This document shows, one piece after another, positions 1 through 64,000 of a stretch of 64,000 bases of DNA. Both the position numbers and the translations under genes were made by a program. The stretch comes from Cytophagales bacterium (GTDB taxonomy: Bacteria > Bacteroidota > Bacteroidia > Cytophagales > Microscillaceae): positions 1-64,000 of the forward strand of contig JAAFJG010000022.1 in the NCBI GenBank assembly GCA_013298075.1, in the 5' to 3' direction. Under the pieces are notes generated by a model. It made no database searches. It saw only the letters and a list, made by a program, of their open reading frames with translations, and was not told the DNA's origin. Every line of letters begins with the position of its first letter. Within the stretch, counting starts at the first letter, position 1.

Positions 1-718
1 TTTCAGTTACAGCCAATTCGATTCTACGATTTTCAACAAAACGTTGATATGCTTCTTTGGCTATATTAGGCATTTTTTCATAGCGCAATTTTTCTCTTGC
101 TTGTTTGATTCCTTGTGCTTGAAAATCTTCAGGAATTTCGCTATTTTGCAAGAAATAAACCCACTCATCAAAATTATTTTCTATTTTTGATTTTTTGAAA
201 TTTCCTGCTTTGATAATATAATATTTTGGAAAAATATCGGATACTTTTTCAATCACAAATTTTCTTTTCTGTGCCGAAGATGGTGCTAAAATATCCTTAA
301 GATTTAATCCTATAAATTCTCCTTTGTATTCATAGATATAATCTTCACCTTGTCCTAAATCAAAATAAATAATATTGATAGAATAGGCTTTTTTTATTTC
401 TCCATAAGGCTCGCCTTCTTGAATATATTCGACCAAAAGTTTTGAAATACCATACAACATTCGATGGAAATAATCTTGTTCAGAATCGTATTGTAATTCA
501 ATCAATATCAAATCATTTTTGTTCGTTTTCACCAAAATATCGACTCGATTAAATCTATCCAATTTATCAGTTTTATTCGATTCGCTTTCTAAAATTTGTT
601 CTATTTTGACTTGAAAAGTTAATAATTCACTTAAAAAACCTTCTAAAACATCAAAATTTGCTTTATCTCGAAACAATTTTTTAATTGCCCAATCAAAACT
701 TACATAAGTTCTATTCAT
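1..718 (-). CDS. Rpn-family PD-(D/E)XK nuclease / putative transposase, partial (C-terminus beyond window edge)
   Basis: Reading the minus strand from an ATG at 718 gives 239 codons with no stop before the left edge. The N-terminus (TYVSFDWAIKKLFRDK) and the middle part (VDILVKT...DLILIELQ...FHRMLYG) match the Rpn / 'PD-(D/E)XK nuclease family transposase' group; the Asp of VDI and the Glu-x-Gln of IELQ are the expected catalytic positions. Rpn proteins of Escherichia coli are DNA endonucleases that raise RecA-independent recombination; that role is family knowledge, not shown here. It belongs to a different subfamily from the two Rpn copies at 35.5-37.3 kb. The full length cannot be judged because the 3' end is outside the window. 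Confidence 0.85.
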   Translation of the reverse strand, partial: MNRTYVSFDWAIKKLFRDKANFDVLEGFLSELLTFQVKIEQILESESNKTDKLDRFNRVDILVKTNKNDLILIELQYDSEQDYFHRMLYGISKLLVEYIQEGEPYGEIKKAYSINIIYFDLGQGEDYIYEYKGEFIGLNLKDILAPSSAQKRKFVIEKVSDIFPKYYIIKAGNFKKSKIENNFDEWVYFLQNSEIPEDFQAQGIKQAREKLRYEKMPNIAKEAYQRFVENRRIELAVTE

Positions 719-800
719 ATTTTTTTAGTATTTTATGGAATGCAAATTTACAAAATATTTTTTATAAACCATTATTTTTTTTAGAAAATATCATTTCTAC

Positions 801-1994
801 TTATTTATTTATCCATTTTCTCAACCAAAAACCTTGTAAAAGTAAAGTAAAAATACATAAAATAATTGCCATCAAAATCACTTCTATTTTTAAATCTGTT
901 ACTAAAGTTAAACCTGTTTTTTGTAAATAAGTTTGAATAAATTGATATAAAAAATACACACTTATCGAACTCAAAGCCAACAAAATCAATATATTTAAAC
1001 CAAAATATTGCATCAAAAAACTAAATAATTTTTGGGGAGAATAACCAATTTCTAATAATAATACAATTTCATTTTTTGCTTCTGCCAATATCAATCGCAT
1101 AGACATCAAAAAAACAACCAAAGATAAAATCAGAAAAAAACTACCCAAAATAGCCACTGCAGTCATAATTTTTAATACAATATCAGCCGTTTGGCTGGCT
1201 AATAATTTATCTTTATTGATTTGATAATCATTATTTTTGATAAATTTAGCCACTTCGGGAGAATTTGCATTGTTTAATTGTAAGACAATTCTTGACGGAT
1301 TTTTAGGTTTTTGTTCGCTTAATGATTTATTTGCCCATCTCATAAAATTTTCAGGAACTAAAATCGTAGAATATCTTTGTGAAAAACCTACAATTTTGGC
1401 TGTCATTTTCTTTTCATTTTGAGTACCTCGCAATTTAATTCCCAAAGTAACCAAACCAATAGTAGCAGGCGTAACTTGTGGTAATTGTCCATTTTTACCC
1501 ATTGCAAACCCAAAATTATATAAATCTAACATATCTTGCGAAAGAATAATCGGAATTATTGTATCGCCTTCATTCCATTCGAAATTACTTGGTTTCTCAT
1601 CTAAAAAATTACTTGGAATTGCTTCAAAAAACATTTCTGTATAAAATCCTAAACTTTCCAAATAACCCACTACGCCAAATTGATTGGCAGTAAAAACACC
1701 CACTTCTTTGACGAAAGGTTGTTTTTTGATTTCTTCTAATTCTGTTTTAGAAAATCCGTTGTTTTGATTGCCTAAAAAACTTCCTAACATATTGATAGGT
1801 TTACTTAATACCAAATAATTATTTTTTGTTTGTTGATGTGGACTAAAAAAATCCATAATTGCCAAATATAATTGTAAAGAAAGCAATAAAAATACAATTC
1901 CTACGCCAAAACCCACTCCTCCCAAAAGAGTTTGTAGCCAATTTTTTCGAGGTTGTAATATTTTTTTTAGTATTTTTTGAGATGAAGAAGCCAT
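801..1994 (-). CDS. FtsX-like ABC transporter permease without a neighbouring ATPase
   Basis: The 397-residue protein has one N-terminal membrane helix (about residues 22-46), a soluble periplasmic region of some 220 residues and a C-terminal block of three membrane helices (about 272-395). This is the MacB/LolC/FtsX permease layout, in which the periplasmic part is MacB-PCD-like and the last helices form the FtsX domain. Such permeases normally work with a cytoplasmic ATPase in mechanotransmission or lipoprotein and peptide export. No ATPase gene lies next to it here, so its partner must be encoded elsewhere. The start ATG at 1994 gives a short basic N-terminus (residues such as KKILQPRKNW) before the first helix. 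The neighbouring gene at 2138 is divergent. Confidence 0.75.
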   Translation of the reverse strand: MASSSQKILKKILQPRKNWLQTLLGGVGFGVGIVFLLLSLQLYLAIMDFFSPHQQTKNNYLVLSKPINMLGSFLGNQNNGFSKTELEEIKKQPFVKEVGVFTANQFGVVGYLESLGFYTEMFFEAIPSNFLDEKPSNFEWNEGDTIIPIILSQDMLDLYNFGFAMGKNGQLPQVTPATIGLVTLGIKLRGTQNEKKMTAKIVGFSQRYSTILVPENFMRWANKSLSEQKPKNPSRIVLQLNNANSPEVAKFIKNNDYQINKDKLLASQTADIVLKIMTAVAILGSFFLILSLVVFLMSMRLILAEAKNEIVLLLEIGYSPQKLFSFLMQYFGLNILILLALSSISVYFLYQFIQTYLQKTGLTLVTDLKIEVILMAIILCIFTLLLQGFWLRKWINK

Positions 1995-2137
1995 ATTTAT
2001 TTAAAAATTTTCGCTAAATTAGATATTTTTTCTGAAAATTCACAAAAAATTCTTAATATTGCACTAAAATTGTATTGATTTGATATAATTTGTTATAAAT
2101 AAATATGATTTTTACTAAAAATTTATATAAATAATTG

Positions 2138-2911
2138 ATGAAACGTTATCATTTCATATTATTAACTTCTTTGATTGTTTCTATTTTAATGGCGGTTTTG
2201 TTTATGGTAAGAATTGATTTACCTACAATACCTGAATATGCTTTTTTTACGATTGAATCTAATCATAAAGTTTTTGATTTGCGTTCACATCTCAAAAAAT
2301 ATAATCTTGTAAAACAAAATCTATCGACCAAACAAAATATATTTCAAGAAAAATATGCTATGGCAAAAGATTCAAACGAAAGAAATGAAATACTAAAAAA
2401 CGCAAAATATTATCTTTTTAAGAGTATTACTGATGATATTTTACCTTATTGGTATGACACAAAATGGGACTTTAATGGCACCACAGAAAATCCAAGAGAA
2501 GGCACTATCGCTTGTGGATATTTTATTTCTACGGTCTTATCTCACGCAGGAATAGACACAGACAGGTACGCTTTAGGGCGAGAGGCAGCAGGAGCAGTGA
2601 TACAAACTATTTGCAAAAGAGAAAGTATTCATATCGTCAAAAAAAATAATTTTCAACGATTATTTCAATACCTAAAACAACAAAAAGATGGCGTTTATAT
2701 CTTAGGTATGGATTGGCATATCGGATTTATTGTCAAAAAACAAAATAAAATCCGTTTTATTCATTCTCGCAAACCCAAACATGCAGGAGTACTGAATGAA
2801 GAAGCAGAAGATTCGCCTACTTTGAAACTCTCTAATTTTTATATGATCGGAAATGTATTAGAAAATGAACGCATTATTCAACAATGGGTCGAAAAAACAA
2901 AAATTTTTTGA
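2138..2911 (+). CDS. Exported or membrane-anchored cysteine-peptidase-like protein of unknown function
   Basis: The frame can be opened by TTG at 2135, but the ATG three bases later is the better start and gives 257 residues. Residues 5-24 form a membrane anchor or uncleaved signal. The rest is soluble, with ACGYFIS around Cys126, DWHIGFIV around His194 and RFIHS around His209. The order Cys, then His in a beta strand followed by GF, then a second polar site is what NlpC/P60-like and related papain-fold peptidases show, and the same pattern occurs in uncharacterised Bacteroidota proteins. I therefore infer a papain-like fold acting in the periplasm, without knowing the substrate. It is not obviously in an operon: a good promoter for the next gene lies immediately after it. 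Confidence 0.6.
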   Translation: MKRYHFILLTSLIVSILMAVLFMVRIDLPTIPEYAFFTIESNHKVFDLRSHLKKYNLVKQNLSTKQNIFQEKYAMAKDSNERNEILKNAKYYLFKSITDDILPYWYDTKWDFNGTTENPREGTIACGYFISTVLSHAGIDTDRYALGREAAGAVIQTICKRESIHIVKKNNFQRLFQYLKQQKDGVYILGMDWHIGFIVKKQNKIRFIHSRKPKHAGVLNEEAEDSPTLKLSNFYMIGNVLENERIIQQWVEKTKIF

Positions 2912-2937
2912 AAATGATAATTTTTTTTGTATATTTG
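2907..2937 (+). promoter_or_regulatory. Consensus Bacteroidota promoter for the TPR gene at 2966
   Basis: TTTG at 2907-2910 is followed by exactly 19 bases and then TATATTTG at 2930-2937. This is a full match to the TTTG-N19-TAnnTTTG promoter read by the primary sigma factor of Bacteroidota. Transcription would start about 20 bases before the ATG at 2966. The -33 element overlaps the end of the upstream gene. Confidence 0.7.
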
Positions 2938-2965
2938 CACAAAAATACCACCGAAATAGAGCGTA

Positions 2966-3856
2966 ATGGAAAAAAAAACAAGCGAAGAGCAACTTAATTA
3001 CTACCTCGAACTTTCAAAAGAGCAGCCTAACAATGCCTATCCTTTGAAACAAGTTGCATATTATTATCAACAATTAGAAAAATTTAAAAATGCGTTAAAT
3101 TACCACGAAAAAGTAGCAGAATTACAACCTTTGGACACGTGGAATTTAGCAAATATGGGCTATTGTTATCAACAAGAAGGAGATTATTATACGGCTATTA
3201 CATTCCATGAAAAAACGTATAAAATTGATGAAAATGATACTTGGAATTTAGGACATTTAGCGTATTGCTATCAAAAAATTGATGAATTTAGAAAAGCATT
3301 GAGTTATTACGAAATTTTGCACGAACTTACCCCTTTGGATAGTTGGATTTTTCAAAATTCGGGTTTATGCGCCCAAGAATTATACGATTATAAAAAAGCA
3401 TTAGAATATTTTCAAAAAGCACTTACATTTTCTCCCGAGAGTACTTTTGTTTTAGATAGTATCGGTTATTGTTATGCACAAAGTAATCAATTAGAAAAAG
3501 CAATAGAAATTTTTTTGAAAGTAAGAACAATATCTCCCTACGAAACTTGGAATTTAGGACCTTTGGGTTGGGCATATTTTAGGGTAGGAAATATAGAAAA
3601 AGCAAAACATTTTTTAGAAAAATCAGTAAAAAATACTCCTGAAAATCACGATTTAATGCACTTAGCACACGTCTATTTTTGTTTGGGCGAAGATGAAAAA
3701 GCAAAAGAATATTATCGAAAAAGTATGAAAATGTTTGAAGATAAAGAGGAATTTTTAGATGATTTTGAAGAAGAATACGAACATCTAAAACAATATCAAG
3801 TCAATATGGGAGAATATAGGCAATTAAAAATGGAATTGACTTTTTTGGAGAGTTAA
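2966..3856 (+). CDS. Tetratricopeptide-repeat protein
   Basis: The 296-residue protein is built almost entirely of TPR units. At least six are visible from about residue 8 to 260, each with the G/A-Y-x-A spacing (for example YYYQQLEKFKNALNYHEKVA and the following units). Several units carry an unusual (D/E)TWNLxxxGYCYQ start, so the repeat array looks internally duplicated. There is no signal peptide or membrane segment, so it is predicted to be cytosolic. TPR proteins are protein-protein adaptors; nothing in the sequence names the partner. The tail after residue 245 is acidic. It has its own promoter and ends 42 bases before the next gene. Confidence 0.85.
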   Translation: MEKKTSEEQLNYYLELSKEQPNNAYPLKQVAYYYQQLEKFKNALNYHEKVAELQPLDTWNLANMGYCYQQEGDYYTAITFHEKTYKIDENDTWNLGHLAYCYQKIDEFRKALSYYEILHELTPLDSWIFQNSGLCAQELYDYKKALEYFQKALTFSPESTFVLDSIGYCYAQSNQLEKAIEIFLKVRTISPYETWNLGPLGWAYFRVGNIEKAKHFLEKSVKNTPENHDLMHLAHVYFCLGEDEKAKEYYRKSMKMFEDKEEFLDDFEEEYEHLKQYQVNMGEYRQLKMELTFLES

Positions 3857-3898
3857 AATAAATATCAAAAATAAACTAAAAATATCAAAATTAAAAAT

Positions 3899-4786
3899 AT
3901 GAAAATAAGTATTATCAATATTTTTTTAATGTTATGTTTTGTAGGTTGTCAGGCACAAAATACAACATCTGAACAAGAAAAATTAAAAAATTTGAACAAA
4001 GAAAAAATAATTACCGAAAAAAATAATACAAAACAAATAGAAAATATTCCTCAAATTCCATTCGAAACCTTAGAAATTGCAGGACATAAAGTTGATATTC
4101 AAAATCCATCAATCAAAGTAATTGGGAATATTTTAGTATTACCAGGCTGGGATTTTCCACGCACCGATTGGTGTAATAAATCAGAGCTTTGTAAAAAAGC
4201 GTTGGCAAAAGGATATAGATTGATTATGCCAGAAATGAGTAGAAGCGTATATTCTGCTGATTTTTATGCCGAAACTATAGCCGATTGGAAAAAATATCCG
4301 AACAAAAAATGGGTTGTAAAAGATTTAATTCCTTCTCTACAAAAAGAAAAAAATATATTCCTTAAAAAAGATAAAAATTTTGTGTTGGGGCTTTCTACAG
4401 GTGGGAGAGGAGTGGCTTTGTTGTGTTTGGCTTTGCCAGATATATGGACAGCATCTGCCTCTTTATCAGGTGATTTTGACCAAAGTGTGATGCCAAATGA
4501 TAGATTGATGATTGGTTATTATGGTAGTTTTCAAAAATTTAAAGAGCGTTGGATAGGCGAAGATAATGCGGTTACGCAAGCCAAAAATTTTAAAACTCCT
4601 ATTTATTTGGGGCATAGCAAACAAGACAATATTGTTCCTTTGAATCAAACACAAATTTTTTATGAGGCGTTGAAAAAAAACCACCCAAAATTAAAAATTA
4701 AATTAAATTTAGTCGATGGCGGACACGATTATAAATATTGGAATAGTGAAGTAGATAATATGCTTAATTTTTTTGCTGAATTTTAA
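3899..4786 (+). CDS. Lipoprotein of the alpha/beta-hydrolase fold
   Basis: Residues 1-17 are a lipoprotein signal ending in FVGC, so the mature protein is predicted to be anchored by Cys17. After a Lys/Glu/Asn-rich linker the alpha/beta-hydrolase core starts near residue 60. The nucleophile elbow is GLSTGG with Ser166, the acid is probably Asp243 in QDNIVP, and the base is His276 in GGHDYKYW, so a full catalytic triad is present in the right order. The family includes esterases, peptidases and acyl-transfer enzymes; no substrate can be read from the sequence. It follows the TPR gene by 42 bases and could be cotranscribed with it. Confidence 0.75.
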   Translation: MKISIINIFLMLCFVGCQAQNTTSEQEKLKNLNKEKIITEKNNTKQIENIPQIPFETLEIAGHKVDIQNPSIKVIGNILVLPGWDFPRTDWCNKSELCKKALAKGYRLIMPEMSRSVYSADFYAETIADWKKYPNKKWVVKDLIPSLQKEKNIFLKKDKNFVLGLSTGGRGVALLCLALPDIWTASASLSGDFDQSVMPNDRLMIGYYGSFQKFKERWIGEDNAVTQAKNFKTPIYLGHSKQDNIVPLNQTQIFYEALKKNHPKLKIKLNLVDGGHDYKYWNSEVDNMLNFFAEF

Positions 4787-4982
4787 TAATTATTAGAAAA
4801 TGTTTTTAAAATTTATATTCTTTGTTTTTTTTTTTTAAAAATAATGAAAAAAATTTTTAGTTCTAAAATTTATTCCTAAATTGCACACAAATAATGAAAA
4901 ATAAATAAATATTGGTATAAAATTAGTCTTAGTATTTATTGAGTTTCTTTCAATCAAATTATAAATAAAACCGACAACTACG

Positions 4983-7199
4983 GTGAGTAAAAATAAAATA
5001 GACATAATTAGAGTTATTTCAGGCGTTTACTGGGTAGAAATTCCTGAAGCTGGTCTACAGATTTTATGTGCTTGTCCTTCGGACACCGTAAAGCACTTAA
5101 AAAAACGTGGGCTAATTGATATTGTTGAAAAAAATGGAGTGAAGTTCGAAACTGGACCGAATGCTATTTTGTTGTCAGATACTTTGATACAAAATGGTTA
5201 TATGTCTAATTTGGCTGAATTTCCATTGCTTCAAATGTTTTATTCACAAGGTATGTTGATTCCAAATCACCCTGGAAATACAGGCGAAAAACCGATTTTA
5301 ATTGGCACATCTACCCAAATAAAAGCTCAAATGGAGTACTTTTATCGTGGCAATTATGGATTAGTAAGCAAAGAAGAAATATTGGCAACAGGCGTTTCGG
5401 AAGAAGTGGCTGATTATTTGATGCACATTAAATTAAAATTTGCGTTTGGAAAAATACAAACTCCTGATAATTTGGTTGTGCAATTACCAATAGATGAATT
5501 AGATAAACAATTAGAAATAAAAAATGGCGTTTTAATAGAAAGAATCGACCATAATACTTTTCAATTTACTTACGAAGGAGAAACCGCTACGGTCAATCTT
5601 AGTTTAAGACCCAAAGAAATTTATGACCCACCTTATTATCTCAATTATCACAAATTAAATAGAGATTATTTTTCTGTCGTACATACAGGCGAGGGCGATG
5701 CGTGGGACGTGAATAGACCTTGTATGGCGAGTGTGGTTATTTTTCAAGGAAAAGTCTTTTTAGTTGATGCAGGACCGGATTTATACAATACTTTAAAAGC
5801 CTTGGGCGTGAGTATTAATGAAGTGGATGGAATTTTTAATACACACGCACATGATGATCACTTTGCGGGCTTGACTACATTTATTCGTTCTGACCATAAA
5901 ATAAAATATTTTGCTTCCGCACCTGTGAGGGCTTCGGTGGCTAAAAAATTATGTGGTTTGATGAGTTTGGACGAGTCTTGGTTTCATAGTTTTTTTGATG
6001 TCTGTGATTTAGAATTAGATGTTTGGAATAATATTGAAGGTTTAGAAGTAAAACCTGTTCTTTCTCCACACCCCGTTGAAACTAATATTTTTTATTTTCG
6101 TGCATTTTGGAACGATAATTATCAATCTTACGCTCATTTGGCTGATATTGCTTCGTTTAGAGTGTTGGAAAATAATATTTTTAAAAATACAGCAACACAA
6201 AATTTTGATGCACAATTACAGAAAGTAAAAGACGATTATTTGATTGAAGTTGATGTTAAAAAAATAGATATTGGTGGTGGTTTGATTCATGGAGAAGCGC
6301 AAGATTTTGCCAATGATAAAACGCCAAAAATAATGTTGGCTCATTTTTCTCGACAATTATCGAATGAAGAACAACAAATTGGCGCAAATGCACCTTTTGG
6401 AAGCATTGATGTTTTGATTGAAACCCACCAAGATTTTGCTCGATTGGCTGCTTATCAATATTTTAAATTTTATTTTCCACAAGTTCCTGAATATGCGTTA
6501 CAATCGTTGCTTAATTTTCCGATTATCACATTGAATGCAGGCGAAACTTTATTTAGAAAAAATACAAGATTTAAGCACGTCTATATGATTTTGACAGGCT
6601 TAGTCGAACTGATTTATACAGAAAGAGATACCGAAAATACGCTTTCTGCGGGTTCTTTGGTTGGTTTTTATATTGATGATGATGATACAATGGCAACTTC
6701 TACTTGTCGTTCTACGTGCCACGTAACTACTATTCAAATTCCTGTTGAGTTTTATTTGAACTTTATTAATAAATATGGTTTAGCAAAACCTTATGACCAA
6801 TTAGAATCTAACATTTTATTTTTGAATACGACTTATCTTTTTCAAGAAAATGTTTCTTTGCCTGTTTCTCTCAAAATTTCTCAACACATGAAATTACATC
6901 AAGTTCATTCGAAAACAATTTGGGTGAATACTGATTTAACAGATTTATATTTGATTAACAAAGGAAACATCAAATTATCATCTTTTGTAAATGGAACAGA
7001 AAAAATAGAAACGTTAAAAAAAGGTGATTTTTTTGGTGGAGAGAAAAATTTAGTAGGTTTTAAAACTCCTTTTTCTATTACTTTTACAGAAGATTGCGAA
7101 GTTTGGCAAATTCCTTATGATATTTTGGTTAATATTCCTATTGTATTTTGGAAATTATTAGATACAGCAGAGCAAAGAAAAGATTTTTTTACTATGTAA
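4983..7199 (+). CDS. Metallo-beta-lactamase-fold hydrolase fused to two cyclic-nucleotide-binding domains
   Basis: The only credible start is GTG at 4983, since an in-frame stop lies 21 bases upstream and the next Met is far inside. The 738-residue protein has an N-terminal region of about 200 residues that I do not recognise, then an MBL domain (about 215-450) with VFLVDAGPD, the metal motif H288-A-H290-D-D292-H293 and a later candidate ligand, His363. Two cyclic-nucleotide-binding-like beta-rolls follow at about 510-610 and 635-735; the second contains GDFFGGEKNL. I see no membrane segment. The layout suggests a hydrolase whose activity responds to a bound nucleotide or another small effector. 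Neither nucleotide-binding unit shows a clear Arg in the phosphate-binding cassette, so the ligand may not be cAMP. Confidence 0.75.
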   Translation: MSKNKIDIIRVISGVYWVEIPEAGLQILCACPSDTVKHLKKRGLIDIVEKNGVKFETGPNAILLSDTLIQNGYMSNLAEFPLLQMFYSQGMLIPNHPGNTGEKPILIGTSTQIKAQMEYFYRGNYGLVSKEEILATGVSEEVADYLMHIKLKFAFGKIQTPDNLVVQLPIDELDKQLEIKNGVLIERIDHNTFQFTYEGETATVNLSLRPKEIYDPPYYLNYHKLNRDYFSVVHTGEGDAWDVNRPCMASVVIFQGKVFLVDAGPDLYNTLKALGVSINEVDGIFNTHAHDDHFAGLTTFIRSDHKIKYFASAPVRASVAKKLCGLMSLDESWFHSFFDVCDLELDVWNNIEGLEVKPVLSPHPVETNIFYFRAFWNDNYQSYAHLADIASFRVLENNIFKNTATQNFDAQLQKVKDDYLIEVDVKKIDIGGGLIHGEAQDFANDKTPKIMLAHFSRQLSNEEQQIGANAPFGSIDVLIETHQDFARLAAYQYFKFYFPQVPEYALQSLLNFPIITLNAGETLFRKNTRFKHVYMILTGLVELIYTERDTENTLSAGSLVGFYIDDDDTMATSTCRSTCHVTTIQIPVEFYLNFINKYGLAKPYDQLESNILFLNTTYLFQENVSLPVSLKISQHMKLHQVHSKTIWVNTDLTDLYLINKGNIKLSSFVNGTEKIETLKKGDFFGGEKNLVGFKTPFSITFTEDCEVWQIPYDILVNIPIVFWKLLDTAEQRKDFFTM

Positions 7200-7332
7200 A
7201 GTTAAATTTGGTCTATTTTTAGTGTTTTTTTAAATATTTTATCTCAAAAATATTTTATTTCAAATAAAAATACTAACTTTGCAAACTTTTCTTTAAAATT
7301 ATTTTGAATCTTTAAAAATTTATATATTTATT

Positions 7333-7497
7333 ATGGCAATTACCGTATTACAACGAAAAAACCGCAAAAATTATGCAAGGGCTGTGAATCGCCAAACTGT
7401 TATCAAACAATTGACCCGCAAACCTATCATCAAAACTGTAGATGTAGAAGCAATTAAAGCAGGTTTTGCTGAGAAAAAAGCAGCAGCAGCAAAATAG
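7333..7497 (+). CDS. Small highly basic conserved-looking protein (54 aa)
   Basis: An ATG at 7333 opens 54 codons ending in TAG at 7495-7497. The product begins MAITVLQRKNRKNYARAV and is rich in Lys and Arg until residue 35, then ends in an alanine/lysine helix. The composition resembles a ribosome-associated or other RNA-binding protein, and small proteins of this style recur in Bacteroidota genomes, but I cannot name a family. A TAACTTTG promoter -7 element lies at about 7274-7281 and a good hairpin terminator follows at 7528, so it is a single-gene transcription unit. Both support a real gene despite its size. Confidence 0.7.
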   Translation: MAITVLQRKNRKNYARAVNRQTVIKQLTRKPIIKTVDVEAIKAGFAEKKAAAAK

Positions 7498-7527
7498 TTT
7501 ATTATATATTGTTGATTACAAAAAAAT

Positions 7528-7564
7528 AAGAACAAATTTTTGTTTTTTTCAAAAGTTTGTTCTT
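7528..7564 (+). terminator. Rho-independent terminator of the 54-aa gene
   Basis: AAGAACAAA at 7528-7536 pairs with TTTGTTCTT at 7556-7564 around an AT-rich loop. A T-rich tract follows. It lies 30 bases after the small gene. Confidence 0.65.
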
Positions 7565-7901
7565 GTTTTACTTTTTGCGTAATTTAGCAAATATGTCATT
7601 TCTCACAGTAAAAAGGTTCTTAGGAAATTTTTGCGAACCAGTCACATTCCGTCAGAACTCTTAGGCTAACCTAACATATACGGCGCAATAGAATGATACT
7701 TAACACTGTTCCAAATTTTTTGTATCTTTTGCATTGTTTTTTAATGAAATCATTGCGTTTAATTTGATTTTGTAAGAGATTGTAAAGTTAAACTCTTTTT
7801 TGTAAATATAAAATAAAGTATTGAAAATCAACTTGTTGCAAAATTTTAATGTAGAGTGAAAAAAATACTACTTTTCCGAAGTAATACTCAATTTTTAGAA
7901 A
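7565..7901. other. Non-coding gap with a GC-raised, possibly structured island
   Basis: No convincing gene is present. From about 7598 to 7705 the GC content rises well above the flanks, and short complementary segments are seen: GGTTC 7615-7619 with GAACC 7635-7639, and CATTC 7645-7649 with GAATG 7691-7695. It could be an RNA leader for the sugar cluster, a small RNA, or debris of a transferred element. The remaining part up to 7901 is AT-rich upstream sequence of the glycosyltransferase gene, without a full consensus promoter. Confidence 0.3.
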
Positions 7902-8828
7902 ATGTCTCCTATCATTTCCATTGTTTCTCCTGTTTATCGTGCCGAAAATATCGTAGATAAATTAGTAACTGAAATTATAAAAAGCGTCAGCCAAATCACC
8001 GAAAATTTTGAAATAATTTTGGTAGAAGATGGCTCTCCTGATGATTCTTGGGCAAAAATTGAGGAAAATTGTCAAAAAGATACACGTGTAAAAGGTATAA
8101 AATTAAGCCGTAATTTTGGACAACATTATGCCATTACCGCAGGACTTGACCACGCACAAGGCGAATGGATTGTGGTCATGGATTGTGATTTGCAAGATAG
8201 ACCTGAAGAAATTCCTAATCTTTATAAAAAAGCAAAAGAAGGTTTTGACGTGGTATTGGCACAAAGGCATCAAAGAAAAGACAATTTTTTCAAAAAATTA
8301 TTTTCTTGGGCATTTTATAAAGTACTTTCCTATCTCACAGGCGTAAAACATGATGAAAGTGTGGCAAATTTTGGTATTTATCATAAAAAAGTAATTGAGG
8401 CAGTGAAACAGATGCGAGAAAGCATTCGAGTTTTTCCGATAATGGTACGTTGGGTTGGTTTCAAACAAACAAAACTTAAAGTAGAACACGCAGAAAGAGA
8501 GGAAGGAAAAAGTTCTTATAATTTTAAAAGATTACTTAATTTTGCCTTAGATATTATTTTGGCTTATTCTGACAAACCTATTCGATTGACTATAAAAACA
8601 GGTTTATTGATTTCATTTTTATCTTTTATATTTGCTATTATCTTGTTAGTGCAATATTTTTTAGGTAAAATTACCGTAGCGGGTTATGCGAGTTTGATTA
8701 TTTCTATTTGGTTTTTTTCAGGTTTGATCATGATGACTTTGGGCGTGATTGGTTTGTATGTCGGCAAAATTTTTGAAGGCGTGAAAAATAGACCTATTTA
8801 TGTGATTAAAGATTTTTTAAATAAATAA
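7902..8828 (+). CDS. Polyprenyl-phosphate glycosyltransferase, GT2 (GtrB/ArnC-like)
   Basis: A GT2 catalytic domain occupies residues 1-215: SIVSPVYRAEN, the VEDGSPDDSW nucleotide site, LSRNFGQHYAI, and VMDCDLQDRPEE with the metal-binding DxD-like residues. Two membrane helices near residues 230-252 and 265-290 follow. This is the DPM1/GtrB/ArnC architecture: the enzyme transfers a sugar from a nucleotide donor to undecaprenyl phosphate at the inner face of the membrane. It is the first gene of the sugar cluster at 7.9-12.6 kb and ends 8 bases before the acyltransferase gene, which suggests cotranscription. Confidence 0.9.
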   Translation: MSPIISIVSPVYRAENIVDKLVTEIIKSVSQITENFEIILVEDGSPDDSWAKIEENCQKDTRVKGIKLSRNFGQHYAITAGLDHAQGEWIVVMDCDLQDRPEEIPNLYKKAKEGFDVVLAQRHQRKDNFFKKLFSWAFYKVLSYLTGVKHDESVANFGIYHKKVIEAVKQMRESIRVFPIMVRWVGFKQTKLKVEHAEREEGKSSYNFKRLLNFALDIILAYSDKPIRLTIKTGLLISFLSFIFAIILLVQYFLGKITVAGYASLIISIWFFSGLIMMTLGVIGLYVGKIFEGVKNRPIYVIKDFLNK

Positions 8829-8836
8829 TAATTTTT

Positions 8837-9616
8837 ATGAATAATATTAAAGCGGATAATTTAGTGATAGGAAAAAATACTATCATAGAATCAAATGCTG
8901 TTATCAGAGGTTTGAATGGAAATGCCAAACAAATATTTATTGGTGATAATTGTTATATCGGTGAAAATGTCCAAATAATATGTGATGATTTTGAAATAGG
9001 AGATTATTCAAAAATTCAGCATCATACTAATATTCATGGCTATTTACCTTGTAAAATAGGACACAATGCTTGGATTGGACAATATACAATTATTGATTCT
9101 ATTGGTGGAATGACTATTGGAAATAATTGTGGCGTAGGAGCGCACTCACAACTTTGGAGCCATATAAAATATGGTGATATGTTAGAAGGTTGTCGTTTTT
9201 TGTCTGAAAAACCAATGGAAATTGGGAATGACGTTTGGTTTGTTGGGCATTGTATTGTTTCTCCTATCAAAGCAGCAGACAAATCTATGGCAATGGTTGG
9301 CTCTGTGGTTACAAAAGATATGAATTTCAATGAAATATACGCAGGTAGTCCCGCTAAATCTCTTTCTGATAAAATAGGTTTCCAATTTCAAGAAGTGAGT
9401 ATCGAAGATAAGTTTTTAAAAATGCAAGAGTATTTGTCTGAATTTAAACATTTTACTTCTATAAAAATTGTAAAAAATAGTCAAGAGATAAATTTTGAAG
9501 ATAATTTTACATATTTTGATGTTTCTTCCCGAAAATATAAAAAAATAAGTTCTGAAGAAGAAATCAATTTTATGAAATTTTTATTGCCTGCTAAGGGTAA
9601 ATTTATTCCTTTTTAA
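8837..9616 (+). CDS. Left-handed beta-helix (hexapeptide-repeat) acyltransferase
   Basis: Residues 10-185 are hexapeptide repeats ((I/V)G-x-N style), including IGDNCYIGENVQI, IGHNAWIGQY, IGNNCGVGAHS, IGNDVWFVGH and a terminal AGSPAKSL. This is the coil typical of sugar O- or N-acetyltransferases using acetyl-CoA. His107 in GVGAHS and His169 in VGHCIV are possible catalytic bases. A C-terminal extension of about 75 residues is not recognised. In this neighbourhood it probably acylates the amino sugar produced by the RffA-type aminotransferase at 11.4 kb, or the lipid-linked sugar. It begins 8 bases after the GT2 gene. Confidence 0.85.
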   Translation: MNNIKADNLVIGKNTIIESNAVIRGLNGNAKQIFIGDNCYIGENVQIICDDFEIGDYSKIQHHTNIHGYLPCKIGHNAWIGQYTIIDSIGGMTIGNNCGVGAHSQLWSHIKYGDMLEGCRFLSEKPMEIGNDVWFVGHCIVSPIKAADKSMAMVGSVVTKDMNFNEIYAGSPAKSLSDKIGFQFQEVSIEDKFLKMQEYLSEFKHFTSIKIVKNSQEINFEDNFTYFDVSSRKYKKISSEEEINFMKFLLPAKGKFIPF

Positions 9617-9710
9617 CAATTATTTTTCTCTTTCAAATACAAAATATTTATCACTTTTGCATTTAGAATATTCATTATAAACCACCATTTTTTAACAAAA
9701 TAGAAATTTA

Positions 9711-10889
9711 ATGCGAATAAAATTAACATATATTTTAGGTTTTTTGGTTTTACTTTGTAATATCATTATATTTTTTTTGATTGTCAGAAATTCGCGCACT
9801 GATATTCAAAGTCATAATTTAATTTTAATCACACAATTAGAAAACAATACTTTTCCTATTCCACCTTTGTATTATTTTTCGGTTTATTTATGTTCAGGTT
9901 TTTCGAATAATATAGTCGTTTTAAATTATACTTCTGTGGTTGTTTTGGGTTTTTCTGTGTTTTTTAAATATATTACTACCAAAAAATATCTCCTAAAAAG
10001 TTTTATTACTGATGATAAAAACTATCTAAATAAAAATGTTTTACTATTTATTTTTATTGCTATTTCTCTTATTTTTATCCAACCTATATTTCTCAATTAT
10101 CCAAGCAGCAGAGTTTATTTAGGCAAATTAGGCATCAATGTTTGGCATAATTCTACCGTTATTTTTGTGATGCCTTTTGCAATATTATTGTATATGGAAT
10201 CTGTATATTTCCTAAAAAGTGAAAAAATCAACGCAAAAAACATCTTTTTAATTTTATTATTGATATTGATAAACGTTTTGATTAAACCAAGTTTTTTATT
10301 TTGTTTTTTACCTGCTTTTATCCTTATACATTTAATCAAAGAAAAAAAAATAATTAGCCAAAAAAATATGTATGTTATTTTGATTGTTTCAATAGCATTA
10401 TTATTGATTTTTCTTGAATATTATTTTATATATTTATCAAATCACAATCAATTTTTATATCCAAAAGATAGTAAAAGTAGCATTATTTTTAAACCTTTTC
10501 ATATTTTTCAAGTATATAGTAAAAATATTCCTTTGGATATGTTTGTGAGCGTGGTTTTTCCTTTATTTTTTATCATTTTATTTTTTAAAGAAATAAAGCA
10601 TCATTTAGAAGCACAATATTCAACTTTGATGTTTTTATTTGCTTTTTTGATTGGCGTACTTTTTGTCGAAAGTGGTGCCAGAATGTCGCACGGCAACTTA
10701 ACTTGGCAAATCATTATTGCCAATTATATTTTTTTTATGGTGCATACAACTTTATTTTTACAAATTATTTTACAACATAAAAAACCATATTCTATCAAAT
10801 ATTTTTTGTTATCGGGATTTTATTTGATGCACTTTTTGAGTGGCGTATATTATCCGTATAAAATTATTTCTACAGGCATTTATCATTGA
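9711..10889 (+). CDS. Polytopic membrane protein, GT-C-like or polymerase-like
   Basis: The 392-residue protein has about ten membrane helices and almost no soluble domain. After the first helix (about 6-28) there is an outward loop with RTDIQSH and then PIPPLYYF, like the acidic first loop of GT-C glycosyltransferases such as ArnT. A second loop contains NVWHNSTVIFVMP (about 143-155). No family can be named with certainty; O-antigen ligase or polymerase-type proteins are alternatives. The cluster needs an enzyme to pass the lipid-linked sugar to its acceptor at the periplasmic face, and this is the only candidate. Confidence 0.55.
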   Translation: MRIKLTYILGFLVLLCNIIIFFLIVRNSRTDIQSHNLILITQLENNTFPIPPLYYFSVYLCSGFSNNIVVLNYTSVVVLGFSVFFKYITTKKYLLKSFITDDKNYLNKNVLLFIFIAISLIFIQPIFLNYPSSRVYLGKLGINVWHNSTVIFVMPFAILLYMESVYFLKSEKINAKNIFLILLLILINVLIKPSFLFCFLPAFILIHLIKEKKIISQKNMYVILIVSIALLLIFLEYYFIYLSNHNQFLYPKDSKSSIIFKPFHIFQVYSKNIPLDMFVSVVFPLFFIILFFKEIKHHLEAQYSTLMFLFAFLIGVLFVESGARMSHGNLTWQIIIANYIFFMVHTTLFLQIILQHKKPYSIKYFLLSGFYLMHFLSGVYYPYKIISTGIYH

Positions 10890-10925
10890 AAAATTATTAC
10901 TAACTTTGCATTTAAAAAATAAAAT

Positions 10926-11294
10926 ATGGGCTATATTTACATACTTTTTACGATTTTATTCACTGTCTATGGTCAGTTGATAATCAAATGGCGTATGGGT
11001 TTGAAAGGACAAATGCCTGAAAATGCTGAATTTTTAGATAAAATTTGGTTTATGGTCAATGCTTTTTTAGATATTTGGATAATATCAGGTTTAGCATCAG
11101 CATTTTTGGCAAGTTTTTGCTGGGCTGCTGCTTTGACAAAATTCGAATTATCTTATGCCTATCCATTTATGAGTCTATCATTTGTGTTAGTTTTTGCATT
11201 GAGCGTTATTTTATTTGGCGAATTGGTTACTTATGGAAAAATAATTGGTTTAGGGCTTATTATATTGGGCATTGTCGTTTTAGTAAAATCTTAA
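10926..11294 (+). CDS. Half-size EamA/SMR-type membrane transporter (ArnE/F-like flippase)
   Basis: The 122-residue protein has four membrane helices and conserved SMR/EamA features: an N-terminal TVYGQLIIKWRMG, SFCWAAALTKFELSYAYPFMSLSF and a C-terminal GLIILGIVVL. Proteins of this size and type next to a polyprenyl-phosphate glycosyltransferase are usually flippase subunits that move the lipid-linked sugar across the inner membrane (ArnE/ArnF in E. coli). Only one such gene is present, so it would have to act as a homodimer. A TAACTTTG element at about 10896-10903 suggests its own promoter as well as readthrough. Confidence 0.75.
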   Translation: MGYIYILFTILFTVYGQLIIKWRMGLKGQMPENAEFLDKIWFMVNAFLDIWIISGLASAFLASFCWAAALTKFELSYAYPFMSLSFVLVFALSVILFGELVTYGKIIGLGLIILGIVVLVKS

Positions 11295-11416
11295 TTTTTA
11301 TTTATACTATCAAAAATGATTACTTTTATATTTTATTTAGTATCCATTTTAAATAATATAATTATAGAAATAATTGGTGGTAAAGTTTCATTCGAAAAGT
11401 TTATCCTATTAAAATC

Positions 11417-12574
11417 ATGAAAAAATACGATATTCCATTCAATAAGCCTTATTTATCTAAAAATGAAATGTTGTATATGTTGGAGGCAGTCAAATTGGGG
11501 CATATTTCAGGCGATGGCACTTTTACCAAAAAATGCCACCAATTTTTTGAGCAAAAATATAACTTCAAAAAATGCCTTTTGACTACTTCTTGCACCGATG
11601 CATTAGAAATGTGTGCCATTTTATTGGACATCAAACAAGGTGATGAAGTGATTGCTCCAAGTTATACATTTGTTAGTACAGTCAATGCTTTTGTGTTGCG
11701 TGGAGCAAAAATTGTATTCGTAGATAGCGAAAAAAATACACCTAATATTGATGTTGCAAGCATAGAAAACCTGATTACAAGCAAAACAAAGGCGATTATA
11801 GTCGTGCATTATGCGGGCATAGCATGTGATATGGACGAAGTAATGCAAATTGCAAACAAACATAATTTATACGTAGTAGAAGATGCTGCACAGGCGATTG
11901 ATAGCTATTTTATCACAGAAAATCAAAAAAAACCGCTGGGAAGTATTGGGCATTTATCCGCATTTTCTTTTCACGAAACTAAAAATATTATTTCAGGAGA
12001 AGGTGGAATGTTGGTGATAAATGACGAAAAATTTATCAAAAGAGCAGAAATTATCAGAGAAAAAGGGACAAATCGCAGTGCATTTTTTAGGGGCGAAGTA
12101 GATAAATATGGTTGGGCAGATGTAGGAAGTTCGTTTTTGCCTTCGGATATAATTGCAGGTTTTTTATACGCACAATTAGAAAATTTGGAGGATATTCAAA
12201 AAAGAAGAAAAGAAATTTGGGAAAATTATTATAAAGGCTTAAAAATTTTAGAAGAACAAAATAAAATTCTGTTGCCAAAAATTCCGCATTATGCCACTAA
12301 TAATGCACACATGTTTTATATTTTATGCAAAGATTTGATGCAGCGAAGTGATTTGATTGCTTATTTAAAAGAAAAAAATATTTTATCTGTTTTTCATTAT
12401 CTTTCTTTGCATAGTTCGCCTTATTATCACGAAAAACACGATGGACGTGATTTGCCTTTGTGTGATAAATATGCGGATACTTTGTTGCGTTTGCCTTTTT
12501 ATTATGAATTAACAACAACGCAACAGAATTTTGTAATAGATGAAATTAAAAAGTTTTTTTTACAAAAAAATTAA
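11417..12574 (+). CDS. rffA: dTDP-4-amino-4,6-dideoxygalactose transaminase
   Basis: This is a full-length (385 aa) DegT/DnrJ/EryC1-type PLP aminotransferase with near-diagnostic RffA/WecE stretches: IPFNKPYL, SGDGTFTKKC, LLTTSCTDALEM, PSYTFVSTVNAFVLRGA, VHYAGIACDMD and REKGTNRSAFFRGEVDKY. The PLP lysine is Lys189 in SFHETKN and the ring-nitrogen Asp is Asp156 in VEDAAQ. The enzyme converts dTDP-4-keto-6-deoxyglucose to dTDP-4-amino-4,6-dideoxygalactose, the Fuc4N donor. It ends the sugar cluster. A second, diverged copy of its last 29 codons lies 417 bases downstream (12991-13080). Confidence 0.92.
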   Translation: MKKYDIPFNKPYLSKNEMLYMLEAVKLGHISGDGTFTKKCHQFFEQKYNFKKCLLTTSCTDALEMCAILLDIKQGDEVIAPSYTFVSTVNAFVLRGAKIVFVDSEKNTPNIDVASIENLITSKTKAIIVVHYAGIACDMDEVMQIANKHNLYVVEDAAQAIDSYFITENQKKPLGSIGHLSAFSFHETKNIISGEGGMLVINDEKFIKRAEIIREKGTNRSAFFRGEVDKYGWADVGSSFLPSDIIAGFLYAQLENLEDIQKRRKEIWENYYKGLKILEEQNKILLPKIPHYATNNAHMFYILCKDLMQRSDLIAYLKEKNILSVFHYLSLHSSPYYHEKHDGRDLPLCDKYADTLLRLPFYYELTTTQQNFVIDEIKKFFLQKN

Positions 12575-12671
12575 AAATTTGTAGAATATTTTATGAATAA
12601 GTAATTTTAATATCATACTTTTGTAAAAAAATAAAAAATATTTTTTTTCTTGAATAATTTAATAAAACAAT

Positions 12672-12971
12672 ATGGAACAAATGAAACCAAATATTTCAAA
12701 ACGCTCTTTTTGGGATATAGATTTTGAAACATTAGATTTTGAAAAACATAAAAAATTTATTATAGAAAAAGTTTTTGAATATGGTACATTACAAGATACT
12801 TTGGAAATTATAGCATTTTATGGTTTAGAAATCATAAAACAAGAAATTATAAAAGCAAATTGGCTAAGTAATAAAACTTTAAATTACTGTTGTATTATTT
12901 TTCAACTCAATAAAAATGATTTTAAATGTTACATAAAGAAACAGTCGAACCCAGAACTTTGGAATTATTGA
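12672..12971 (+). CDS. DUF6922-like small protein, antitoxin-type partner of an AbiEii toxin
   Basis: The 99-residue product contains SKRSFWDIDFETLDF, VFEYGTLQDTLEIIAFYG and a C-terminal NDFKCYIKKQ. This matches my recollection of a DUF6922-type family encoded immediately upstream of AbiEii/AbiGii-type nucleotidyltransferase toxins in Bacteroidota. The next reading frame overlaps its end by 46 bases in the manner of such pairs, but it is truncated. A TACTTTTG element lies near 12616-12623. The family assignment is from memory of sequence patterns and needs a search; the antitoxin role is inferred from the pairing. Confidence 0.6.
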   Translation: MEQMKPNISKRSFWDIDFETLDFEKHKKFIIEKVFEYGTLQDTLEIIAFYGLEIIKQEIIKANWLSNKTLNYCCIIFQLNKNDFKCYIKKQSNPELWNY

Positions 12972-13018
12972 AAGAATTAATGCTTTGGGATTGCGTTTGC
13001 CTTTTTATTATGAATTAA
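12926..13018 (+). pseudogene. Truncated AbiEii-type nucleotidyltransferase (first ~19 codons only)
   Basis: ATG at 12926 opens MLHKETVEPRTLELLKELM, which is the usual beginning of AbiEii-family toxins encoded behind the small upstream gene. After codon 19 the sequence leaves the family, and the frame runs into the wecE-like tail and stops at 13018. About 250 codons of toxin, including the nucleotide-binding GS and DxD motifs, are missing. The toxin is therefore dead while its upstream partner is still open. Confidence 0.55.
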
Positions 13019-13080
13019 CTCCAACCCAACAGAAATATATTATTAACGAAATTATTGCTTTTTATGAAATAAATAACTAA
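12991..13080 (+). pseudogene. Orphan 3' end of a second wecE/rffA-like gene
   Basis: The frame LRLPFYYELTPTQQKYIINE and nine further codons to a TAA at 13078-13080 match the last 29 residues of the RffA protein (LRLPFYYELTTTQQNFVIDE). The first 29 bases are identical to 12485-12513, after which the two copies diverge. The fragment has no upstream part of the gene. It is joined directly to the truncated AbiEii start, so a deletion or recombination between a former second aminotransferase gene and the toxin gene is the simplest explanation. Confidence 0.75.
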
Positions 13081-13120
13081 CATTGCAAAATTTTTGAAAA
13101 AATATAAGGAATTATAAGTT

Positions 13121-14689
13121 ATGAAAAAAAATAATACTCACCAAGATAAATTCGATGAATTGCAACGAAAAAATGCAGAAGCATTGTTAGGTGGCGGGCA
13201 AAATCGTATCGATTCACAACATAAAAAAAACAAACTAACTGCCAGAGAACGCATCGAATTATTATTAGATGAAGGTTCTTTTGAAGAAATTGGACGTTTT
13301 GTGATGCACAGATGTAAAGATTTTGGCTTAGATAAAGAATATTATTTGGGTGATGGCGTAGTTACAGGCTACGGAACTGTCAATGGAAGATTGATTTATG
13401 TTTTTTCACAAGATTTTACCGTTTTTGGAGGTTCATTGTCTGAAACGTATGCCGAAAAAATTTGTAAAATAATGGATTTGGCTATGAAAAATGGCGTGCC
13501 AATCATTGGTTTGAATGATTCGGGAGGAGCAAGAATCCAAGAAGGAGTGCTTTCTTTGGCAGGTTATGCTGATATTTTTTATAAAAATACGTTGGCTTCT
13601 GGCGTTATTCCTCAAATTTCTGCCATTATGGGACCTTGTGCGGGTGGAGCAGTTTATTCGCCAGCCATTACAGATTTTATTATGATGGTTGAAAATACTT
13701 CGTATATGTTTGTAACAGGTCCTAAAGTTGTCAAAACCGTTACCAACGAAGAGGTTACTTCTGAAGAATTGGGTGGTGCTTCTACGCATAGTACCAAAAG
13801 TGGCGTAACACATTTTTCGTGTGCCAACGAAGTGGCTTGTATTCAAACGCTCAAAAATTTATTGAGTTATATGCCTCAAAATTGCGAAGAAGAAGCACCT
13901 CGATTCAATTATCAATTCAAAAATAAAAAGGCAGAATTACGTCCTGCACTCAATACAATTATTCCTGAAAATCCAAATCAACCTTATGATATGAAAGAAA
14001 TCATTGAGGTAATTTTAGATGATAATACTTTTTTGGAAGTCCATAAAAATTTTGCAGAAAATATGATTGTTGGTTTTGGACGATTAGCAGGAAGAAGTAT
14101 TGGAATTGTAGCTAATCAGCCTGCGGTTTTGGCGGGAGTTTTAGATATTAACGCTAGCACAAAAGGAGCAAGATTTGTGCGTTTTTGTGATAGTTTTAAT
14201 ATTCCTTTGTTAGTTTTAGAAGATGTTCCAGGTTTTTTGCCCGGTACAGACCAAGAATGGAACGGCATTATTACCAACGGAGCAAAATTATTGTATGCTT
14301 TTTGTGAGGCAACTGTTCCACGTGTTACGGTCATCACACGCAAGGCTTATGGGGGTGCATACGATGTGATGAACTCAAAACATATCGGAGCGGATATGAA
14401 TTATGCTTTGCCAACGGCTGAAATTGCGGTGATGGGTGCCAAAGGAGCAGCAGAAATTATTTTCAAAAAAGAAATAGAAGAAGCAGAAGATTCTCTGGCT
14501 AAATTACAAGAAAAAGTAGAAGAATATACACAAAAATTTGCCACTCCTTATCGTGCAGCGCACAGAGGTTATATTGATGAGGTAATTATGCCCGAAGAAA
14601 CTCGCTATAAATTGATGCGTGCTTTCGAAATATTGGAAAATAAAGTAGTTAATTTACCTAAGAAAAAACATGGGAATATTCCTTTGTAG
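13121..14689 (+). CDS. Acyl-CoA (propionyl-CoA) carboxylase beta subunit
   Basis: The 522-residue protein is a complete carboxyltransferase of the PccB/AccD5 type: [19 protein letters not shown] at the N-terminus, the [14 protein letters not shown] segment, the first oxyanion site [10 protein letters not shown] followed by [12 protein letters not shown], and the second site [12 protein letters not shown]. It transfers the carboxyl group from biotin to propionyl-CoA or another acyl-CoA, giving methylmalonyl-CoA. The biotin carboxylase/carrier subunit is not nearby, so the complex must be assembled from another locus. It is a single-gene unit with a terminator at 14723. Confidence 0.93.
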
Positions 14690-14722
14690 ATTTTTTAGGA
14701 ATAAATTATAGAAATAAAATAC

Positions 14723-14757
14723 ACCAAAATATATAGCAATATGTGTTTTGGTTTTTT
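14723..14757 (+). terminator. Rho-independent terminator after the carboxylase gene
   Basis: ACCAAAA at 14723-14729 pairs with TTTTGGT at 14746-14752, the stem is extended by weaker TATAT/ATATG pairing, and a T run follows at once. Confidence 0.65.
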
Positions 14758-14786
14758 TGTGTGATAAGTAAATATTTTGGTTCTTT

Positions 14787-14928
14787 ATGAGTTCATTGGA
14801 AACATTAAAATTTGACAAATTATTGACAAAATCATCTGATAAATTTTATTTTAACAAAATATGAAGACTTAAAAAAATTATCAGAAGTATTAAAATCTAT
14901 GGATATAGAGTACTCTACCGTAAAATAA
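14787..14928 (+). pseudogene. Small gene broken by a single-base frameshift (about 46 codons)
   Basis: ATG at 14787 opens MSSLETLKFDKLLTKSSDKF and then meets TGA at 14862-14864. Removing one T from the run at 14841-14844 continues the frame as ILTKYEDLKKLSEVLKSMDI plus six codons to TAA at 14926-14928. Both halves have the charged, helical composition of a small soluble protein. I do not recognise the family. Alternatively, the second half is a remnant unrelated to the first. Confidence 0.35.
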
Positions 14929-14936
14929 TTATAGAT

Positions 14937-15061
14937 TAGAGTTTTTTAAAATGATAGAGATTTTAGCACACGGATTTAGCGAATTAATACGGATTTTTTT
15001 TCCTTTTTTCTCAAATTTTTAGTATTTTTGTCAATTTTTGGCTACCATTTAAAAAACTCTA
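14937..15061. repeat. MITE-like element, family A, copy 1
   Basis: The 125-base element is bounded by inverted repeats TAGAGTTTTTTAAAATG (14937-14953) and CATTTAAAAAACTCTA (15046-15061). Inside the left end lies the family signature ATTTTAGCACACGGAT, followed by a GCGGATTAATACGGA-like segment and TTTTTGTCAATTTTTGGCT. There is no coding content. Related copies are at 15183 and 59303. No target-site duplication was visible. Confidence 0.65.
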
Positions 15062-15182
15062 TTAAACGATCTATCAATTTTATTCAAGAAAATAAAAAAT
15101 AAACGTTTTTTTTGATAAATAATGTTATAATTTGATAGGATTTGCTATTTTTCGAATGGTGAATTTTGGATACTAATGTTAA

Positions 15183-15315
15183 TAGTATTTTTTAAATGAA
15201 AGAGATTTTAGCACACAGATAACACGGATTTAGCGGATTAATACGGATTTTTTTCTTTTTTCTCGAATTTTTAATGATTTTTGTCAATTTTTGGCTCCCA
15301 TTTAAAAAAACTCTA
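15183..15315. repeat. MITE-like element, family A, copy 2
   Basis: This copy (about 133 bases, direct orientation to copy 1) has ends TAGTATTTTTTAAATG and CATTTAAAAAAACTCTA and the same internal signature ATTTTAGCACACAGAT, then ATTAATACGGATTTTTTTC and TTTTGTCAATTTTTGGCT. It differs from copy 1 by scattered substitutions and a short AACACGG insertion. The 15062-15182 stretch between the copies is AT-rich and featureless. Confidence 0.65.
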
Positions 15316-15461
15316 ATACTTAAACTAATTGAAGTCTTTGTAAGCAAACACTATACAATAAAATCAACTTCTAAATATTTTTCAATTTACTTCTAAAAAT
15401 AATAAATTTATTGATTATTTTTGCGTTGTAATTTGAGAGTAAAATTAAAATAAATAAAATT

Positions 15462-15773
15462 ATGGTAAAGCAAGAAGAAAAAGAAGTAGCAAACCATACA
15501 GTTGTATGGCTTTCTTGGAAACAAATTCAAAAAAAATATCCTAATAAATGGGTTTCATTGGGCTGCAAAAATGCAAATCAATTAGAAAATAATGAAATTG
15601 ATATTTTGGGTGTGGCTGATACTTTTGATGAAATCCTAGAGTTTAATAGTAAGTATAGTGATGCGTTTTGGGAAACCAAACAATATGTAATGTTCACAAC
15701 GAGGAGTACCCAAATAATCAAAAAATCAAAAAAATTAGTATTTCCTATTTATGCTACCATTGTTCCAAAATAA
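15462..15773 (+). CDS. Small uncharacterised protein, possible partner of a retropepsin-like protease
   Basis: The 103-residue soluble product contains LSWKQIQKKYPNKWVSLG, then GVADTFDEILEFNSKY and a C-terminal LVFPIYATIVPK. The motif W-x-x-I-x-x-x-Y-x-N-x-W-V near the N-terminus resembles small proteins encoded just upstream of retropepsin-like aspartic proteases in cyanobacteria and Bacteroidota; this is an inference from pattern memory. The following reading frame starts 2 bases after its stop and breaks off after 21 codons. A TATTTTTG element at 15416-15423 may be its promoter. Confidence 0.55.
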   Translation: MVKQEEKEVANHTVVWLSWKQIQKKYPNKWVSLGCKNANQLENNEIDILGVADTFDEILEFNSKYSDAFWETKQYVMFTTRSTQIIKKSKKLVFPIYATIVPK

Positions 15774-15775
15774 TT

Positions 15776-15841
15776 ATGAAAGAAATCGAAAAAAAAGTAA
15801 ATATTTCTTATAAAGCTGCAAGCGATTTCCAACCAATTTAA
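15776..15841 (+). pseudogene. Truncated gene following the 103-aa protein
   Basis: ATG at 15776 lies two bases after the previous stop and opens MKEIEKKVNISYKAASDFQP followed by one residue and TAA. The sequence looks like the beginning of a longer protein, perhaps a retropepsin-like protease (beta strand, then the place where the D-T-G motif would follow), but no DTG site is present downstream. The next 110 bases hold short open stretches in two frames without a start. Confidence 0.35.
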
Positions 15842-16132
15842 CTATCAATCAATAGCTACCAAAAAAGACAAACTCTCCCAATTTCTCGATTCAAAAAAGA
15901 GCAATTCTTACCACTTTATCTTATTTATAAAAAATATTTGAAATAAAAAAATTTTCATTTTCCGTATAAATTTGTTGAGAATCACTTTTTTTTGATTTTT
16001 TTTTGATTTAAAATAATAATTATAAATATTTTATATAAAAAATTTTGTATTCCACGTTTTAAAATCTATCTTTGTAAAAAATTATCAAATATAATAAATA
16101 AGGACGTATAATATAATAATATCTTTTTAAAC
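15842..16132. other. Gene-free stretch with repeat debris and the cheR promoter
   Basis: Up to about 15945 the sequence is open in two frames but without start codon or recognisable product, probably debris of the truncated gene. At 15951-15990 there is a fragment matching the right end of the hairpin-rich repeat family found at 56127 and 61700 (ATTTTCATTTTCCG...AAATTT...GAGAATCAC). The promoter for cheR follows at 16044-16074. Confidence 0.4.
16044..16074 (+). promoter_or_regulatory. Consensus Bacteroidota promoter for cheR and the signalling block
   Basis: TTTG at 16044-16047, a 19-base spacer and TATCTTTG at 16067-16074 match the consensus in full. The leader to the cheR ATG is about 50 bases. 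Confidence 0.7.
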
Positions 16133-16963
16133 ATGATACAAGAAATTGAAATCGCCCAGCTTCGCTCTCTAACAGACCTTATCAAAACCCGTTTTAATTA
16201 CGATTTTGGCAATTATGCTATGTCTTCTTTCAAAAGACGTATTCAAAGAATTATAGAATTATATAAATTTAGTTCTTTTGATGCCTTAGTAGAAAAAATA
16301 ACTACTTGTGATAAAAAATATTTTCAAGATTTTATTTCTGAAATTACGGTCAATGTAACTGAAATGTTTCGTGACCCAACTTTTTGGGTAGAATTAAGAG
16401 AAAATATTTTGCCTAATTTATTGTTAGATAATCAAACGATTAGTATTTGGCACGCAGGCTGCTCTTCAGGCGAAGAAGTGTATTCGATGGCAATCACGCT
16501 CCATGAATTAGATTGTTTGGATAAAGTTCGAATTGTAGCAAGTGATGTTGATATGGCAATTTTACAAAAAGCAAGAGATGGTGCATATTCTCTTAAAAAT
16601 ATGGAATTAAATGCCAAAAATTATGAAAGAGCAAAAGGTACTTTGAGTATTGATAAATATTATAAAGAACAAAATGGCAAAGCAATGATGGATAAATCTT
16701 TGGTAAAAGATGTTATTTTTCGCGAGCATAATTTAGTTTCTGATGTTTCTTTTGGTAAATTTGATTTGATTTTATGTAGAAATGTAATGATTTATTTTAA
16801 TCAATCTTTACAAAATAATGTATTAAAAGTATTTCACGAAAGTTTATTTAAAAATAGTTATTTAGTGGTAGGTTCAAAAGAATCTTTGATTTGGTGCGAA
16901 ATTGCGAATAAATTTAGTGTTGTCAATAATGAAGAAAAAGTGTATAAAAAAACGAAAGAATAA
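16133..16963 (+). CDS. cheR: CheR-type protein-glutamate methyltransferase
   Basis: The 276-residue protein has the CheR two-domain layout: an all-helical N-terminal domain (about 1-75, with YAMSSFKRRIQRII) and a SAM-dependent methyltransferase domain with EMFRDPTFW, the SAM loop WHAGCSSGEEVYSMAI and DLILCRNVMIYFN. CheR methylates glutamates of chemoreceptors or receptor-like proteins. No methyl-accepting protein is encoded nearby, so the substrate may be one of the large sensors in this block, or a receptor elsewhere. It is the first gene of a same-strand block running to 28.15 kb. Confidence 0.92.
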   Translation: MIQEIEIAQLRSLTDLIKTRFNYDFGNYAMSSFKRRIQRIIELYKFSSFDALVEKITTCDKKYFQDFISEITVNVTEMFRDPTFWVELRENILPNLLLDNQTISIWHAGCSSGEEVYSMAITLHELDCLDKVRIVASDVDMAILQKARDGAYSLKNMELNAKNYERAKGTLSIDKYYKEQNGKAMMDKSLVKDVIFREHNLVSDVSFGKFDLILCRNVMIYFNQSLQNNVLKVFHESLFKNSYLVVGSKESLIWCEIANKFSVVNNEEKVYKKTKE

Positions 16964-17101
16964 ACCTAAAAAATAAAAAAGTGGATATAAAGTAAATAAA
17001 AAGACTACCACATAAAAAACCATAACATAAATTTTTTATACATTTTAAAAGTATAAACTATTAATTTTTTTTACATAAAAATTTAACTTAAAACAATTAA
17101 T

Positions 17102-17698
17102 ATGATTGGCAATCAATATAAAGCTATTGTAATAGGAGGTTCAGCAGGCAGTTTTCAAGTCATTAATAAAATATTATCATCTTTGCCCCGCGATTTTGAG
17201 TTGCCGATTGTTATGTGTTTACATCGCTTACGTCACGTGCGTAATGGTTTTGTTGAAGCATTAAATATCAAAAGTAATATCGAAATCAGAGAGCCTTTGG
17301 ATAAAGAAAGTATTAAAAAAAATTGCATTTATTTATCGCCTGCTAATTATCATTTAGGCATTGATATTGGAAATACTTTTACATTGAGTACAGACGAATT
17401 AATCAACAATTCACGTCCTTCGATTGATATTTTGTTGCAAACAGCTGCTTATGTATATAGACAAAAATTAGTAGGAATATTGCTTTCTGGTGCCAATCGT
17501 GATGGGGCATTGGGTATGCAAAAAATTGCTGAAAAAGGTGGTTTGACAGTTATTCAAGACCCCAAAGAATGTTTAATTGATACAATGCCTTCGGCTGCTT
17601 TAAAAGTTACTCCTATTGACCATATATTAAATACAGATAGTATTATTGAATTTTTATTGAATTTGGATAGGTCTGTAAAATCAGTAATTACGACCTAA
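17102..17698 (+). CDS. cheB: Stand-alone CheB-type methylesterase domain, without receiver domain
   Basis: The 198-residue protein is only the CheB catalytic domain: VIGGSAGSFQV with the serine nucleophile Ser14, CLHRLRHV carrying the catalytic-type His, and LLSGANRDGALGMQKIAEKGG with the Asp. Classical CheB has an N-terminal receiver domain that controls the esterase; here it is absent, so control must come from elsewhere. The gene lies 138 bases after cheR. Stand-alone CheB and CheR pairs are often found in Bacteroidota next to PAS/GAF sensor proteins rather than in flagellar chemotaxis operons. Confidence 0.9.
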   Translation: MIGNQYKAIVIGGSAGSFQVINKILSSLPRDFELPIVMCLHRLRHVRNGFVEALNIKSNIEIREPLDKESIKKNCIYLSPANYHLGIDIGNTFTLSTDELINNSRPSIDILLQTAAYVYRQKLVGILLSGANRDGALGMQKIAEKGGLTVIQDPKECLIDTMPSAALKVTPIDHILNTDSIIEFLLNLDRSVKSVITT

Positions 17699-17813
17699 AA
17701 AACGAATATAAAAAAAATTGGTTCAAAAATTGAATTATAAAAAATAGATAAAAATAATCACACATAAACATAGAATTATTGATTGCATAAATGAATAATT
17801 TTTGAAAGTTATT

Positions 17814-18587
17814 ATGAAATTTAGTTACAGAATTATAGGTTATATTGCCGTTTTATTGTATATTATTGGAATTTTTGCTGTGGGCATCAATGCTTTGATG
17901 TATGCTGATGCGATTGCAAAACTTTGGAAAGAGATGCCAAGTTTGTTTTATCTTTCAACCGCTACTAATTTAATGGGTATATTGGCTTTTATTGGGCTTT
18001 TATTGGGCGTAACCACTCAAACTGAACTAATATATGTAACAAATACAGAAGAAAATGGTAAAAATCAAAAAAATATCGAACAAAAAGATACCATAGAAGA
18101 AAGTCAGCACAACAAAGAAACTATCAATAAAATAAGACAAAGTTTGGTAGATACAAACCAAAATCGTTTACAAATTATCGAAAAATGTTTACGATTGGCG
18201 TGTGAAGAATTAGAAGCAAGCATTGGCGTTTTGTATCAAAATCAAAATAAATCCTTAAAAATGATAGCCAGTTATGCGCTTTATCAAGAAAAAACAACAA
18301 TTACTTCTTATGATTTGGGAGAAGGTTTGGTTGGGCAAGTCGCAAAAAATGGCAAAACAATTAAATTAACCCAAATTCCCGAAGATTATCTGCCTGTAGT
18401 TTCAGGTTTAGGAAAATCATTGCCAAGTTTTGTGATGATATTACCAATTATACAAAATGAAAATGAAGTTTTTGGCGTGATAGAATTAGCAGGTTTTTTA
18501 GATTTTTCTGAAAGAGATATTAAATTTTTGGAAGATGTGGCATTACTTTTGGCTAATGAATTAGAGAAAGAATTAGTAAATCACTAA
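17814..18587 (+). CDS. Membrane-anchored GAF-domain protein
   Basis: A TTG at 17802 could add four residues, but ATG at 17814 gives MKFSYRIIGYIAV and is preferred. Two membrane helices (about 6-28 and 42-66) with a very short outer loop are followed by a charged linker and a cytosolic GAF domain (about 115-257), with LGVLYQNQ-like and GEGLVGQVAKNGK motifs. The same GAF subtype, including EGLVGQ, appears in the large phosphatase encoded next, so the two proteins may sense the same ligand or dimerise through it. There is no catalytic output domain. Confidence 0.8.
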   Translation: MKFSYRIIGYIAVLLYIIGIFAVGINALMYADAIAKLWKEMPSLFYLSTATNLMGILAFIGLLLGVTTQTELIYVTNTEENGKNQKNIEQKDTIEESQHNKETINKIRQSLVDTNQNRLQIIEKCLRLACEELEASIGVLYQNQNKSLKMIASYALYQEKTTITSYDLGEGLVGQVAKNGKTIKLTQIPEDYLPVVSGLGKSLPSFVMILPIIQNENEVFGVIELAGFLDFSERDIKFLEDVALLLANELEKELVNH

Positions 18588-18679
18588 ATAGCAAATTTTA
18601 AAATCATTGTAGCAATATAATTTATTCAAAAAAAATTATTTACTTACAAAAAAAATAAAAATAAGACAACAAGAAAAAA

Positions 18680-21600
18680 ATGGCACGTAAAGGATTCAAA
18701 ATAGGTGTAGGGTTTAAAATTACAGCACTGGTACTCACAGTAGTATTGATTTCTGTGGTTTCTGTGAGTTATATAGCCTTTAGTTTAAGTTCACGTTCTA
18801 TTGAAGACCGTTATCAAGAATCTATCGGGGTAGTTTCACGCCTTAAAACACAAAAAATAGAAACTTTTTTTGAAAAAATAAAATCAGCCGTTAATTTAGG
18901 AAGTGAATTAGGGGCTGTCAAAGAAAAATGTTTGAGCGTAAAAAATATTTACATTCCTATTACAGATACGGTTAAAACTGTTCCTATTGATACAAAAAAC
19001 GATAAAAAACCTCAAAAAGATTCTACTCTTGTTACAAAAGAAAAAATTATTCCTATTACTAACACAAAAGAGGACGAATTAAATAATGTAATGAAAAATA
19101 TGCGAGCAAGTAATAATATAAAAAATATATATTTAACTTCACCTAACGGAACAATTATTTATGCACAGGGAGAGAGTAGTAATGAGGTAAAAAAAGGTTC
19201 ATTATTTCCCGAAAAAGATGGAAATACATTGTCAGTAGCACGTGATTCTACTTATTTTAGTAATATTTTTAGACAAAATAGCGAAAGTTTGATGCACATT
19301 GCTTCGCCTATTCGTGATGAAAAGAAAAATTTATTGGGTATTCTTATTTATGAAACTCGAATGCAATATGTATTTGATTTGATAAGAGATACAACAGGTT
19401 TGGGCAATACAGGCGAAATTATATTGACAAAATCTTTCGGAAATCAAGTGATTTATCTCAATCAACCTCGATTAGATAAAAATTCTGACCGCTCAAAAGT
19501 GGTTTATATGGGCAATGCCAACGAAAAGTCTATCCAAAATTCTGTCAAAGACCAAAAAGAACTCAATCCTTTTTTAGATGATATTGATTATAGAAAAGAA
19601 AAAGTATTGGCAACTTGGTATTATATTGGGCTGGTAGACTGGGGAATTGTCGTTAAAATTGATAAAGCCGAAATTTATGCACCCACTTATATATTAAGAA
19701 ATAATTTATTGTTGGCAGGTTTTGTGGTATTTTTAATTTCTGTATTGATTGGAATTATTTTTTCACGTCAAACTCTGGTCAGTCCGTTGCTTACTTTGAA
19801 AGATACAGTGGATTATTTGGCACAAGGAGTATTGCCTGATAAACCTAAAAATAACAGAGGAAGCGATGAAATTGGAGAAATGGGCTATAAATTAGATGAA
19901 TTAGTAGCCAATTTAAAAATAAAAGCAAAATTTGCCAGAGATATTGGAAAAGGAGATTTAAAAGCTGATTTTAAACCAGCCAGCCAAAATGATTCATTAG
20001 GAACTGCCTTATTAACTATGCGTAATAGTATTACATCTTCACAAGAACGAGATGAAGAACGTACTTGGATTGTAGAAGGTTTGGCTGAAATTGGAGATAT
20101 TTTACCATCAATTACAAAATTAGAAGAATTAGGAGATTTGGTTTGTGAGTTTGCGACCAAGAAAATTGGGGCAATACAAGGGGCTTTTTATGTAGTCAAT
20201 GATAGTGATGCGTCAAATTTAGTGTTAGAAATGAATGCAAGTTATGCGTATAATAAGAAAAAATATCTTAAAAATACTTTCAAATTTGCAGAAGGATTAG
20301 TGGGACAAGCAGCCATCGAAAAAGATATTATCGTCAGAACAGAAATTCCTGATGGATATGTAACGATTAGTTCGGGGATATTAGGCGATAAAAAACCAAA
20401 ATGCATTTTAGTTGCTCCTTTGATAACCAATGAAAATGTGTATGGTGTAGTTGAATTTGCAGGTTTTGAACGATTTCAACATAGAGAAATTGAATTTATC
20501 AAAGAAATTAGTGAATTGATTGCTCGAACTGTATTTAATATCAAAGTCAATCAAAGAACGGCACTTTTACTGGAAGAATCTCAAAAATTAACTTCTGAAC
20601 TTCAATTACAACAAGAAGTATTACGTCAGAATGCTGAAATAATGGAATCTACGCAAGTAGAATTAGAACGCACTAACTTAGAATTACAAGGTCAAATCCA
20701 AGAGGTGCAAAAAGCAACTGATAGAACGCGACTTTTATTAGAAAATGCGTCTGAAATTATTACGATTTATGAATCGAACGGAACAATACGATATATCTCG
20801 CCATCAGTAGAAAAAATCTTAGGTTATTCGCAAGAGGAAATGACAGGCATACGTGATGTAATGCACATTCACTCTGAAGGAAAAGAAACTTTTGAGGAAA
20901 TGTTTAGAAATTTGTTAGCCAATCCTGATGAAAAAGTTACGGTGCAGTTTAGTTATTTTATTAAAAATGGCGAAAGAATTTGGCTGGAAGCAACAGGTAT
21001 TAATTTATTAGGTGATGCGGCTATTCAAGGTATTATTGTCAACTCACGAGATATTACAGAAAGGCGTGCTGCTGAAAAAGAACAACGTTTGCGTGGACAA
21101 ATGCAGGCTCTTTCTGAAAATTCACCTGATTTAATTACGCGTATTACCAAAGATGGAAAAGTATTTTATATCAATCCAATCATCAAAGATTACACAGGAA
21201 AAGGCGTAGAAGAATATCTACAAAGAGATTTGGATCAATTAGAATTAAATAAAGAACCACAAAAAAATGCAAAAATTCTAAATGCTTGGCAGGATATTCT
21301 TAATCAAGCACAGATGAATAAAACCAAAACAACTACTGAAATGGACTTCCCTTCCAATTTGGGAGATAGGGTAATGCAAGTAAATGCCATTCCAGAGTTT
21401 AACGACCAACAAGTAATGGAATCGGTTTTGGTTGTTTCGCATGATATTACAGAAAGAAAAATCATTGAAAATGAACTTTCTATTAAAAACAAAAAAATTA
21501 CAGATAGTATTAATTATGCTAAACGTATTCAAGGAGCGATTTTACCTGATGATAATTATGTAAGGCAATATATTCCTAATTCGTTTATGATTTATAAACC

Positions 21601-22249
21601 CAAAGATGTGGTTAGTGGAGATTTCCCTTGGTTTCATCAAGATGGTGATAATGTATATATTGCTGCAGTCGATTGTACAGGTCATGGCGTACCAGGTGCG
21701 ATGATGTCTTTGATTGGATTTTTCTTGTTAAATAATATTGTCAATATGGAAGAAGACGCAAGTCCAAGTCAAATTTTAGATAAATTAGATTCGGAAGTTA
21801 CACGTACTTTGAAACAAGACGACAACGATAGTTCGACAAGAGATGGAATGGATATTGCATTTTGTAAAATTAATTATAAGAAAAAACAGATTGAATATGC
21901 AGCCGCACACAGACCATTGTATTATTTGAATGATGGGCATTTGTACGAAATAAAAGGCAATAAGTTTCCTGTGGGTGGAGCGCAATATAGCAATCACATG
22001 AAGTTTACGAACACTATTATTAATTACCAAGAGGGTGATTCTGTCTATATATTTTCAGATGGTTTTCCAGATCAATTTGGAGGACCGAAAAATAAGAAAT
22101 TTTCTCCACGTAAAATCAGAGATATTATTGCTGATTTTGCCCCTGAAGGAATGCAAGTGGTACAACGAAAATTGGATTCAGAGTTTGAAGAATGGAAAGG
22201 AGTCAACAAACAAACTGATGATGTCTTGTTAATAGGTATTAAAATGTAA
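18680..22249 (+). CDS. Transmembrane Cache-HAMP-GAF-PAS-PAS-PP2C (SpoIIE/RsbU-type) serine phosphatase
   Basis: The 1189-residue receptor starts with a membrane helix (about 12-34), an outer Cache-like sensor (about 40-335) with a variable Thr/Lys/Asp-rich insert, a second helix (337-360) and a HAMP module (362-455). Inside the cell follow a GAF domain (about 470-620, EGLVGQAA), a coiled coil (625-690), two PAS domains (about 690-800 and 810-935, each ending in DITER) and a PP2C/SpoIIE phosphatase. Metal-site aspartates are visible at D981 (SGDF), D998 (DCTGHGVPG), D1127 (SDGF) and D1180-D1181. By analogy to SiaA or RsbU, it should dephosphorylate the SiaC-type protein encoded two genes downstream. 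One oddity is SGDFPWF, where Tyr usually stands for Pro. Confidence 0.92.
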   Translation: MARKGFKIGVGFKITALVLTVVLISVVSVSYIAFSLSSRSIEDRYQESIGVVSRLKTQKIETFFEKIKSAVNLGSELGAVKEKCLSVKNIYIPITDTVKTVPIDTKNDKKPQKDSTLVTKEKIIPITNTKEDELNNVMKNMRASNNIKNIYLTSPNGTIIYAQGESSNEVKKGSLFPEKDGNTLSVARDSTYFSNIFRQNSESLMHIASPIRDEKKNLLGILIYETRMQYVFDLIRDTTGLGNTGEIILTKSFGNQVIYLNQPRLDKNSDRSKVVYMGNANEKSIQNSVKDQKELNPFLDDIDYRKEKVLATWYYIGLVDWGIVVKIDKAEIYAPTYILRNNLLLAGFVVFLISVLIGIIFSRQTLVSPLLTLKDTVDYLAQGVLPDKPKNNRGSDEIGEMGYKLDELVANLKIKAKFARDIGKGDLKADFKPASQNDSLGTALLTMRNSITSSQERDEERTWIVEGLAEIGDILPSITKLEELGDLVCEFATKKIGAIQGAFYVVNDSDASNLVLEMNASYAYNKKKYLKNTFKFAEGLVGQAAIEKDIIVRTEIPDGYVTISSGILGDKKPKCILVAPLITNENVYGVVEFAGFERFQHREIEFIKEISELIARTVFNIKVNQRTALLLEESQKLTSELQLQQEVLRQNAEIMESTQVELERTNLELQGQIQEVQKATDRTRLLLENASEIITIYESNGTIRYISPSVEKILGYSQEEMTGIRDVMHIHSEGKETFEEMFRNLLANPDEKVTVQFSYFIKNGERIWLEATGINLLGDAAIQGIIVNSRDITERRAAEKEQRLRGQMQALSENSPDLITRITKDGKVFYINPIIKDYTGKGVEEYLQRDLDQLELNKEPQKNAKILNAWQDILNQAQMNKTKTTTEMDFPSNLGDRVMQVNAIPEFNDQQVMESVLVVSHDITERKIIENELSIKNKKITDSINYAKRIQGAILPDDNYVRQYIPNSFMIYKPKDVVSGDFPWFHQDGDNVYIAAVDCTGHGVPGAMMSLIGFFLLNNIVNMEEDASPSQILDKLDSEVTRTLKQDDNDSSTRDGMDIAFCKINYKKKQIEYAAAHRPLYYLNDGHLYEIKGNKFPVGGAQYSNHMKFTNTIINYQEGDSVYIFSDGFPDQFGGPKNKKFSPRKIRDIIADFAPEGMQVVQRKLDSEFEEWKGVNKQTDDVLLIGIKM

Positions 22250-22467
22250 GAAATTTTTATATTTTTTAAAAAAATAATCGAAAAAGTAAGGAAAATCGAA
22301 AAAAATAATTTTTATTTGCACTATAATTCAAAAAAAAAAATTTTTTTTCAAAATAATTTTATAATTTTGAATATTGTTTTAGAAATATAAGCTAAATATT
22401 AAAAAAATTGTTTAATTTTGCAAAAAATTTGTTTATCTACTGTCAATAGTAAACACCGAAAGATTTT

Positions 22468-23028
22468 ATGAAGTACATTTATGAGCTGCACAAAACTATG
22501 GTTGCCCGTAACTTAATATTAGTTTATGAAGGCGAGTTTACGCAGGAGATTACAAAATCAGTTTTAGCGATGGCTGAAAGAAATATGGACGCTATCGGAG
22601 AAGACCAATCTATCAAAAGAAAAGTTTTTAACGTAATGGTTGAATGTTTACAAAATATTGTAAAACATGCAGATGAAATCGAAGAAATAGATTTGACTGA
22701 CCATAATGCTGCCATCTTTATGATAGGAAAACAAGAGGACAAATATGTCATTACCTCTGGTAATCCTATTACAAACAATAAAGTCAAAATGTTGCAAGAC
22801 AAATTGGCACATATTAATAGTTTGGATAAAGAAGGGCTGAAAGAATATTATAAAGATGTTATCAGAAATAACAAAGGACTTTCTGCCAAGGGTGGTGCAG
22901 GTCTTGGTTTTATTGATATGGCAAGAAAATCAGGGCAGAAATTGCAATTCGATTTTGAACCTATCAATGAAGATATTTCCTTCTTTTCACTCAAAACAGT
23001 GATTAGAAGAGTAGTAACTGCGGACTAA
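22468..23028 (+). CDS. siaB: SiaB-family protein kinase (HATPase-like)
   Basis: The 186-residue protein has a GHKL-like kinase layout: an N-box region NVMVECLQNIVKHADE (about 51-66) and a glycine-rich lid KGGAGLGFIDMARKSG. These match the SiaB/DUF6272 family. In Pseudomonas aeruginosa, SiaB phosphorylates SiaC on a threonine and the PP2C SiaA reverses it. The gene sits directly between such a phosphatase gene and siaC here. A TAATTTTG element lies near 22414-22421, so it may also have a separate promoter. Confidence 0.85.
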   Translation: MKYIYELHKTMVARNLILVYEGEFTQEITKSVLAMAERNMDAIGEDQSIKRKVFNVMVECLQNIVKHADEIEEIDLTDHNAAIFMIGKQEDKYVITSGNPITNNKVKMLQDKLAHINSLDKEGLKEYYKDVIRNNKGLSAKGGAGLGFIDMARKSGQKLQFDFEPINEDISFFSLKTVIRRVVTAD

Positions 23029-23206
23029 AAAAGCTAAACAAAAATTAGCTATAATAACAAAAAAAATTAAAATAGGGTAATGATTAGCCGTACAAAATAA
23101 TTATTTTGAAATAAAATAATTTTTGTATATTACAATTACTATCTAAAAACTAATAAAAAAAGAAAAATAAATTATAACTCTGTTCATAAACAAAGATTTT
23201 GTACGT

Positions 23207-23569
23207 ATGGAAATTTTAACTCGTGATGGAGGCGAAGATACACCAAAAGTCATCTTAGACCACAACAACGGTTTTTTTGAAATCTCAGGTCGTTCTTTAC
23301 CTGAAGATTCGGCTGATTTTTACGGTCCTATTTTGGAATGGTTAGACAAATATAAGGACTCTCCAAGACCCGAAACCGAATTTAATTTTAAATTGGAATA
23401 TTTTAATACCGCTTCCTCTAAATTAATTTTGGATATTTTATCTAAATTAGAAAGTATTGATGGAGCAAAAGTCGTGTGGTATTATCACGAAGACGACGAA
23501 GATATGCAAGAGGCAGGACAAGAGTTTGCTGATTTGGTTGATGTAGGTTTTGATTTCAAAACATACTAA
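23207..23569 (+). CDS. siaC: SiaC-family (DUF1987) phosphorylatable switch protein
   Basis: The 120-residue protein is a DUF1987/SiaC homologue: SGRSLPEDSADFYGPILEWL, FKLEYFNTASSKLILDIL and a C-terminal WYYHEDDEDMQEAGQEF. Thr68 in YFNTASSK stands at the same position number as the phosphorylated Thr68 of P. aeruginosa SiaC, and its context is conserved. In that organism unphosphorylated SiaC activates the diguanylate cyclase SiaD; no GGDEF gene occurs in this block. Its effector here is unknown, and the ABC transporter gene that follows is the obvious candidate. Confidence 0.88.
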   Translation: MEILTRDGGEDTPKVILDHNNGFFEISGRSLPEDSADFYGPILEWLDKYKDSPRPETEFNFKLEYFNTASSKLILDILSKLESIDGAKVVWYYHEDDEDMQEAGQEFADLVDVGFDFKTY

Positions 23570-23597
23570 ATATATATCTTTCTTTTATATTTTTTTA

Positions 23598-23626
23598 GCG
23601 GAATAATTTAATTATAATTATTCCGC
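23598..23626. other. Strong hairpin between siaC and the ABC gene
   Basis: GCGGAATAATT at 23598-23608 and AATTATTCCGC at 23616-23626 form an 11-bp perfect stem with a 7-base loop. The base after the stem is a C and then A run, not T, so it is not a classical terminator on the plus strand. It could attenuate or stabilise the mRNA between siaC and the transporter gene. Confidence 0.5.
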
Positions 23627-23725
23627 CAAAAAATTATGTAATTTTATTTAAGTTAAGTTAAACACGTTTTTTTTATTTTAATTCATATAGTTTTATTGAT
23701 GAATTAAAAATACTACCTAAAAATA

Positions 23726-26700
23726 ATGAGTAAGGAAATACTTGAAACCCTTGTTCGTCTTTTTGCTTTATTAAGTAGGCAAGATGGCGGGGTAACACAA
23801 GAAGAATATGACTTTGTAAAAGATTATTTAATTGCGGAATTGAATGAAGAACTGGCAAATGAATACGTAAAACGTTTTCGATTGGCAGTAGTTGGCTTTC
23901 CATTCAAAGGCGATAAAACAAGCAAAGGTAGTACAGAACAAACTGATACAGATTATATTAGTGAATTAGAGAAGTATATCGAGAAAAATAATAAGGAAAA
24001 TACTTATACTTATATTGCTTGGGATTCTTCGCAAACAAATGTAAGTTATCATATTGATTATTTGCATAAAACGATACTGCCTGTTGCTGAAAAAATTGCT
24101 GAAAGTCAATTCAAACTCTCCACAGAAAAACAAGTACAAGGAGAAATCAAAGTAACAGAATCTATTAAAGTAAATAGAGAAGTTGAAAAAATTACAAAAG
24201 CACAATTAGATTTATACCAAAAAGTATTGATTTTAGTTCGTATTTTTGAATTGATTACTATTGGCGGTTTTTCTCGTTCAAGAAAAGGCGTAATCGAAGC
24301 CGTAGCAGATTATTTTAAACTCAAAAGTGAGTACAAAGATTTAGGAGCTTTTGTATTATCAAAAAGTTCTAATCAATTAAAATACCATAATCCTGATACA
24401 GGTACAGACGAAGATTTAAAAGAAGCAGGCGAAATTCTAGTCGCAGGTGCCGAAAAATCAGATAACGAATTACATAAAAGTTTGATTTTTGAAAATTTTC
24501 AAGGAGAACTAATTTTTAAATATGTAATCGTTACTAATGATGAATTAAATAAGCAAGGCGGAAATGCAGATGAAACCACCAGTGCTGTTAAAAAGAATAA
24601 GTTAAAATCTGAAGGAATATTTTTTGTAAAATACCTTGGAACAGGAGAAAATCTAAAACGCAATGGTTTTCCTATGCGTTCAGGGGTAGTGTATCAATTC
24701 CCAGCAGGAAGTACGATTCGGTCTGGGAGAGGAATTAGTTTGTATTTTAATGAGGTCAATGAATTTTTCATGGAAATCCTCAAAAGTACAAAACTATCTT
24801 TTACTGCGAGCAATATTGAATATCGTTTTCCTAACAATGCTATTGGCGTGCAACCTATGACACTTTCTTATCCACAAGGACGTTTGGTGGGTATTATGGG
24901 GGGAAGTGGTGCAGGAAAAACAACTTTAATGAATGTACTCTCAGGTATAGAAAGTCCGTATTCAGGCAATGTCTATATCAATGGAATGGACGTGCATAAC
25001 GATACAGATAAAATTGATGGCGTAGTGGGTTTTATTGCTCAAGATGACCTTTTGTTAGAAGATTTAACGGTTTATCAAAACCTTTATTATAATGCTAAAC
25101 TTTGTTTGGCACAACTCAAAGAAAACGAAATTCATGACCGAGTAATCGATACATTGGATAGTTTGGGTCTGGAACATATCAAAGAAATAAAAGTTGGAAA
25201 TGTCTTGAACAAAAAAATATCAGGTGGACAAAGAAAACGGCTTAATATTGCTTTAGAGTTGATTAGAGAGCCTGCGGTGATGTTTGTTGATGAACCAACT
25301 TCTGGTCTTTCTTCCAAAGATTCTCAGAATGTAGTTGATTTATTAAAAGAATTGGCTCTACGTGGCAAGTTAATTTTTGTGGTAATTCATCAGCCTTCTG
25401 CGGATATTTATAAAACTTTTGATGAGATGATTATTTTGGATAGAGGTGGATATTTGGCTTTTCAAGGCAATCCTATTGAAGCCATAAAATATTTCAAAAG
25501 AGAAACAAATCAAGCAGATGCTGACAAAGAACACGATAATCCTGAAGAGATGTTTAAAATCATCGAAAAGGAAGTATATGATGATTATGGACGTGAAACA
25601 GGTAAAAGACAATTTTCACCTATAGATTGGAATAGACGTTTTAAACAAAAATTTCAAATAAAAGAAGTTCCAACTGTTACAGAACAGCCGCCTTCTTCTT
25701 TGCACAGACCCAATGTTGCTAAACAATCTGTACTTTTTACGGTAAGAGATTTTTTATCAAAAGTAAGTAATTTACAATATATGTTAATTAATTTGTTGGA
25801 AGCACCTGTTTTGGCAATGTTATTGGCATTTATTATACGTTTTCAAAACGAACCTAAAACTGAAAATTATGTTTTTAGATATAATGATAATATTCCTGCT
25901 TATATTTTAATTTGTATTATTATTTCTTTGTTTATGGGCTTAACCGTCAGTGCGGAAGAAATTATAAAAGATAGAAAAATACAAAAGCGTGAAAAGTTTT
26001 TGAATTTAAGTAGATTTGCTTATTTATCTTCTAAAATTAGTATTCTATTTATGCTCTCTGCCATTCAAACATTTACTTTTGTGGTAATTGGGAATGCAAT
26101 TTTAGGTATTCAAGGTGAACTTTTTAGTTATTGGGGTATATTATTTGCGGTTTCTTGTTTTGCTAATGTGCTAGGTTTGAATATATCTTCGACTTTTAAT
26201 TCTGTGATTACTATTTATATTACGATTCCTTTGTTACTCATTCCACAACTTATTTTGAGTGGTATTATTTTTAGGTATGAAAAAATGAATCATGCCATTA
26301 GTGAAAAGGGAAAAGTGCCTCTATTAGCAGATATAATGGTTTCAAGGTGGGCTTTTGAGGCAATTTCTGTGGATCATTTTATGCATAATAAGTTTCAAAA
26401 AGACTTCCAAGAATTAGATGCAGAAACAAGCAGGGACCAATTTAAAGTTAAATTTTGGATACCAGAACTCAAAAATAGAGTCAATAGAAGTATTGAAAAT
26501 CGTGAGAAATCCGATAAAAATGATTCTATTAAATCAATTTTGAAAAAAGATTTAGATTTGGTAAAAAACGAAATTAAAATTGAAAAAGCGTATCTTAATT
26601 TATTGAAAGATACAGATGTAGATAAAAAAATGACTATAGAAAGTTTTGACACGCCCACTGGTGATAATCTAAATGTTTATCTTGATAGCCTTTCTAATAA

Positions 26701-27151
26701 ATTTCAAAATAAAATAAACGATGCAGAAAAAGACAAAGAAAAAATGCCTGATTTAATTCGTAAACAAAGGGATAAAAAATACAATCTTAACAAACAAAAA
26801 GATAGTTATTTTAACGACGGTTTATCTGGATTTGTTAGAAATATAGACGTAAAAGATATGTTAATTGAATATAAAGGCAAGTTGTTACAACAAATTGACC
26901 CAGTATTTTTAGAACCAAAAATTTCAAATAATCCTATTGACTATAGAACTCATTTTATGGCTCCAAAAAAACATTTTTTTGGTAAATTATTTGATACGTA
27001 TTGGTTTAACACAAGTGTTATTTGGCTTTTTACTTTTGTTTTATATTTGACTTTATATTTTGATACTATTAAAGGTATCGGAACGTTACTTGAAAAAATA
27101 TTTGGAGGCATATATAGAATGTTTTCAGCATTAAAAAATAAAAAATCGTAA
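23726..27151 (+). CDS. Large ABC transporter fusion: TerB-like N-terminus, ATPase, ABC2-type membrane domain
   Basis: The 1141-residue protein begins with a TerB-like helical domain (about 1-75: LVRLFALLSRQDGGVTQEEYDFV) and an unassigned region to 370. An ABC ATPase follows with Walker A GGSGAGKTT (Lys398), signature SGGQRKRLNIALEL and Walker B VMFVDEPTSGLS; the QRKRL and TSGLSS features point to the ABCG/White subfamily. The C-terminal half has an ABC2-type membrane domain (helices between about 680 and 860), a charged helical insert (about 895-1080) and a last helix near 1105-1130. It therefore resembles a half-transporter that dimerises. It lies in the Sia block and ends 106 bases before a lipoprotein gene. 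Confidence 0.88.
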   Translation: MSKEILETLVRLFALLSRQDGGVTQEEYDFVKDYLIAELNEELANEYVKRFRLAVVGFPFKGDKTSKGSTEQTDTDYISELEKYIEKNNKENTYTYIAWDSSQTNVSYHIDYLHKTILPVAEKIAESQFKLSTEKQVQGEIKVTESIKVNREVEKITKAQLDLYQKVLILVRIFELITIGGFSRSRKGVIEAVADYFKLKSEYKDLGAFVLSKSSNQLKYHNPDTGTDEDLKEAGEILVAGAEKSDNELHKSLIFENFQGELIFKYVIVTNDELNKQGGNADETTSAVKKNKLKSEGIFFVKYLGTGENLKRNGFPMRSGVVYQFPAGSTIRSGRGISLYFNEVNEFFMEILKSTKLSFTASNIEYRFPNNAIGVQPMTLSYPQGRLVGIMGGSGAGKTTLMNVLSGIESPYSGNVYINGMDVHNDTDKIDGVVGFIAQDDLLLEDLTVYQNLYYNAKLCLAQLKENEIHDRVIDTLDSLGLEHIKEIKVGNVLNKKISGGQRKRLNIALELIREPAVMFVDEPTSGLSSKDSQNVVDLLKELALRGKLIFVVIHQPSADIYKTFDEMIILDRGGYLAFQGNPIEAIKYFKRETNQADADKEHDNPEEMFKIIEKEVYDDYGRETGKRQFSPIDWNRRFKQKFQIKEVPTVTEQPPSSLHRPNVAKQSVLFTVRDFLSKVSNLQYMLINLLEAPVLAMLLAFIIRFQNEPKTENYVFRYNDNIPAYILICIIISLFMGLTVSAEEIIKDRKIQKREKFLNLSRFAYLSSKISILFMLSAIQTFTFVVIGNAILGIQGELFSYWGILFAVSCFANVLGLNISSTFNSVITIYITIPLLLIPQLILSGIIFRYEKMNHAISEKGKVPLLADIMVSRWAFEAISVDHFMHNKFQKDFQELDAETSRDQFKVKFWIPELKNRVNRSIENREKSDKNDSIKSILKKDLDLVKNEIKIEKAYLNLLKDTDVDKKMTIESFDTPTGDNLNVYLDSLSNKFQNKINDAEKDKEKMPDLIRKQRDKKYNLNKQKDSYFNDGLSGFVRNIDVKDMLIEYKGKLLQQIDPVFLEPKISNNPIDYRTHFMAPKKHFFGKLFDTYWFNTSVIWLFTFVLYLTLYFDTIKGIGTLLEKIFGGIYRMFSALKNKKS

Positions 27152-27257
27152 TCGAAAAATTCCCTTTCTCTAAAAAAATAGAGAAATAAAAATAGTTCCT
27201 TTGGGAAAAGGTATATAAATAATTATTAAAATATTGTATTCTCACTTTAAAATCACT

Positions 27258-28154
27258 ATGAGAAATTTTATTATTTGCACAACTCTAGCCATCTTCTTAT
27301 TTGCCTGTGGCGAAAGTGAAAAAACTGGAAAAGATCTTTTGAAAGAAGATAAAAAAACTGGAAAAACAACAAAAGCCGCTCTTACAAAAGAAGTTTTGAC
27401 TGATATTATTAATTCAATCCCTTTATCATTAGAAGTTTCATTTTTAATTATGGACTTAAATATTCCCTATGATAAAAAAGCATTGAGCAGTGCTGATGAT
27501 GTTTCTAAATTTAATAATAATTATAAACAAGCAGTAAATCTTGGTATTTATAGCACAGATTTAGGTTATGCAAATATTTACTCACAAACACAAGACGCAC
27601 TTAATTATTTAACAGGCGTAAAAATGATGGCTGATGGACTTCAAATCGGACAACATTTTGACTTCCAAACGATTAAAAAATTAGCATCTTCTAAAAATAA
27701 CATAGATTCATTACTCTTGGTAACAAATAAAAATTTAGAAGATATTAATAAGCATTTACAAGAAAAAGGAAGACCTGATTTGACAATCCTAATTTTAACA
27801 GGTGGTTGGATAGAATCCCTACACTTGACCTGTGAAGTAACAAAGAAAAAACCAAACCCATTATTAAAAAGTCGTATTGGTGACCAAAAAATTATCCTTG
27901 ATCAATTACTTTTATTGCTTTCTTTTTATGATGATAATGCCAATATTAAGTCTTTGATTGAACAAATGAACCGTTTGCAAAAAATGTATGAAAATGTAAA
28001 AATTACTATAAAAACAAAAGATGTACCCATAAAAACCTCAGGCGATATAATAGAAGCAGGTGGAGAAAGTGAAAGTATTATCGAAATTACACCCAAAGAT
28101 TTAGAAAACATCACCAATGTTACCAAAGAAATTAGAAATAAAATGGCTGAATAA
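27258..28154 (+). CDS. Lipoprotein of unknown function at the end of the Sia/ABC block
   Basis: A TTG at 27234 lengthens the frame, but the ATG at 27258 gives a proper lipoprotein signal, MRNFIICTTLAIFLFAC, with Cys17 as the lipid site. The mature part (about 280 residues) is mainly helical and charged, with an apparent helical repeat (LLSFYDDNANIKSLIEQMNRLQKMYENV). No family is recognised. Its place directly after the ABC gene and before a strong terminator suggests that it works with the transporter or is its exported client. Confidence 0.7.
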   Translation: MRNFIICTTLAIFLFACGESEKTGKDLLKEDKKTGKTTKAALTKEVLTDIINSIPLSLEVSFLIMDLNIPYDKKALSSADDVSKFNNNYKQAVNLGIYSTDLGYANIYSQTQDALNYLTGVKMMADGLQIGQHFDFQTIKKLASSKNNIDSLLLVTNKNLEDINKHLQEKGRPDLTILILTGGWIESLHLTCEVTKKKPNPLLKSRIGDQKIILDQLLLLLSFYDDNANIKSLIEQMNRLQKMYENVKITIKTKDVPIKTSGDIIEAGGESESIIEITPKDLENITNVTKEIRNKMAE

Positions 28155-28176
28155 TCACTTTTATTTATAACATATA

Positions 28177-28213
28177 AAAAACTATTTACTTTTAAAAGGT
28201 AAATAGTTTTTTG
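28177..28213 (+). terminator. Rho-independent terminator closing the signalling block
   Basis: AAAAAACTATTTAC (28177-28190) pairs perfectly with GTAAATAGTTTTTT (28200-28213) around a 9-base loop; the T run is part of the arm. It lies 22 bases after the lipoprotein stop. Confidence 0.85.
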
Positions 28214-28222
28214 TTTTTATAC

Positions 28223-28360
28223 TAATATTCAAGCATTCTAAAAATTTTGAAGAAACCCGTACTAAAAATTTGTTTTTGATCTAAAAAGTGAACGCTAACA
28301 CCCAATGAGACCCATAATTTTTTCGGAAACTTATATGTATATATAATCTTATCCTTATTT
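28223..28360 (-). pseudogene. Possible degraded 3' end of a beta-barrel protein gene
   Basis: On the minus strand one frame reads IIYTYKFPKNYGSHWVLAFTF and stops. The overlapping frame, entered by adding one A to the run near 28316-28323, reads KLWVSLGVSVHFLDQKQIF and continues to a TAG at 28225-28223. The alternating hydrophobic pattern is that of an outer-membrane strand. There is no start codon and no upstream part, so this would be a decayed gene end. The remaining gap to 28509 is AT-rich and holds a TATCTTTG element near 28448 for the next gene. Confidence 0.22.
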
Positions 28361-28509
28361 TTACACAAATTTTTTCAGAATTAATTTAAAAAATAAAGAA
28401 AATCATAAAATCTTGTTATAAAAAATGATATTTTAATAATTTTTTTTATCTTTGTAATAAAATACGAATTTTATATCATTTGTTTTAAGAAACTATTAAA
28501 AAAATTATA

Positions 28510-30156
28510 ATGCTATTCTATTTATGTAAATATTTTTACTTACTTATTTTTTTATTTTTTATTCATCTTCCTTTTAATATTTTTGCACAAAAAACAGTAG
28601 AGCAAGAATATAAATATTTGGATTCCTTGGGGCAAATATTTTGGAAAAAAACATCCTATAATCGTGCTTTTGCCAATTATGAGAAAGCATTATTATTGGC
28701 ACAAAAATTAAAAGATAAAAGAAAAGAATCTAGAGTTTATAATTATTTAGGCGTTATTGCTGAAAATCAAGGTAATTTTTCTACTTCTTTTCGGTATCAT
28801 TTTCAGGCTATTCGTATTAGAGAAGAAATAAAAGATACACTTTTACAGCAATCCTATCTTAATTTAGGAATTACTTATTCAAGTAGTGGACAAACCAATA
28901 AAAGTATTGAATATTATCTAAAATCACTCGAAAATAACAAAAATAAAAGATTAAATACGCATAGTTATTACCATCTTTCCACTGCATTTCGTATCAAAAA
29001 AGAATATGAAAAAGCAAATAAATATGCTCAAAAAGCATTAGAATCAGCATTGAAAATCAAAGAAAAAGTAATTGAAATTGATGCACAAAACGGATTAGGA
29101 TTGATTGCTACAGAACAAAAAAAATATGAAAAAGCAAGAGAATATTATCAAAAAGTATATGATTTGGCAGTAAAAGAGCAAGATTGGTTGATTTTGACTA
29201 ATAATTTACAACATTTTGCAGAAAATTATGAGCAAGAAAAACAATATGCAAAAGCCTTAGAATACGCAGAAAAAAGTTTAGAATTGGCAAAAAAATATGA
29301 ATTAAAAGCAGAAGAACAAAATGCGTATAAGATTTTAGCCACTTTATATAACCTAAAATCAGAACATCAAAAAGCATACGAATATCAACTAAAATATCAA
29401 ACGACCAAAGATACGCTTTTTAATGCAGAAAAAAATCAACAAATTCAAGAATTGACTTTTCAATATGAAACAGAAAAACAACAACAAAAAATTGAAATTT
29501 TAGAAAAAAATAAAAAAATAAATCAAAATACCATTTATGCACTTATTTTTGGGCTTATTTTAGTACTTCTTCTGATGGTATTAATTTTTGCTTTTGGTTT
29601 GTATCGATATAAAACTAAACAAATATTTCAAGCACAAGAAAAACAAATTGCCACAGCAAAAAATTCATCTTTGGAAACAAAGTTATTGTTGATACAAATG
29701 CAAAAAAAATTAGAACAAGAACGTTTTCAGGAAGAAATGACGCATAAAGAAAGAGAATTGATGAGTAAAACTTTGCATATTTTTCAAAAAAATGAAATTT
29801 TAAATGTCTTACAAGAAAAATTAAACTCGTTTAATTCAGAAATACGCTCACAAATGAAACCTTTGTTTGATGAAATTAGAAATAACATCAATTTAGACAA
29901 AGATTGGGAAAATTTTGAAGTGCATTTTGTTAAAATTTATCCTAATTTTTTTCAGAAATTACAAGAACATTTTCAAAATTTATCCGCACACGAACTAAAA
30001 TTATTGGCTTATATTCGTTTAAAATTATCGAACAAAGAAATTGCCAATATGTTAAATGTTTTGCCCAAAAGTATAGAAATGGCAAGATATAGATTGAAGA
30101 AAAAATTCAATCTTTTCGCAGATGATAATTTAGACAACTGGTTGGAAAAATATTGA
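28510..30156 (+). CDS. TPR-containing membrane regulator with C-terminal LuxR-type HTH
   Basis: The 548-residue protein has a signal-like first segment (about 5-26, ending IFAQ), TPR repeats from about 30 to 310 (for example YNYLGVIAENQGNFSTSFRYH), a membrane helix (about 340-364, YALIFGLILVLLLMVLIFAFGLY), a coiled coil, and a C-terminal domain with LSAHELKLLAYIRLKLSNKEIANMLNVLPKSIEMARYRLKKK. The last part is a GerE/LuxR-like helix-turn-helix with the S(x)KEIAxxL pattern. This layout is common in Bacteroidota one-component regulators that sense at the periplasmic TPR side. The target genes are unknown. Confidence 0.85.
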   Translation: MLFYLCKYFYLLIFLFFIHLPFNIFAQKTVEQEYKYLDSLGQIFWKKTSYNRAFANYEKALLLAQKLKDKRKESRVYNYLGVIAENQGNFSTSFRYHFQAIRIREEIKDTLLQQSYLNLGITYSSSGQTNKSIEYYLKSLENNKNKRLNTHSYYHLSTAFRIKKEYEKANKYAQKALESALKIKEKVIEIDAQNGLGLIATEQKKYEKAREYYQKVYDLAVKEQDWLILTNNLQHFAENYEQEKQYAKALEYAEKSLELAKKYELKAEEQNAYKILATLYNLKSEHQKAYEYQLKYQTTKDTLFNAEKNQQIQELTFQYETEKQQQKIEILEKNKKINQNTIYALIFGLILVLLLMVLIFAFGLYRYKTKQIFQAQEKQIATAKNSSLETKLLLIQMQKKLEQERFQEEMTHKERELMSKTLHIFQKNEILNVLQEKLNSFNSEIRSQMKPLFDEIRNNINLDKDWENFEVHFVKIYPNFFQKLQEHFQNLSAHELKLLAYIRLKLSNKEIANMLNVLPKSIEMARYRLKKKFNLFADDNLDNWLEKY

Positions 30157-30332
30157 TTTTTTATTTTTTATGCATGTAAAACTTATTTTTTTGCCTTCAA
30201 AAAAAAAATACAAAAAAATACGTCTTTTTTTTTGTAATCTCATTTTTTAATTTTAACTTGCATTAAGAATTGAAAAACATTCGTATTTCTTTAAAAATAG
30301 ACTTATTTACTTAATTATTTTCAAAATTTATT

Positions 30333-30761
30333 ATGGGAGTTTTTGACTCAGGTGCTGATGCCTCTGCTATCGAAGAAGCATTAGAAAATTTAGACATTAG
30401 CGGATTATCGGTATCTGTTGATGGAGGCGAAGTTACAATTAGTGGCGAAGCTGCAAGTGAAAGCGTACGCGAAAAAGCACTTGCTATGGTAGGTGAAATG
30501 GACGGCGTAGAAGAAGTTGTTGATGATATGAGTGTTTCTGAAGACGAAGATGAGGATGATGAAGAAGGTGGCGGAGATGACGACGACGAAGGAACAACAC
30601 ATACAGTTGTCTATGGCGATACACTTTGGGGACTTTCTGAAAAATATTACAAAGATGGCTCAAGATATATGGAAATTTTCAATGCTAACAAAGAACTTTG
30701 GAAAGCACACAAAAACGATCCAAACGTAATTCACGTAGGCTGGGAATTACATATTCCTTAA
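30333..30761 (+). CDS. BON-LysM domain protein (Kbp/YgaU-like)
   Basis: The 142-residue soluble protein has a BON domain (about 10-70, SGLSVSVDGGEVTISGEAAS), an acidic Asp/Glu-rich linker (about 71-90) and a C-terminal LysM domain (about 90-142, HTVVYGDTLWGLSEKYYKDG ...NPNVIHVGWELHIP type). The order and length match E. coli Kbp (YgaU), a cytosolic potassium-binding protein of 149 residues. There is no signal peptide, which fits Kbp rather than a peptidoglycan-binding exported protein. It is a single-gene unit with a terminator. Confidence 0.85.
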   Translation: MGVFDSGADASAIEEALENLDISGLSVSVDGGEVTISGEAASESVREKALAMVGEMDGVEEVVDDMSVSEDEDEDDEEGGGDDDDEGTTHTVVYGDTLWGLSEKYYKDGSRYMEIFNANKELWKAHKNDPNVIHVGWELHIP

Positions 30762-30767
30762 TTGTCA

Positions 30768-30807
30768 AAAAAACCTTACAAATTTTAATATTTTGTAAGG
30801 TTTTTTT
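30768..30807 (+). terminator. Rho-independent terminator after the BON-LysM gene
   Basis: AAACCTTACAAA pairs with TTTGTAAGGTTT around a short AT loop, followed by TTTT. It begins about ten bases after the stop codon. Confidence 0.85.
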
Positions 30808-30835
30808 ATGGTCATTTCTTTTTATGCTCATTTAT

Positions 30836-30867
30836 TTTGTTGTTTTAAAAATAATGCTGTACCTTTG
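30836..30867 (+). promoter_or_regulatory. Consensus-like promoter for murE
   Basis: TTTG at 30836-30839, a 20-base spacer and TACCTTTG at 30860-30867. The murE ATG is 36 bases downstream of the -7 element. Confidence 0.6.
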
Positions 30868-30902
30868 TCAGCAAATTTTTACAATAAATATCATTCTAAA
30901 AG

Positions 30903-32351
30903 ATGTTACTTTCACAACTTATTGCCCATACAAATGCTCAATTTTTGCAAGGCAATGTATCTCAAGAAATTACAAATATTCAATTTGATTCTCGAAAAAT
31001 TACCGAAAATTCTCTGTTTGTAGCTATTAAAGGTACATTAACAGACGGACATCAATATATTCAAAAAGCCATCGAATTAGGTGCAAAAGCCATTTTATTA
31101 GAAGAAATACCTAATGAAATTTTAGATGGTATTACTTATATTCAACACGAAAATACTGCTAAATTTTTAGGAATAATTGCGAGTAATTTTTATGATAATC
31201 CTTCTTCAAAACTCAAAATTGTAGCCACCACAGGCACGAATGGAAAAACAACCGTTTCCACGCTTTTATTCAAACTTTTTAAAGAATTGGGTTATAAAAC
31301 AGGTTTGTTATCTACGGTTCAAAATCAAATTAATGATGAAATTTATCCTACTCAACTTACTACTCCTGATGCCCTTACAATTCAATTTTTGTTGGCTGAA
31401 ATGGTTAAAAAAGGTTGTAGTTATTGTTTTATGGAGGCGAGTTCACATGCATTAGTGCAGGAAAGAATTTCGGGAATGACTTTGAGTGGAGGCGTTTTTT
31501 TGAATATTACACACGACCATTTGGATTTTCATCAAACGTTTGATAATTACATCAAAGCAAAAAAAACATTGTTTGATATATTACCCAAAAATGCTTTTGC
31601 TTTGACAAATATTGATGACAAAAGAGGACAAATTATGGTACAAAATTGTAATGCAAAAATCCAAAAAACCTTTGCTTTGCAATCTATTGCTGATTTTAAA
31701 GGAAAAATTTTAGAAAATACTTTGCAAGGTTTACTATTAGAAATCAATGGCGAAAGTGCTTGGTTTAGGTTGATAGGAGAATTTAATGCGTATAATTTAT
31801 TGACCGTTTTTGCAGTAGCAATACTTTTAGAACAAGACCAACAAGAAGTTTTATTGGCTTTATCTGGTTTAAATGGAGCAGCAGGAAGATTCGAACAACA
31901 AAGAGGAAAAACGGGAAAAACAGGAATTGTAGATTATGCACACACGCCTGATGCTTTGAAAAATGTATTAGAAACCATCGAAACGCTTAAAATGTTTCCT
32001 ACAGAAGTGATTACGATTATAGGTTGTGGAGGAGACAGAGATAAAACTAAAAGACCTATTATGACAAAAATTGCTTGCGAATTTAGTGATAAAGTAATTT
32101 TGACTTCTGATAATCCTCGTTCTGAAAATCCTTTAACGATTTTAGAAGAAATGCAAAAAGGCGTTTCTTTCGAATATCAAAAGAAAATTACGGTCATAGA
32201 AAATAGAAAAGAAGCAATTAAATGGGCGTGTGAACAAGCAAAAAATACAGATATTATTTTGGTGGCAGGCAAAGGTCACGAAACTTATCAAGAAATTCAA
32301 GGCGTAAAATATCCTTTTGATGATAAAAAAATATTAGAGGAATACTTATAA
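30903..32351 (+). CDS. murE: UDP-N-acetylmuramoyl-tripeptide synthetase MurE
   Basis: The 482-residue Mur ligase shows NIQFDSRKITENSLFVAIKG in the N-terminal uridine domain, the ATP loop TTGTNGKTT with Lys115, the central DYAHTPDAL, and the C-terminal DNPRSENPL with Asp403-Asn-Pro-Arg406. The DNPR motif is typical of enzymes that add meso-diaminopimelate to UDP-MurNAc-L-Ala-D-Glu, so DAP-type peptidoglycan is predicted. The gene stands alone, away from the rest of the division and cell-wall cluster, with its own promoter and a terminator at 32398. Confidence 0.95.
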   Translation: MLLSQLIAHTNAQFLQGNVSQEITNIQFDSRKITENSLFVAIKGTLTDGHQYIQKAIELGAKAILLEEIPNEILDGITYIQHENTAKFLGIIASNFYDNPSSKLKIVATTGTNGKTTVSTLLFKLFKELGYKTGLLSTVQNQINDEIYPTQLTTPDALTIQFLLAEMVKKGCSYCFMEASSHALVQERISGMTLSGGVFLNITHDHLDFHQTFDNYIKAKKTLFDILPKNAFALTNIDDKRGQIMVQNCNAKIQKTFALQSIADFKGKILENTLQGLLLEINGESAWFRLIGEFNAYNLLTVFAVAILLEQDQQEVLLALSGLNGAAGRFEQQRGKTGKTGIVDYAHTPDALKNVLETIETLKMFPTEVITIIGCGGDRDKTKRPIMTKIACEFSDKVILTSDNPRSENPLTILEEMQKGVSFEYQKKITVIENRKEAIKWACEQAKNTDIILVAGKGHETYQEIQGVKYPFDDKKILEEYL

Positions 32352-32397
32352 ATGGTAATAAAAATTATCTGTAAAAAATTATTGTTTTACTATAATT

Positions 32398-32437
32398 ATG
32401 CTTACAAATATTTCAAAAAATAGTTGTAAGCATTTTT
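32398..32437. terminator. Convergent terminator between murE and the oxidoreductase gene
   Basis: ATGCTTACAA (32398-32407) pairs with TTGTAAGCAT (32424-32433) and is followed by TTTTT. The reverse strand has an A/T-rich flank, so it may serve both convergent genes. Confidence 0.75.
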
Positions 32438-32448
32438 TATATTTCTAT

Positions 32449-33930
32449 TTATCTATACAAAAAATCTTTTGCCACTTCTTCCGCCACCACTTGTCCTGAA
32501 ATTAATGAAGGAGGAACTCCCGGTCCTGGCACCGTTAATTGTCCTGTATAATATAAATTTTTTATTTTTTTACTTTTTAAAGAAGGTTTTAAAATAGCCG
32601 TTTGGAGTAGCGTATTTGCCAATCCATAAGCATTTCCTTTGAAAGAATTGTAATCATTTTGAAAATCAGTATGCGAATAATCACGTCTCAATATGATATT
32701 TTCTTTGATTTTTTGTCCAATATGTTTTTCATATCTTTCTATAATCATATCAAAATATTTTTCACGCATTGCCAAATCATCTTTTAAATCGGTAGCAACA
32801 GGAATCAAAAAAAACATATTTTCACAACCTTCGGGAGCAACACTTTTATCAGTTTGTGATGGCACAGACACATAAAAAAGAGGAGCAGAAGGCCATTGTG
32901 GTCTTTCATAAATTTCTTCTGAGTGTTCAATAAAAGGAGTATCAAAATACAAACTATGATGCGGAACATTTGTCAGACGCTTATTTAAACCAATATAATA
33001 AATCAAACAAGAAGGAGCCAAAGTGCGTTTATCCCAATATTTTTCAGAATAAGATTGATATTTTTTTGGCAAAATATCTGTTTCAAAATGATGATAATCA
33101 CTTCCGTTCACCACCACATCAGCCTCAAAGCTTTCTTTATTGGTGATTACATCAGTGATTTTTTTATTTTCATCAATTTTAACTTCACAAACGGCTTGAT
33201 TATAATAAAACTTAACTCCTTTTTTTTCTGCCAATGTTACCATTCCTTCAATGATTTTGTGCATTCCCCCTTTGGGATACCAAGTGCCTAATTGTATATC
33301 TGCATAATTCATCAAACTATATAAAGCGGGCGTATTTTTGGGCAATGCCCCTAAAAAAAGGACAGGAAATTCCATCAACTGAATGATTTTTGGGTGCTTA
33401 AAAAAACGTCTTATATGCGTGTGCATAGATTGAAAAACGTCCATTTTAAGCATAGAAGTCAATAATCTTGAGTCTGCAAATTCTAATACAGAGCGACTTG
33501 GTTTGTAAACCAAATCATTAATTCCCACTTTATATTTGTAACCTGCTTGGGCTAAAAATTTATCTAATTGTTCGCCTGCACCTGTTTCATATTGCTCTAA
33601 AAGTGCTTTAAATTCACTCAAATTAGAAGGAATCTTCCAAGTTTCTTGGTTTTCAAAAATAACGTGGTAAGATGGATTTAATCTTTCTAATTCGTAAAAA
33701 TCGCTTACTTTTGTACCAAATCTTTCAAAATATTTTTCAAAAACATCGGGCATCCAATACCAACTCGGACCCATATCAAATGTAAATCCATCTTTTTTCC
33801 ACACTCTTGCTCTCCCGCCTGCCATTTCATTTTTTTCTATTACTTTTACTTCAAAACCTAAATTTTTGAGTGTTGTTGCGGCAGCAATTCCTGCAAATCC
33901 TGCTCCGATTACAATGGCTTTTTTTGACAT
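32449..33930 (-). CDS. Phytoene-desaturase-family FAD oxidoreductase (CrtI-like)
   Basis: The 493-residue flavoprotein begins with the dinucleotide fold VIGAGFAGIAAATTLKNLG, then VIEKNEMAGGRARVW and GFTFDMGPSWYWMPDVFEKY, which are characteristic of the CrtI/CrtN/CrtD family. The C-terminus has LYYTGQLTVPGPGVPPSLISGQVVAEEV, the carotenoid desaturase signature. It should desaturate phytoene or a later carotenoid; which one cannot be decided without homologue comparison, because CrtI and CrtD are alike at this level. No other carotenoid gene lies next to it. It is transcribed alone. Confidence 0.9.
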   Translation of the reverse strand: MSKKAIVIGAGFAGIAAATTLKNLGFEVKVIEKNEMAGGRARVWKKDGFTFDMGPSWYWMPDVFEKYFERFGTKVSDFYELERLNPSYHVIFENQETWKIPSNLSEFKALLEQYETGAGEQLDKFLAQAGYKYKVGINDLVYKPSRSVLEFADSRLLTSMLKMDVFQSMHTHIRRFFKHPKIIQLMEFPVLFLGALPKNTPALYSLMNYADIQLGTWYPKGGMHKIIEGMVTLAEKKGVKFYYNQAVCEVKIDENKKITDVITNKESFEADVVVNGSDYHHFETDILPKKYQSYSEKYWDKRTLAPSCLIYYIGLNKRLTNVPHHSLYFDTPFIEHSEEIYERPQWPSAPLFYVSVPSQTDKSVAPEGCENMFFLIPVATDLKDDLAMREKYFDMIIERYEKHIGQKIKENIILRRDYSHTDFQNDYNSFKGNAYGLANTLLQTAILKPSLKSKKIKNLYYTGQLTVPGPGVPPSLISGQVVAEEVAKDFLYR

Positions 33931-34006
33931 TTTTATTATTATTTTTTATAATTCATAATTCATTAAAATAACAAAAAAGAAACTCGATTGTTTTTAATGT
34001 TTTTAT

Positions 34007-35080
34007 TTATTTGTAAAATTCTTTGAAATAATTGGCTAATAAAATAGGTTTTGGTAAATTTTCGACTTCATTTTTATCGTAAAATTGAACTTTTTCTGTG
34101 AGTAATTTCTCTTCTTTTTCGTTAATATGAATATGAAAAAAGCATACATAAATTCTTTGATGTGTTAAAATATGGGTATAAATTTTTGAAATATGATGAA
34201 TATTTTTTGTGTAATTTTCAATAAAATCGATATTTTTAAGTTGTTCATTATTCAAAATCTCCTTATTTTCTATCAAATAAAAATCATATAAACCTTCCCA
34301 AATATCTTTTTCATTTCTCACTTTTAAGGAGATTTTATGTTGATATTCGAATATAAAATAATTAAAAAATCTTTCTTTTATTTTCATTTTTTTTGATTTG
34401 AAAGGCAATTCGTTTACTTTTCCTTTTGCTAATGCTTTACATTCGGTTTCTAATGGACAAAAAAGGCAATCTGGACTTTGTGGAGTGCATTGCAAAGCAC
34501 CAAATTCCATCATGGCTTGATTGAATGGATTTGATTTTTCATTTTTTGGTAAAATATTTTGAGCAATTTCTCTAAATTCTTTTTCTGCTTTGGGGCTGGC
34601 AATATCCGTTTCTATTCCAAAAAAACGGCTTAAAACTCTATACACATTTCCATCTAAAACGGCTACATTTTCATTGAAACCAAATGAAGCAATGGCAGCG
34701 GCTGTATATTTTCCGATACCTTTTAATTGTAGTAGATTTTTATAATTATCAGGTATTTTTCCTTCTAATTTTTCCACAATTTCTTGTGCCGTTTTGTGCA
34801 TATTTCTCGCGCGAGAATAGTATCCTAAACCTTGCCATAATCTCAAAACTTCGCTTTCGGTTGCTTGTGCTAAGTTTTGAATAGTTGGATAGTTTTCGAC
34901 AAATTTTTCGTAATAAGGTAATCCTTGTTTAACTCTTGTTTGTTGTAAAATAACTTCTGAGAGCCAAATATGGTACGCATTTTTGGTATTTCTCCAAGGC
35001 AAATCACGTTTATTTTTTTCGTACCAATCCAATAATTTATCTATTGGAAATGAATTAAAGTTTTGCTGCTCCATCTCCAT
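34007..35080 (-). CDS. mutY: A/G-specific adenine DNA glycosylase MutY
   Basis: The frame can be opened by TTG at 35101, but ATG at 35080 (or 35074) fits the family better, giving 357 residues. WLSEVILQQTRV carries the catalytic Glu42, LKGIGKYTAAAI is the helix-hairpin-helix, and Asp143 follows in VLDGNVYRVLSR. The iron-sulfur cluster cysteines Cys198, Cys205, Cys208 and Cys214 have the C-x6-C-x2-C-x5-C spacing. A C-terminal NUDIX-like domain should recognise 8-oxoguanine. MutY removes adenine mispaired with 8-oxoguanine. The start lies inside the end of the TerB-like gene (26-base overlap), so translation of the two may be coupled. Confidence 0.93.
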   Translation of the reverse strand: MEMEQQNFNSFPIDKLLDWYEKNKRDLPWRNTKNAYHIWLSEVILQQTRVKQGLPYYEKFVENYPTIQNLAQATESEVLRLWQGLGYYSRARNMHKTAQEIVEKLEGKIPDNYKNLLQLKGIGKYTAAAIASFGFNENVAVLDGNVYRVLSRFFGIETDIASPKAEKEFREIAQNILPKNEKSNPFNQAMMEFGALQCTPQSPDCLFCPLETECKALAKGKVNELPFKSKKMKIKERFFNYFIFEYQHKISLKVRNEKDIWEGLYDFYLIENKEILNNEQLKNIDFIENYTKNIHHISKIYTHILTHQRIYVCFFHIHINEKEEKLLTEKVQFYDKNEVENLPKPILLANYFKEFYK

Positions 35081-35444
35081 ATACGCGTTTTGCCCAATCA
35101 ATATACATATTTATTTCCTGCTCGTCCATTTGCAAGCAATTTCCAATTTCATAAATGAGTTCTTGTTCTGCTGTTACAAATTCGCCATCTACGAATGCTA
35201 TGCCAATTAGCTCCATAATGGCACACACGCGAGTACGTTTTTCTAAAAAAATATCACACAATGTTTTAATAGACGTATTATCAGGAATATATTTTAACTT
35301 TTCAGTATCCCATTGCATTTCTTGTTGCATTGCTTGCAACAATACACTTTCTTGATGGGCAATTTGGTTATCTGCATGGATAAGTTTTTTTGCTAAGGTA
35401 AAATAAGCTTCTTTTTCTTTTTTTTCAAGAATATTTAAAAACAT
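35055..35444 (-). CDS. TerB-like helical protein
   Basis: The 129-residue acidic, all-helical protein resembles the TerB fold: KEAYFTLAKKLIHADNQIAHQE, then MELIGIAFVDGEFVTAEQELIYEIG with the acidic residues typical of the TerB metal site, and a C-terminal helical hairpin. TerB proteins take part in tellurite resistance and in membrane-linked stress complexes; the simple form here is of unknown function. It is the first gene of a two-gene unit with mutY. A TerB-like domain also starts the ABC fusion at 23.7 kb. Confidence 0.75.
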   Translation of the reverse strand: MFLNILEKKEKEAYFTLAKKLIHADNQIAHQESVLLQAMQQEMQWDTEKLKYIPDNTSIKTLCDIFLEKRTRVCAIMELIGIAFVDGEFVTAEQELIYEIGNCLQMDEQEINMYIDWAKRVYGDGAAKL

Positions 35445-35471
35445 AATCGTGTAAATTATATTGTGAATTTT

Positions 35472-36431
35472 TTATTTTTTACGTAATTTTTTTATTTCCT
35501 CGATTGTTAAATTTGTCGCCTTGATAATAAAATCATCATCAGAATTTAAAGAAATTAAATTTCTTGCAATTTCAATTTGTTTATATTTTTCTGCATTTTT
35601 AGCTTTTTCTTCCGCATTTTTTAATTTTTTTTCTGCTTCTTTTTTCGCTTTTTCAGCATTTTTTAATTTTTCTAAAGCCTGCTCAAATTCTATTTTTCTT
35701 GTCGTTTCATCAAGAAATAATTTTTGTTGAGATTCATAATGTTCTCGTTCTTTTGGTTCGAAATACATTTTTTTTAGGCTTAAATTTGCCTTTTTTATCT
35801 CCTCAACTTCTTGTAATTCTTTAGGTAATTGGTCATTGGCATATCGATAAGCATAATTTAAAAAATTAATCCAACGCTCCAATATACTATAATCAAATAA
35901 TTTTTTACTTTTTAATTTTTCTTTTTGTAACTCAATAAAGTACAAATCTAAATAATCTAAATCATTGTGCATTTCATTGGTTTCTCTGTCTTTCAAAACA
36001 AAACAACGATGATATTCTTCATCTTGAAAAAATTCAAAATCCAATAAACTAATGACGATACATTTTTTTAATTCTATATAACCCAATGGTTTTGTTTTTT
36101 TTGTTTTATGTAGATTTGTATCATCGTCTAATTGCGAGCCGAATATTTTTGCCCAATAATACAAAGTTCTTTTTCCATAAAAAGTACTTCCTTTTATTTG
36201 CATTTCAATATCATACTGAACGCCATTCGAGTCTTCTGCTTTGATGTCCAGAATCGATAATTTTCCTGCCAAATAATCAGGTAAATTGTATGGATTTTTT
36301 AAGATTAGACTTTCAATTTGTTGTGTTGGAGGCAAAATAGCATTGACCAAAGAAAGTAATAAATCTTTATTTTCTTCACTTCCAAATAGTTTTTTGAAAA
36401 CTAAATCTACTTTTGGATTGATAAGAGCCAT
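35472..36431 (-). CDS. Rpn-family PD-(D/E)XK nuclease, tandem copy A (full length)
   Basis: The 319-residue protein starts MALINPKVDLVFKKLFGSEE, a standard beginning of the 'PD-(D/E)XK nuclease family transposase'/Rpn group. The catalytic core LDIKAEDSNGVQYDIEMQ has the Asp and Glu-x-Gln of the fold. A highly charged coiled coil of Lys/Glu/Ala (about 255-295) joins it to the C-terminal ATNLTIEEIKKLRKK tail. The first 256 residues are identical to copy B next to it, and the DNA is almost the same. It lies on the same strand, 18 bases from the stop of copy B. Confidence 0.9.
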   Translation of the reverse strand: MALINPKVDLVFKKLFGSEENKDLLLSLVNAILPPTQQIESLILKNPYNLPDYLAGKLSILDIKAEDSNGVQYDIEMQIKGSTFYGKRTLYYWAKIFGSQLDDDTNLHKTKKTKPLGYIELKKCIVISLLDFEFFQDEEYHRCFVLKDRETNEMHNDLDYLDLYFIELQKEKLKSKKLFDYSILERWINFLNYAYRYANDQLPKELQEVEEIKKANLSLKKMYFEPKEREHYESQQKLFLDETTRKIEFEQALEKLKNAEKAKKEAEKKLKNAEEKAKNAEKYKQIEIARNLISLNSDDDFIIKATNLTIEEIKKLRKK

Positions 36432-36449
36432 ATTTTTAGTTTTTTAAGT

Positions 36450-37256
36450 TTATTTTTTACGTAATTTTTTTATTTCCTCGATTGTTAAATTTGTTTCCAA
36501 AGCCTGCTCAAATTCTATTTTTCTTGTCGTTTCATCAAGAAATAATTTTTGTTGAGATTCATAATGTTCTCGTTCTTTTGGTTCGAAATACATTTTTTTT
36601 AGGCTTAAATTTGCCTTTTTTATCTCCTCAACTTCTTGTAATTCTTTAGGTAATTGGTCATTGGCATATCGATAAGCATAATTTAAAAAATTAATCCAAC
36701 GCTCCAATATACTATAATCAAATAATTTTTTACTTTTTAATTTTTCTTTTTGTAACTCAATAAAGTACAAATCTAAATAATCTAAATCATTGTGCATTTC
36801 ATTGGTTTCTCTGTCTTTCAAAACAAAACAACGATGATATTCTTCATCTTGAAAAAATTCAAAATCCAATAAACTAATGACGATACATTTTTTTAATTCT
36901 ATATAACCCAATGGTTTTGTTTTTTTTGTTTTATGTAGATTTGTATCATCGTCTAATTGCGAGCCGAATATTTTTGCCCAATAATACAAAGTTCTTTTTC
37001 CATAAAAAGTACTTCCTTTTATTTGCATTTCAATATCATACTGAACGCCATTCGAGTCTTCTGCTTTGATGTCCAGAATCGATAATTTTCCTGCCAAATA
37101 ATCAGGTAAATTGTATGGATTTTTTAAGATTAGACTTTCAATTTGTTGTGTTGGAGGCAAAATAGCATTGACCAAAGAAAGTAATAAATCTTTATTTTCT
37201 TCACTTCCAAATAGTTTTTTGAAAACTAAATCTACTTTTGGATTGATAAGAGCCAT
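36450..37256 (-). CDS. Rpn-family PD-(D/E)XK nuclease, tandem copy B (51-residue internal deletion)
   Basis: The 268-residue protein is the same as copy A up to QALE at residue 256, then jumps to TNLTIEEIKKLRKK, so 51 residues of the charged coiled coil are missing in frame. The nuclease core is intact. A single synonymous base change (TTA to TTG for the Leu before the join) is the only substitution I noticed in the comparison. It may be the parent or the daughter of the duplication. Its start is 47 bases beyond the stop of gldH on the same strand side. Confidence 0.88.
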   Translation of the reverse strand: MALINPKVDLVFKKLFGSEENKDLLLSLVNAILPPTQQIESLILKNPYNLPDYLAGKLSILDIKAEDSNGVQYDIEMQIKGSTFYGKRTLYYWAKIFGSQLDDDTNLHKTKKTKPLGYIELKKCIVISLLDFEFFQDEEYHRCFVLKDRETNEMHNDLDYLDLYFIELQKEKLKSKKLFDYSILERWINFLNYAYRYANDQLPKELQEVEEIKKANLSLKKMYFEPKEREHYESQQKLFLDETTRKIEFEQALETNLTIEEIKKLRKK

Positions 37257-37303
37257 ATTTTTAGTTTTATTTTCTAAAGTTTATTTATATTCACACAAAA
37301 AAA

Positions 37304-37777
37304 TTATTCTACTTTTTCTAATCGTATGCCCACTGCTTGTAATCCTTCGAGAGGATTTTTACGCATATATTGTTTGATTTTAAAATAATAAATTCCTTTT
37401 TTCGTAAATTTAAAATTCGTTAAACTTGGGTGCAATAATTGATGCGTATAAACTCCACCAACTCCATTCCCAAAAGGTTTTCCTGTTTTGGCATCAAATA
37501 AAGTAGCATTTTGCAACTCGGTTCTTACTAAATTTCCCTTTTCATCTTTCAAATGATAAGTTAAATATAAATTATAAAAAGGATAACTTTTTGTATTCCT
37601 AAAATTATAGTAAAAATTATATTTTACGTCTATTTCTTGAATATCAAACTTAAAAGTTAAAGTTGAATCAGCATACCAACTGCTATTTTTTAAATCATAA
37701 TTTTTTTCATACACCGCAGGCGTACCACAACTACACAAATAACACAACAAAACAAATACTAACAAAACATATTTCAT
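37304..37777 (-). CDS. gldH: Gliding motility lipoprotein GldH
   Basis: A lipoprotein signal ends in CSC (lipid Cys17), followed by a 140-residue beta-rich domain with YDLKNSSWYADSTLTFKFDI, YPFYNLYLTYHLKD and a C-terminal YMRKNPLEGLQAVGIRLEK. These are the conserved blocks of GldH, a lipoprotein required for gliding in Flavobacterium johnsoniae and found across Bacteroidota. Length (157 aa) agrees. A TATCTTTG element on the minus strand (37815-37808) with a TTTT -33 element at 19-base spacing is its likely promoter, back to back with that of ruvB. Confidence 0.9.
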   Translation of the reverse strand: MKYVLLVFVLLCYLCSCGTPAVYEKNYDLKNSSWYADSTLTFKFDIQEIDVKYNFYYNFRNTKSYPFYNLYLTYHLKDEKGNLVRTELQNATLFDAKTGKPFGNGVGGVYTHQLLHPSLTNFKFTKKGIYYFKIKQYMRKNPLEGLQAVGIRLEKVE

Positions 37778-37850
37778 TTTTTTTATCGAATTTTATTATT
37801 TTTTTCGCAAAGATAATAAAAAAAAATGAAAATAAAAATACCTTTTTGCA

Positions 37851-37882
37851 TTTGTTTTATTTTTATTTTTTGACTATCTTTG
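37851..37882 (+). promoter_or_regulatory. Consensus-like promoter for ruvB
   Basis: TTTG at 37851-37854, a 20-base spacer and TATCTTTG at 37875-37882; the ruvB ATG is at 37902. It overlaps the divergent gldH promoter region. Confidence 0.65.
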
Positions 37883-37901
37883 CAAATATTAAATAAACAA
37901 A

Positions 37902-38924
37902 ATGAAAGAATATTTGAAAGGCGATAAAGAAAATTTATCAGAAAATGAAAAAACAATAGAAAAAGCATTAAGACCGCTTAGTTTTAGTGATTTTACAGGG
38001 CAAGAAAAAATTATTGAAAACGTAAAAATTTTTGTAGCAGCAGCAAGTAAAAGAAAAGAAGCACTAGACCATGTACTTTTACATGGACCTCCGGGCTTAG
38101 GAAAAACTACTCTTTCTCATATTATTGCCAATGAATTGAAAGCACAACTTAAAATTACTTCGGGTCCTGTTTTGGATAAACCGAGCGATTTGGCGGGTTT
38201 ATTAACGAATTTGCAAGCGTATGATGTGTTATTTATTGATGAAATTCATAGATTAAATCCAATTGTAGAAGAATATTTATATTCTGCAATGGAAGATTAT
38301 AAAATCGATATTATGTTAGATTCGGGAGCAAATGCTCGAACTATCCAAATTTCTTTAAATCCTTTTACGTTAATAGGAGCGACCACAAGAGCGGGACTTT
38401 TGACTGCTCCTTTGCGGGCAAGATTTGGCATTAATGCACGTTTAGAGTATTATGACGCAGAATTATTGACCGAAATTGTGAAACGTTCTTGTAAAATTTT
38501 GAATACTCCTATTGAAGACCCAGCCGCTTATGAAATTGCTTCAAGAAGTCGTGGAACGCCTCGAATTGCCAATAATTTATTGAGAAGAACAAGAGATTTT
38601 GCACAAGTAAAAGGACAAGGAACGATTACGATGGGCATCGCAAAAATGGCATTAGACGCATTAGAAGTCGATCAAAATGGACTCGATGAAATGGATAATC
38701 GTATTTTATCAACCATTATCGAAAAATTTAAAGGAGGTCCTGTCGGTTTGATAACGATTGCCACTGCTTGTGGAGAAGAAGCGGAAACAATAGAGGAAGT
38801 GTATGAACCTTTTTTGATTAAAGAAGGTTACATCAATCGTACTTCGCGTGGGCGCGAAGCCACCGAAAAAGCATACAAACATATTGGTTTTGAATATAAT
38901 AAAAATAAAGATTTGTTTGCTTGA
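37902..38924 (+). CDS. ruvB: Holliday junction branch-migration helicase RuvB
   Basis: The 340-residue AAA+ ATPase has [15 protein letters not shown], Walker [13 protein letters not shown], Walker [11 protein letters not shown], sensor-1 [18 protein letters not shown] and a winged-helix C-terminus with [28 protein letters not shown]. It drives branch migration with RuvA. The ruvA and ruvC genes are not adjacent. The TATCTTTG promoter of the following gene lies across its stop. Confidence 0.97.
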
Positions 38925-38943
38925 TAAAAAACTTATATCTTTG
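38912..38943 (+). promoter_or_regulatory. Consensus-like promoter for ccmE and the permease
   Basis: TTTG at 38912-38915 (inside the last ruvB codons), a 20-base spacer and TATCTTTG at 38936-38943, 29 bases before the ccmE ATG. Confidence 0.6.
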
Positions 38944-38972
38944 CATAAAAAATAAGATAAAAAAATAAAAAA

Positions 38973-39383
38973 ATGAAACTTTTACATATTATTGGATTGA
39001 TTGGAATTGCGATTGCGATTGCAATGATTATCACTACTTTGGGGGATGCAAGTCGTTATGTTTCTTTTGATGAGGCTTGCACAATGGCAAAAAACGGCAA
39101 TAAAAACAAAATTCACGTGGTTGGAACGCTCAAAAAAAATACAAAAGGCAATCCAATTCAAGTATATTATGATGCGGTCAAAGACCCTAATTATTTCAAA
39201 TTTACTTTGATTGATAACAATAAAAAAGAATATCCTGTGATTTATCGTAATCCAAAACCTGCAGATTTTGAACGTTCTGAACAAGTGGTTGTGGTTGGGA
39301 GTGTGGTAGGAGAAGAATTTCACGCCAAAGAAATTTTAATGAAATGTCCCTCAAAATACGAAGAAAAAGAAGTTAAAATGTAG
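38973..39383 (+). CDS. ccmE: CcmE-type haem chaperone with the CxxxY (cysteine) variant motif
   Basis: The 136-residue protein has an N-terminal membrane anchor (about 3-22) and an OB-fold domain: HVVGTL, FTLIDNNKKEYPVIY and VVVVGSVVGEEFHAKEIL, as in CcmE. In place of the classical HxxxY haem-binding site it carries Cys125-Pro-Ser-Lys-Tyr129. The CxxxY type is known from archaea and some Deltaproteobacteria. It should bind haem covalently during cytochrome c maturation, if the rest of the pathway exists. The stop is three bases before the start of an FtsX-like permease gene, so both are one transcription unit. Confidence 0.85.
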   Translation: MKLLHIIGLIGIAIAIAMIITTLGDASRYVSFDEACTMAKNGNKNKIHVVGTLKKNTKGNPIQVYYDAVKDPNYFKFTLIDNNKKEYPVIYRNPKPADFERSEQVVVVGSVVGEEFHAKEILMKCPSKYEEKEVKM

Positions 39384-39385
39384 TT

Positions 39386-40603
39386 ATGAATATTTTTGTT
39401 ATCATTTTTGCCTATCTCCAAAAACGCTGGTTACATACTTTATTGAGTATTGTTCTGTTGGCTTTTGGCGTGGCAATGATTGTTTTTTTGTTGCTTGTTC
39501 AACCACAAATTGAGCAACATTTTTGGAAAAATACCAAAGGAATTAAAATGGTGATTGGGGCGAAAGGAAGTCCTTTGCAATTAGTTTTATCTAACGTTTA
39601 TCATACTGCCAATCCAACAGGAAATATACCTTTATCAGAAGCAAAAAAAATTCAAAATAAGGTAAATAACTCGATTCCACTGGCTTTAGGTGATAATTTT
39701 GAAGGATATAGAATTGTAGGTACAACCACAGATTATCCCAAACATTATGGCGCAAAAATCAAAAAAGGAAGGCTTTGGGAAAGACCTTTTGAGGCAGTGA
39801 TTGGAGCAGAAGTAGCCAAAAAGTTATCTATTCAAATAGGACAAAAATTTGTAGGCGGACACGGATTAGACAAAAAAGGACACGCTCACGAAGACAAAAA
39901 ATATATTGTTGTTGGTATTTTAAATCCTACTTATACTGTTTTAGATAAATTGGTTTTGACTGATTTGAAAAGTATTTGGGAAATGCACCAAGAAAAAAAT
40001 GAAGTAGAAAACGAACCTCACATACACGCAGAAGGGGAGGAGCATGACGAGGACGAGAACAAAGAAATTACAGCGTTATTGATTACAAAACTAAAAAATC
40101 CTTTGCAAGCACTTAATTTGCCTCGATTTATCAACAAAGAAACAAATATGATGGCGGCTCAACCTGTGATAGAAATTCAAAATTTATTTGATGGTTTGGG
40201 AATCGGTGAAAAAGTATTACAAATATTGGCTTGGGTGATTGTGATGATGGCAATTTTGAGTATTTTTATTGCTTTGTATGATAGTTTAAAAAATAGAAAA
40301 TATGATTTGGCATTGATGAGAAGTTTGGGTGCATCAAAAAAACAAATTTTTATGCAAATTATTGTGCAAGGTTTTATATTGACTTTTTTAGGAAGTTTTT
40401 TAGGAATTATAATGGGACATTTATTGACAGAATGGGTGGGAAGTTTATCTCAAATCTCCGAACAAATGTATTTGACAGGCTTTTTTTGGGTCGATACAGA
40501 ATTATATATTCTTTTATTTTCGATTCCTTTGACAATTTTAACGTCTTTAATTCCTGCGTATCAAGCCTATAAAACACAACCTGCAAAGGTTTTGAGTGCG
40601 TAA
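39386..40603 (+). CDS. FtsX-like ABC permease with histidine-rich periplasmic loops
   Basis: The 405-residue protein has one N-terminal helix (about 16-38), a periplasmic MacB-like domain, and three C-terminal helices (about 278-400) with the FtsX motif ALMRSLGASKKQIF. Two clusters of His and acidic residues stand out in the outer domain: GGHGLDKKGHAHEDKK (about 153-168) and EPHIHAEGEEHDEDENKE (about 208-225). They look like metal-binding loops. The gene is joined to ccmE by a 2-base gap. No ATPase gene adjoins it. Function in haem, metal or lipoprotein export is an inference from these two facts. Confidence 0.78.
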   Translation: MNIFVIIFAYLQKRWLHTLLSIVLLAFGVAMIVFLLLVQPQIEQHFWKNTKGIKMVIGAKGSPLQLVLSNVYHTANPTGNIPLSEAKKIQNKVNNSIPLALGDNFEGYRIVGTTTDYPKHYGAKIKKGRLWERPFEAVIGAEVAKKLSIQIGQKFVGGHGLDKKGHAHEDKKYIVVGILNPTYTVLDKLVLTDLKSIWEMHQEKNEVENEPHIHAEGEEHDEDENKEITALLITKLKNPLQALNLPRFINKETNMMAAQPVIEIQNLFDGLGIGEKVLQILAWVIVMMAILSIFIALYDSLKNRKYDLALMRSLGASKKQIFMQIIVQGFILTFLGSFLGIIMGHLLTEWVGSLSQISEQMYLTGFFWVDTELYILLFSIPLTILTSLIPAYQAYKTQPAKVLSA

Positions 40604-40763
40604 AAAATTTTTTTTGATAAAGAAAAATATAAGTAGGAGAGGGGCTTTGTCGTTTTTTTTATCCTATTTATATGCTTTTTTTCAAAAAAATATTCTATTT
40701 TTGCATTGAAAATAAATAAAATGTTTTAATTTATTTTTATTTCACTATTTTTAATTTAATAAA

Positions 40764-42383
40764 ATGCGTTTTTTCTTTTGCTTATTTTTTCTATTTTTAT
40801 CTATTGATTTATCTGCACAAATAATAAAAAGCAATAATTTTCCTAATTTTCCTATCCAAAATGTTCAAAAAAAAATTTGGAATGATAATAAAGAAGAATA
40901 TAAAAAAGATAGTTTAACACTCAAAATTGACGAATACGAAAATATTATGCTAAAAAATTATCTCAAAAAAGATTCTTCTTTGTCTAATTTTGAATTTCGA
41001 AAGACTGAAAAAAGAATTTTTGTTGATGATAAAGCAACCGCTATTCAATTAAAAATAGGTTTTAGTAATTATGTTGGTGGTTTGTGGGGGTTTAATCTCA
41101 AAACTCATTCAGGCACACACACAAGTTATGAATTTGATGCCTCACAAAATTGGAGGAGAAATGGAGTAGTGGCAGATAGATTATCAGGAGAAAATGACTT
41201 GAATTTAGCTTTTAAAGTCCGTTTTCATTATGATTCTACTTTATACTTTCATAATTTTGATGTTCATTATGAAAGACAAAAAAGAGGATATTATGGTTAT
41301 TCATTGGCTGATTTGGAGCAAAATCAACAAACTGATACTTTATTTTTTAGTTGGAGAAAAGTAAAAGCACAAGGTTTTAGTTACAAAAGAATAAAAAAAG
41401 ATGGTTGGAGTATTCGTTATTATCTACAAAATCTTACCAAACAAGATATAGAAGAATTTCAATTAGGATCTGAATATTTTAAAAATTGGTACGTAAATAA
41501 AAAAAATAATTTTAATTTTATTTTAGATGTTGCCTCTATGACTTACCAAAATGCAGTAGTAAGAACTTGGTGGAATAATCATTTTCAATGGAAAGGCAAT
41601 CATAAAAAATTTCAATATGAAGTAAATGGAGGAGTTGTTATTCATAATGATGGCATCGAAAATCCTGTCAATCCATATATAAATGTAAATGGAATATATC
41701 AATTTGACCCAAAATGGAGAGTTCAGGCAAATATTGGCAATCAAATTATTCGAAGAACTTTGGATAATACAAGACAAGAAAATCTATTTTTAAATCCTCT
41801 TTCGAGATTAAGAAACGATGACGTAAATTATTTAGAATTTAAAACGTCTTATTTTGTAAAGCCAAATTGGGAAATTCAGATGCAAATTGGACAAAATAGA
41901 CATCTATATAAAGGATTGTTTTTTAATATGCCCACAGACATCGGAAAATTTGGCATTTTTTATGATAATATGATAGAAAAGCATTTGAAATTGAATACAT
42001 TTTATCAACAAAAAGAACACCAATTAACTATGCAAATGTCATTTTTTGATTATAAAACTTCAAGACAAACAAAAGCATGGCATTTGCCTAATTTTACTTT
42101 GCTTTTAGGTTGGAAATTTAAACCTGAATTTAAAAAATGGCAAATCAATACACACATCGAAATTTTATCAGGAATAAATGTTTTGATGCCCGAAACAGAA
42201 ACAACACAACTATTGCAACCGATTGCGAATGGCAAAGTAGAAGGTGAATATTTGCTTGCCAAAAAATTTTATACATTTTTTTCTATAAATAATTTGTTTT
42301 TTCAAAAATATCAACGTTATTTGTCTTACATACAAGTCCCATTTCACTTTACTATTGGATTAAAATATGAACTCAGAAGGTAA
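40764..42383 (+). CDS. Outer-membrane beta-barrel protein (TonB-receptor-like barrel, unknown substrate)
   Basis: A signal peptide ends at SAQ (residue 19). The rest, some 520 residues, alternates aromatic and polar residues as in a large outer-membrane barrel, with many turns of type DPKWRVQANIG and a final strand PFHFTIGLKYELRR. There is no obvious plug domain or TonB box, so it is a barrel of the porin/TonB-receptor-like kind rather than a full receptor. Its last 17 bases overlap the start of the HU/SPOR gene. This pairing, barrel plus HU/SPOR protein, is familiar in Bacteroidota. Confidence 0.75.
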   Translation: MRFFFCLFFLFLSIDLSAQIIKSNNFPNFPIQNVQKKIWNDNKEEYKKDSLTLKIDEYENIMLKNYLKKDSSLSNFEFRKTEKRIFVDDKATAIQLKIGFSNYVGGLWGFNLKTHSGTHTSYEFDASQNWRRNGVVADRLSGENDLNLAFKVRFHYDSTLYFHNFDVHYERQKRGYYGYSLADLEQNQQTDTLFFSWRKVKAQGFSYKRIKKDGWSIRYYLQNLTKQDIEEFQLGSEYFKNWYVNKKNNFNFILDVASMTYQNAVVRTWWNNHFQWKGNHKKFQYEVNGGVVIHNDGIENPVNPYINVNGIYQFDPKWRVQANIGNQIIRRTLDNTRQENLFLNPLSRLRNDDVNYLEFKTSYFVKPNWEIQMQIGQNRHLYKGLFFNMPTDIGKFGIFYDNMIEKHLKLNTFYQQKEHQLTMQMSFFDYKTSRQTKAWHLPNFTLLLGWKFKPEFKKWQINTHIEILSGINVLMPETETTQLLQPIANGKVEGEYLLAKKFYTFFSINNLFFQKYQRYLSYIQVPFHFTIGLKYELRR

Positions 42384-43644
42384 TATCCTCGAAAAATATA
42401 TGAAAGAATGGTTAATGTCTAACGATACATTGACTATTCCCGATTTCGGTACATTTCACGCACAATACCAAAGTGCAAGTGTGCAGGCAGGCGTACATAA
42501 GATTATGCCGCCCAATAAAATCATTTCTTTTAGTACAGACAAAAAAGAAGATGATGGCGAATTGCTAAGTTTTTTGGTGCAAAATAAACATTTGGAATTA
42601 GATGAAGCACAAATGCTGATGAAAGAATATGTTAATTTTGTGCAAGAAGATTTATTCAACAAAAAAAAATATATTGCTCACGGATTAGGAACTTGGTTTT
42701 TGAAACCTGACCATTCGATTAGTTTTCAAACCGAAGAAGACACCAATATGAGTGCTGAAAGTTTTGGATTAGGAACGGTTTATACTGCTCCAATCAATAA
42801 AACTACTATGCCACAAAATTCTGTTGAAGACGCACAAGAAAGCGTTATCAAAGATTTTGACGTAGAAGAAAAAGCAAAACAAAAAAAAATTGATAACGAA
42901 AATAAAACTCAAAAATCAAAAACTAACGCATTTGGTTTTGATGAAAATGATAAAGAGTTTTATGATGACGAGGAAGAAGATGATATTGTGGTGGAAGAAG
43001 AAATCATGGAGAAAAATAAAAGGCAAAAATATACACTTGCCGCTTTAGTTTTGTTATTATTATTTCTTGGAATTGGTTTTACTTTGGTTTTCTTTCCTGA
43101 AGTATTTGGAACAAGAAAAAAACAAACCATCGCAGAAAAAGAACAACAAGTAAAAGATACGATTGATAAAAAACAAGCATTTAAAGAACCGAATGACAAT
43201 GAAGAACCAGAAGAAGAAAAAGGTGAAAAAACGGAAAAAGATGCGAAAGAAAAATCAAACAAAGATACTAAAAAAGCAGAAACACCTGAAGCACGCAAAA
43301 AACGTTTAGAAACACGCAAAAGAAAAATACAAGATTTGCCCGAAGTGTCAGGAAAAGATTTGGAAAAAGGAGCAGGCGATAATGCTAGTCCGCCCAAAAA
43401 TTTAAAAGATATTGAGGTGAAAAACAAAGGAAATAAATTTTATGTCGTGATTGCCAGTTTTGATACTGAACCAAAAGCCTATAAATATATCAATCATTTG
43501 CAAAAAAAAGGTTTCAATAATTTAAAACTTATCAAAGGCGAAAGCAATAGAGTTTCGATTGGCGAATTTGCTAATACTGTTGAGGCACAAAAACGAAAAG
43601 CAGAAATTAAAAAGAAATATAGTTTGGAGAGTTGGGTTTTTTAA
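42367..43644 (+). CDS. HU-CCDC81-like and SPOR domain protein
   Basis: The 425-residue protein has an N-terminal pair of HU-like DNA-binding-fold domains (about 1-145: LSNDTLTIPDFGTFHAQY-like start, YIAHGLGTWFL), a charged linker, one membrane helix (about 220-242), a long Lys/Glu-rich linker and a C-terminal SPOR domain (about 355-425, FYVVIASFDTEPKAYKYINH). SPOR domains bind denuded glycan strands at division sites; CCDC81-type HU domains are a Bacteroidota peculiarity of unknown ligand. It begins inside the end of the barrel gene, so translation is likely coupled. Confidence 0.88.
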   Translation: MNSEGNILEKYMKEWLMSNDTLTIPDFGTFHAQYQSASVQAGVHKIMPPNKIISFSTDKKEDDGELLSFLVQNKHLELDEAQMLMKEYVNFVQEDLFNKKKYIAHGLGTWFLKPDHSISFQTEEDTNMSAESFGLGTVYTAPINKTTMPQNSVEDAQESVIKDFDVEEKAKQKKIDNENKTQKSKTNAFGFDENDKEFYDDEEEDDIVVEEEIMEKNKRQKYTLAALVLLLLFLGIGFTLVFFPEVFGTRKKQTIAEKEQQVKDTIDKKQAFKEPNDNEEPEEEKGEKTEKDAKEKSNKDTKKAETPEARKKRLETRKRKIQDLPEVSGKDLEKGAGDNASPPKNLKDIEVKNKGNKFYVVIASFDTEPKAYKYINHLQKKGFNNLKLIKGESNRVSIGEFANTVEAQKRKAEIKKKYSLESWVF

Positions 43645-43676
43645 ACATTCAACCAATTATTTCAAAAAAAATCAAT

Positions 43677-43719
43677 AAAAAAAATACTTTTGAAAAATAA
43701 GATTTCAAAAGTATTTTTT
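43677..43719. terminator. Bidirectional terminator between the SPOR gene and ffh
   Basis: AAATACTTTTGAAA pairs with TTTCAAAAGTATTT around a 7-base loop, with A and T runs on the two sides, so it suits both convergent genes. Confidence 0.8.
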
Positions 43720-43752
43720 ATTTTTATTTGTATAAATCAAATCAATCGTTTT

Positions 43753-45060
43753 CTAAAACCATTTTTTACCGCCTGATTGACTATTCATTTTTTTCATCAT
43801 TTTTTTCATATCATTAAATTGTTTGAGCAAATTATTGACTTCTGTCACGGTTGTTCCGCTACCATCAGCAATTCTTTTGCGTCTTCTTCCATCAATAATA
43901 TCAGGATTTTGTCTTTCTTTCATCGTCATTGAATGAATAATTGCTTTCAAAGGTACAAACGCATTTTCATCAATTTCTTGATTTTTTATAAATTTACTTA
44001 CTCCCGGAATCATTCCTATAATATCTTTGATACTTCCCATTTTTTTCATTTGGTCAATTTGTACCAAAAAGTCATTAAAATCAAATTGATTTTTACGAAT
44101 ATTCGCAGCCACTTTTTTACTTTCTTCACTATCAAATGCTCTTTGCGCTCTTTCTACCAAAGAAAGTACATCACCCATATTCAAAATACGGCTTGCCATA
44201 CGATCAGGATAAAACACATCAATAGCGTCCATGGTTTCGCCTGTTCCGATAAATTTAATAGGTTTATCTACTACATTTCGAATCGAAAGAGCCGCACCAC
44301 CTCGAGCATCGCCATCTAATTTTGTCAATACAACGCCTGTAAAATCTAATTTTTCGTTGAAGGCTTTGGCTGTATTGACCGCATCTTGTCCTGTCATTGC
44401 ATCAACTACAAACAAAATTTCACTTGGATTTAGATTTTGTTTTAATAAAGCAATTTCAGTCATCATCTGCTCATCAATCGCCAAACGTCCAGCAGTATCA
44501 ATAATCAAGACTTGATTATGATTTTCTTTTGCTTTTGCTAAGGCATTTTTAGCAATTTCTAACGGATTTTTATTGTCAATTTCAGTATAAACATCCACTC
44601 CTACTTGCTCTGCCAATACTTTTAATTGTTCAATTGCAGCTGGTCTATATACGTCACACGCCACCAAAAGCGGTTTTTTATTTTGTCTTTTGAGATGAGC
44701 AGCCAATTTTCCTGAGAAAGTTGTCTTTCCTGAACCTTGCAAACCTGACATCAAAATAATGGCTGGATTTCCTGTCAATATCAAACTTTCGGCAGTGCCA
44801 CCCATTAATTTTGCTAATTCATCGGCGGTAATTTTGGTGAGCATTTCACCAGGATTTACGTTGATAAAAATTTTTCGCCCTAATGCTTCTTCTTTGATTT
44901 TGTCTGTAACATCTTTGGCTACTTTATAATTTACGTCAGCCTCTACCAATGCTTTTCTAATTTCTTTGATAGTGGCGGCAACGTTTATTTCTGTAATTTT
45001 ATTTTTTCCTGTAAGCCCTTTGAGTGCTTGATTTATATTATTAGCAAGTGATTCGAACAT
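43753..45060 (-). CDS. ffh: Signal recognition particle protein Ffh
   Basis: The 435-residue GTPase has an N domain, G domain motifs GLQGSGKTTFSGKLA, DTAGRLAIDEQMMTE and TKLDGDARGGAALS, and a methionine-rich M domain at the C-terminus (SMTMKERQNPDIIDGRRRKRIADGSGT...MKKMMKKM). It binds 4.5S RNA and targets nascent membrane and secreted proteins to FtsY. The gene is alone, ends at the bidirectional terminator, and is complete. Confidence 0.97.
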   Translation of the reverse strand: MFESLANNINQALKGLTGKNKITEINVAATIKEIRKALVEADVNYKVAKDVTDKIKEEALGRKIFINVNPGEMLTKITADELAKLMGGTAESLILTGNPAIILMSGLQGSGKTTFSGKLAAHLKRQNKKPLLVACDVYRPAAIEQLKVLAEQVGVDVYTEIDNKNPLEIAKNALAKAKENHNQVLIIDTAGRLAIDEQMMTEIALLKQNLNPSEILFVVDAMTGQDAVNTAKAFNEKLDFTGVVLTKLDGDARGGAALSIRNVVDKPIKFIGTGETMDAIDVFYPDRMASRILNMGDVLSLVERAQRAFDSEESKKVAANIRKNQFDFNDFLVQIDQMKKMGSIKDIIGMIPGVSKFIKNQEIDENAFVPLKAIIHSMTMKERQNPDIIDGRRRKRIADGSGTTVTEVNNLLKQFNDMKKMMKKMNSQSGGKKWF

Positions 45061-45161
45061 AATTTTTTAGAAATATTTTACAATATTGTTATTTTGGTTG
45101 CAAAATTACAATATTATTATAAATAATTAATATTTTGAATATTTTTTTTTTAGAATTTTTT

Positions 45162-45262
45162 GGTGCTGTCCTAAATCCGTTGCAAGAGATTTTAAATAAA
45201 ATTGTTGTAGATACTTTTTTTGAACATAAAAAATAAATTTGCAACGAGATTGGGACAGCATC
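45162..45262. repeat. MITE-like element, family B, copy 1
   Basis: The 101-base element has 24-base imperfect inverted ends (45162-45185 and 45239-45262), beginning GGTGCTGTCC and ending GGGACAGCATC, and both arms reach CGTTGCAA at the inner side. The core contains GTTGTAGATACTTTTTT. There is no coding content. A diverged copy is at 53045. It stands between ffh and the MFS gene; the MFS stop is 17 bases away. Confidence 0.7.
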
Positions 45263-45278
45263 GAATACTTTACGAATA

Positions 45279-46484
45279 TCACTCAAAAGAATTATCTGTT
45301 TTTGATAATTCTTTTTTCAATAAATAACTCACATATACGCATACAAAAGCAAAAAAAATCGCCATAAAACCTGCATAATTATAATGCAATAATTGTCCAT
45401 TATCGCCTTTAATGACAATAAAACCTGTGATTAAAGACGCAAGACCAGCCGTTAGATTTTGAGTAGATGAAATTAAACCCATATAACCGCCACGAATATT
45501 GGAAGGTGCTAAATTTGAAACAATCGCATTAGAAGGAGCGTGTCTGCCGCTCACAAAAATAAAAAATATACAAGTAATAATCAACGCCACGTACAAAGGA
45601 ACTTCGGACAAATTGGTTACTATCAATATCGGAATAATAGAACCAAAAACTACGTATTGTAATACTTTGAATTTACCAATTTTATCTGATAACTTTCCTA
45701 AATAAGGCGAAGTAATCAAAGTCATTAAACCACCTGTCAAATAAATATAAGTTAAATCTGTTTCTTTAAAACCTACATTGGCAACCATATAAGGCGAAAC
45801 AAAAGGAATGATTGTAAAACTTCCCATCATCACACTCGACATCAAAAGTAAACCTAATTGCTGTGATTTATTTTTGCTTACACTTTGTAAAATAGCAAAA
45901 GGATTGTATTTTTTATCAGATAAATGAGCGGTCATATTGGGTAAAACAGACCAAATCATAGGCAAAACAATCAATCCAATGACAACAATAAAATAAAAAG
46001 CGAACTCCCAACTCCATTGATTTCCTAAAAATAAACCCAAAGGTACGCCCACAATCGAAGCCGTAGAAAATGCCATTCCTAACATTCCCATCGCATTTCC
46101 ACGCCTTTCATAAGGCACTAAATCTGCCACAATCGTATTGACTTGCGAGGCTAAAATACCTCCACCAGCACCTGCTACAATGCGAGCCAATAATAACACA
46201 ATATAATTTTGAGATAATGCACAAATTAAAGTTCCTGATAAAAATATAAAATAACCAAATAAAAGCATTTTTTTTCTATCAAATTTATCACCAAAAAAAG
46301 AAGATAAAAAACCTGAAAAAGCGGCACTAATTGTATAAGCAGAAACAATCAAACTAAATTCTTGTGGTGTAATTTGCATTTTTCGCATTAATTGCGGACC
46401 TAAAGGCATAATAATAATAAAATCAATGATATGTGTAAAATTGATACTTGCCAATAAAAAGATGATAATTTTTTCTTTTTGCAT
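45279..46484 (-). CDS. Major facilitator superfamily transporter (DHA1-like drug or sugar exporter)
   Basis: The 401-residue protein has 12 predicted helices. The loop between helices 2 and 3 has GDKFDRKKMLLFGYF, a motif-A variant, and helix 5 has GMAFSTASIVGVPLGLFLG, the motif-C type of exporters (12-TM DHA1, sugar-efflux or drug-efflux members). The substrate cannot be read. The region before its start (46485-46760) is shared with a peroxiredoxin gene on the opposite strand. Confidence 0.85.
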   Translation of the reverse strand: MQKEKIIIFLLASINFTHIIDFIIIMPLGPQLMRKMQITPQEFSLIVSAYTISAAFSGFLSSFFGDKFDRKKMLLFGYFIFLSGTLICALSQNYIVLLLARIVAGAGGGILASQVNTIVADLVPYERRGNAMGMLGMAFSTASIVGVPLGLFLGNQWSWEFAFYFIVVIGLIVLPMIWSVLPNMTAHLSDKKYNPFAILQSVSKNKSQQLGLLLMSSVMMGSFTIIPFVSPYMVANVGFKETDLTYIYLTGGLMTLITSPYLGKLSDKIGKFKVLQYVVFGSIIPILIVTNLSEVPLYVALIITCIFFIFVSGRHAPSNAIVSNLAPSNIRGGYMGLISSTQNLTAGLASLITGFIVIKGDNGQLLHYNYAGFMAIFFAFVCVYVSYLLKKELSKTDNSFE

Positions 46485-46530
46485 TTTTTTGTTCGTTGTT
46501 TTTATTTCTTATTTTTATCAAAAAAATAAA

Positions 46531-46556
46531 GGCAAGCCAAAGCTCGCCTTTTATAT
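46531..46556. other. Hairpin in the divergent MFS/peroxiredoxin intergenic region
   Basis: AAGGCAAGC and GCTCGCCTT form a stem with one mismatch around CAAA, followed by a T-rich tract on the plus strand. A terminator-like hairpin between two diverging starts is unexpected; it may end a small RNA or act in the leader of the MFS gene. Confidence 0.4.
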
Positions 46557-46760
46557 TTTTTCTTGATAAATCAATGAATTTTTAATATAAAGTCTAAAAA
46601 GACAAGCAAAGGTAATATATTATTTAAAAAAAAGCAAAATAAAGTATCAAAAAATAAAAGAAAGACAAATTGAACATTTTTTTTATTTAAAATGTAGGAA
46701 CATAATCGACCTAAAAATTGTTATTGATGTAGTAAAATATTTTCACAACACAAAAAAATT

Positions 46761-47330
46761 ATGAGTTTAGTTCTTAAAAAAGCACCCGAATTTTCTGCTC
46801 CCGCTGTGATTGGCGACAAAGTAGAGCAAAATTTTTCTTTAAGTAAATACGAAGGAAAATATATCGTTTTATTTTTCTATCCCAAAGATTTTTCAGGCGT
46901 TTGTCCGACTGAATTTTGGGCTTTTCAAGAGAGATTAGCAGATTTTGAAAGCAGAGGGGCTGTGGTGGTTGGCTGTTCGGGAGATAGCGATGAATCGCAT
47001 AAAGTATGGTTAAAAACGCCAAGAAATCAAAACGGAATCGAAGGCATTACTTTTCCTTTGGTGTCTGATTTGGCAAAAACTATCGCCACTAATTATGGAG
47101 TTTTGGGTGGTGATTATACGTATGATGACGAGGGAAGATTGGCTTTCGAAGGCTCTCCTATTGCGTTGAGAGGCACATTTATCATCAATCCGACAGGAAT
47201 TGTGATGCACCAAGCCGTTAATTTTTTTACAGTGGCACGTGATATTGATTCTATTTTGAGAGAATTAGATGCGATTCAATTATTCGAAAAAGAAGGACAA
47301 TTATGTTTGGCAAATTGGAAGAAAAAATAA
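46761..47330 (+). CDS. 2-Cys peroxiredoxin (AhpC/Tpx-like)
   Basis: The 189-residue thioredoxin-fold protein has the peroxidatic Cys48 in SGVCPTEFWAF, the conserved Arg in ALRGTFIINPTG, and a resolving Cys182 in GQLCLANW close to the C-terminus, as in the Prx1/AhpC group. It reduces hydrogen peroxide and organic peroxides with electrons from thioredoxin or AhpF. The usual FTFVCPTE is changed to FSGVCPTE and the tail after the resolving Cys is short (six residues). No AhpF gene is adjacent. It is transcribed alone and closed by a strong terminator. Confidence 0.92.
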   Translation: MSLVLKKAPEFSAPAVIGDKVEQNFSLSKYEGKYIVLFFYPKDFSGVCPTEFWAFQERLADFESRGAVVVGCSGDSDESHKVWLKTPRNQNGIEGITFPLVSDLAKTIATNYGVLGGDYTYDDEGRLAFEGSPIALRGTFIINPTGIVMHQAVNFFTVARDIDSILRELDAIQLFEKEGQLCLANWKKK

Positions 47331-47360
47331 GTCCCAAAAATATGTTATAAAATGTATTTC

Positions 47361-47405
47361 AAAAAAGCAAAAACATTGTATCTATCAATGTTTTTGCTTT
47401 TTTTT
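47361..47405 (+). terminator. Strong Rho-independent terminator after the peroxiredoxin gene
   Basis: AAAAGCAAAAACATTG pairs with CAATGTTTTTGCTTTT around a 7-base loop and continues into a T run. Confidence 0.9.
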
Positions 47406-47485
47406 ATTTTGATATAAAAAGAAAAAAAATTATTGTAGTTTTTTATTCAAATAAAAAAATAAAAAGAAATTTATTTTATTAGTAG

Positions 47486-47855
47486 TTTTTTCAGTTGTCA
47501 ATGTCGAAGACTTGACAACTGAAAAAAAAATACCCAACAATTATTTTATTTTTATTCAGTAGAGTTGTCAATGTGCGAAGCACTTGACAATCTCGGTTTT
47601 ATACATTTGACAAACTGAAAACACGACTTATTCGCAGAAGTTTCTTATTTCGGAGATTGTCAAGTCTGGTGACATTGACAACTCTAAAAAAAATACCCAA
47701 CAATTATTTTATTTTTATTCAGTAGAGTTGTCAATGTGCGAAGCACTTGACAATCTCGGTTTTATACATTTGACAAACTGAAAACACGACCTATTCGCAG
47801 AAGTTTCTTATTTCGGAGATTGTCAAGTCTTCGACATTGACAACTCCAAAATAAG
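47486..47855. repeat. Palindrome-rich array: one leading hairpin plus two tandem 163-base units
   Basis: A long hairpin (47486-47527) is followed by two direct repeats of period 163 (47531-47693 and 47694-47855), nearly identical. Each unit holds two hairpins of the type GTTGTCAA...TTGACAA (47562-47594, 47653-47684, 47725-47757, 47816-47846) that are inverted with respect to each other and enclose a core of about 58 bases. The tips of the hairpins differ but stay paired: GTC-GAA-GAC, GTGC-GAA-GCAC, GTC-TGGT-GAC and GTC-TTC-GAC. There is no coding content. It fills the gap between peroxiredoxin and the SUMF1 gene. Confidence 0.85.
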
Positions 47856-47889
47856 AAACTGATAAAAAATATAAACATATTACAATCAA

Positions 47890-47920
47890 AAAAAATACAA
47901 ACGTTACCGCTTGTATTTTT
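47890..47920 (-). terminator. Rho-independent terminator of the SUMF1-domain gene
   Basis: On the minus strand AAAAATACAAGCG pairs with CGTTTGTATTTTT (one mismatch), followed by further T. It starts 18 bases after the stop codon at 47938. Confidence 0.75.
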
Positions 47921-47937
47921 TATAAAAAGATAATACC

Positions 47938-49023
47938 CTATAAACTATCCACCCTGCAAAGACGCAAACCTAAGTTGGTGAACTTATCGGAAGGCGCAGA
48001 GTAGTCACGATAGGTAACACGACAATAACTTGCGAAGTTGACCCAACTACCGCCACGATAAACGAGGTGAGTGCCAGAGGAAGCATCAGGATAGTCAGCA
48101 TACGAATTTACATACCAATCTTTGCACCATTCCCACACATTGCCTGACATATCATAGATACCTAATTCATTGGGAGAAAGTTGTCCAACAGGATGTGTTT
48201 TACTTCCTGAGTTATCATAATACCAAGTCACGTCTATCAAGTTATTACTTCCTGAATATTTTGTTTTTTTAGTTGATTTTCCCCCTCGTGCCGCATATTC
48301 CCATTGTGCTTCCGAAGGTAAAATATAAGTTTTTCTTGTTAGTTTATTGAGTTTAGGTAAAAAATAATTGATTATTTCGTTATAACTAACATTTTCCACA
48401 GGACAATTATCACAATCTTTAAACGAACTCGGATTTGTTCCCATCACTGTTTTCCATAGTTTTTGAGTTACTTCAGTTTCTGCCATATAATAATTATTGA
48501 GTGTTATTTGTTTGGTTATTTTTTCTCTATCCTGACAATTATCGCCTTGTTCTGTGGTGCAACCTATCGTAAAAGTACCGCCTTCTACATAAATCATTTT
48601 AAAATTAATGCCTTTGATGGTTTCGGTATAGGTTTTTTGGGTATTTATAGGTTCAGAAGGTTTTTCTTTGGGTATAGGTTTAGAAGGCTTTTGAGTATAG
48701 CGTGCTTTTACTTTGAATACAAAATTATCGCCTTTCAGTGTTTGTATATCCTCAGTAATTGCCCATATTATTTGTTTTTTTCCTCTTGTTATATTCTCTC
48801 CTACATCTCCTCTTAAACTCCGGTTTTTAGGTATATAATCGGGTGTTTCTCCTTCATAAAGTTGTACACTTACCACAAAAGTTTGATTATCATCATCAGC
48901 CACGAGTTCATAATTAATGATAATTTCTTCTCCTTGTTGTCTTGCTTTTACGTTTTTTATTTGTTGTGCTGTTACATATTGATAAACACAAAATAAACAT
49001 AAAAAAAGGATTATTTTTTTCAT
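47938..49023 (-). CDS. Exported SUMF1/formylglycine-generating-enzyme-fold protein
   Basis: A signal peptide (residues 1-19, ending VTAQ) precedes a beta-rich domain (about 20-108), a Pro/Lys-rich linker (about 110-135) and a SUMF1 domain (about 138-358): FKMIYVEGGTFTIGC, YYMAETEVTQKLWKTVMG, LPSEAQWEYAARGG, GIYDMSGNVWEWCKDWY and YRGGSWVNFASYCRV. The fold is that of formylglycine-generating enzymes, but many Bacteroidota members, including GldJ/GldK-type proteins, are structural. I cannot confirm the catalytic cysteine pair, so it is given only as a SUMF1-fold protein. It is not close to a sulfatase gene. Confidence 0.88.
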   Translation of the reverse strand: MKKIILFLCLFCVYQYVTAQQIKNVKARQQGEEIIINYELVADDDNQTFVVSVQLYEGETPDYIPKNRSLRGDVGENITRGKKQIIWAITEDIQTLKGDNFVFKVKARYTQKPSKPIPKEKPSEPINTQKTYTETIKGINFKMIYVEGGTFTIGCTTEQGDNCQDREKITKQITLNNYYMAETEVTQKLWKTVMGTNPSSFKDCDNCPVENVSYNEIINYFLPKLNKLTRKTYILPSEAQWEYAARGGKSTKKTKYSGSNNLIDVTWYYDNSGSKTHPVGQLSPNELGIYDMSGNVWEWCKDWYVNSYADYPDASSGTHLVYRGGSWVNFASYCRVTYRDYSAPSDKFTNLGLRLCRVDSL

Positions 49024-49277
49024 TTTATTTAGATTTTTTTACAATCGATGTTTTTTAGTTTTACAAAGGTATTACTTTTTTGGATAACTAAAAAATAAAT
49101 AGGAAAATTTTAAAATGCAAATCATTGATAATCAAGATAATCAATCTTAAAAATAACTAAAAATATATAAATTTTCATCAAATTGTATTTTTTTCATAAA
49201 AATTATTTATTTTTGTAGGTTATTTAAGGGAGCATCTAAAAAATAAATTACCCAACCAAAAAAATCTTATTTTTAGT

Positions 49278-49357
49278 TCCCTCACCGCTGGGGAGGGTTA
49301 GGGTGGGGCTTTTTGATAAAATTATGCCCCACCCCAGCCCTCCCCAAAGGTGAGGGA
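49278..49357. repeat. GC-rich long palindrome upstream of the SNF2 gene
   Basis: Two 32-base arms (49278-49309 and 49326-49357) are near-perfect inverted repeats, beginning TCCCTCACC and ending GGTGAGGGA, with GGGTGGGGC / GCCCCACCC next to a 16-base AT loop. The arms are far richer in GC than anything around. Palindromes with TCCCTCACC/GGTGAGGGA arms recur in many bacterial genomes as dispersed repeats. The rest of the 49024-49408 gap is AT-rich with no visible gene. Confidence 0.8.
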
Positions 49358-49408
49358 GTTTTTTATAGGTATATTATTTTTTATTTAGTCCTTAAAATCA
49401 CAAAAATT

Positions 49409-52360
49409 ATGAAAGTTGTTACTACACAAAAATTTGAAGTTATTTTTTCTATTTATGAACACGAATTTTTAGGTTATTTATTAAGAAGTTTTATTGTTCA
49501 AAAAAATTCAAAAGACGAACTAACTTATCAATATCAAGCTATTTCTCCAAAAAATTGGGAGGGATTTCAAGAAAAATTAGAACCTGAAATTGTGAGAGCA
49601 ATAGAATTATGTGATGATATTCAACAAGACCAATTATACAAAAAATATAATACGAATAAAAAATATGCAGTCAATGAATTTTTTATCAAAATATACGATA
49701 AAACGGCTAAAAACGAATATACTTTAGTCAAAAAATACATAGAAAATATTATTGATGAGAAGAAAAAAGAGATTTTAGAGATTTTAAAAGGCAAAGAATT
49801 ATTATATATCGAGGGAAAAGATGGCTATCCAATTTGGCAAAAACTCACGTGGGCAACCGAAGACGCAAGCGTTTTGTTTCATTTGCACCGAAACGAAGAG
49901 GATTCTCATTATTATCCAACTATCAAATATAAAAATATTGTCTTAGAATTTCAATTTAAACCCAATACTTTTATTTTGGCAAATAAACCTGCGTATATGG
50001 TCTTGGAAAATAAAATTTATTTTTTCACTAAAAATGTTGATGGTAAAAAATTATTGCCTTTTTTGTATAAAAAATTTGTATTAGTTCCCAAAAAAATGGA
50101 GGACGAATATTTTAGTAAATTTTTTATTCCTTTAGTTACTTGGTTTGATGTGATTGCGGTGGGCGGGGCAAAAATTATCAATAAAAATGTGCCATTTAAA
50201 ACAATTCTCAAAATTCAAGAAATGAATGTAGGCAATATTTTATTTGAGGATAAAAATATTGAACCTATTACCGATTGGCATTTTGAACTTATTTTTGAAT
50301 ATGATGAATATATTTTGTCTGCTTCTGATGATTATGAAAAAAATCCAATTAAATATGAAGTAAGAAGTGAAAAAAAAGATATGTATTTTTTTTATAAAAT
50401 TAGAAGAAAAATCAAAGATGAAAAAGAGATTTTTGATGATTTTATAAATTTAGGTTTGCCATTTACCAAAGGAAAAACAAAACTTTCTAAAAATAAAGCG
50501 TTTGGTTGGTTGGCAAAAAATTGGCAATTTTTAAAAGATAAAAATATTACAGTCATCGAACCACAAATGATAAATAAAAAATATTTTTTAGGAACTTCAG
50601 AATTAAATTTGGAAATTAAAGAAAATAGAGATTGGTTTGATATTTTTACTAATATTAAATTTGGAGAATTTAAAATTCCTTTTTGGCAATTACGTAAATA
50701 TATTTTACAGAAAAAAACAGAATTTTTGTTGCCCAATGGCGAAACGGCTATTATTCCTGATATTTGGCTGGAGCAATTAAGCGAATTGGTGCATTTTTCG
50801 GAAGCAGAAAAAGATAATGAACAACTTTTTAAACTCAAAAGGCATCATTTGGCGTTGATAAATGAGTTGCAAGCAGGCGAATATGCGCAAGTGCGTATGC
50901 AAAGAAAATTACAACAATTTAATAATTTTGAAAAAATAGAAGAATATGAATTGCCTCAAAAATTCAAAGGAAGTTTAAGACCTTATCAAAAAGCAGGGTA
51001 TAATTGGCTGCAATTTTTGCACGAATATAAATTGGGTGGTTGTTTGGCTGATGATATGGGTTTGGGAAAAACCATTATGACTTTGGTGCATTTGCAGGCA
51101 ATCAAAGAGCAAAATAAAGACCAAAAAATGCCTTCTTTGTTGGTAATTCCTACTTCTTTGATTTATAATTGGGAATTGGAGGCGAAAAAATTTGTGCCTG
51201 ATTTAAAAGTTTCGGTCTATATTGGACAACATAGACGCAAAAATACAGACCATTTTCACCATTTTGATTTGATAATTACTTCTTATGGCATTATGCGGGC
51301 AGATGTGGAGATTTTGAAACAATATTTATTTAATTATGTAATTTTGGACGAATCGCAAGCCATAAAAAATCCTACTTCGAATGTTTCGCAATCCGTAAGA
51401 GAATTAAAAAGTTTGAATAGATTGATTTTGACAGGAACGCCACTCGAAAATACAACGTTGGATTTGTGGTCGCAACTTACTTTTATCAACCCCGGAATTT
51501 TGGGTAGTCAAAGTTTTTTTAAGAATGAATATCAAATTCCTATCGAAAAAAAACAAGACAATGACAAAAGACTTAAATTAGCAAAAATAATTAAACCTTT
51601 TATTTTGAGAAGATTAAAATCACAAGTGGCGGCTGATTTGCCTGAGAAAATTGAAAATGTTCAATATTGTTTGATGACTCCAAAACAAGAAGAATATTAT
51701 GAAAAAACAAAAGCACAATATCGAAACGAAATATTAAGGCAAATTGAAAATGAAGGTTTGGCAAAATCGCAATTATTGGTGATTGCAGGCTTGACAAAAC
51801 TAAGGCAAATTGCGAATCACCCTTATTTAATTGACCACGATTACAAAGACGATTCGGGGAAATTAGAAGATGTGATGTATAAATTAGAAAATATTGTGCA
51901 AGAAGGACATAAAGTTTTGGTTTTTAGTCAATATGTAAAACATTTGAATTTATTTCGAGATTTGATAGAAAAAAAACGTTGGCAATATGCGTATTTGGAC
52001 GGAAGTACGTATAAAAGGCAAGATGAAGTCAATAAATTTCAGACGCAAGACCACGTAAAAATATTTTTAATTTCATTGAAAGCGGGCGGAGTTGGGCTAA
52101 ATCTTACTTCTGCGGAATATGTTTTTATTTTGGATCCTTGGTGGAATCCTGCGGTTGAGATGCAAGCCATTGACAGAGCGCATCGAATTGGACAAAAAAA
52201 TACGGTTTTTACGTATAAATTCATCACTAAAAATACGGTAGAAGAAAAAATATTGGCAATGCAAGAAAGTAAAAAGCAATTAGTTCAAGATTTGATTATG
52301 GCTGAAGATGGTTTTTTGAAAACTTTGACCAAAGAAGATATTATTGATTTGTTGGCTTAA
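49409..52360 (+). CDS. SWI2/SNF2-type DEAD/DEAH helicase
   Basis: The open frame begins at 49313 inside the palindrome, but the ATG at 49409 (MKVVTTQKFEVIFSI) is the sensible start, giving 983 residues. The C-terminal half is a complete SNF2 motor: LADDMGLGKTIMTLVHL (motif I), LVIPTSLIYNWELE, LDESQAIKNP (DESQ box), LTGTPLENTTLDLWSQL, VFSQYVKHL, and VGLNLTSAEYVFILDPWWNPAVEMQAIDRAHRIGQ in two pieces. The N-terminal 480 residues hold no recognised domain. Such proteins remodel protein-DNA complexes or assist transcription recycling (RapA-like). No restriction or defence gene adjoins it, so a housekeeping role is as likely as defence. Confidence 0.92.
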   Translation: MKVVTTQKFEVIFSIYEHEFLGYLLRSFIVQKNSKDELTYQYQAISPKNWEGFQEKLEPEIVRAIELCDDIQQDQLYKKYNTNKKYAVNEFFIKIYDKTAKNEYTLVKKYIENIIDEKKKEILEILKGKELLYIEGKDGYPIWQKLTWATEDASVLFHLHRNEEDSHYYPTIKYKNIVLEFQFKPNTFILANKPAYMVLENKIYFFTKNVDGKKLLPFLYKKFVLVPKKMEDEYFSKFFIPLVTWFDVIAVGGAKIINKNVPFKTILKIQEMNVGNILFEDKNIEPITDWHFELIFEYDEYILSASDDYEKNPIKYEVRSEKKDMYFFYKIRRKIKDEKEIFDDFINLGLPFTKGKTKLSKNKAFGWLAKNWQFLKDKNITVIEPQMINKKYFLGTSELNLEIKENRDWFDIFTNIKFGEFKIPFWQLRKYILQKKTEFLLPNGETAIIPDIWLEQLSELVHFSEAEKDNEQLFKLKRHHLALINELQAGEYAQVRMQRKLQQFNNFEKIEEYELPQKFKGSLRPYQKAGYNWLQFLHEYKLGGCLADDMGLGKTIMTLVHLQAIKEQNKDQKMPSLLVIPTSLIYNWELEAKKFVPDLKVSVYIGQHRRKNTDHFHHFDLIITSYGIMRADVEILKQYLFNYVILDESQAIKNPTSNVSQSVRELKSLNRLILTGTPLENTTLDLWSQLTFINPGILGSQSFFKNEYQIPIEKKQDNDKRLKLAKIIKPFILRRLKSQVAADLPEKIENVQYCLMTPKQEEYYEKTKAQYRNEILRQIENEGLAKSQLLVIAGLTKLRQIANHPYLIDHDYKDDSGKLEDVMYKLENIVQEGHKVLVFSQYVKHLNLFRDLIEKKRWQYAYLDGSTYKRQDEVNKFQTQDHVKIFLISLKAGGVGLNLTSAEYVFILDPWWNPAVEMQAIDRAHRIGQKNTVFTYKFITKNTVEEKILAMQESKKQLVQDLIMAEDGFLKTLTKEDIIDLLA

Positions 52361-52425
52361 AATTAACATAAAAAGTTTTTTTATTCAAAAAATATTTTTA
52401 CCTTTACATAAAAATAAAAAATAAA

Positions 52426-52839
52426 ATGATGAAAAAAAGTATATATTTTCTATTATTGATTGGTTTTTCTGCTTGCCAAAGTGCTAAACTAGAATTAGCC
52501 AAAAAAGTAAATTTGAATACTTGTGATGATACCAAAGAAATTGTCCAAAAGTATGCTAATACGGCTTTGCCTATCATTGGCGGCTTGATTGTGGATAAAG
52601 TAATGCCTGAAACGATGAAAAATGGGCTTTTTTGTGATTGTACTGCTCCAAGTTTTCAAACTTTTTTTGTAGAAAATTATACAGAAAAAGAATTAGATGA
52701 AATGCTAACAGACAGAAAAAAACGTAAAGTTGCTATCAGAAAAGCACTTTTAGGCAATGGAAAAACCATTTTAAAATGTTATAAAGACAAAGGAATGAAA
52801 GGCGTGAAATGGGTAGAAAAGTTTTTAAATTCGATTTAA
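52426..52839 (+). CDS. Small putative lipoprotein
   Basis: Two Met codons stand together at the start (52426 and 52429); either gives the signal KKSIYFLLLIGFSAC with the lipid Cys at position 17 of the longer form. The mature protein (about 120 residues) contains NTCDDTKEIVQKYAN, a Gly-rich hydrophobic ALPIIGGLIVDKV and a paired-cysteine CDC motif. Family unknown. It is 65 bases after the SNF2 gene, so cotranscription is possible. A stem (52903-52911 with 52918-52926) follows the stop. Confidence 0.65.
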   Translation: MMKKSIYFLLLIGFSACQSAKLELAKKVNLNTCDDTKEIVQKYANTALPIIGGLIVDKVMPETMKNGLFCDCTAPSFQTFFVENYTEKELDEMLTDRKKRKVAIRKALLGNGKTILKCYKDKGMKGVKWVEKFLNSI

Positions 52840-53044
52840 TTTTTTTGATTTTTTATAGATTTTATTCCATATCAAAGTAGTTTTAACAGGACGAAAAAAT
52901 AGCAATGCAAATTTTTATTTTGCATTGTTATATTAGTAATTTTTCTCAAATATTGTTCATAATTATATACTTTTTTCTCTACTAAAAATTCAATCAATTC
53001 TTCATATTCTTTGATTTCACAACCATAATATTTCTAAATTCCTT

Positions 53045-53143
53045 GATACATTCCTAAATCTGTTACAAGAGATTTAAAACAAAATCGTTGTAGATACTTT
53101 TTTCAACGTAAAAATAAATTTGCAATGAAATTATGACATCATC
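53045..53143. repeat. MITE-like element, family B, copy 2 (degenerate)
   Basis: This 99-base stretch matches copy 1 at 45162 over its whole length: TTCCTAAATC near the left end, AAGAGATTTAAA, GTTGTAGATACTTTTTT in the core and AAAATAAATTTGCAA near the right end. The inverted ends have drifted and no longer pair well. The surrounding 52840-53163 gap shows, on the minus strand, an open stretch of 53 codons without a start (53033-52872), probably decayed coding DNA. Confidence 0.65.
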
Positions 53144-53163
53144 GTTTTTATGTATAAAAAATA

Positions 53164-54144
53164 TCAAAGTTTATAACCCAATAATATTTCTTGCTGCACA
53201 CGTTTTAAATCATATTTCATTACATCAACTTCCTGCTCTATGACTATAATCATATTTAATCTATCTTGCAAATCACTCGCACTGTACGCACCGCCATCGC
53301 TTTTGATAAGTAAATCTACTTTTTTTTGGTAATTTTTAGCCTTTTCATCTAAAATTTCTTCATTTTTCCACGTATCTATAATAAGGTCAAGTCCGTTGGT
53401 TGATTTTCCTTTTGACCTAAATTCTTTTCGCATAAAAGCCCAAATACTTGGAGAAAATATTTTAGAATGTTCTTTTTTCTCCCAAATTCCTCTCAAATGA
53501 TTACGTGAATGTAAAAAAGTAATTTTCTTTTTTGTGCCAAACGCTCTAAATCCATAATAACCACCACCAATCGCACCTGCAATCGTTAATACTTGTTGTT
53601 GAGTATTACTACTATCAGGATTATAAAGTGCCACTGCTCCTGTCAAAACTCCCGAAATAACTCCCGAAAGAATCGCCCCTATTGTAGCACGATTGACACG
53701 TGTTTGGTTATAGTCGCCTAAATAATTATTAGCGGCATTGATACGTGTTTTTTCACAATCTAATTCTGCTAAATTAGTTGAAATATCTGCTTCAGCAATT
53801 AAAAGTCTTTGAGAAATTTCTTGTTTGAGATACAAAAAATCAGGATTGGAAGGCGTATTTTTATTTTTAACTTCTTGTCTTGTAAACTCTGTCAACAGAC
53901 TATACAAATTCAAATCACGCATCAAAATAATAGACCGATTCGAAAAACGATTGCTTAGAATTTGTGAGGCTTGTGTAGTATCATAGTCGTATTTATTAGC
54001 TGAAACTTGTACTAAAGAATCCAAATAATAGGATCTTTCTGAGATGTTGCAACCGCTTAAAGAGGCTGGAATTTGTAATGGTTTTCGCATAGATGCACAC
54101 GAAAATAACATACACAACGTAATAAATGTGTAAATGTAACGCAT
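53164..54144 (-). CDS. Lipoprotein with a glycine-zipper hydrophobic segment
   Basis: The frame opens at 54201, but the Met at 54144 begins a good lipoprotein signal, MRYIYTFITLCMLFSCASMRK, with Cys16. The mature protein is charged and helical (SQRLLIAEADISTNLAELDCEKTRI) and carries a Gly-rich hydrophobic stretch AILSGVISGVLTGAVALYN, then GAIGGGYYGFRAFG (about 155-200), that could insert into a membrane. The C-terminus is a long coiled coil. No family recognised. It lies 105 bases after the start side of the ABC exporter, on the same strand. Confidence 0.65.
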   Translation of the reverse strand: MRYIYTFITLCMLFSCASMRKPLQIPASLSGCNISERSYYLDSLVQVSANKYDYDTTQASQILSNRFSNRSIILMRDLNLYSLLTEFTRQEVKNKNTPSNPDFLYLKQEISQRLLIAEADISTNLAELDCEKTRINAANNYLGDYNQTRVNRATIGAILSGVISGVLTGAVALYNPDSSNTQQQVLTIAGAIGGGYYGFRAFGTKKKITFLHSRNHLRGIWEKKEHSKIFSPSIWAFMRKEFRSKGKSTNGLDLIIDTWKNEEILDEKAKNYQKKVDLLIKSDGGAYSASDLQDRLNMIIVIEQEVDVMKYDLKRVQQEILLGYKL

Positions 54145-54248
54145 ATTTTTTTGATTTGTAATGAATAAAAATGATTGATTTTCAAATAAAAAATCAATCA
54201 TTTTTCTTTTATTTTTATAAAAATTTCAACAAATAATGTGCCTAAAAA

Positions 54249-56036
54249 TTATGCTACTTCTTCTGTGGTTAGTTGTTTTTCGTATAATTCTTTGTACGTA
54301 CCATTTTTTGCTAACAATTCTTCGTGAGTTCCCATTTCTACAATATGTCCTTCATCTAACACGATAATTTTGGTTGCCAATTTGGCAGACGAAACTCTAT
54401 GAGAAATGATAATAGAAGTACGATTTTGCATAATTCTTTTTAAATTATTCAAAATAATATTTTCCGTTTTGGTATCTACCGCCGAAAGACTATCATCTAA
54501 TATCAAAATTTTTGGATTGCGAATAATTGCTCTTGCCATCGAAAGCCTTTGTTTTTGTCCACCTGAAAGCGTAATTCCTCTTTCTCCAATTTTTGTTTCA
54601 AATTGTTCAGGAAAATCCATAATATTTTGATACAAATCTGCATCTTTGGTGGCTTGAATAATTTGCTCTTCGGTCATATTGGGCGAGCCAAAAATAACAT
54701 TATTTCGGATACTATCAGAAAATAAAAATACGTCTTGTGGCACATATCCAATTTGTTGTCTTAAATTCGTAACATCAAAATCTTTGATATTATGCCCATC
54801 AATCACAATTTTTCCTTCTGTTACATCATACATTCGAGCCAATAAATTAGCAATCGTACTTTTTCCTGAGCCTGTTGTTCCTAAAATTGCCAAATTTTCA
54901 CCTGCTTTTATTTCAAAATTAAGATTTTTAATTGCCGTAATATTTGTATCGGGATAAGTCAAAGTTACATTTTCAAAAATTATTTTTCCTTCTATTTCTG
55001 TGATAAGATTTTTTTCGGAAATAATGTCATTTTTTGTATTCAAAAATTCGTTGATACGGACTTGCGAAGCCGCAGCACGTTGAGCAATCGAAGTTATCCA
55101 ACCAATAGCCGTAACAGGCCAAGTAAGCATCGTAATATAAATAATAAATTCGGCAATTACTCCACTCGTAATTTTTCCATTGATGACTTCGTTTCCACCC
55201 ACATAAATCACCAAAATAGTACTCAGACCCACCAAAGCCAACATAAAAGGATAAAATAAAGCCTCAATATAAGATAATTTTACTGCTTCTTTTTTATATA
55301 CTTCGCTTTCTTTGGCAAAATTTTCTACACTATCCATCTCGCGTGAATATGCCTTGATAACACGCACACCCGCAAAAGATTGTTGTACAAAATTAGATAA
55401 ATTAGAAAGACTTTTTTGAAGTCTGGTCGATTGTTTATTGACTTGATTGCTCACATAATAAATGCTAATAGATAAAATTGGCAAAGGCAACAAAGAATAA
55501 AAAGACAATTTGACATCAATAAAAAACATAAAAGTAATCACCATTATCAGCAAAGTAACTAAGTTGATGCCGTACATAATCGCAGGTCCCGCATACATAC
55601 GTACTTGCCCAACGTCTTCAGAAATACGAGCCATTAAATCACCTGTGTTATTTTTGCGATAAAAACTCAAAGGTAATTTTTGATAATGCTCATAAATTTC
55701 ATTTTTCATATCGTATTCGATATGCCTTGACATCACGATAATAGTTTGTCGCATAAAAAATAAAAATACGCCTTTGATAAGTGCCATTAACACAATCAAT
55801 CCGCCATAAACTAATACGCTGTATGCAAAAGCATTGAATAAAATTGTTTGTTTTGCAGGATTGTTGCTTTCTAATCTATATTCTTTGAGACTTGTTTCTA
55901 TCAAATCGAAAGCATAACGTACCAAAGGAGCAGGAGCAATAGCAAAAATATTTGAGATAATGGTAAAAATTGTTCCCCAAAATAATAACCATTTGTATTT
56001 AAAAAAATACTTATTGACTGATGAAAGTACGTGCAT
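54249..56036 (-). CDS. ABC exporter, fused permease and ATPase (MsbA-like)
   Basis: The 595-residue half-transporter has a six-helix type-1 exporter domain (about 15-325, including YHYQKLPLSFYRKNNTGDLMARISEDV-like coupling sequence) and an ATPase: Walker A LGTTGSGKST, Q-loop GYVPQDVFLFSDSI, signature LSGGQKQRLSMARAI, Walker B ILILDDSLSAVD and H-loop ISHRVSSAK. The D(D) residues replace the catalytic Asp-Glu pair: ILDDSLSAVD has Asp where most exporters have Glu. Members of this family export lipid A, lipids or peptides. The next gene on the strand is the glycine-zipper lipoprotein. Confidence 0.92.
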   Translation of the reverse strand: MHVLSSVNKYFFKYKWLLFWGTIFTIISNIFAIAPAPLVRYAFDLIETSLKEYRLESNNPAKQTILFNAFAYSVLVYGGLIVLMALIKGVFLFFMRQTIIVMSRHIEYDMKNEIYEHYQKLPLSFYRKNNTGDLMARISEDVGQVRMYAGPAIMYGINLVTLLIMVITFMFFIDVKLSFYSLLPLPILSISIYYVSNQVNKQSTRLQKSLSNLSNFVQQSFAGVRVIKAYSREMDSVENFAKESEVYKKEAVKLSYIEALFYPFMLALVGLSTILVIYVGGNEVINGKITSGVIAEFIIYITMLTWPVTAIGWITSIAQRAAASQVRINEFLNTKNDIISEKNLITEIEGKIIFENVTLTYPDTNITAIKNLNFEIKAGENLAILGTTGSGKSTIANLLARMYDVTEGKIVIDGHNIKDFDVTNLRQQIGYVPQDVFLFSDSIRNNVIFGSPNMTEEQIIQATKDADLYQNIMDFPEQFETKIGERGITLSGGQKQRLSMARAIIRNPKILILDDSLSAVDTKTENIILNNLKRIMQNRTSIIISHRVSSAKLATKIIVLDEGHIVEMGTHEELLAKNGTYKELYEKQLTTEEVA

Positions 56037-56126
56037 TGAAAATTATAAAAATAAAAAATAAAGTTAAATTAATAACATTTTTTTTATCGATAAAGTTGCA
56101 AAAATGATTTAAAATTTTGGTTTATT

Positions 56127-56324
56127 GGAAAATATTGCAGATATAATTTTATTCTATATGAATAGAAATGGCATTTATGCTATTTATTAAAAAATATCAA
56201 TTTGAAAAATGCAGAGATTTTGGCTAAAGCCAACGATTGAATTTTTTATTATCCTCCAGATAAATCTGGAGGCAATTCAAAAAATATTTTTATTTTTCGC
56301 ACAAATTTACTAAGAGCCATACTT
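56127..56324. repeat. Hairpin-rich dispersed repeat, family C, copy 1
   Basis: The stretch contains TTGGCTAAAGCCAA (56220-56233) and the perfect hairpin CCTCCAGATAAATCTGGAGG (56253-56272), with TTGAATTT before and AATTCAA after (56274-56280), which pair outside it. The left part (GCAGATATAATTTTATTCTA) and the right part (CGCACAAATTT) also match copy 2 at 61700. There is no reading frame. It lies between the ABC exporter and the glycosyltransferase gene. Confidence 0.75.
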
Positions 56325-56325
56325 T

Positions 56326-57237
56326 CTATAAATCACACTTTGAATAATATTTACTCAAACTCGTAATCACATAATCATAAATTCTATATTTGATAAATTT
56401 TGGAAATATTTTTAAAAAATTAAAATTATCTATAATATTTACCCAAAATTTATTTCCAAAAAAACTATATACTATCTTTTTAGTAAAATTTAATTTGGCA
56501 GGAATATACATTGGATATTTGGCTAATAAATCTGGTTTTAAATTCGTCAAATAAATATGCGATTGATTGTATTGTCTTAATCTTTGAATATATTTTTTAC
56601 AACTCACAAAATCATCATGCCAAGCAATGTTATCAATATCAAAATAAATAGGAATTTTTAATTCGAAAGCCCGCATTGCCATATCAAAATCTTCTGCATC
56701 TGTCAATTTATCGTCAAAGCCTTCTAATTTTTTAAAAATATGCGTAGGAATTGAAAAATTGGCTGCAGTAAGAAATGGTTTTTGTAATAAAAAAGGAGAT
56801 GGGATAAGATTTTTTACCCAATTTCTACTCAAACTTCCTTTATAATATTGAAAATCTGTCTGTATTTTACTAAAATCTTCAGGAACATTACCTACCAGAA
56901 TTGTATCAGAACACTTAGAGTGATATTTTTGGTGTAATAATATAGAATTAGGTTGAGGTCGCATATCATCATCAAAAAAAATCAATAATTGTCCTTGTGC
57001 GTGTGTAGCGCCTGTATTTCTGACTTTTGCTCGTCCTCCATTTTTTTGATTGATAAATTTAAAATCTTTCAAACCCCAATTTTTTCCCTTTTCTAATATT
57101 TCTATGGTGTTATCTGTTGAGCCATCTACTACCACAATCGTTTCAAAATCTTGATAAGTTTGTTTTGCTAATGCCTCTAAAATATTGGGAAGTTTTTGAA
57201 CGCCATTATAAGTAGGAATAATTACGGAAATTGTCAT
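56326..57237 (-). CDS. Glycosyltransferase family 2
   Basis: The frame may open at TTG 57258, but ATG at 57237 (MTISVIIPTYNG) is the family start; a TACCTTTG promoter element (57263-57256) covers the longer start, which excludes it. Motifs are VVVDGSTDNTIEIL, FINQKNGGRAKVRNTGATHA and IFFDDDMRPQPN, with the DDD metal site. The later acceptor-site helix has EGFDDKLTDAEDFDMAMRA. The protein is soluble or peripheral. The next gene upstream on the strand encodes an isoprenoid-synthase-like protein, so a glycolipid or carotenoid acceptor is conceivable. The acceptor is not known. Confidence 0.88.
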   Translation of the reverse strand: MTISVIIPTYNGVQKLPNILEALAKQTYQDFETIVVVDGSTDNTIEILEKGKNWGLKDFKFINQKNGGRAKVRNTGATHAQGQLLIFFDDDMRPQPNSILLHQKYHSKCSDTILVGNVPEDFSKIQTDFQYYKGSLSRNWVKNLIPSPFLLQKPFLTAANFSIPTHIFKKLEGFDDKLTDAEDFDMAMRAFELKIPIYFDIDNIAWHDDFVSCKKYIQRLRQYNQSHIYLTNLKPDLLAKYPMYIPAKLNFTKKIVYSFFGNKFWVNIIDNFNFLKIFPKFIKYRIYDYVITSLSKYYSKCDL

Positions 57238-57270
57238 CGTACATTCATTTTTTTGCAAAGGTAGTATTTT

Positions 57271-58266
57271 TTATTGCTTTTTTATCCAAAATTTGAACGC
57301 AATCCAAAAATTTTTTTTATCATTTTGTTTCCACGCCAATTCTTCTATGCTAAAATCTTTTAATTTTTTTTTATTCTTATGTTGAATTTTTTTGAGTTTA
57401 TCCAAATGAACTTTTCCAGAAGTGCCAATAATTTCTAAAAAACCTAAAGTTTGTTTAATTTTTTTGTGGGAATAAGGTAAATTTTTGAGTAAATTTTGAA
57501 TCATTTTTGTTTGTTGATATAATAAATTTTCTAATTCCTCGATATTTTCTACGTGAGTAGCCAAAGTTTGAATATTATTTTTTTTATCGGTTGCCATATC
57601 CAACGTATCATCTAAAATCTGAAACCACGCTCCGACTTCATACACAAAATTTCTTTCAATTTCTGTGGATTTATCTTGTGTAGATTTATTTTCTGTTAAT
57701 GTATTTTCTAACAACAACCAAGAAAGCACCAACGCCAAACCACCTTTATCAAAGCTAATTTTTTTCAGTTCTGAAAAAGATAAAATATTTTTTAATTGTG
57801 CTTGACTTTTGAGTTGTGCGTGATAAAACGCTAAAAATTCTTTTGTAAATTGAGTAGAAAATGAATATTTTTGCATAAATGTTTGTTGAATTTTATTAAA
57901 AATAATAATTTCTACATTTTTATTTTCTTTTGAATATTGTCCAAAATAAATTGTTTTTAAATCAGTTTCTTCTAATTGTTCATTATCAAAAAAATCATCA
58001 TACAAACATAATCCACCTGCATACAAAGTTAAAATAATTCTCTCATCATCAGAAATAGGTTTGTTTCTCAAATCGGCACACCATTCTGCAAAAAAAACGA
58101 TGAACTGAAAAGGATAATCGTGTATTCTTCTCCAATTTCGAGGTGAAATCATTTTTTTTTCTTCTTCATTAAAAAAATTATTCCAAAAATTTGTAGCAAA
58201 TTTTCTTTGTTTTTTGGCTCTTTGTACTAATTTATAAAATAAAATAGGAAGACGAAATAAGAACAT
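57271..58266 (-). CDS. Class I isoprenoid synthase-like enzyme
   Basis: TTG at 58320 extends the frame, but ATG at 58266 is a better start and gives 331 residues. Two aspartate motifs lie at the expected distance: first DDFFD at 90-94, second DDTLDMATD at 219-227, in the all-helical setting GLCLYDDFFDNEQ and WFQILDDTLDMATDKKNN. These are the two metal sites of trans-prenyl transferases and terpene synthases. The region around the second motif resembles polyprenyl synthetases (FQ..DD.LD...D). I cannot tell whether it elongates prenyl chains or cyclises them. Membrane anchoring by the basic N-terminus is possible. It lies in a minus-strand group with a desaturase and a GT2. Confidence 0.72.
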   Translation of the reverse strand: MFLFRLPILFYKLVQRAKKQRKFATNFWNNFFNEEEKKMISPRNWRRIHDYPFQFIVFFAEWCADLRNKPISDDERIILTLYAGGLCLYDDFFDNEQLEETDLKTIYFGQYSKENKNVEIIIFNKIQQTFMQKYSFSTQFTKEFLAFYHAQLKSQAQLKNILSFSELKKISFDKGGLALVLSWLLLENTLTENKSTQDKSTEIERNFVYEVGAWFQILDDTLDMATDKKNNIQTLATHVENIEELENLLYQQTKMIQNLLKNLPYSHKKIKQTLGFLEIIGTSGKVHLDKLKKIQHKNKKKLKDFSIEELAWKQNDKKNFWIAFKFWIKKQ

Positions 58267-58320
58267 AAATATGACTTTTGAGATTTGAAAAATAAGTTTA
58301 TATTTATTTTTATTGCACAA

Positions 58321-58355
58321 AAAAAATGCTCAATTTCTAAAATTGAGCATTTTTT
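58321..58355 (-). terminator. Rho-independent terminator after the desaturase gene
   Basis: AAATGCTCAATTT pairs with AAATTGAGCATTT around a short loop. On the minus strand it follows the desaturase stop (58358) at once and ends in a T run, so the isoprenoid gene downstream needs its own promoter. Confidence 0.85.
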
Positions 58356-58357
58356 AA

Positions 58358-59107
58358 TTAAATTGCTTTTGGTTTTAATCTGATAATTCTGAACCAATGT
58401 AATACTTTAATAATAGGATAAATTGGGTCAATTTCATACCATTTTACTGCAAAATTAACGCGATTTGGCAATTTGTGGTGGTTATTTTGGAATAATTCGC
58501 CCATCATCAAGAAATCAAAATTCAATGAATTTTTTGATTCATCATTATTATCAAAATTACTATAACCATATTTATGTCCTGCCCAATTTACAATCGCTCC
58601 ATGAATAGGTCCCATTAAAAAATGAACGGGTAACAATACAAAAAATGCCCAGTGCATGTCTAAATAAACATAGCACGATACATAAAAACCAACATACAAA
58701 GCACCCCAAGCAATGCGAGAAAACCAGGTTTCTGCCCAATTTTCTAATCTTCTCCAAACTTGCGTTACGTGAAAACGTTGGTCAAGATCTACAAATCTAT
58801 TATGTAACAAATCGTCATAGATTTTTTTTGTTTTCCACATCATCGTGAAAAGATTTGAAGCGTGGTGCGGAGAATGTGGGTCTTTGTCTGTATCACTAAA
58901 AGCGTGGTGCATTTTGTGCAACATAGCATAAGCACGCGGACTAAGATAAGATGAACCTTGTCCAACAAAAGTTAAAAAGCTAAAATATTTTTCCCAAAAT
59001 TTGTTCATTGTGAACATACCATGAGCCACGTATCTGTGCAAAAAAAACGATTGGCAAAATAACGAAATATACCAATGCAAAAGAAAAAAGATGATTACTG
59101 CAATCAT
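58358..59107 (-). CDS. Stearoyl-CoA-type membrane fatty-acid desaturase
   Basis: The 249-residue membrane protein has the three histidine boxes of delta-9-type acyl desaturases: HRYVAH (24-29), HKMHH (64-68) and NNHHKLPN (208-215), plus the additional His178 in NWAGHKYGY. Membrane segments lie near 2-22, 40-55, 130-148 and 152-172. It is somewhat short for the family. It introduces a double bond into acyl chains with oxygen and an electron donor. The N-terminus lacks the usual cytosolic extension. It is transcribed alone and closed by a terminator. Confidence 0.88.
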   Translation of the reverse strand: MIAVIIFFLLHWYISLFCQSFFLHRYVAHGMFTMNKFWEKYFSFLTFVGQGSSYLSPRAYAMLHKMHHAFSDTDKDPHSPHHASNLFTMMWKTKKIYDDLLHNRFVDLDQRFHVTQVWRRLENWAETWFSRIAWGALYVGFYVSCYVYLDMHWAFFVLLPVHFLMGPIHGAIVNWAGHKYGYSNFDNNDESKNSLNFDFLMMGELFQNNHHKLPNRVNFAVKWYEIDPIYPIIKVLHWFRIIRLKPKAI

Positions 59108-59302
59108 TGTATTAATTTTTTAAAGTTTATAATATCAAAATTCCTTAATAAATCACAACTTTTTGAACTTGTTGCAACTTTATTGCAAAGTTAGTGTATA
59201 ATATTTATTTTATGCAATTTATTTAAAAATTTTTAACAATATATTTTTAATAAATATTTTTTTAAGTTGATTTTAAGTTAATAAAGATAAAAAAGTTGTT
59301 AT

Positions 59303-59502
59303 GAGAATTTTTAAAATAACAGACATTTTAGCACACGGATAAAGCTGATTTTACTGATTTTGATAACGACTTTTTGATTTTGTCAATAAATATTTTTTAT
59401 TATTCCCTTCTCCTTGGTCTGTGTGCCACAGACCAGGGATTAACATAAAAGAAATGTCATTATCAAATTAAAACGGGGTTTTATTTCCATTTTAAAAACT
59501 CT
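59303..59502. repeat. MITE-like element, family A, copy 3 (with insert)
   Basis: Ends GAGAATTTTTAAAAT (59303-59317) and ATTTTAAAAACTCT (59489-59502) and the signature ACATTTTAGCACACGGAT relate this 200-base element to copies at 14937 and 15183. It is longer because it holds an extra hairpin, GGTCTGTG-TGC-CACAGACC, at 59416-59434. The rest of the 59108-59514 gap is AT-rich upstream DNA of the desaturase gene and 3' flank of the antiporter gene. Confidence 0.6.
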
Positions 59503-59514
59503 ATTTTTATTATT

Positions 59515-61392
59515 TCAAATTTTATTTTTTTCAGGTTTAATAGATTTTGGGATAATATTTTTGGTGATATCGATATAAAACAAAGTAATATTTTTTTCAT
59601 TTTCTAAATCTTTGGAAGAAATAGGGTGAATAATTTCGTGAATATCTTGCCAAAAAAGTGGAATAATATATTTTGGATTATGCGTAATGGTCATAAAATC
59701 GATTAAACTTTCCCAATTTTCAAATTGTATTTTATCTATTTGAGGATTTTTACTAAAAATTCTTTTGAGCGTATGATAATGCCAATATTTCCCTAAAAAT
59801 AATAAATTTTCTTCTAAAGATATTTGAGAAGATTGAGATTCTTGTTTGCTAATCAATCGATAAACTTTATGTTCACCAATTTCGTATCCAAATAATTTAA
59901 TGGCTTCTAAATTAGTTTGTTCATTTTCACTCAAAGATAAAAAACGCCCATATCTACTCAAATCTAATCTATCTACGACTCCTTTTTCTAATATTTCTCC
60001 TTGAAACGAAAAACCAGAATCTAATTTTGCTTGCGTCAATCTATTTTTATAAATATCTGTCAATAAAATAGGGACTTTGTTCTTATGTAAAAAACGTATC
60101 AAAAAATGTGAAATTTCGTTATCACCCAAAATAATTATGCCATTTGCTTCTTGAATTTTCACGCCTAAATCAGGCATCACCAACTTCATCAAATAACCAC
60201 TTGTCATACTTGTAACCAGTGCCATCACCACCAAAGCCACAAACATAGGCTTATCAATTACGCCTGCTTGCAAAGCCAAAGTTGCCAATATAATTTCCAT
60301 CGCACCTCTTGCATTGAGTCCAAAACCTACCGCAGCCGATTCTCGCCAACTAAACCCATTGAAATATGCACCCAAACCTGCCCCCACAACTTTTCCAAAA
60401 AAAGCAATAAAAATAATTAAGGAAACCAATGGTAATTGAAAATGATCTACAAAATTAATTTTTAAACCTATCGACACAAAAAATAATGGTGCAAAAATAT
60501 TAGTAACAAAATCGTGAATAATTTCTTTGGTACGTTTGCTAAAATGAATAGAATCTCCCAAAGATACGCCCATAATAAACGCTCCAAAAACTGCATGAAT
60601 ACCGATTGCTTCCGTAAAAGCCGCTCCCAAAAATGCTAAAGTAATTGCAAATGATAAAATCCCTCCCGGAAAAGATACATGTTTATTGATCCAAGGCAAT
60701 AATTTATCTAACATTCGTCTGCCAATAGTTATCATCAAACCCGCGAAAGCCAAAGCCGCAAAAAAGGTAAATAACCAAGAACTATTTTCCTCGTGTTTCA
60801 TCAAACCTAAAATCACAGAAAAAATTATCCAACCTGCAAAATCATCAATCATAGCAGAGGCAATTATCATCATACCCAAAGCAGATTTGAAAATACCTAA
60901 ATCTAATAAAGTTCGAGCAATCACAGGCAACGCACTAATGGATAAAGCTGTTCCCAAAAATAACATAAACACAAATTCGTGCTGTTCAGGAACATTAAAA
61001 AAACTCGGAAATAATAAAAAACTTAAAATTCCAATGCCAAAAGGAATAATGCCGCCCATAATGCTCGTAAAAAAAGCACGTCTTCCCAATCGAAAAACCA
61101 ATGCTAATTCAACTTCTAAACCAGAAATCAATAAAAGTAAAATAACAGAAAGTGTGGTTAAACCGTGCAAAACCACAGGACTACTTCCGACAGAGGGAAA
61201 TAAATATTGATAAACTTGTGGGGAGAATGTGCCTAATAAAGTAGGTCCTAAACAAATTCCTGCCAAAATTTCGCCTACTACAGCAGGTTGCTTAAGTTTT
61301 TTGGCAAATTCCCCAAAAATTTTTCCAAACAAAAGCATAACACTTAATTGTAGAAAAAATACAATGAGTTCATGATGTGAAAGTTGTTGCAT
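59515..61392 (-). CDS. Kef-type monovalent cation:proton antiporter (CPA2) with degenerate TrkA-N domain
   Basis: The first 395 residues form a 12- to 13-helix CPA2 antiporter: KQPAVVGEILAGICLGPTLLG, ALPVIARTLLDLG, ASAMIDDFAGWIIF with the Asp pair of the ion path, and FGLNARGAMEIILATLALQAGVI. The C-terminal 220 residues resemble a TrkA-N/RCK fold (GIIILGDNEISHFLIRFLH), but the nucleotide loop GxGxxG is not intact (GDNEIS), so NAD binding may be lost. Members exchange K+ or Na+ for H+. The 685-base gap before the next gene contains a family C repeat. Confidence 0.9.
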   Translation of the reverse strand: MQQLSHHELIVFFLQLSVMLLFGKIFGEFAKKLKQPAVVGEILAGICLGPTLLGTFSPQVYQYLFPSVGSSPVVLHGLTTLSVILLLLISGLEVELALVFRLGRRAFFTSIMGGIIPFGIGILSFLLFPSFFNVPEQHEFVFMLFLGTALSISALPVIARTLLDLGIFKSALGMMIIASAMIDDFAGWIIFSVILGLMKHEENSSWLFTFFAALAFAGLMITIGRRMLDKLLPWINKHVSFPGGILSFAITLAFLGAAFTEAIGIHAVFGAFIMGVSLGDSIHFSKRTKEIIHDFVTNIFAPLFFVSIGLKINFVDHFQLPLVSLIIFIAFFGKVVGAGLGAYFNGFSWRESAAVGFGLNARGAMEIILATLALQAGVIDKPMFVALVVMALVTSMTSGYLMKLVMPDLGVKIQEANGIIILGDNEISHFLIRFLHKNKVPILLTDIYKNRLTQAKLDSGFSFQGEILEKGVVDRLDLSRYGRFLSLSENEQTNLEAIKLFGYEIGEHKVYRLISKQESQSSQISLEENLLFLGKYWHYHTLKRIFSKNPQIDKIQFENWESLIDFMTITHNPKYIIPLFWQDIHEIIHPISSKDLENEKNITLFYIDITKNIIPKSIKPEKNKI

Positions 61393-61699
61393 ATATTTTT
61401 ATCAATGATTATAAAATTCACCTAAAATTTAGCTTGTTGTGAACTATAATTTGCATTGATTATGCAAAGATAAAAAAATAAAAACATGATATCGAAATAA
61501 TAGGATATTTTTTTGATTAATTGTGTTTTTTTACATTTTTGGTGATAAGTAACTCGTAAATATACACACCACACGTATTTCACCACACAAAAATAGTCAA
61601 AATAATTCAAAATAACAAATATATCTACAAATATTAAAAAAATGACTTATTTTTATCTCCTCAAAAAAACAAAAAACAAACAAACTTTTTTGGTTCACG

Positions 61700-61909
61700 G
61701 GAAATTATTGTAGATATAATTCTGGTCTATATATGAATATTTTTTTATTTTGAAAATATAGAAAAATATCTATTTGAGAAACATAAAAATTTTGGCTAAA
61801 GCCAAGAATTGAATTTTATATTAACATCCAGATAAATCTAGAGGCAATTCAAAAAATACATTTCAAAAAAAATCATTTTCCGCATAAATTTCCCAAGAAC
61901 CACTTTTTT
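61700..61909. repeat. Hairpin-rich dispersed repeat, family C, copy 2
   Basis: It shares with copy 1 the elements TTGGCTAAAGCCAA (61792-61805), a CATCCAGATAAATCTAGAGG stem (61825-61844, one side changed and less well paired), AATTCAAAAAATA and the right-end CGCATAAATTT...AGAACCAC. The flanks of the gap (61393-61699 and 61910-62001) are AT-rich and hold no gene I can support. Confidence 0.7.
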
Positions 61910-62001
61910 CAGATAAAAAACGAAATATAAAGCACTTCAATAAGTTATTTTTATCTTCATACAATCAATTTTTACTTTTTTTAAGATTTTTGTTTAAAAT
62001 A

Positions 62002-62033
62002 TTTGCTTTTTTTAAACAAAAAAAGTAATTTTG
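62002..62033 (+). promoter_or_regulatory. Consensus-like promoter for the restriction-methylation gene
   Basis: TTTG at 62002-62005, a 20-base spacer and TAATTTTG at 62026-62033; the ATG is at 62078. Confidence 0.6.
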
Positions 62034-62077
62034 TTGGAAAATTATAAAAAATAACAAAACACGAAAAAAACTTACAA

Positions 62078-64000
62078 ATGAAATACCAAAATATTAGAGA
62101 AGAAGAACTAAAAAATAAAATAGCCAGAGATTATTTTTGGATATACGATTGTACCAAAATGATGGGCAATGTGGATTTTTGCGTAGCAATGTTTCAAGAA
62201 TCACAAACATTATTCGAACAGCAATCACTTTTATGGGCAGAAGCAAAAAAAGGAACTTCGGATTTATACAAATCTATCACGCAACTTATTCTTACGATAG
62301 GAAAAGCAAGAACTTTTGATAAATTTTTGCCACCAAATATGCTCGGTGCTTTTGATGGTGAAAAAATGGCTTTTGTGCCTTATAATGAAATTCATGATAT
62401 TTTTTATATGAATGATTTTAATTGGAATGTTACACCATCAAACCACAATAGTAGAGAATTTAAGTTGATTCATGAAAAAGTAAAAAGTAATATTGATGAA
62501 AAAGCATTGCTTTTTTACTATGAAAAAGATGATAAAGAACTCAATAATTTTATCAAAGATAACTTCAAAATAGGAAAATTTGGGTTTATTAAAACTAAAA
62601 TTGATAAAAATAATTTCATTACAATTTATAATAAGTGGCTTCAAGAAGTAAAACCAACCATTGGCGTAAATTGGGATGTGGCTAAAAAAAATGGTATCAT
62701 TGATGGAGATTTTTATTTAGCTGATTTGCTTTCAGATAATAACCAATCTTTGAAAGATAGTTTGTATGTATTACTCAAAAATAACCATTACGAATCTGCT
62801 CGCAAAGTAAATGATATGGGTATGTTTGATGCCTCTTCTTCGCATTTTTCTGATAAACAAGCAGCACATACACAATTTTGGAATAAATATGAACGTCCTC
62901 CCAAAGAGGAATATTGGGATTATATTATAGAACGTAGAGATTTGCTCGTGCCGCAAGATGTGAGAGAGCGAAAAGGTAGTTTTTTTACGCCACAAATTTG
63001 GGTAGAACTTTCTCAAAAATATTTGACTGATGTTTTGGGCGAAAATTGGCAAGATGAATATTATATTTGGGACTGCGCTTGTGGTACAGGCAACTTGCTT
63101 ACAGGACTAACTAATAAATTCAATATTTATGCTTCTACATTAGATAGACAAGATATCGATGTCATAAAAGACCGTATAAAAAATGGGGCAAATTTGATAG
63201 AAAGTAATGTTTTTCAGTTTGATTTTTTAAACGATGATTTTACAAAACTTCCTAAATCTTTACAAAATATTATTAATGATCCTAAAAAAAGGAAAAAATT
63301 AGTGGTTTATATCAATCCACCTTATGCGGAGGCAGGGAGTGTTTCCGTAGTTGGTGAGAGAAAAAATAAAGTTGATGTAGCTACTAAAAATAAAATTTGG
63401 GATAAATATAAAAATAAACTGGGTTTAGCTATTCGTGAACTCTTTGCTCAATTTTTTATTCGCATCTCACAAGAAATACCCGATTGCATATTATCTACAT
63501 TTAGTACATTAAAATATGTAAGTGGTGATGGTTTTGAAGTGTTTAGAACTTTATTCAATCCAAAATATGCAAGTGGTTTTATTGTGCCTGCTGATACTTT
63601 TGATAATGTGAAAGGTCAGTTTCCTATTGGTTTTTTAATTTGGAATTTTGCTATTAAACAAAATCTGAAAAAAATACAAGTTGATGTTTATAATGAAAAT
63701 AAAAAATATATTGGAAAAAAAATTTTTTATGCTAATTTAGATAAAAAACGTATTACAGATTGGATAAATAAACAAGATGTAAAAAATAAATCAGGAATTA
63801 TTGGCTATACAGGTAACAATGGTCCCGATTTTCAAAATAATAATTATTGTTATATTGGTAGTAAACAAAAAATAAATAGTAACGGAGTATTAAACAACGC
63901 TACTAAATACAGTATCACAAAAAATAATATTATACCTATTTTTGTATATTTTACAGTTCGTCATTGTATAACTGCTACTTGGTTAAACGACAGAGACCAA
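62078..64000 (+). CDS. Type IIG-like restriction enzyme/DNA adenine methyltransferase, partial (3' end beyond window)
   Basis: ATG at 62078 opens 641 codons running off the right edge. The N-terminal part (about 1-90) has Asp33 in GNVDFCVAM, then LLWAEAKKG with Glu55 and Lys57, the layout of a PD-(D/E)XK nuclease. A methyltransferase follows: RKGSFFTPQIWVE (motif X-like, about 305), IWDCACGTGNLLTG with Asp332 (motif I, SAM site) and VYINPPYAEAG with Asn413-Pro-Pro-Tyr416 (motif IV), typical of N6-adenine enzymes. The single chain with nuclease and methylase is the Type IIG organisation; the target-recognition domain should lie past the end. Nothing upstream belongs to a defence island. Confidence 0.8.
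   Translation, partial: MKYQNIREEELKNKIARDYFWIYDCTKMMGNVDFCVAMFQESQTLFEQQSLLWAEAKKGTSDLYKSITQLILTIGKARTFDKFLPPNMLGAFDGEKMAFVPYNEIHDIFYMNDFNWNVTPSNHNSREFKLIHEKVKSNIDEKALLFYYEKDDKELNNFIKDNFKIGKFGFIKTKIDKNNFITIYNKWLQEVKPTIGVNWDVAKKNGIIDGDFYLADLLSDNNQSLKDSLYVLLKNNHYESARKVNDMGMFDASSSHFSDKQAAHTQFWNKYERPPKEEYWDYIIERRDLLVPQDVRERKGSFFTPQIWVELSQKYLTDVLGENWQDEYYIWDCACGTGNLLTGLTNKFNIYASTLDRQDIDVIKDRIKNGANLIESNVFQFDFLNDDFTKLPKSLQNIINDPKKRKKLVVYINPPYAEAGSVSVVGERKNKVDVATKNKIWDKYKNKLGLAIRELFAQFFIRISQEIPDCILSTFSTLKYVSGDGFEVFRTLFNPKYASGFIVPADTFDNVKGQFPIGFLIWNFAIKQNLKKIQVDVYNENKKYIGKKIFYANLDKKRITDWINKQDVKNKSGIIGYTGNNGPDFQNNNYCYIGSKQKINSNGVLNNATKYSITKNNIIPIFVYFTVRHCITATWLNDRDQ

Follow-up and report, generated by a model that had tools for sequence, protein, structure and literature searches.

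A hairpin array between converging genes in a Cytophagales genome, probably a BIME-like cluster of a dispersed, REP-like palindrome family

Between a peroxiredoxin gene on the forward strand and an FGE-sulfatase-domain gene on the reverse strand, which converge on each other, a Cytophagales genome carries an array of palindromes. The locus raises the question of what these palindromes are and how they came to be there. In the present study, we analyzed the whole 64-kb stretch of DNA that contains the array (hereafter, the window), together with its own genome (G000; 4.71 Mb, 153 contigs) and related genomes. An initial annotation of 47486-47855 had described five hairpins whose tips change in a compensating manner, and two direct repeats with a period of 163. 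All five hairpins were found, with the GTC/GAC and GTGC/GCAC tips that it had reported, and both repeat units were recovered. The coordinates are listed in Table 1.

Table 1. Hairpins, repeat units and flanking features of the array (positions in the window).
Feature	Coordinates	Strand	Description
AhpC/TSA peroxiredoxin gene	46761..47330	+	
Terminator-like hairpin	47361..47403	+	T tail; after peroxiredoxin gene
Hairpin 1	47482..47527	+	GTAG (47482-47485) at stem foot; stem 16 bp, 47486-47501 with 47512-47527
Hairpin 1, inner part	core 47495-47518	+	unpaired T, GTC/GAC tip, GAA loop
First direct-repeat unit	47512..47667	.	156 nt
Hairpin 2	47559..47594	+	GTAG 47559-47562; core 47565-47590; GTGC/GCAC tip; GAA loop; GCGAAGC within
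Hairpin 3	47653..47684	-	core 47657-47681; GTC/GAC tip; 4-base loop ACCA on - strand
Second direct-repeat unit	47675..47830	.	156 nt; 98% identical to first; spacing 163
Hairpin 4	47722..47757	+	core 47728-47753; duplicate of hairpin 2; GCGAAGC within
Hairpin 5	47802..47860	-	core 47820-47843; duplicate of hairpin 3 with GAA loop; outer stem 17 bp
Terminator-like hairpin	47890..47921	-	T tail; after - strand gene
FGE-sulfatase domain (PF03781) gene	47938..49023	-	

The pattern TTGTCAA-N4..30-TTGACAA matched five times in the window, compared with a mean of 0.06 in 100 dinucleotide shuffles, none of which reached five. DNA folding indicated that hairpins 1, 2, 3, and 5 were each better than 200 of 200 shuffles, hairpin 4 being a copy of hairpin 2. 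According to the identity and spacing of the repeat units, the pairs 2/4 and 3/5 represent a tandem duplication, and the members of each pair are therefore not independent of each other. When ordered by the strand of the unpaired T, the hairpins read + + - + - and include two head-to-head pairs; thus the array is not a plain tandem run of hairpins. The compensating tips were present in the window, but they amounted to one real difference, between tips of 3 bp and of 4 bp, together with changes in the loop. It is the copies outside the window, not the five hairpins within it, that provide the strong evidence for covariation.

The pattern of the initial annotation matched 47 times in the own genome, while its reversed control gave no match. 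A search for the exact-core palindromic form revealed 52 places (control, 0), so further copies do exist, contrary to one of the two conditions that the annotation had named as refuting its reading. The same form occupied 31 places in a genome of the same genus (G001) and 66 in a genome of another genus of the family (G004), and no exact-core place was found in G002, a member of the same genus whose assembly is 79% complete. At least one match was present in 19 of the 57 genomes searched. The 54 genomes other than G000, G001, and G004 had 0 to 3 matches each (0 to 2 in the controls); judged by sequence, the three copies of G013 and the two of G009 were of the true kind, and most of the other low-count matches were not. 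In a collection of 84,980 species, from which the own genome may be absent, the core pattern, there fixed to a GNA loop, was found in 60 stretches. These came from seven MAG accession series, whose titles all read Bacteroidetes or Cytophagales. The viral contigs gave no match to the core pattern. To date, the family is known only from a set of Bacteroidetes/Cytophagales MAGs, and we found no published description of a TTGTCAA/TTGACAA hairpin family in the open-licence papers searched.

Comparison of the copies revealed a common anatomy. Each unit consists of TTGTCAA, an unpaired T, a tip that is either 3 bp (GTC/GAC) or 4 bp long (GGTC/GACC, GTGC/GCAC), a loop, TTGACAA, usually one unpaired base, and the 3' arm of an outer stem. 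The outer stem is variable, being scored at 0-17 bp; a score of 0 was given to 8 of 60 own places, partly through reading on the other strand. The inner sequence was TGTCGAAGAC in 26 of these 60 places and TGTGCGAAGCAC in 4, and the others had decayed; an in-gene match among them (C66:7329) is probably due to chance. Since the pattern used for the 84,980 species fixes the GNA loop, loops were counted by eye from the exact-core listing. The loop was GAA or GCA in 29 of 33 G004 hairpins and in 20 of 21 G001 hairpins, and AAA in the remainder. In 3 of these 21 G001 hairpins a G took the place of the unpaired T, which was present in all 80 rows of the alignment described below; those rows had been chosen for it. 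When closed by G-C pairs, GNA and GNNA loops are described as forming exceptionally stable DNA mini-hairpins, with GCGAAGC melting at 78 C (PMC4686876). Loops of this stable type would point to single-stranded DNA (ssDNA) rather than to RNA.

To evaluate the pairing across copies, we assembled 93 non-redundant hairpins (a 5'-side T, at least 2 bp in the tip, and no more than one core substitution) and aligned 80 of them from nine genomes. The 13 left out were L011, L019:1649 (window hairpin 3), L110, L125:1694, L125:1605, L146, L148, L156, L165, L167:6509, L139:6255, L183, and L186. Owing to the filter, the alignment leans towards well-formed hairpins. The stated structure was paired in 90.3% of cells, compared with 73.3±0.7 in shuffles, and 294 cells carried double changes compared with 103±10 in shuffles, none of 500 of which reached 294. 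Pairs changed on both sides numbered 14 of 22 (12.1±0.8 in shuffles), a count reached by 17 of 500 shuffles. Shuffling does not remove the relatedness between rows. When the 3' side was shifted by 1-3 columns, the pairing fell to 35-48%. For the 11 outer pairs in all 93 hairpins, 77.4% were paired versus 54.6±1.2, with 241 double changes versus 92±9. The changes were located in the tip and the outer stem, and each of the seven core pairs departed in at most 2 of 80 hairpins, a constancy that is partly ascertained because the core itself served to find the hairpins. Template switching can also make perfect palindromes and so mimic covariation. These results indicated that pairing rather than sequence was kept, as the initial annotation had proposed from the window.

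We then considered where the copies lie. Under the above filter for tip and core, and with copies sharing identical 12-nt flanks merged (36 own hairpins counted), 122 of 127 hairpins lay outside ORFs, the exceptions being four in two G001 loci and one in L184. Opposite-orientation pairs were also present at L015, L029, and L039. The 28 own gaps that hold hairpins comprised 15 convergent, 9 co-directional, and 4 divergent ones, while the 32 gaps longer than 80 nt in the window, the only background used, comprised 4, 23, and 5, respectively (15/28 versus 4/32 convergent, p 0.0008). The unmerged own list of 62 was distributed between 30 convergent, 19 co-directional, and 6 divergent positions, with 4 at an edge and 3 inside ORFs. 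No strand bias relative to co-directional genes was detected (same strand 27, opposite 21, p 0.47); the small "other" set alone gave 8 and 2. Relatives of the FGE-sulfatase-domain gene lay beside hairpins in six loci (the window gene, L014, L038, L110, L124, and L143) and probably form an abundant paralogous family. In addition, TTCTGCGAATA or its complement often stood on one side of long-stem hairpins in the own genome (e.g., L009, L047, L117, and window 47630-47640), and it is perhaps part of a composite unit.

The sites differ between close relatives. In G001 and G002, the orthologous regions downstream of three flanking genes, matched by one flank per site, contained no TTGTCAA hairpin (0 of 6, one substitution allowed; beyond the peroxiredoxin gene, the contig of G001 continues for 157 nt). 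Another palindrome was present in three of the six regions: GTGCAAGCGT...ACGCTTGCAC pairs at the G001 peroxiredoxin site and the G002 L116 site, and a palindrome of a different kind at the G002 L015 site. The G001 L015 site carried short tandem repeats, and two regions held nothing notable. The GTGCAAGCGT...ACGCTTGCAC family occurred in pairs in the two congeners, at L218 1-100, L204 3189-3214, and L210 1255-1318 (G001) and at L233 2410-2470 (G002), and its palindrome lay within 1.3 kb of the G001 Y1 genes of L204 and L210.

This siting bears on whether the hairpins are (bidirectional) transcription terminators or 3'-end stabilizers in RNA that were selected for that role, with the core as mere raw material. 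The enrichment between convergent genes is consistent with such a role, as are the outer stems of some G004 copies, which continue into A/T tracts. Among the 37 own hairpins with an outer stem of at least 7 bp, a T-rich stretch followed the foot on the unpaired-T strand in 16 and on the opposite strand in 4. REPs themselves are described as often lying downstream of genes, where they may act in RNA (PMC3733652). However, each of the two genes that flank the array is followed by its own terminator-like hairpin, and terminator calling in the window called none of the five array hairpins. The lack of a strand preference relative to co-directional genes also argues against this explanation, and a terminator would not need a 7-bp core and an unpaired T that are constant across genera. 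We regard a terminator or stabilizer role as a rather unlikely explanation of the family, but some copies may act as terminators.

Integron attC sites, presumably not the identity of these hairpins, were set aside. The features above agree better with REP-like elements handled as folded ssDNA. Like GTAG REPs, BIMEs, and REPINs, the hairpins are dispersed, short, extragenic, imperfect palindromes with conserved pairing and complementary stem variants, which lie between convergent and co-directional genes, form head-to-head dimers and clusters, and in a subset carry GTAG at the foot (PMC3733652, PMC3116915, as far as these sources describe such elements; PMC3733652 places REPs mainly in such gaps). 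Of 60 own places, 17 had GTAG no more than 16 nt 5' of the core, versus 2.8% by chance, although these copies are related by descent and their p value is thus not independent. It stood directly before the T-run stem at the foot in 14 of the 17 and took the form GTAGAG in 3; it was absent from the other 43 own copies, and none was seen in the G004-type copies examined. TnpA-REP enzymes are reported to bind folded ssDNA, that of E. coli requiring both the stem bulge and GTAG, and an unpaired T is contacted in IS608 (PMC8266576). Unlike GTAG REPs, the studied family has GTAG in a minority of the own copies, an AT-rich long outer stem, and no linked RAYT gene. One published REP finder, as described in PMC6006769, requires G+C-rich stems and would therefore miss the AT-rich TTGTCAA family.

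Other described systems share single features with the family. The long hairpin with a bulge resembles the REPs of TnpA-Y1 subclass 2.2, the GTAG...CTAC foot of one copy (L130) resembles the "double foot" REPs of subclasses 2.2/2.4, and the atypical structures of the Bacteroidetes Y1 subclass 2.6 can also be likened to it (all in the account of PMC6006769); unlike in these subclasses, the Y1 genes of the studied genomes adjoin other palindromes. The subterminal hairpins of IS200/IS605 elements (IS608, ISDra2) likewise have an unpaired T in an ssDNA stem (PMC8266576, in its description of these elements), but the studied hairpins enclose neither a transposase nor an element. CGTC REPs are known from Bacteroidetes, and the account in PMC3733652 reports no dedicated transposase for them, which parallels the studied family; unlike them, the copies examined by eye showed no CGTC tag.

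To look for a linked enzyme, we searched with PF01797 in 15 genomes of the family (36 matches, 30 loci) and in 4 further hairpin-bearing MAGs (17 matches, 17 loci), and with NF047646 in 6 genomes (25 matches, 20 loci). The studied hairpin was found at none of the 67 Y1 loci (78 matches; loci partly overlapping; flanks up to 1.5 kb), and neither the RAYT gene that the initial annotation had suggested nor the REPtron arrangement, in which the same palindrome flanks the RAYT/Y1 gene, was seen among them. The core pattern with one substitution occurred at three loci (L103:116, L240:1166, and L213:1632), none of which forms the hairpin; the first two were rejected as linked copies because the tip is not formed. 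The nearest thing to a Y1 link is L213 in G013, a genome with three exact-core copies. There, at 951-1680, a Y1 gene is followed at a distance of no more than 300 nt by AGATTTGACAACCCTTTAAGGGTTGTCAAATCT palindromes (AGATTTGACAACCC...GGGTTGTCAAATCT), which hold the words of the studied hairpin in reverse order and without the unpaired T. In another MAG, the Y1 gene of L243 lies near TTGTCAGTTTTGAGAAACTGACAA-like palindromes (~1896) of similar outline, TTGTCAG...CTGACAA without bulge or unpaired T.

Several Y1 loci had palindromes of their own, and this also applied to the own genome. Its one Y1 transposase above the Pfam cut-off (C82:24206-24577) is flanked on both sides by a CCTCCAGATTTATCTGGAGG palindrome (L061 1106-2143). 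Exact copies of this palindrome occupy 219 places in the own genome, and G001, G002, and G004 have none. The protein scored above the cut-off of the IS200/IS605 model NF033573, and its HUH-Y1 motif (...YIKNQEEHH) resembles that of subclass 1.2, for which the listing in PMC6006769 gives no REP. The CCTCCAGATTTATCTGGAGG palindrome also occurs in the window at 56253-56272 and 61825-61844, one copy exact and one with two mismatches. A weak second Y1-like match was located at C24:68789 (E 0.003, 25 positions).

Because GTAG is not in most members and a linked RAYT gene was not found, we filed the family as a REP-like variant rather than as a REP/RAYT system. Collectively, the array probably represents a BIME-like cluster, and the dispersed, non-coding palindrome family to which it belongs is REP-like and would be recognized as folded ssDNA and spread by an enzyme. 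In the proposed mechanism, one strand of the unit, as ssDNA, would form an imperfect hairpin with the near-constant 7-bp TTGTCAA/TTGACAA stem, and the outer-stem sequence would be free provided that pairing is kept. A protein that handles folded ssDNA may recognize the unpaired T together with the constant stem and thereby spread the units; a candidate is a TnpA-REP-type Y1/HUH enzyme that acts in trans or has since been lost. Copies would survive downstream of genes, and local duplication would build clusters.

In a variant of this reading, the units would be spread by an ssDNA enzyme other than Y1/RAYT, or a single Y1 enzyme would act in trans on several unlinked palindromes, with recognition limited to the 7-bp stem and the unpaired T and any paired outer stem accepted; we consider this quite unlikely. 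If this variant is true, the family would represent a REP-like system without a transposase of its own, in a lineage for which we found no such description. It is very doubtful that the hairpins are ends or remnants of a MITE-like transposon spread by a DDE or other enzyme. The own genome does contain composite units of two hairpins with a partly conserved spacer, as that explanation would have it, but no transposase family was recognized among the recurring neighbor genes (201 ORFs within 700 nt; clusters partly annotated), and the flank-free short units in other genera have only ~30 nt in common. A structured RNA or RNA regulator is extremely improbable, for although the covariation fits RNA as well as ssDNA, the array region (46500-48200) matched no Rfam family at gathering score (43 low-threshold matches, E up to 5, were taken as chance), strand bias was absent, and copy number and sites vary between close species. 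Of the two readings offered by the initial annotation, REP/BIME elements or a structured RNA, the first was thus favored by the extragenic siting, the head-to-head pairs, the unpaired stem base, and the GTAG subset, and the second received little support.

If the REP-like reading is true, the family would extend REP-like elements to AT-rich Cytophagales. The copies set apart the fixed parts of the unit (the 7-bp core, the unpaired T, and the mostly GNA loop) from the free parts (the paired tip and the outer stem), so the question of recognition is open to direct testing. Furthermore, this unlinked family coexists in one genome with a Y1-linked palindrome family of 219 copies, which would offer a natural comparison for the origin or persistence of orphan REPs.
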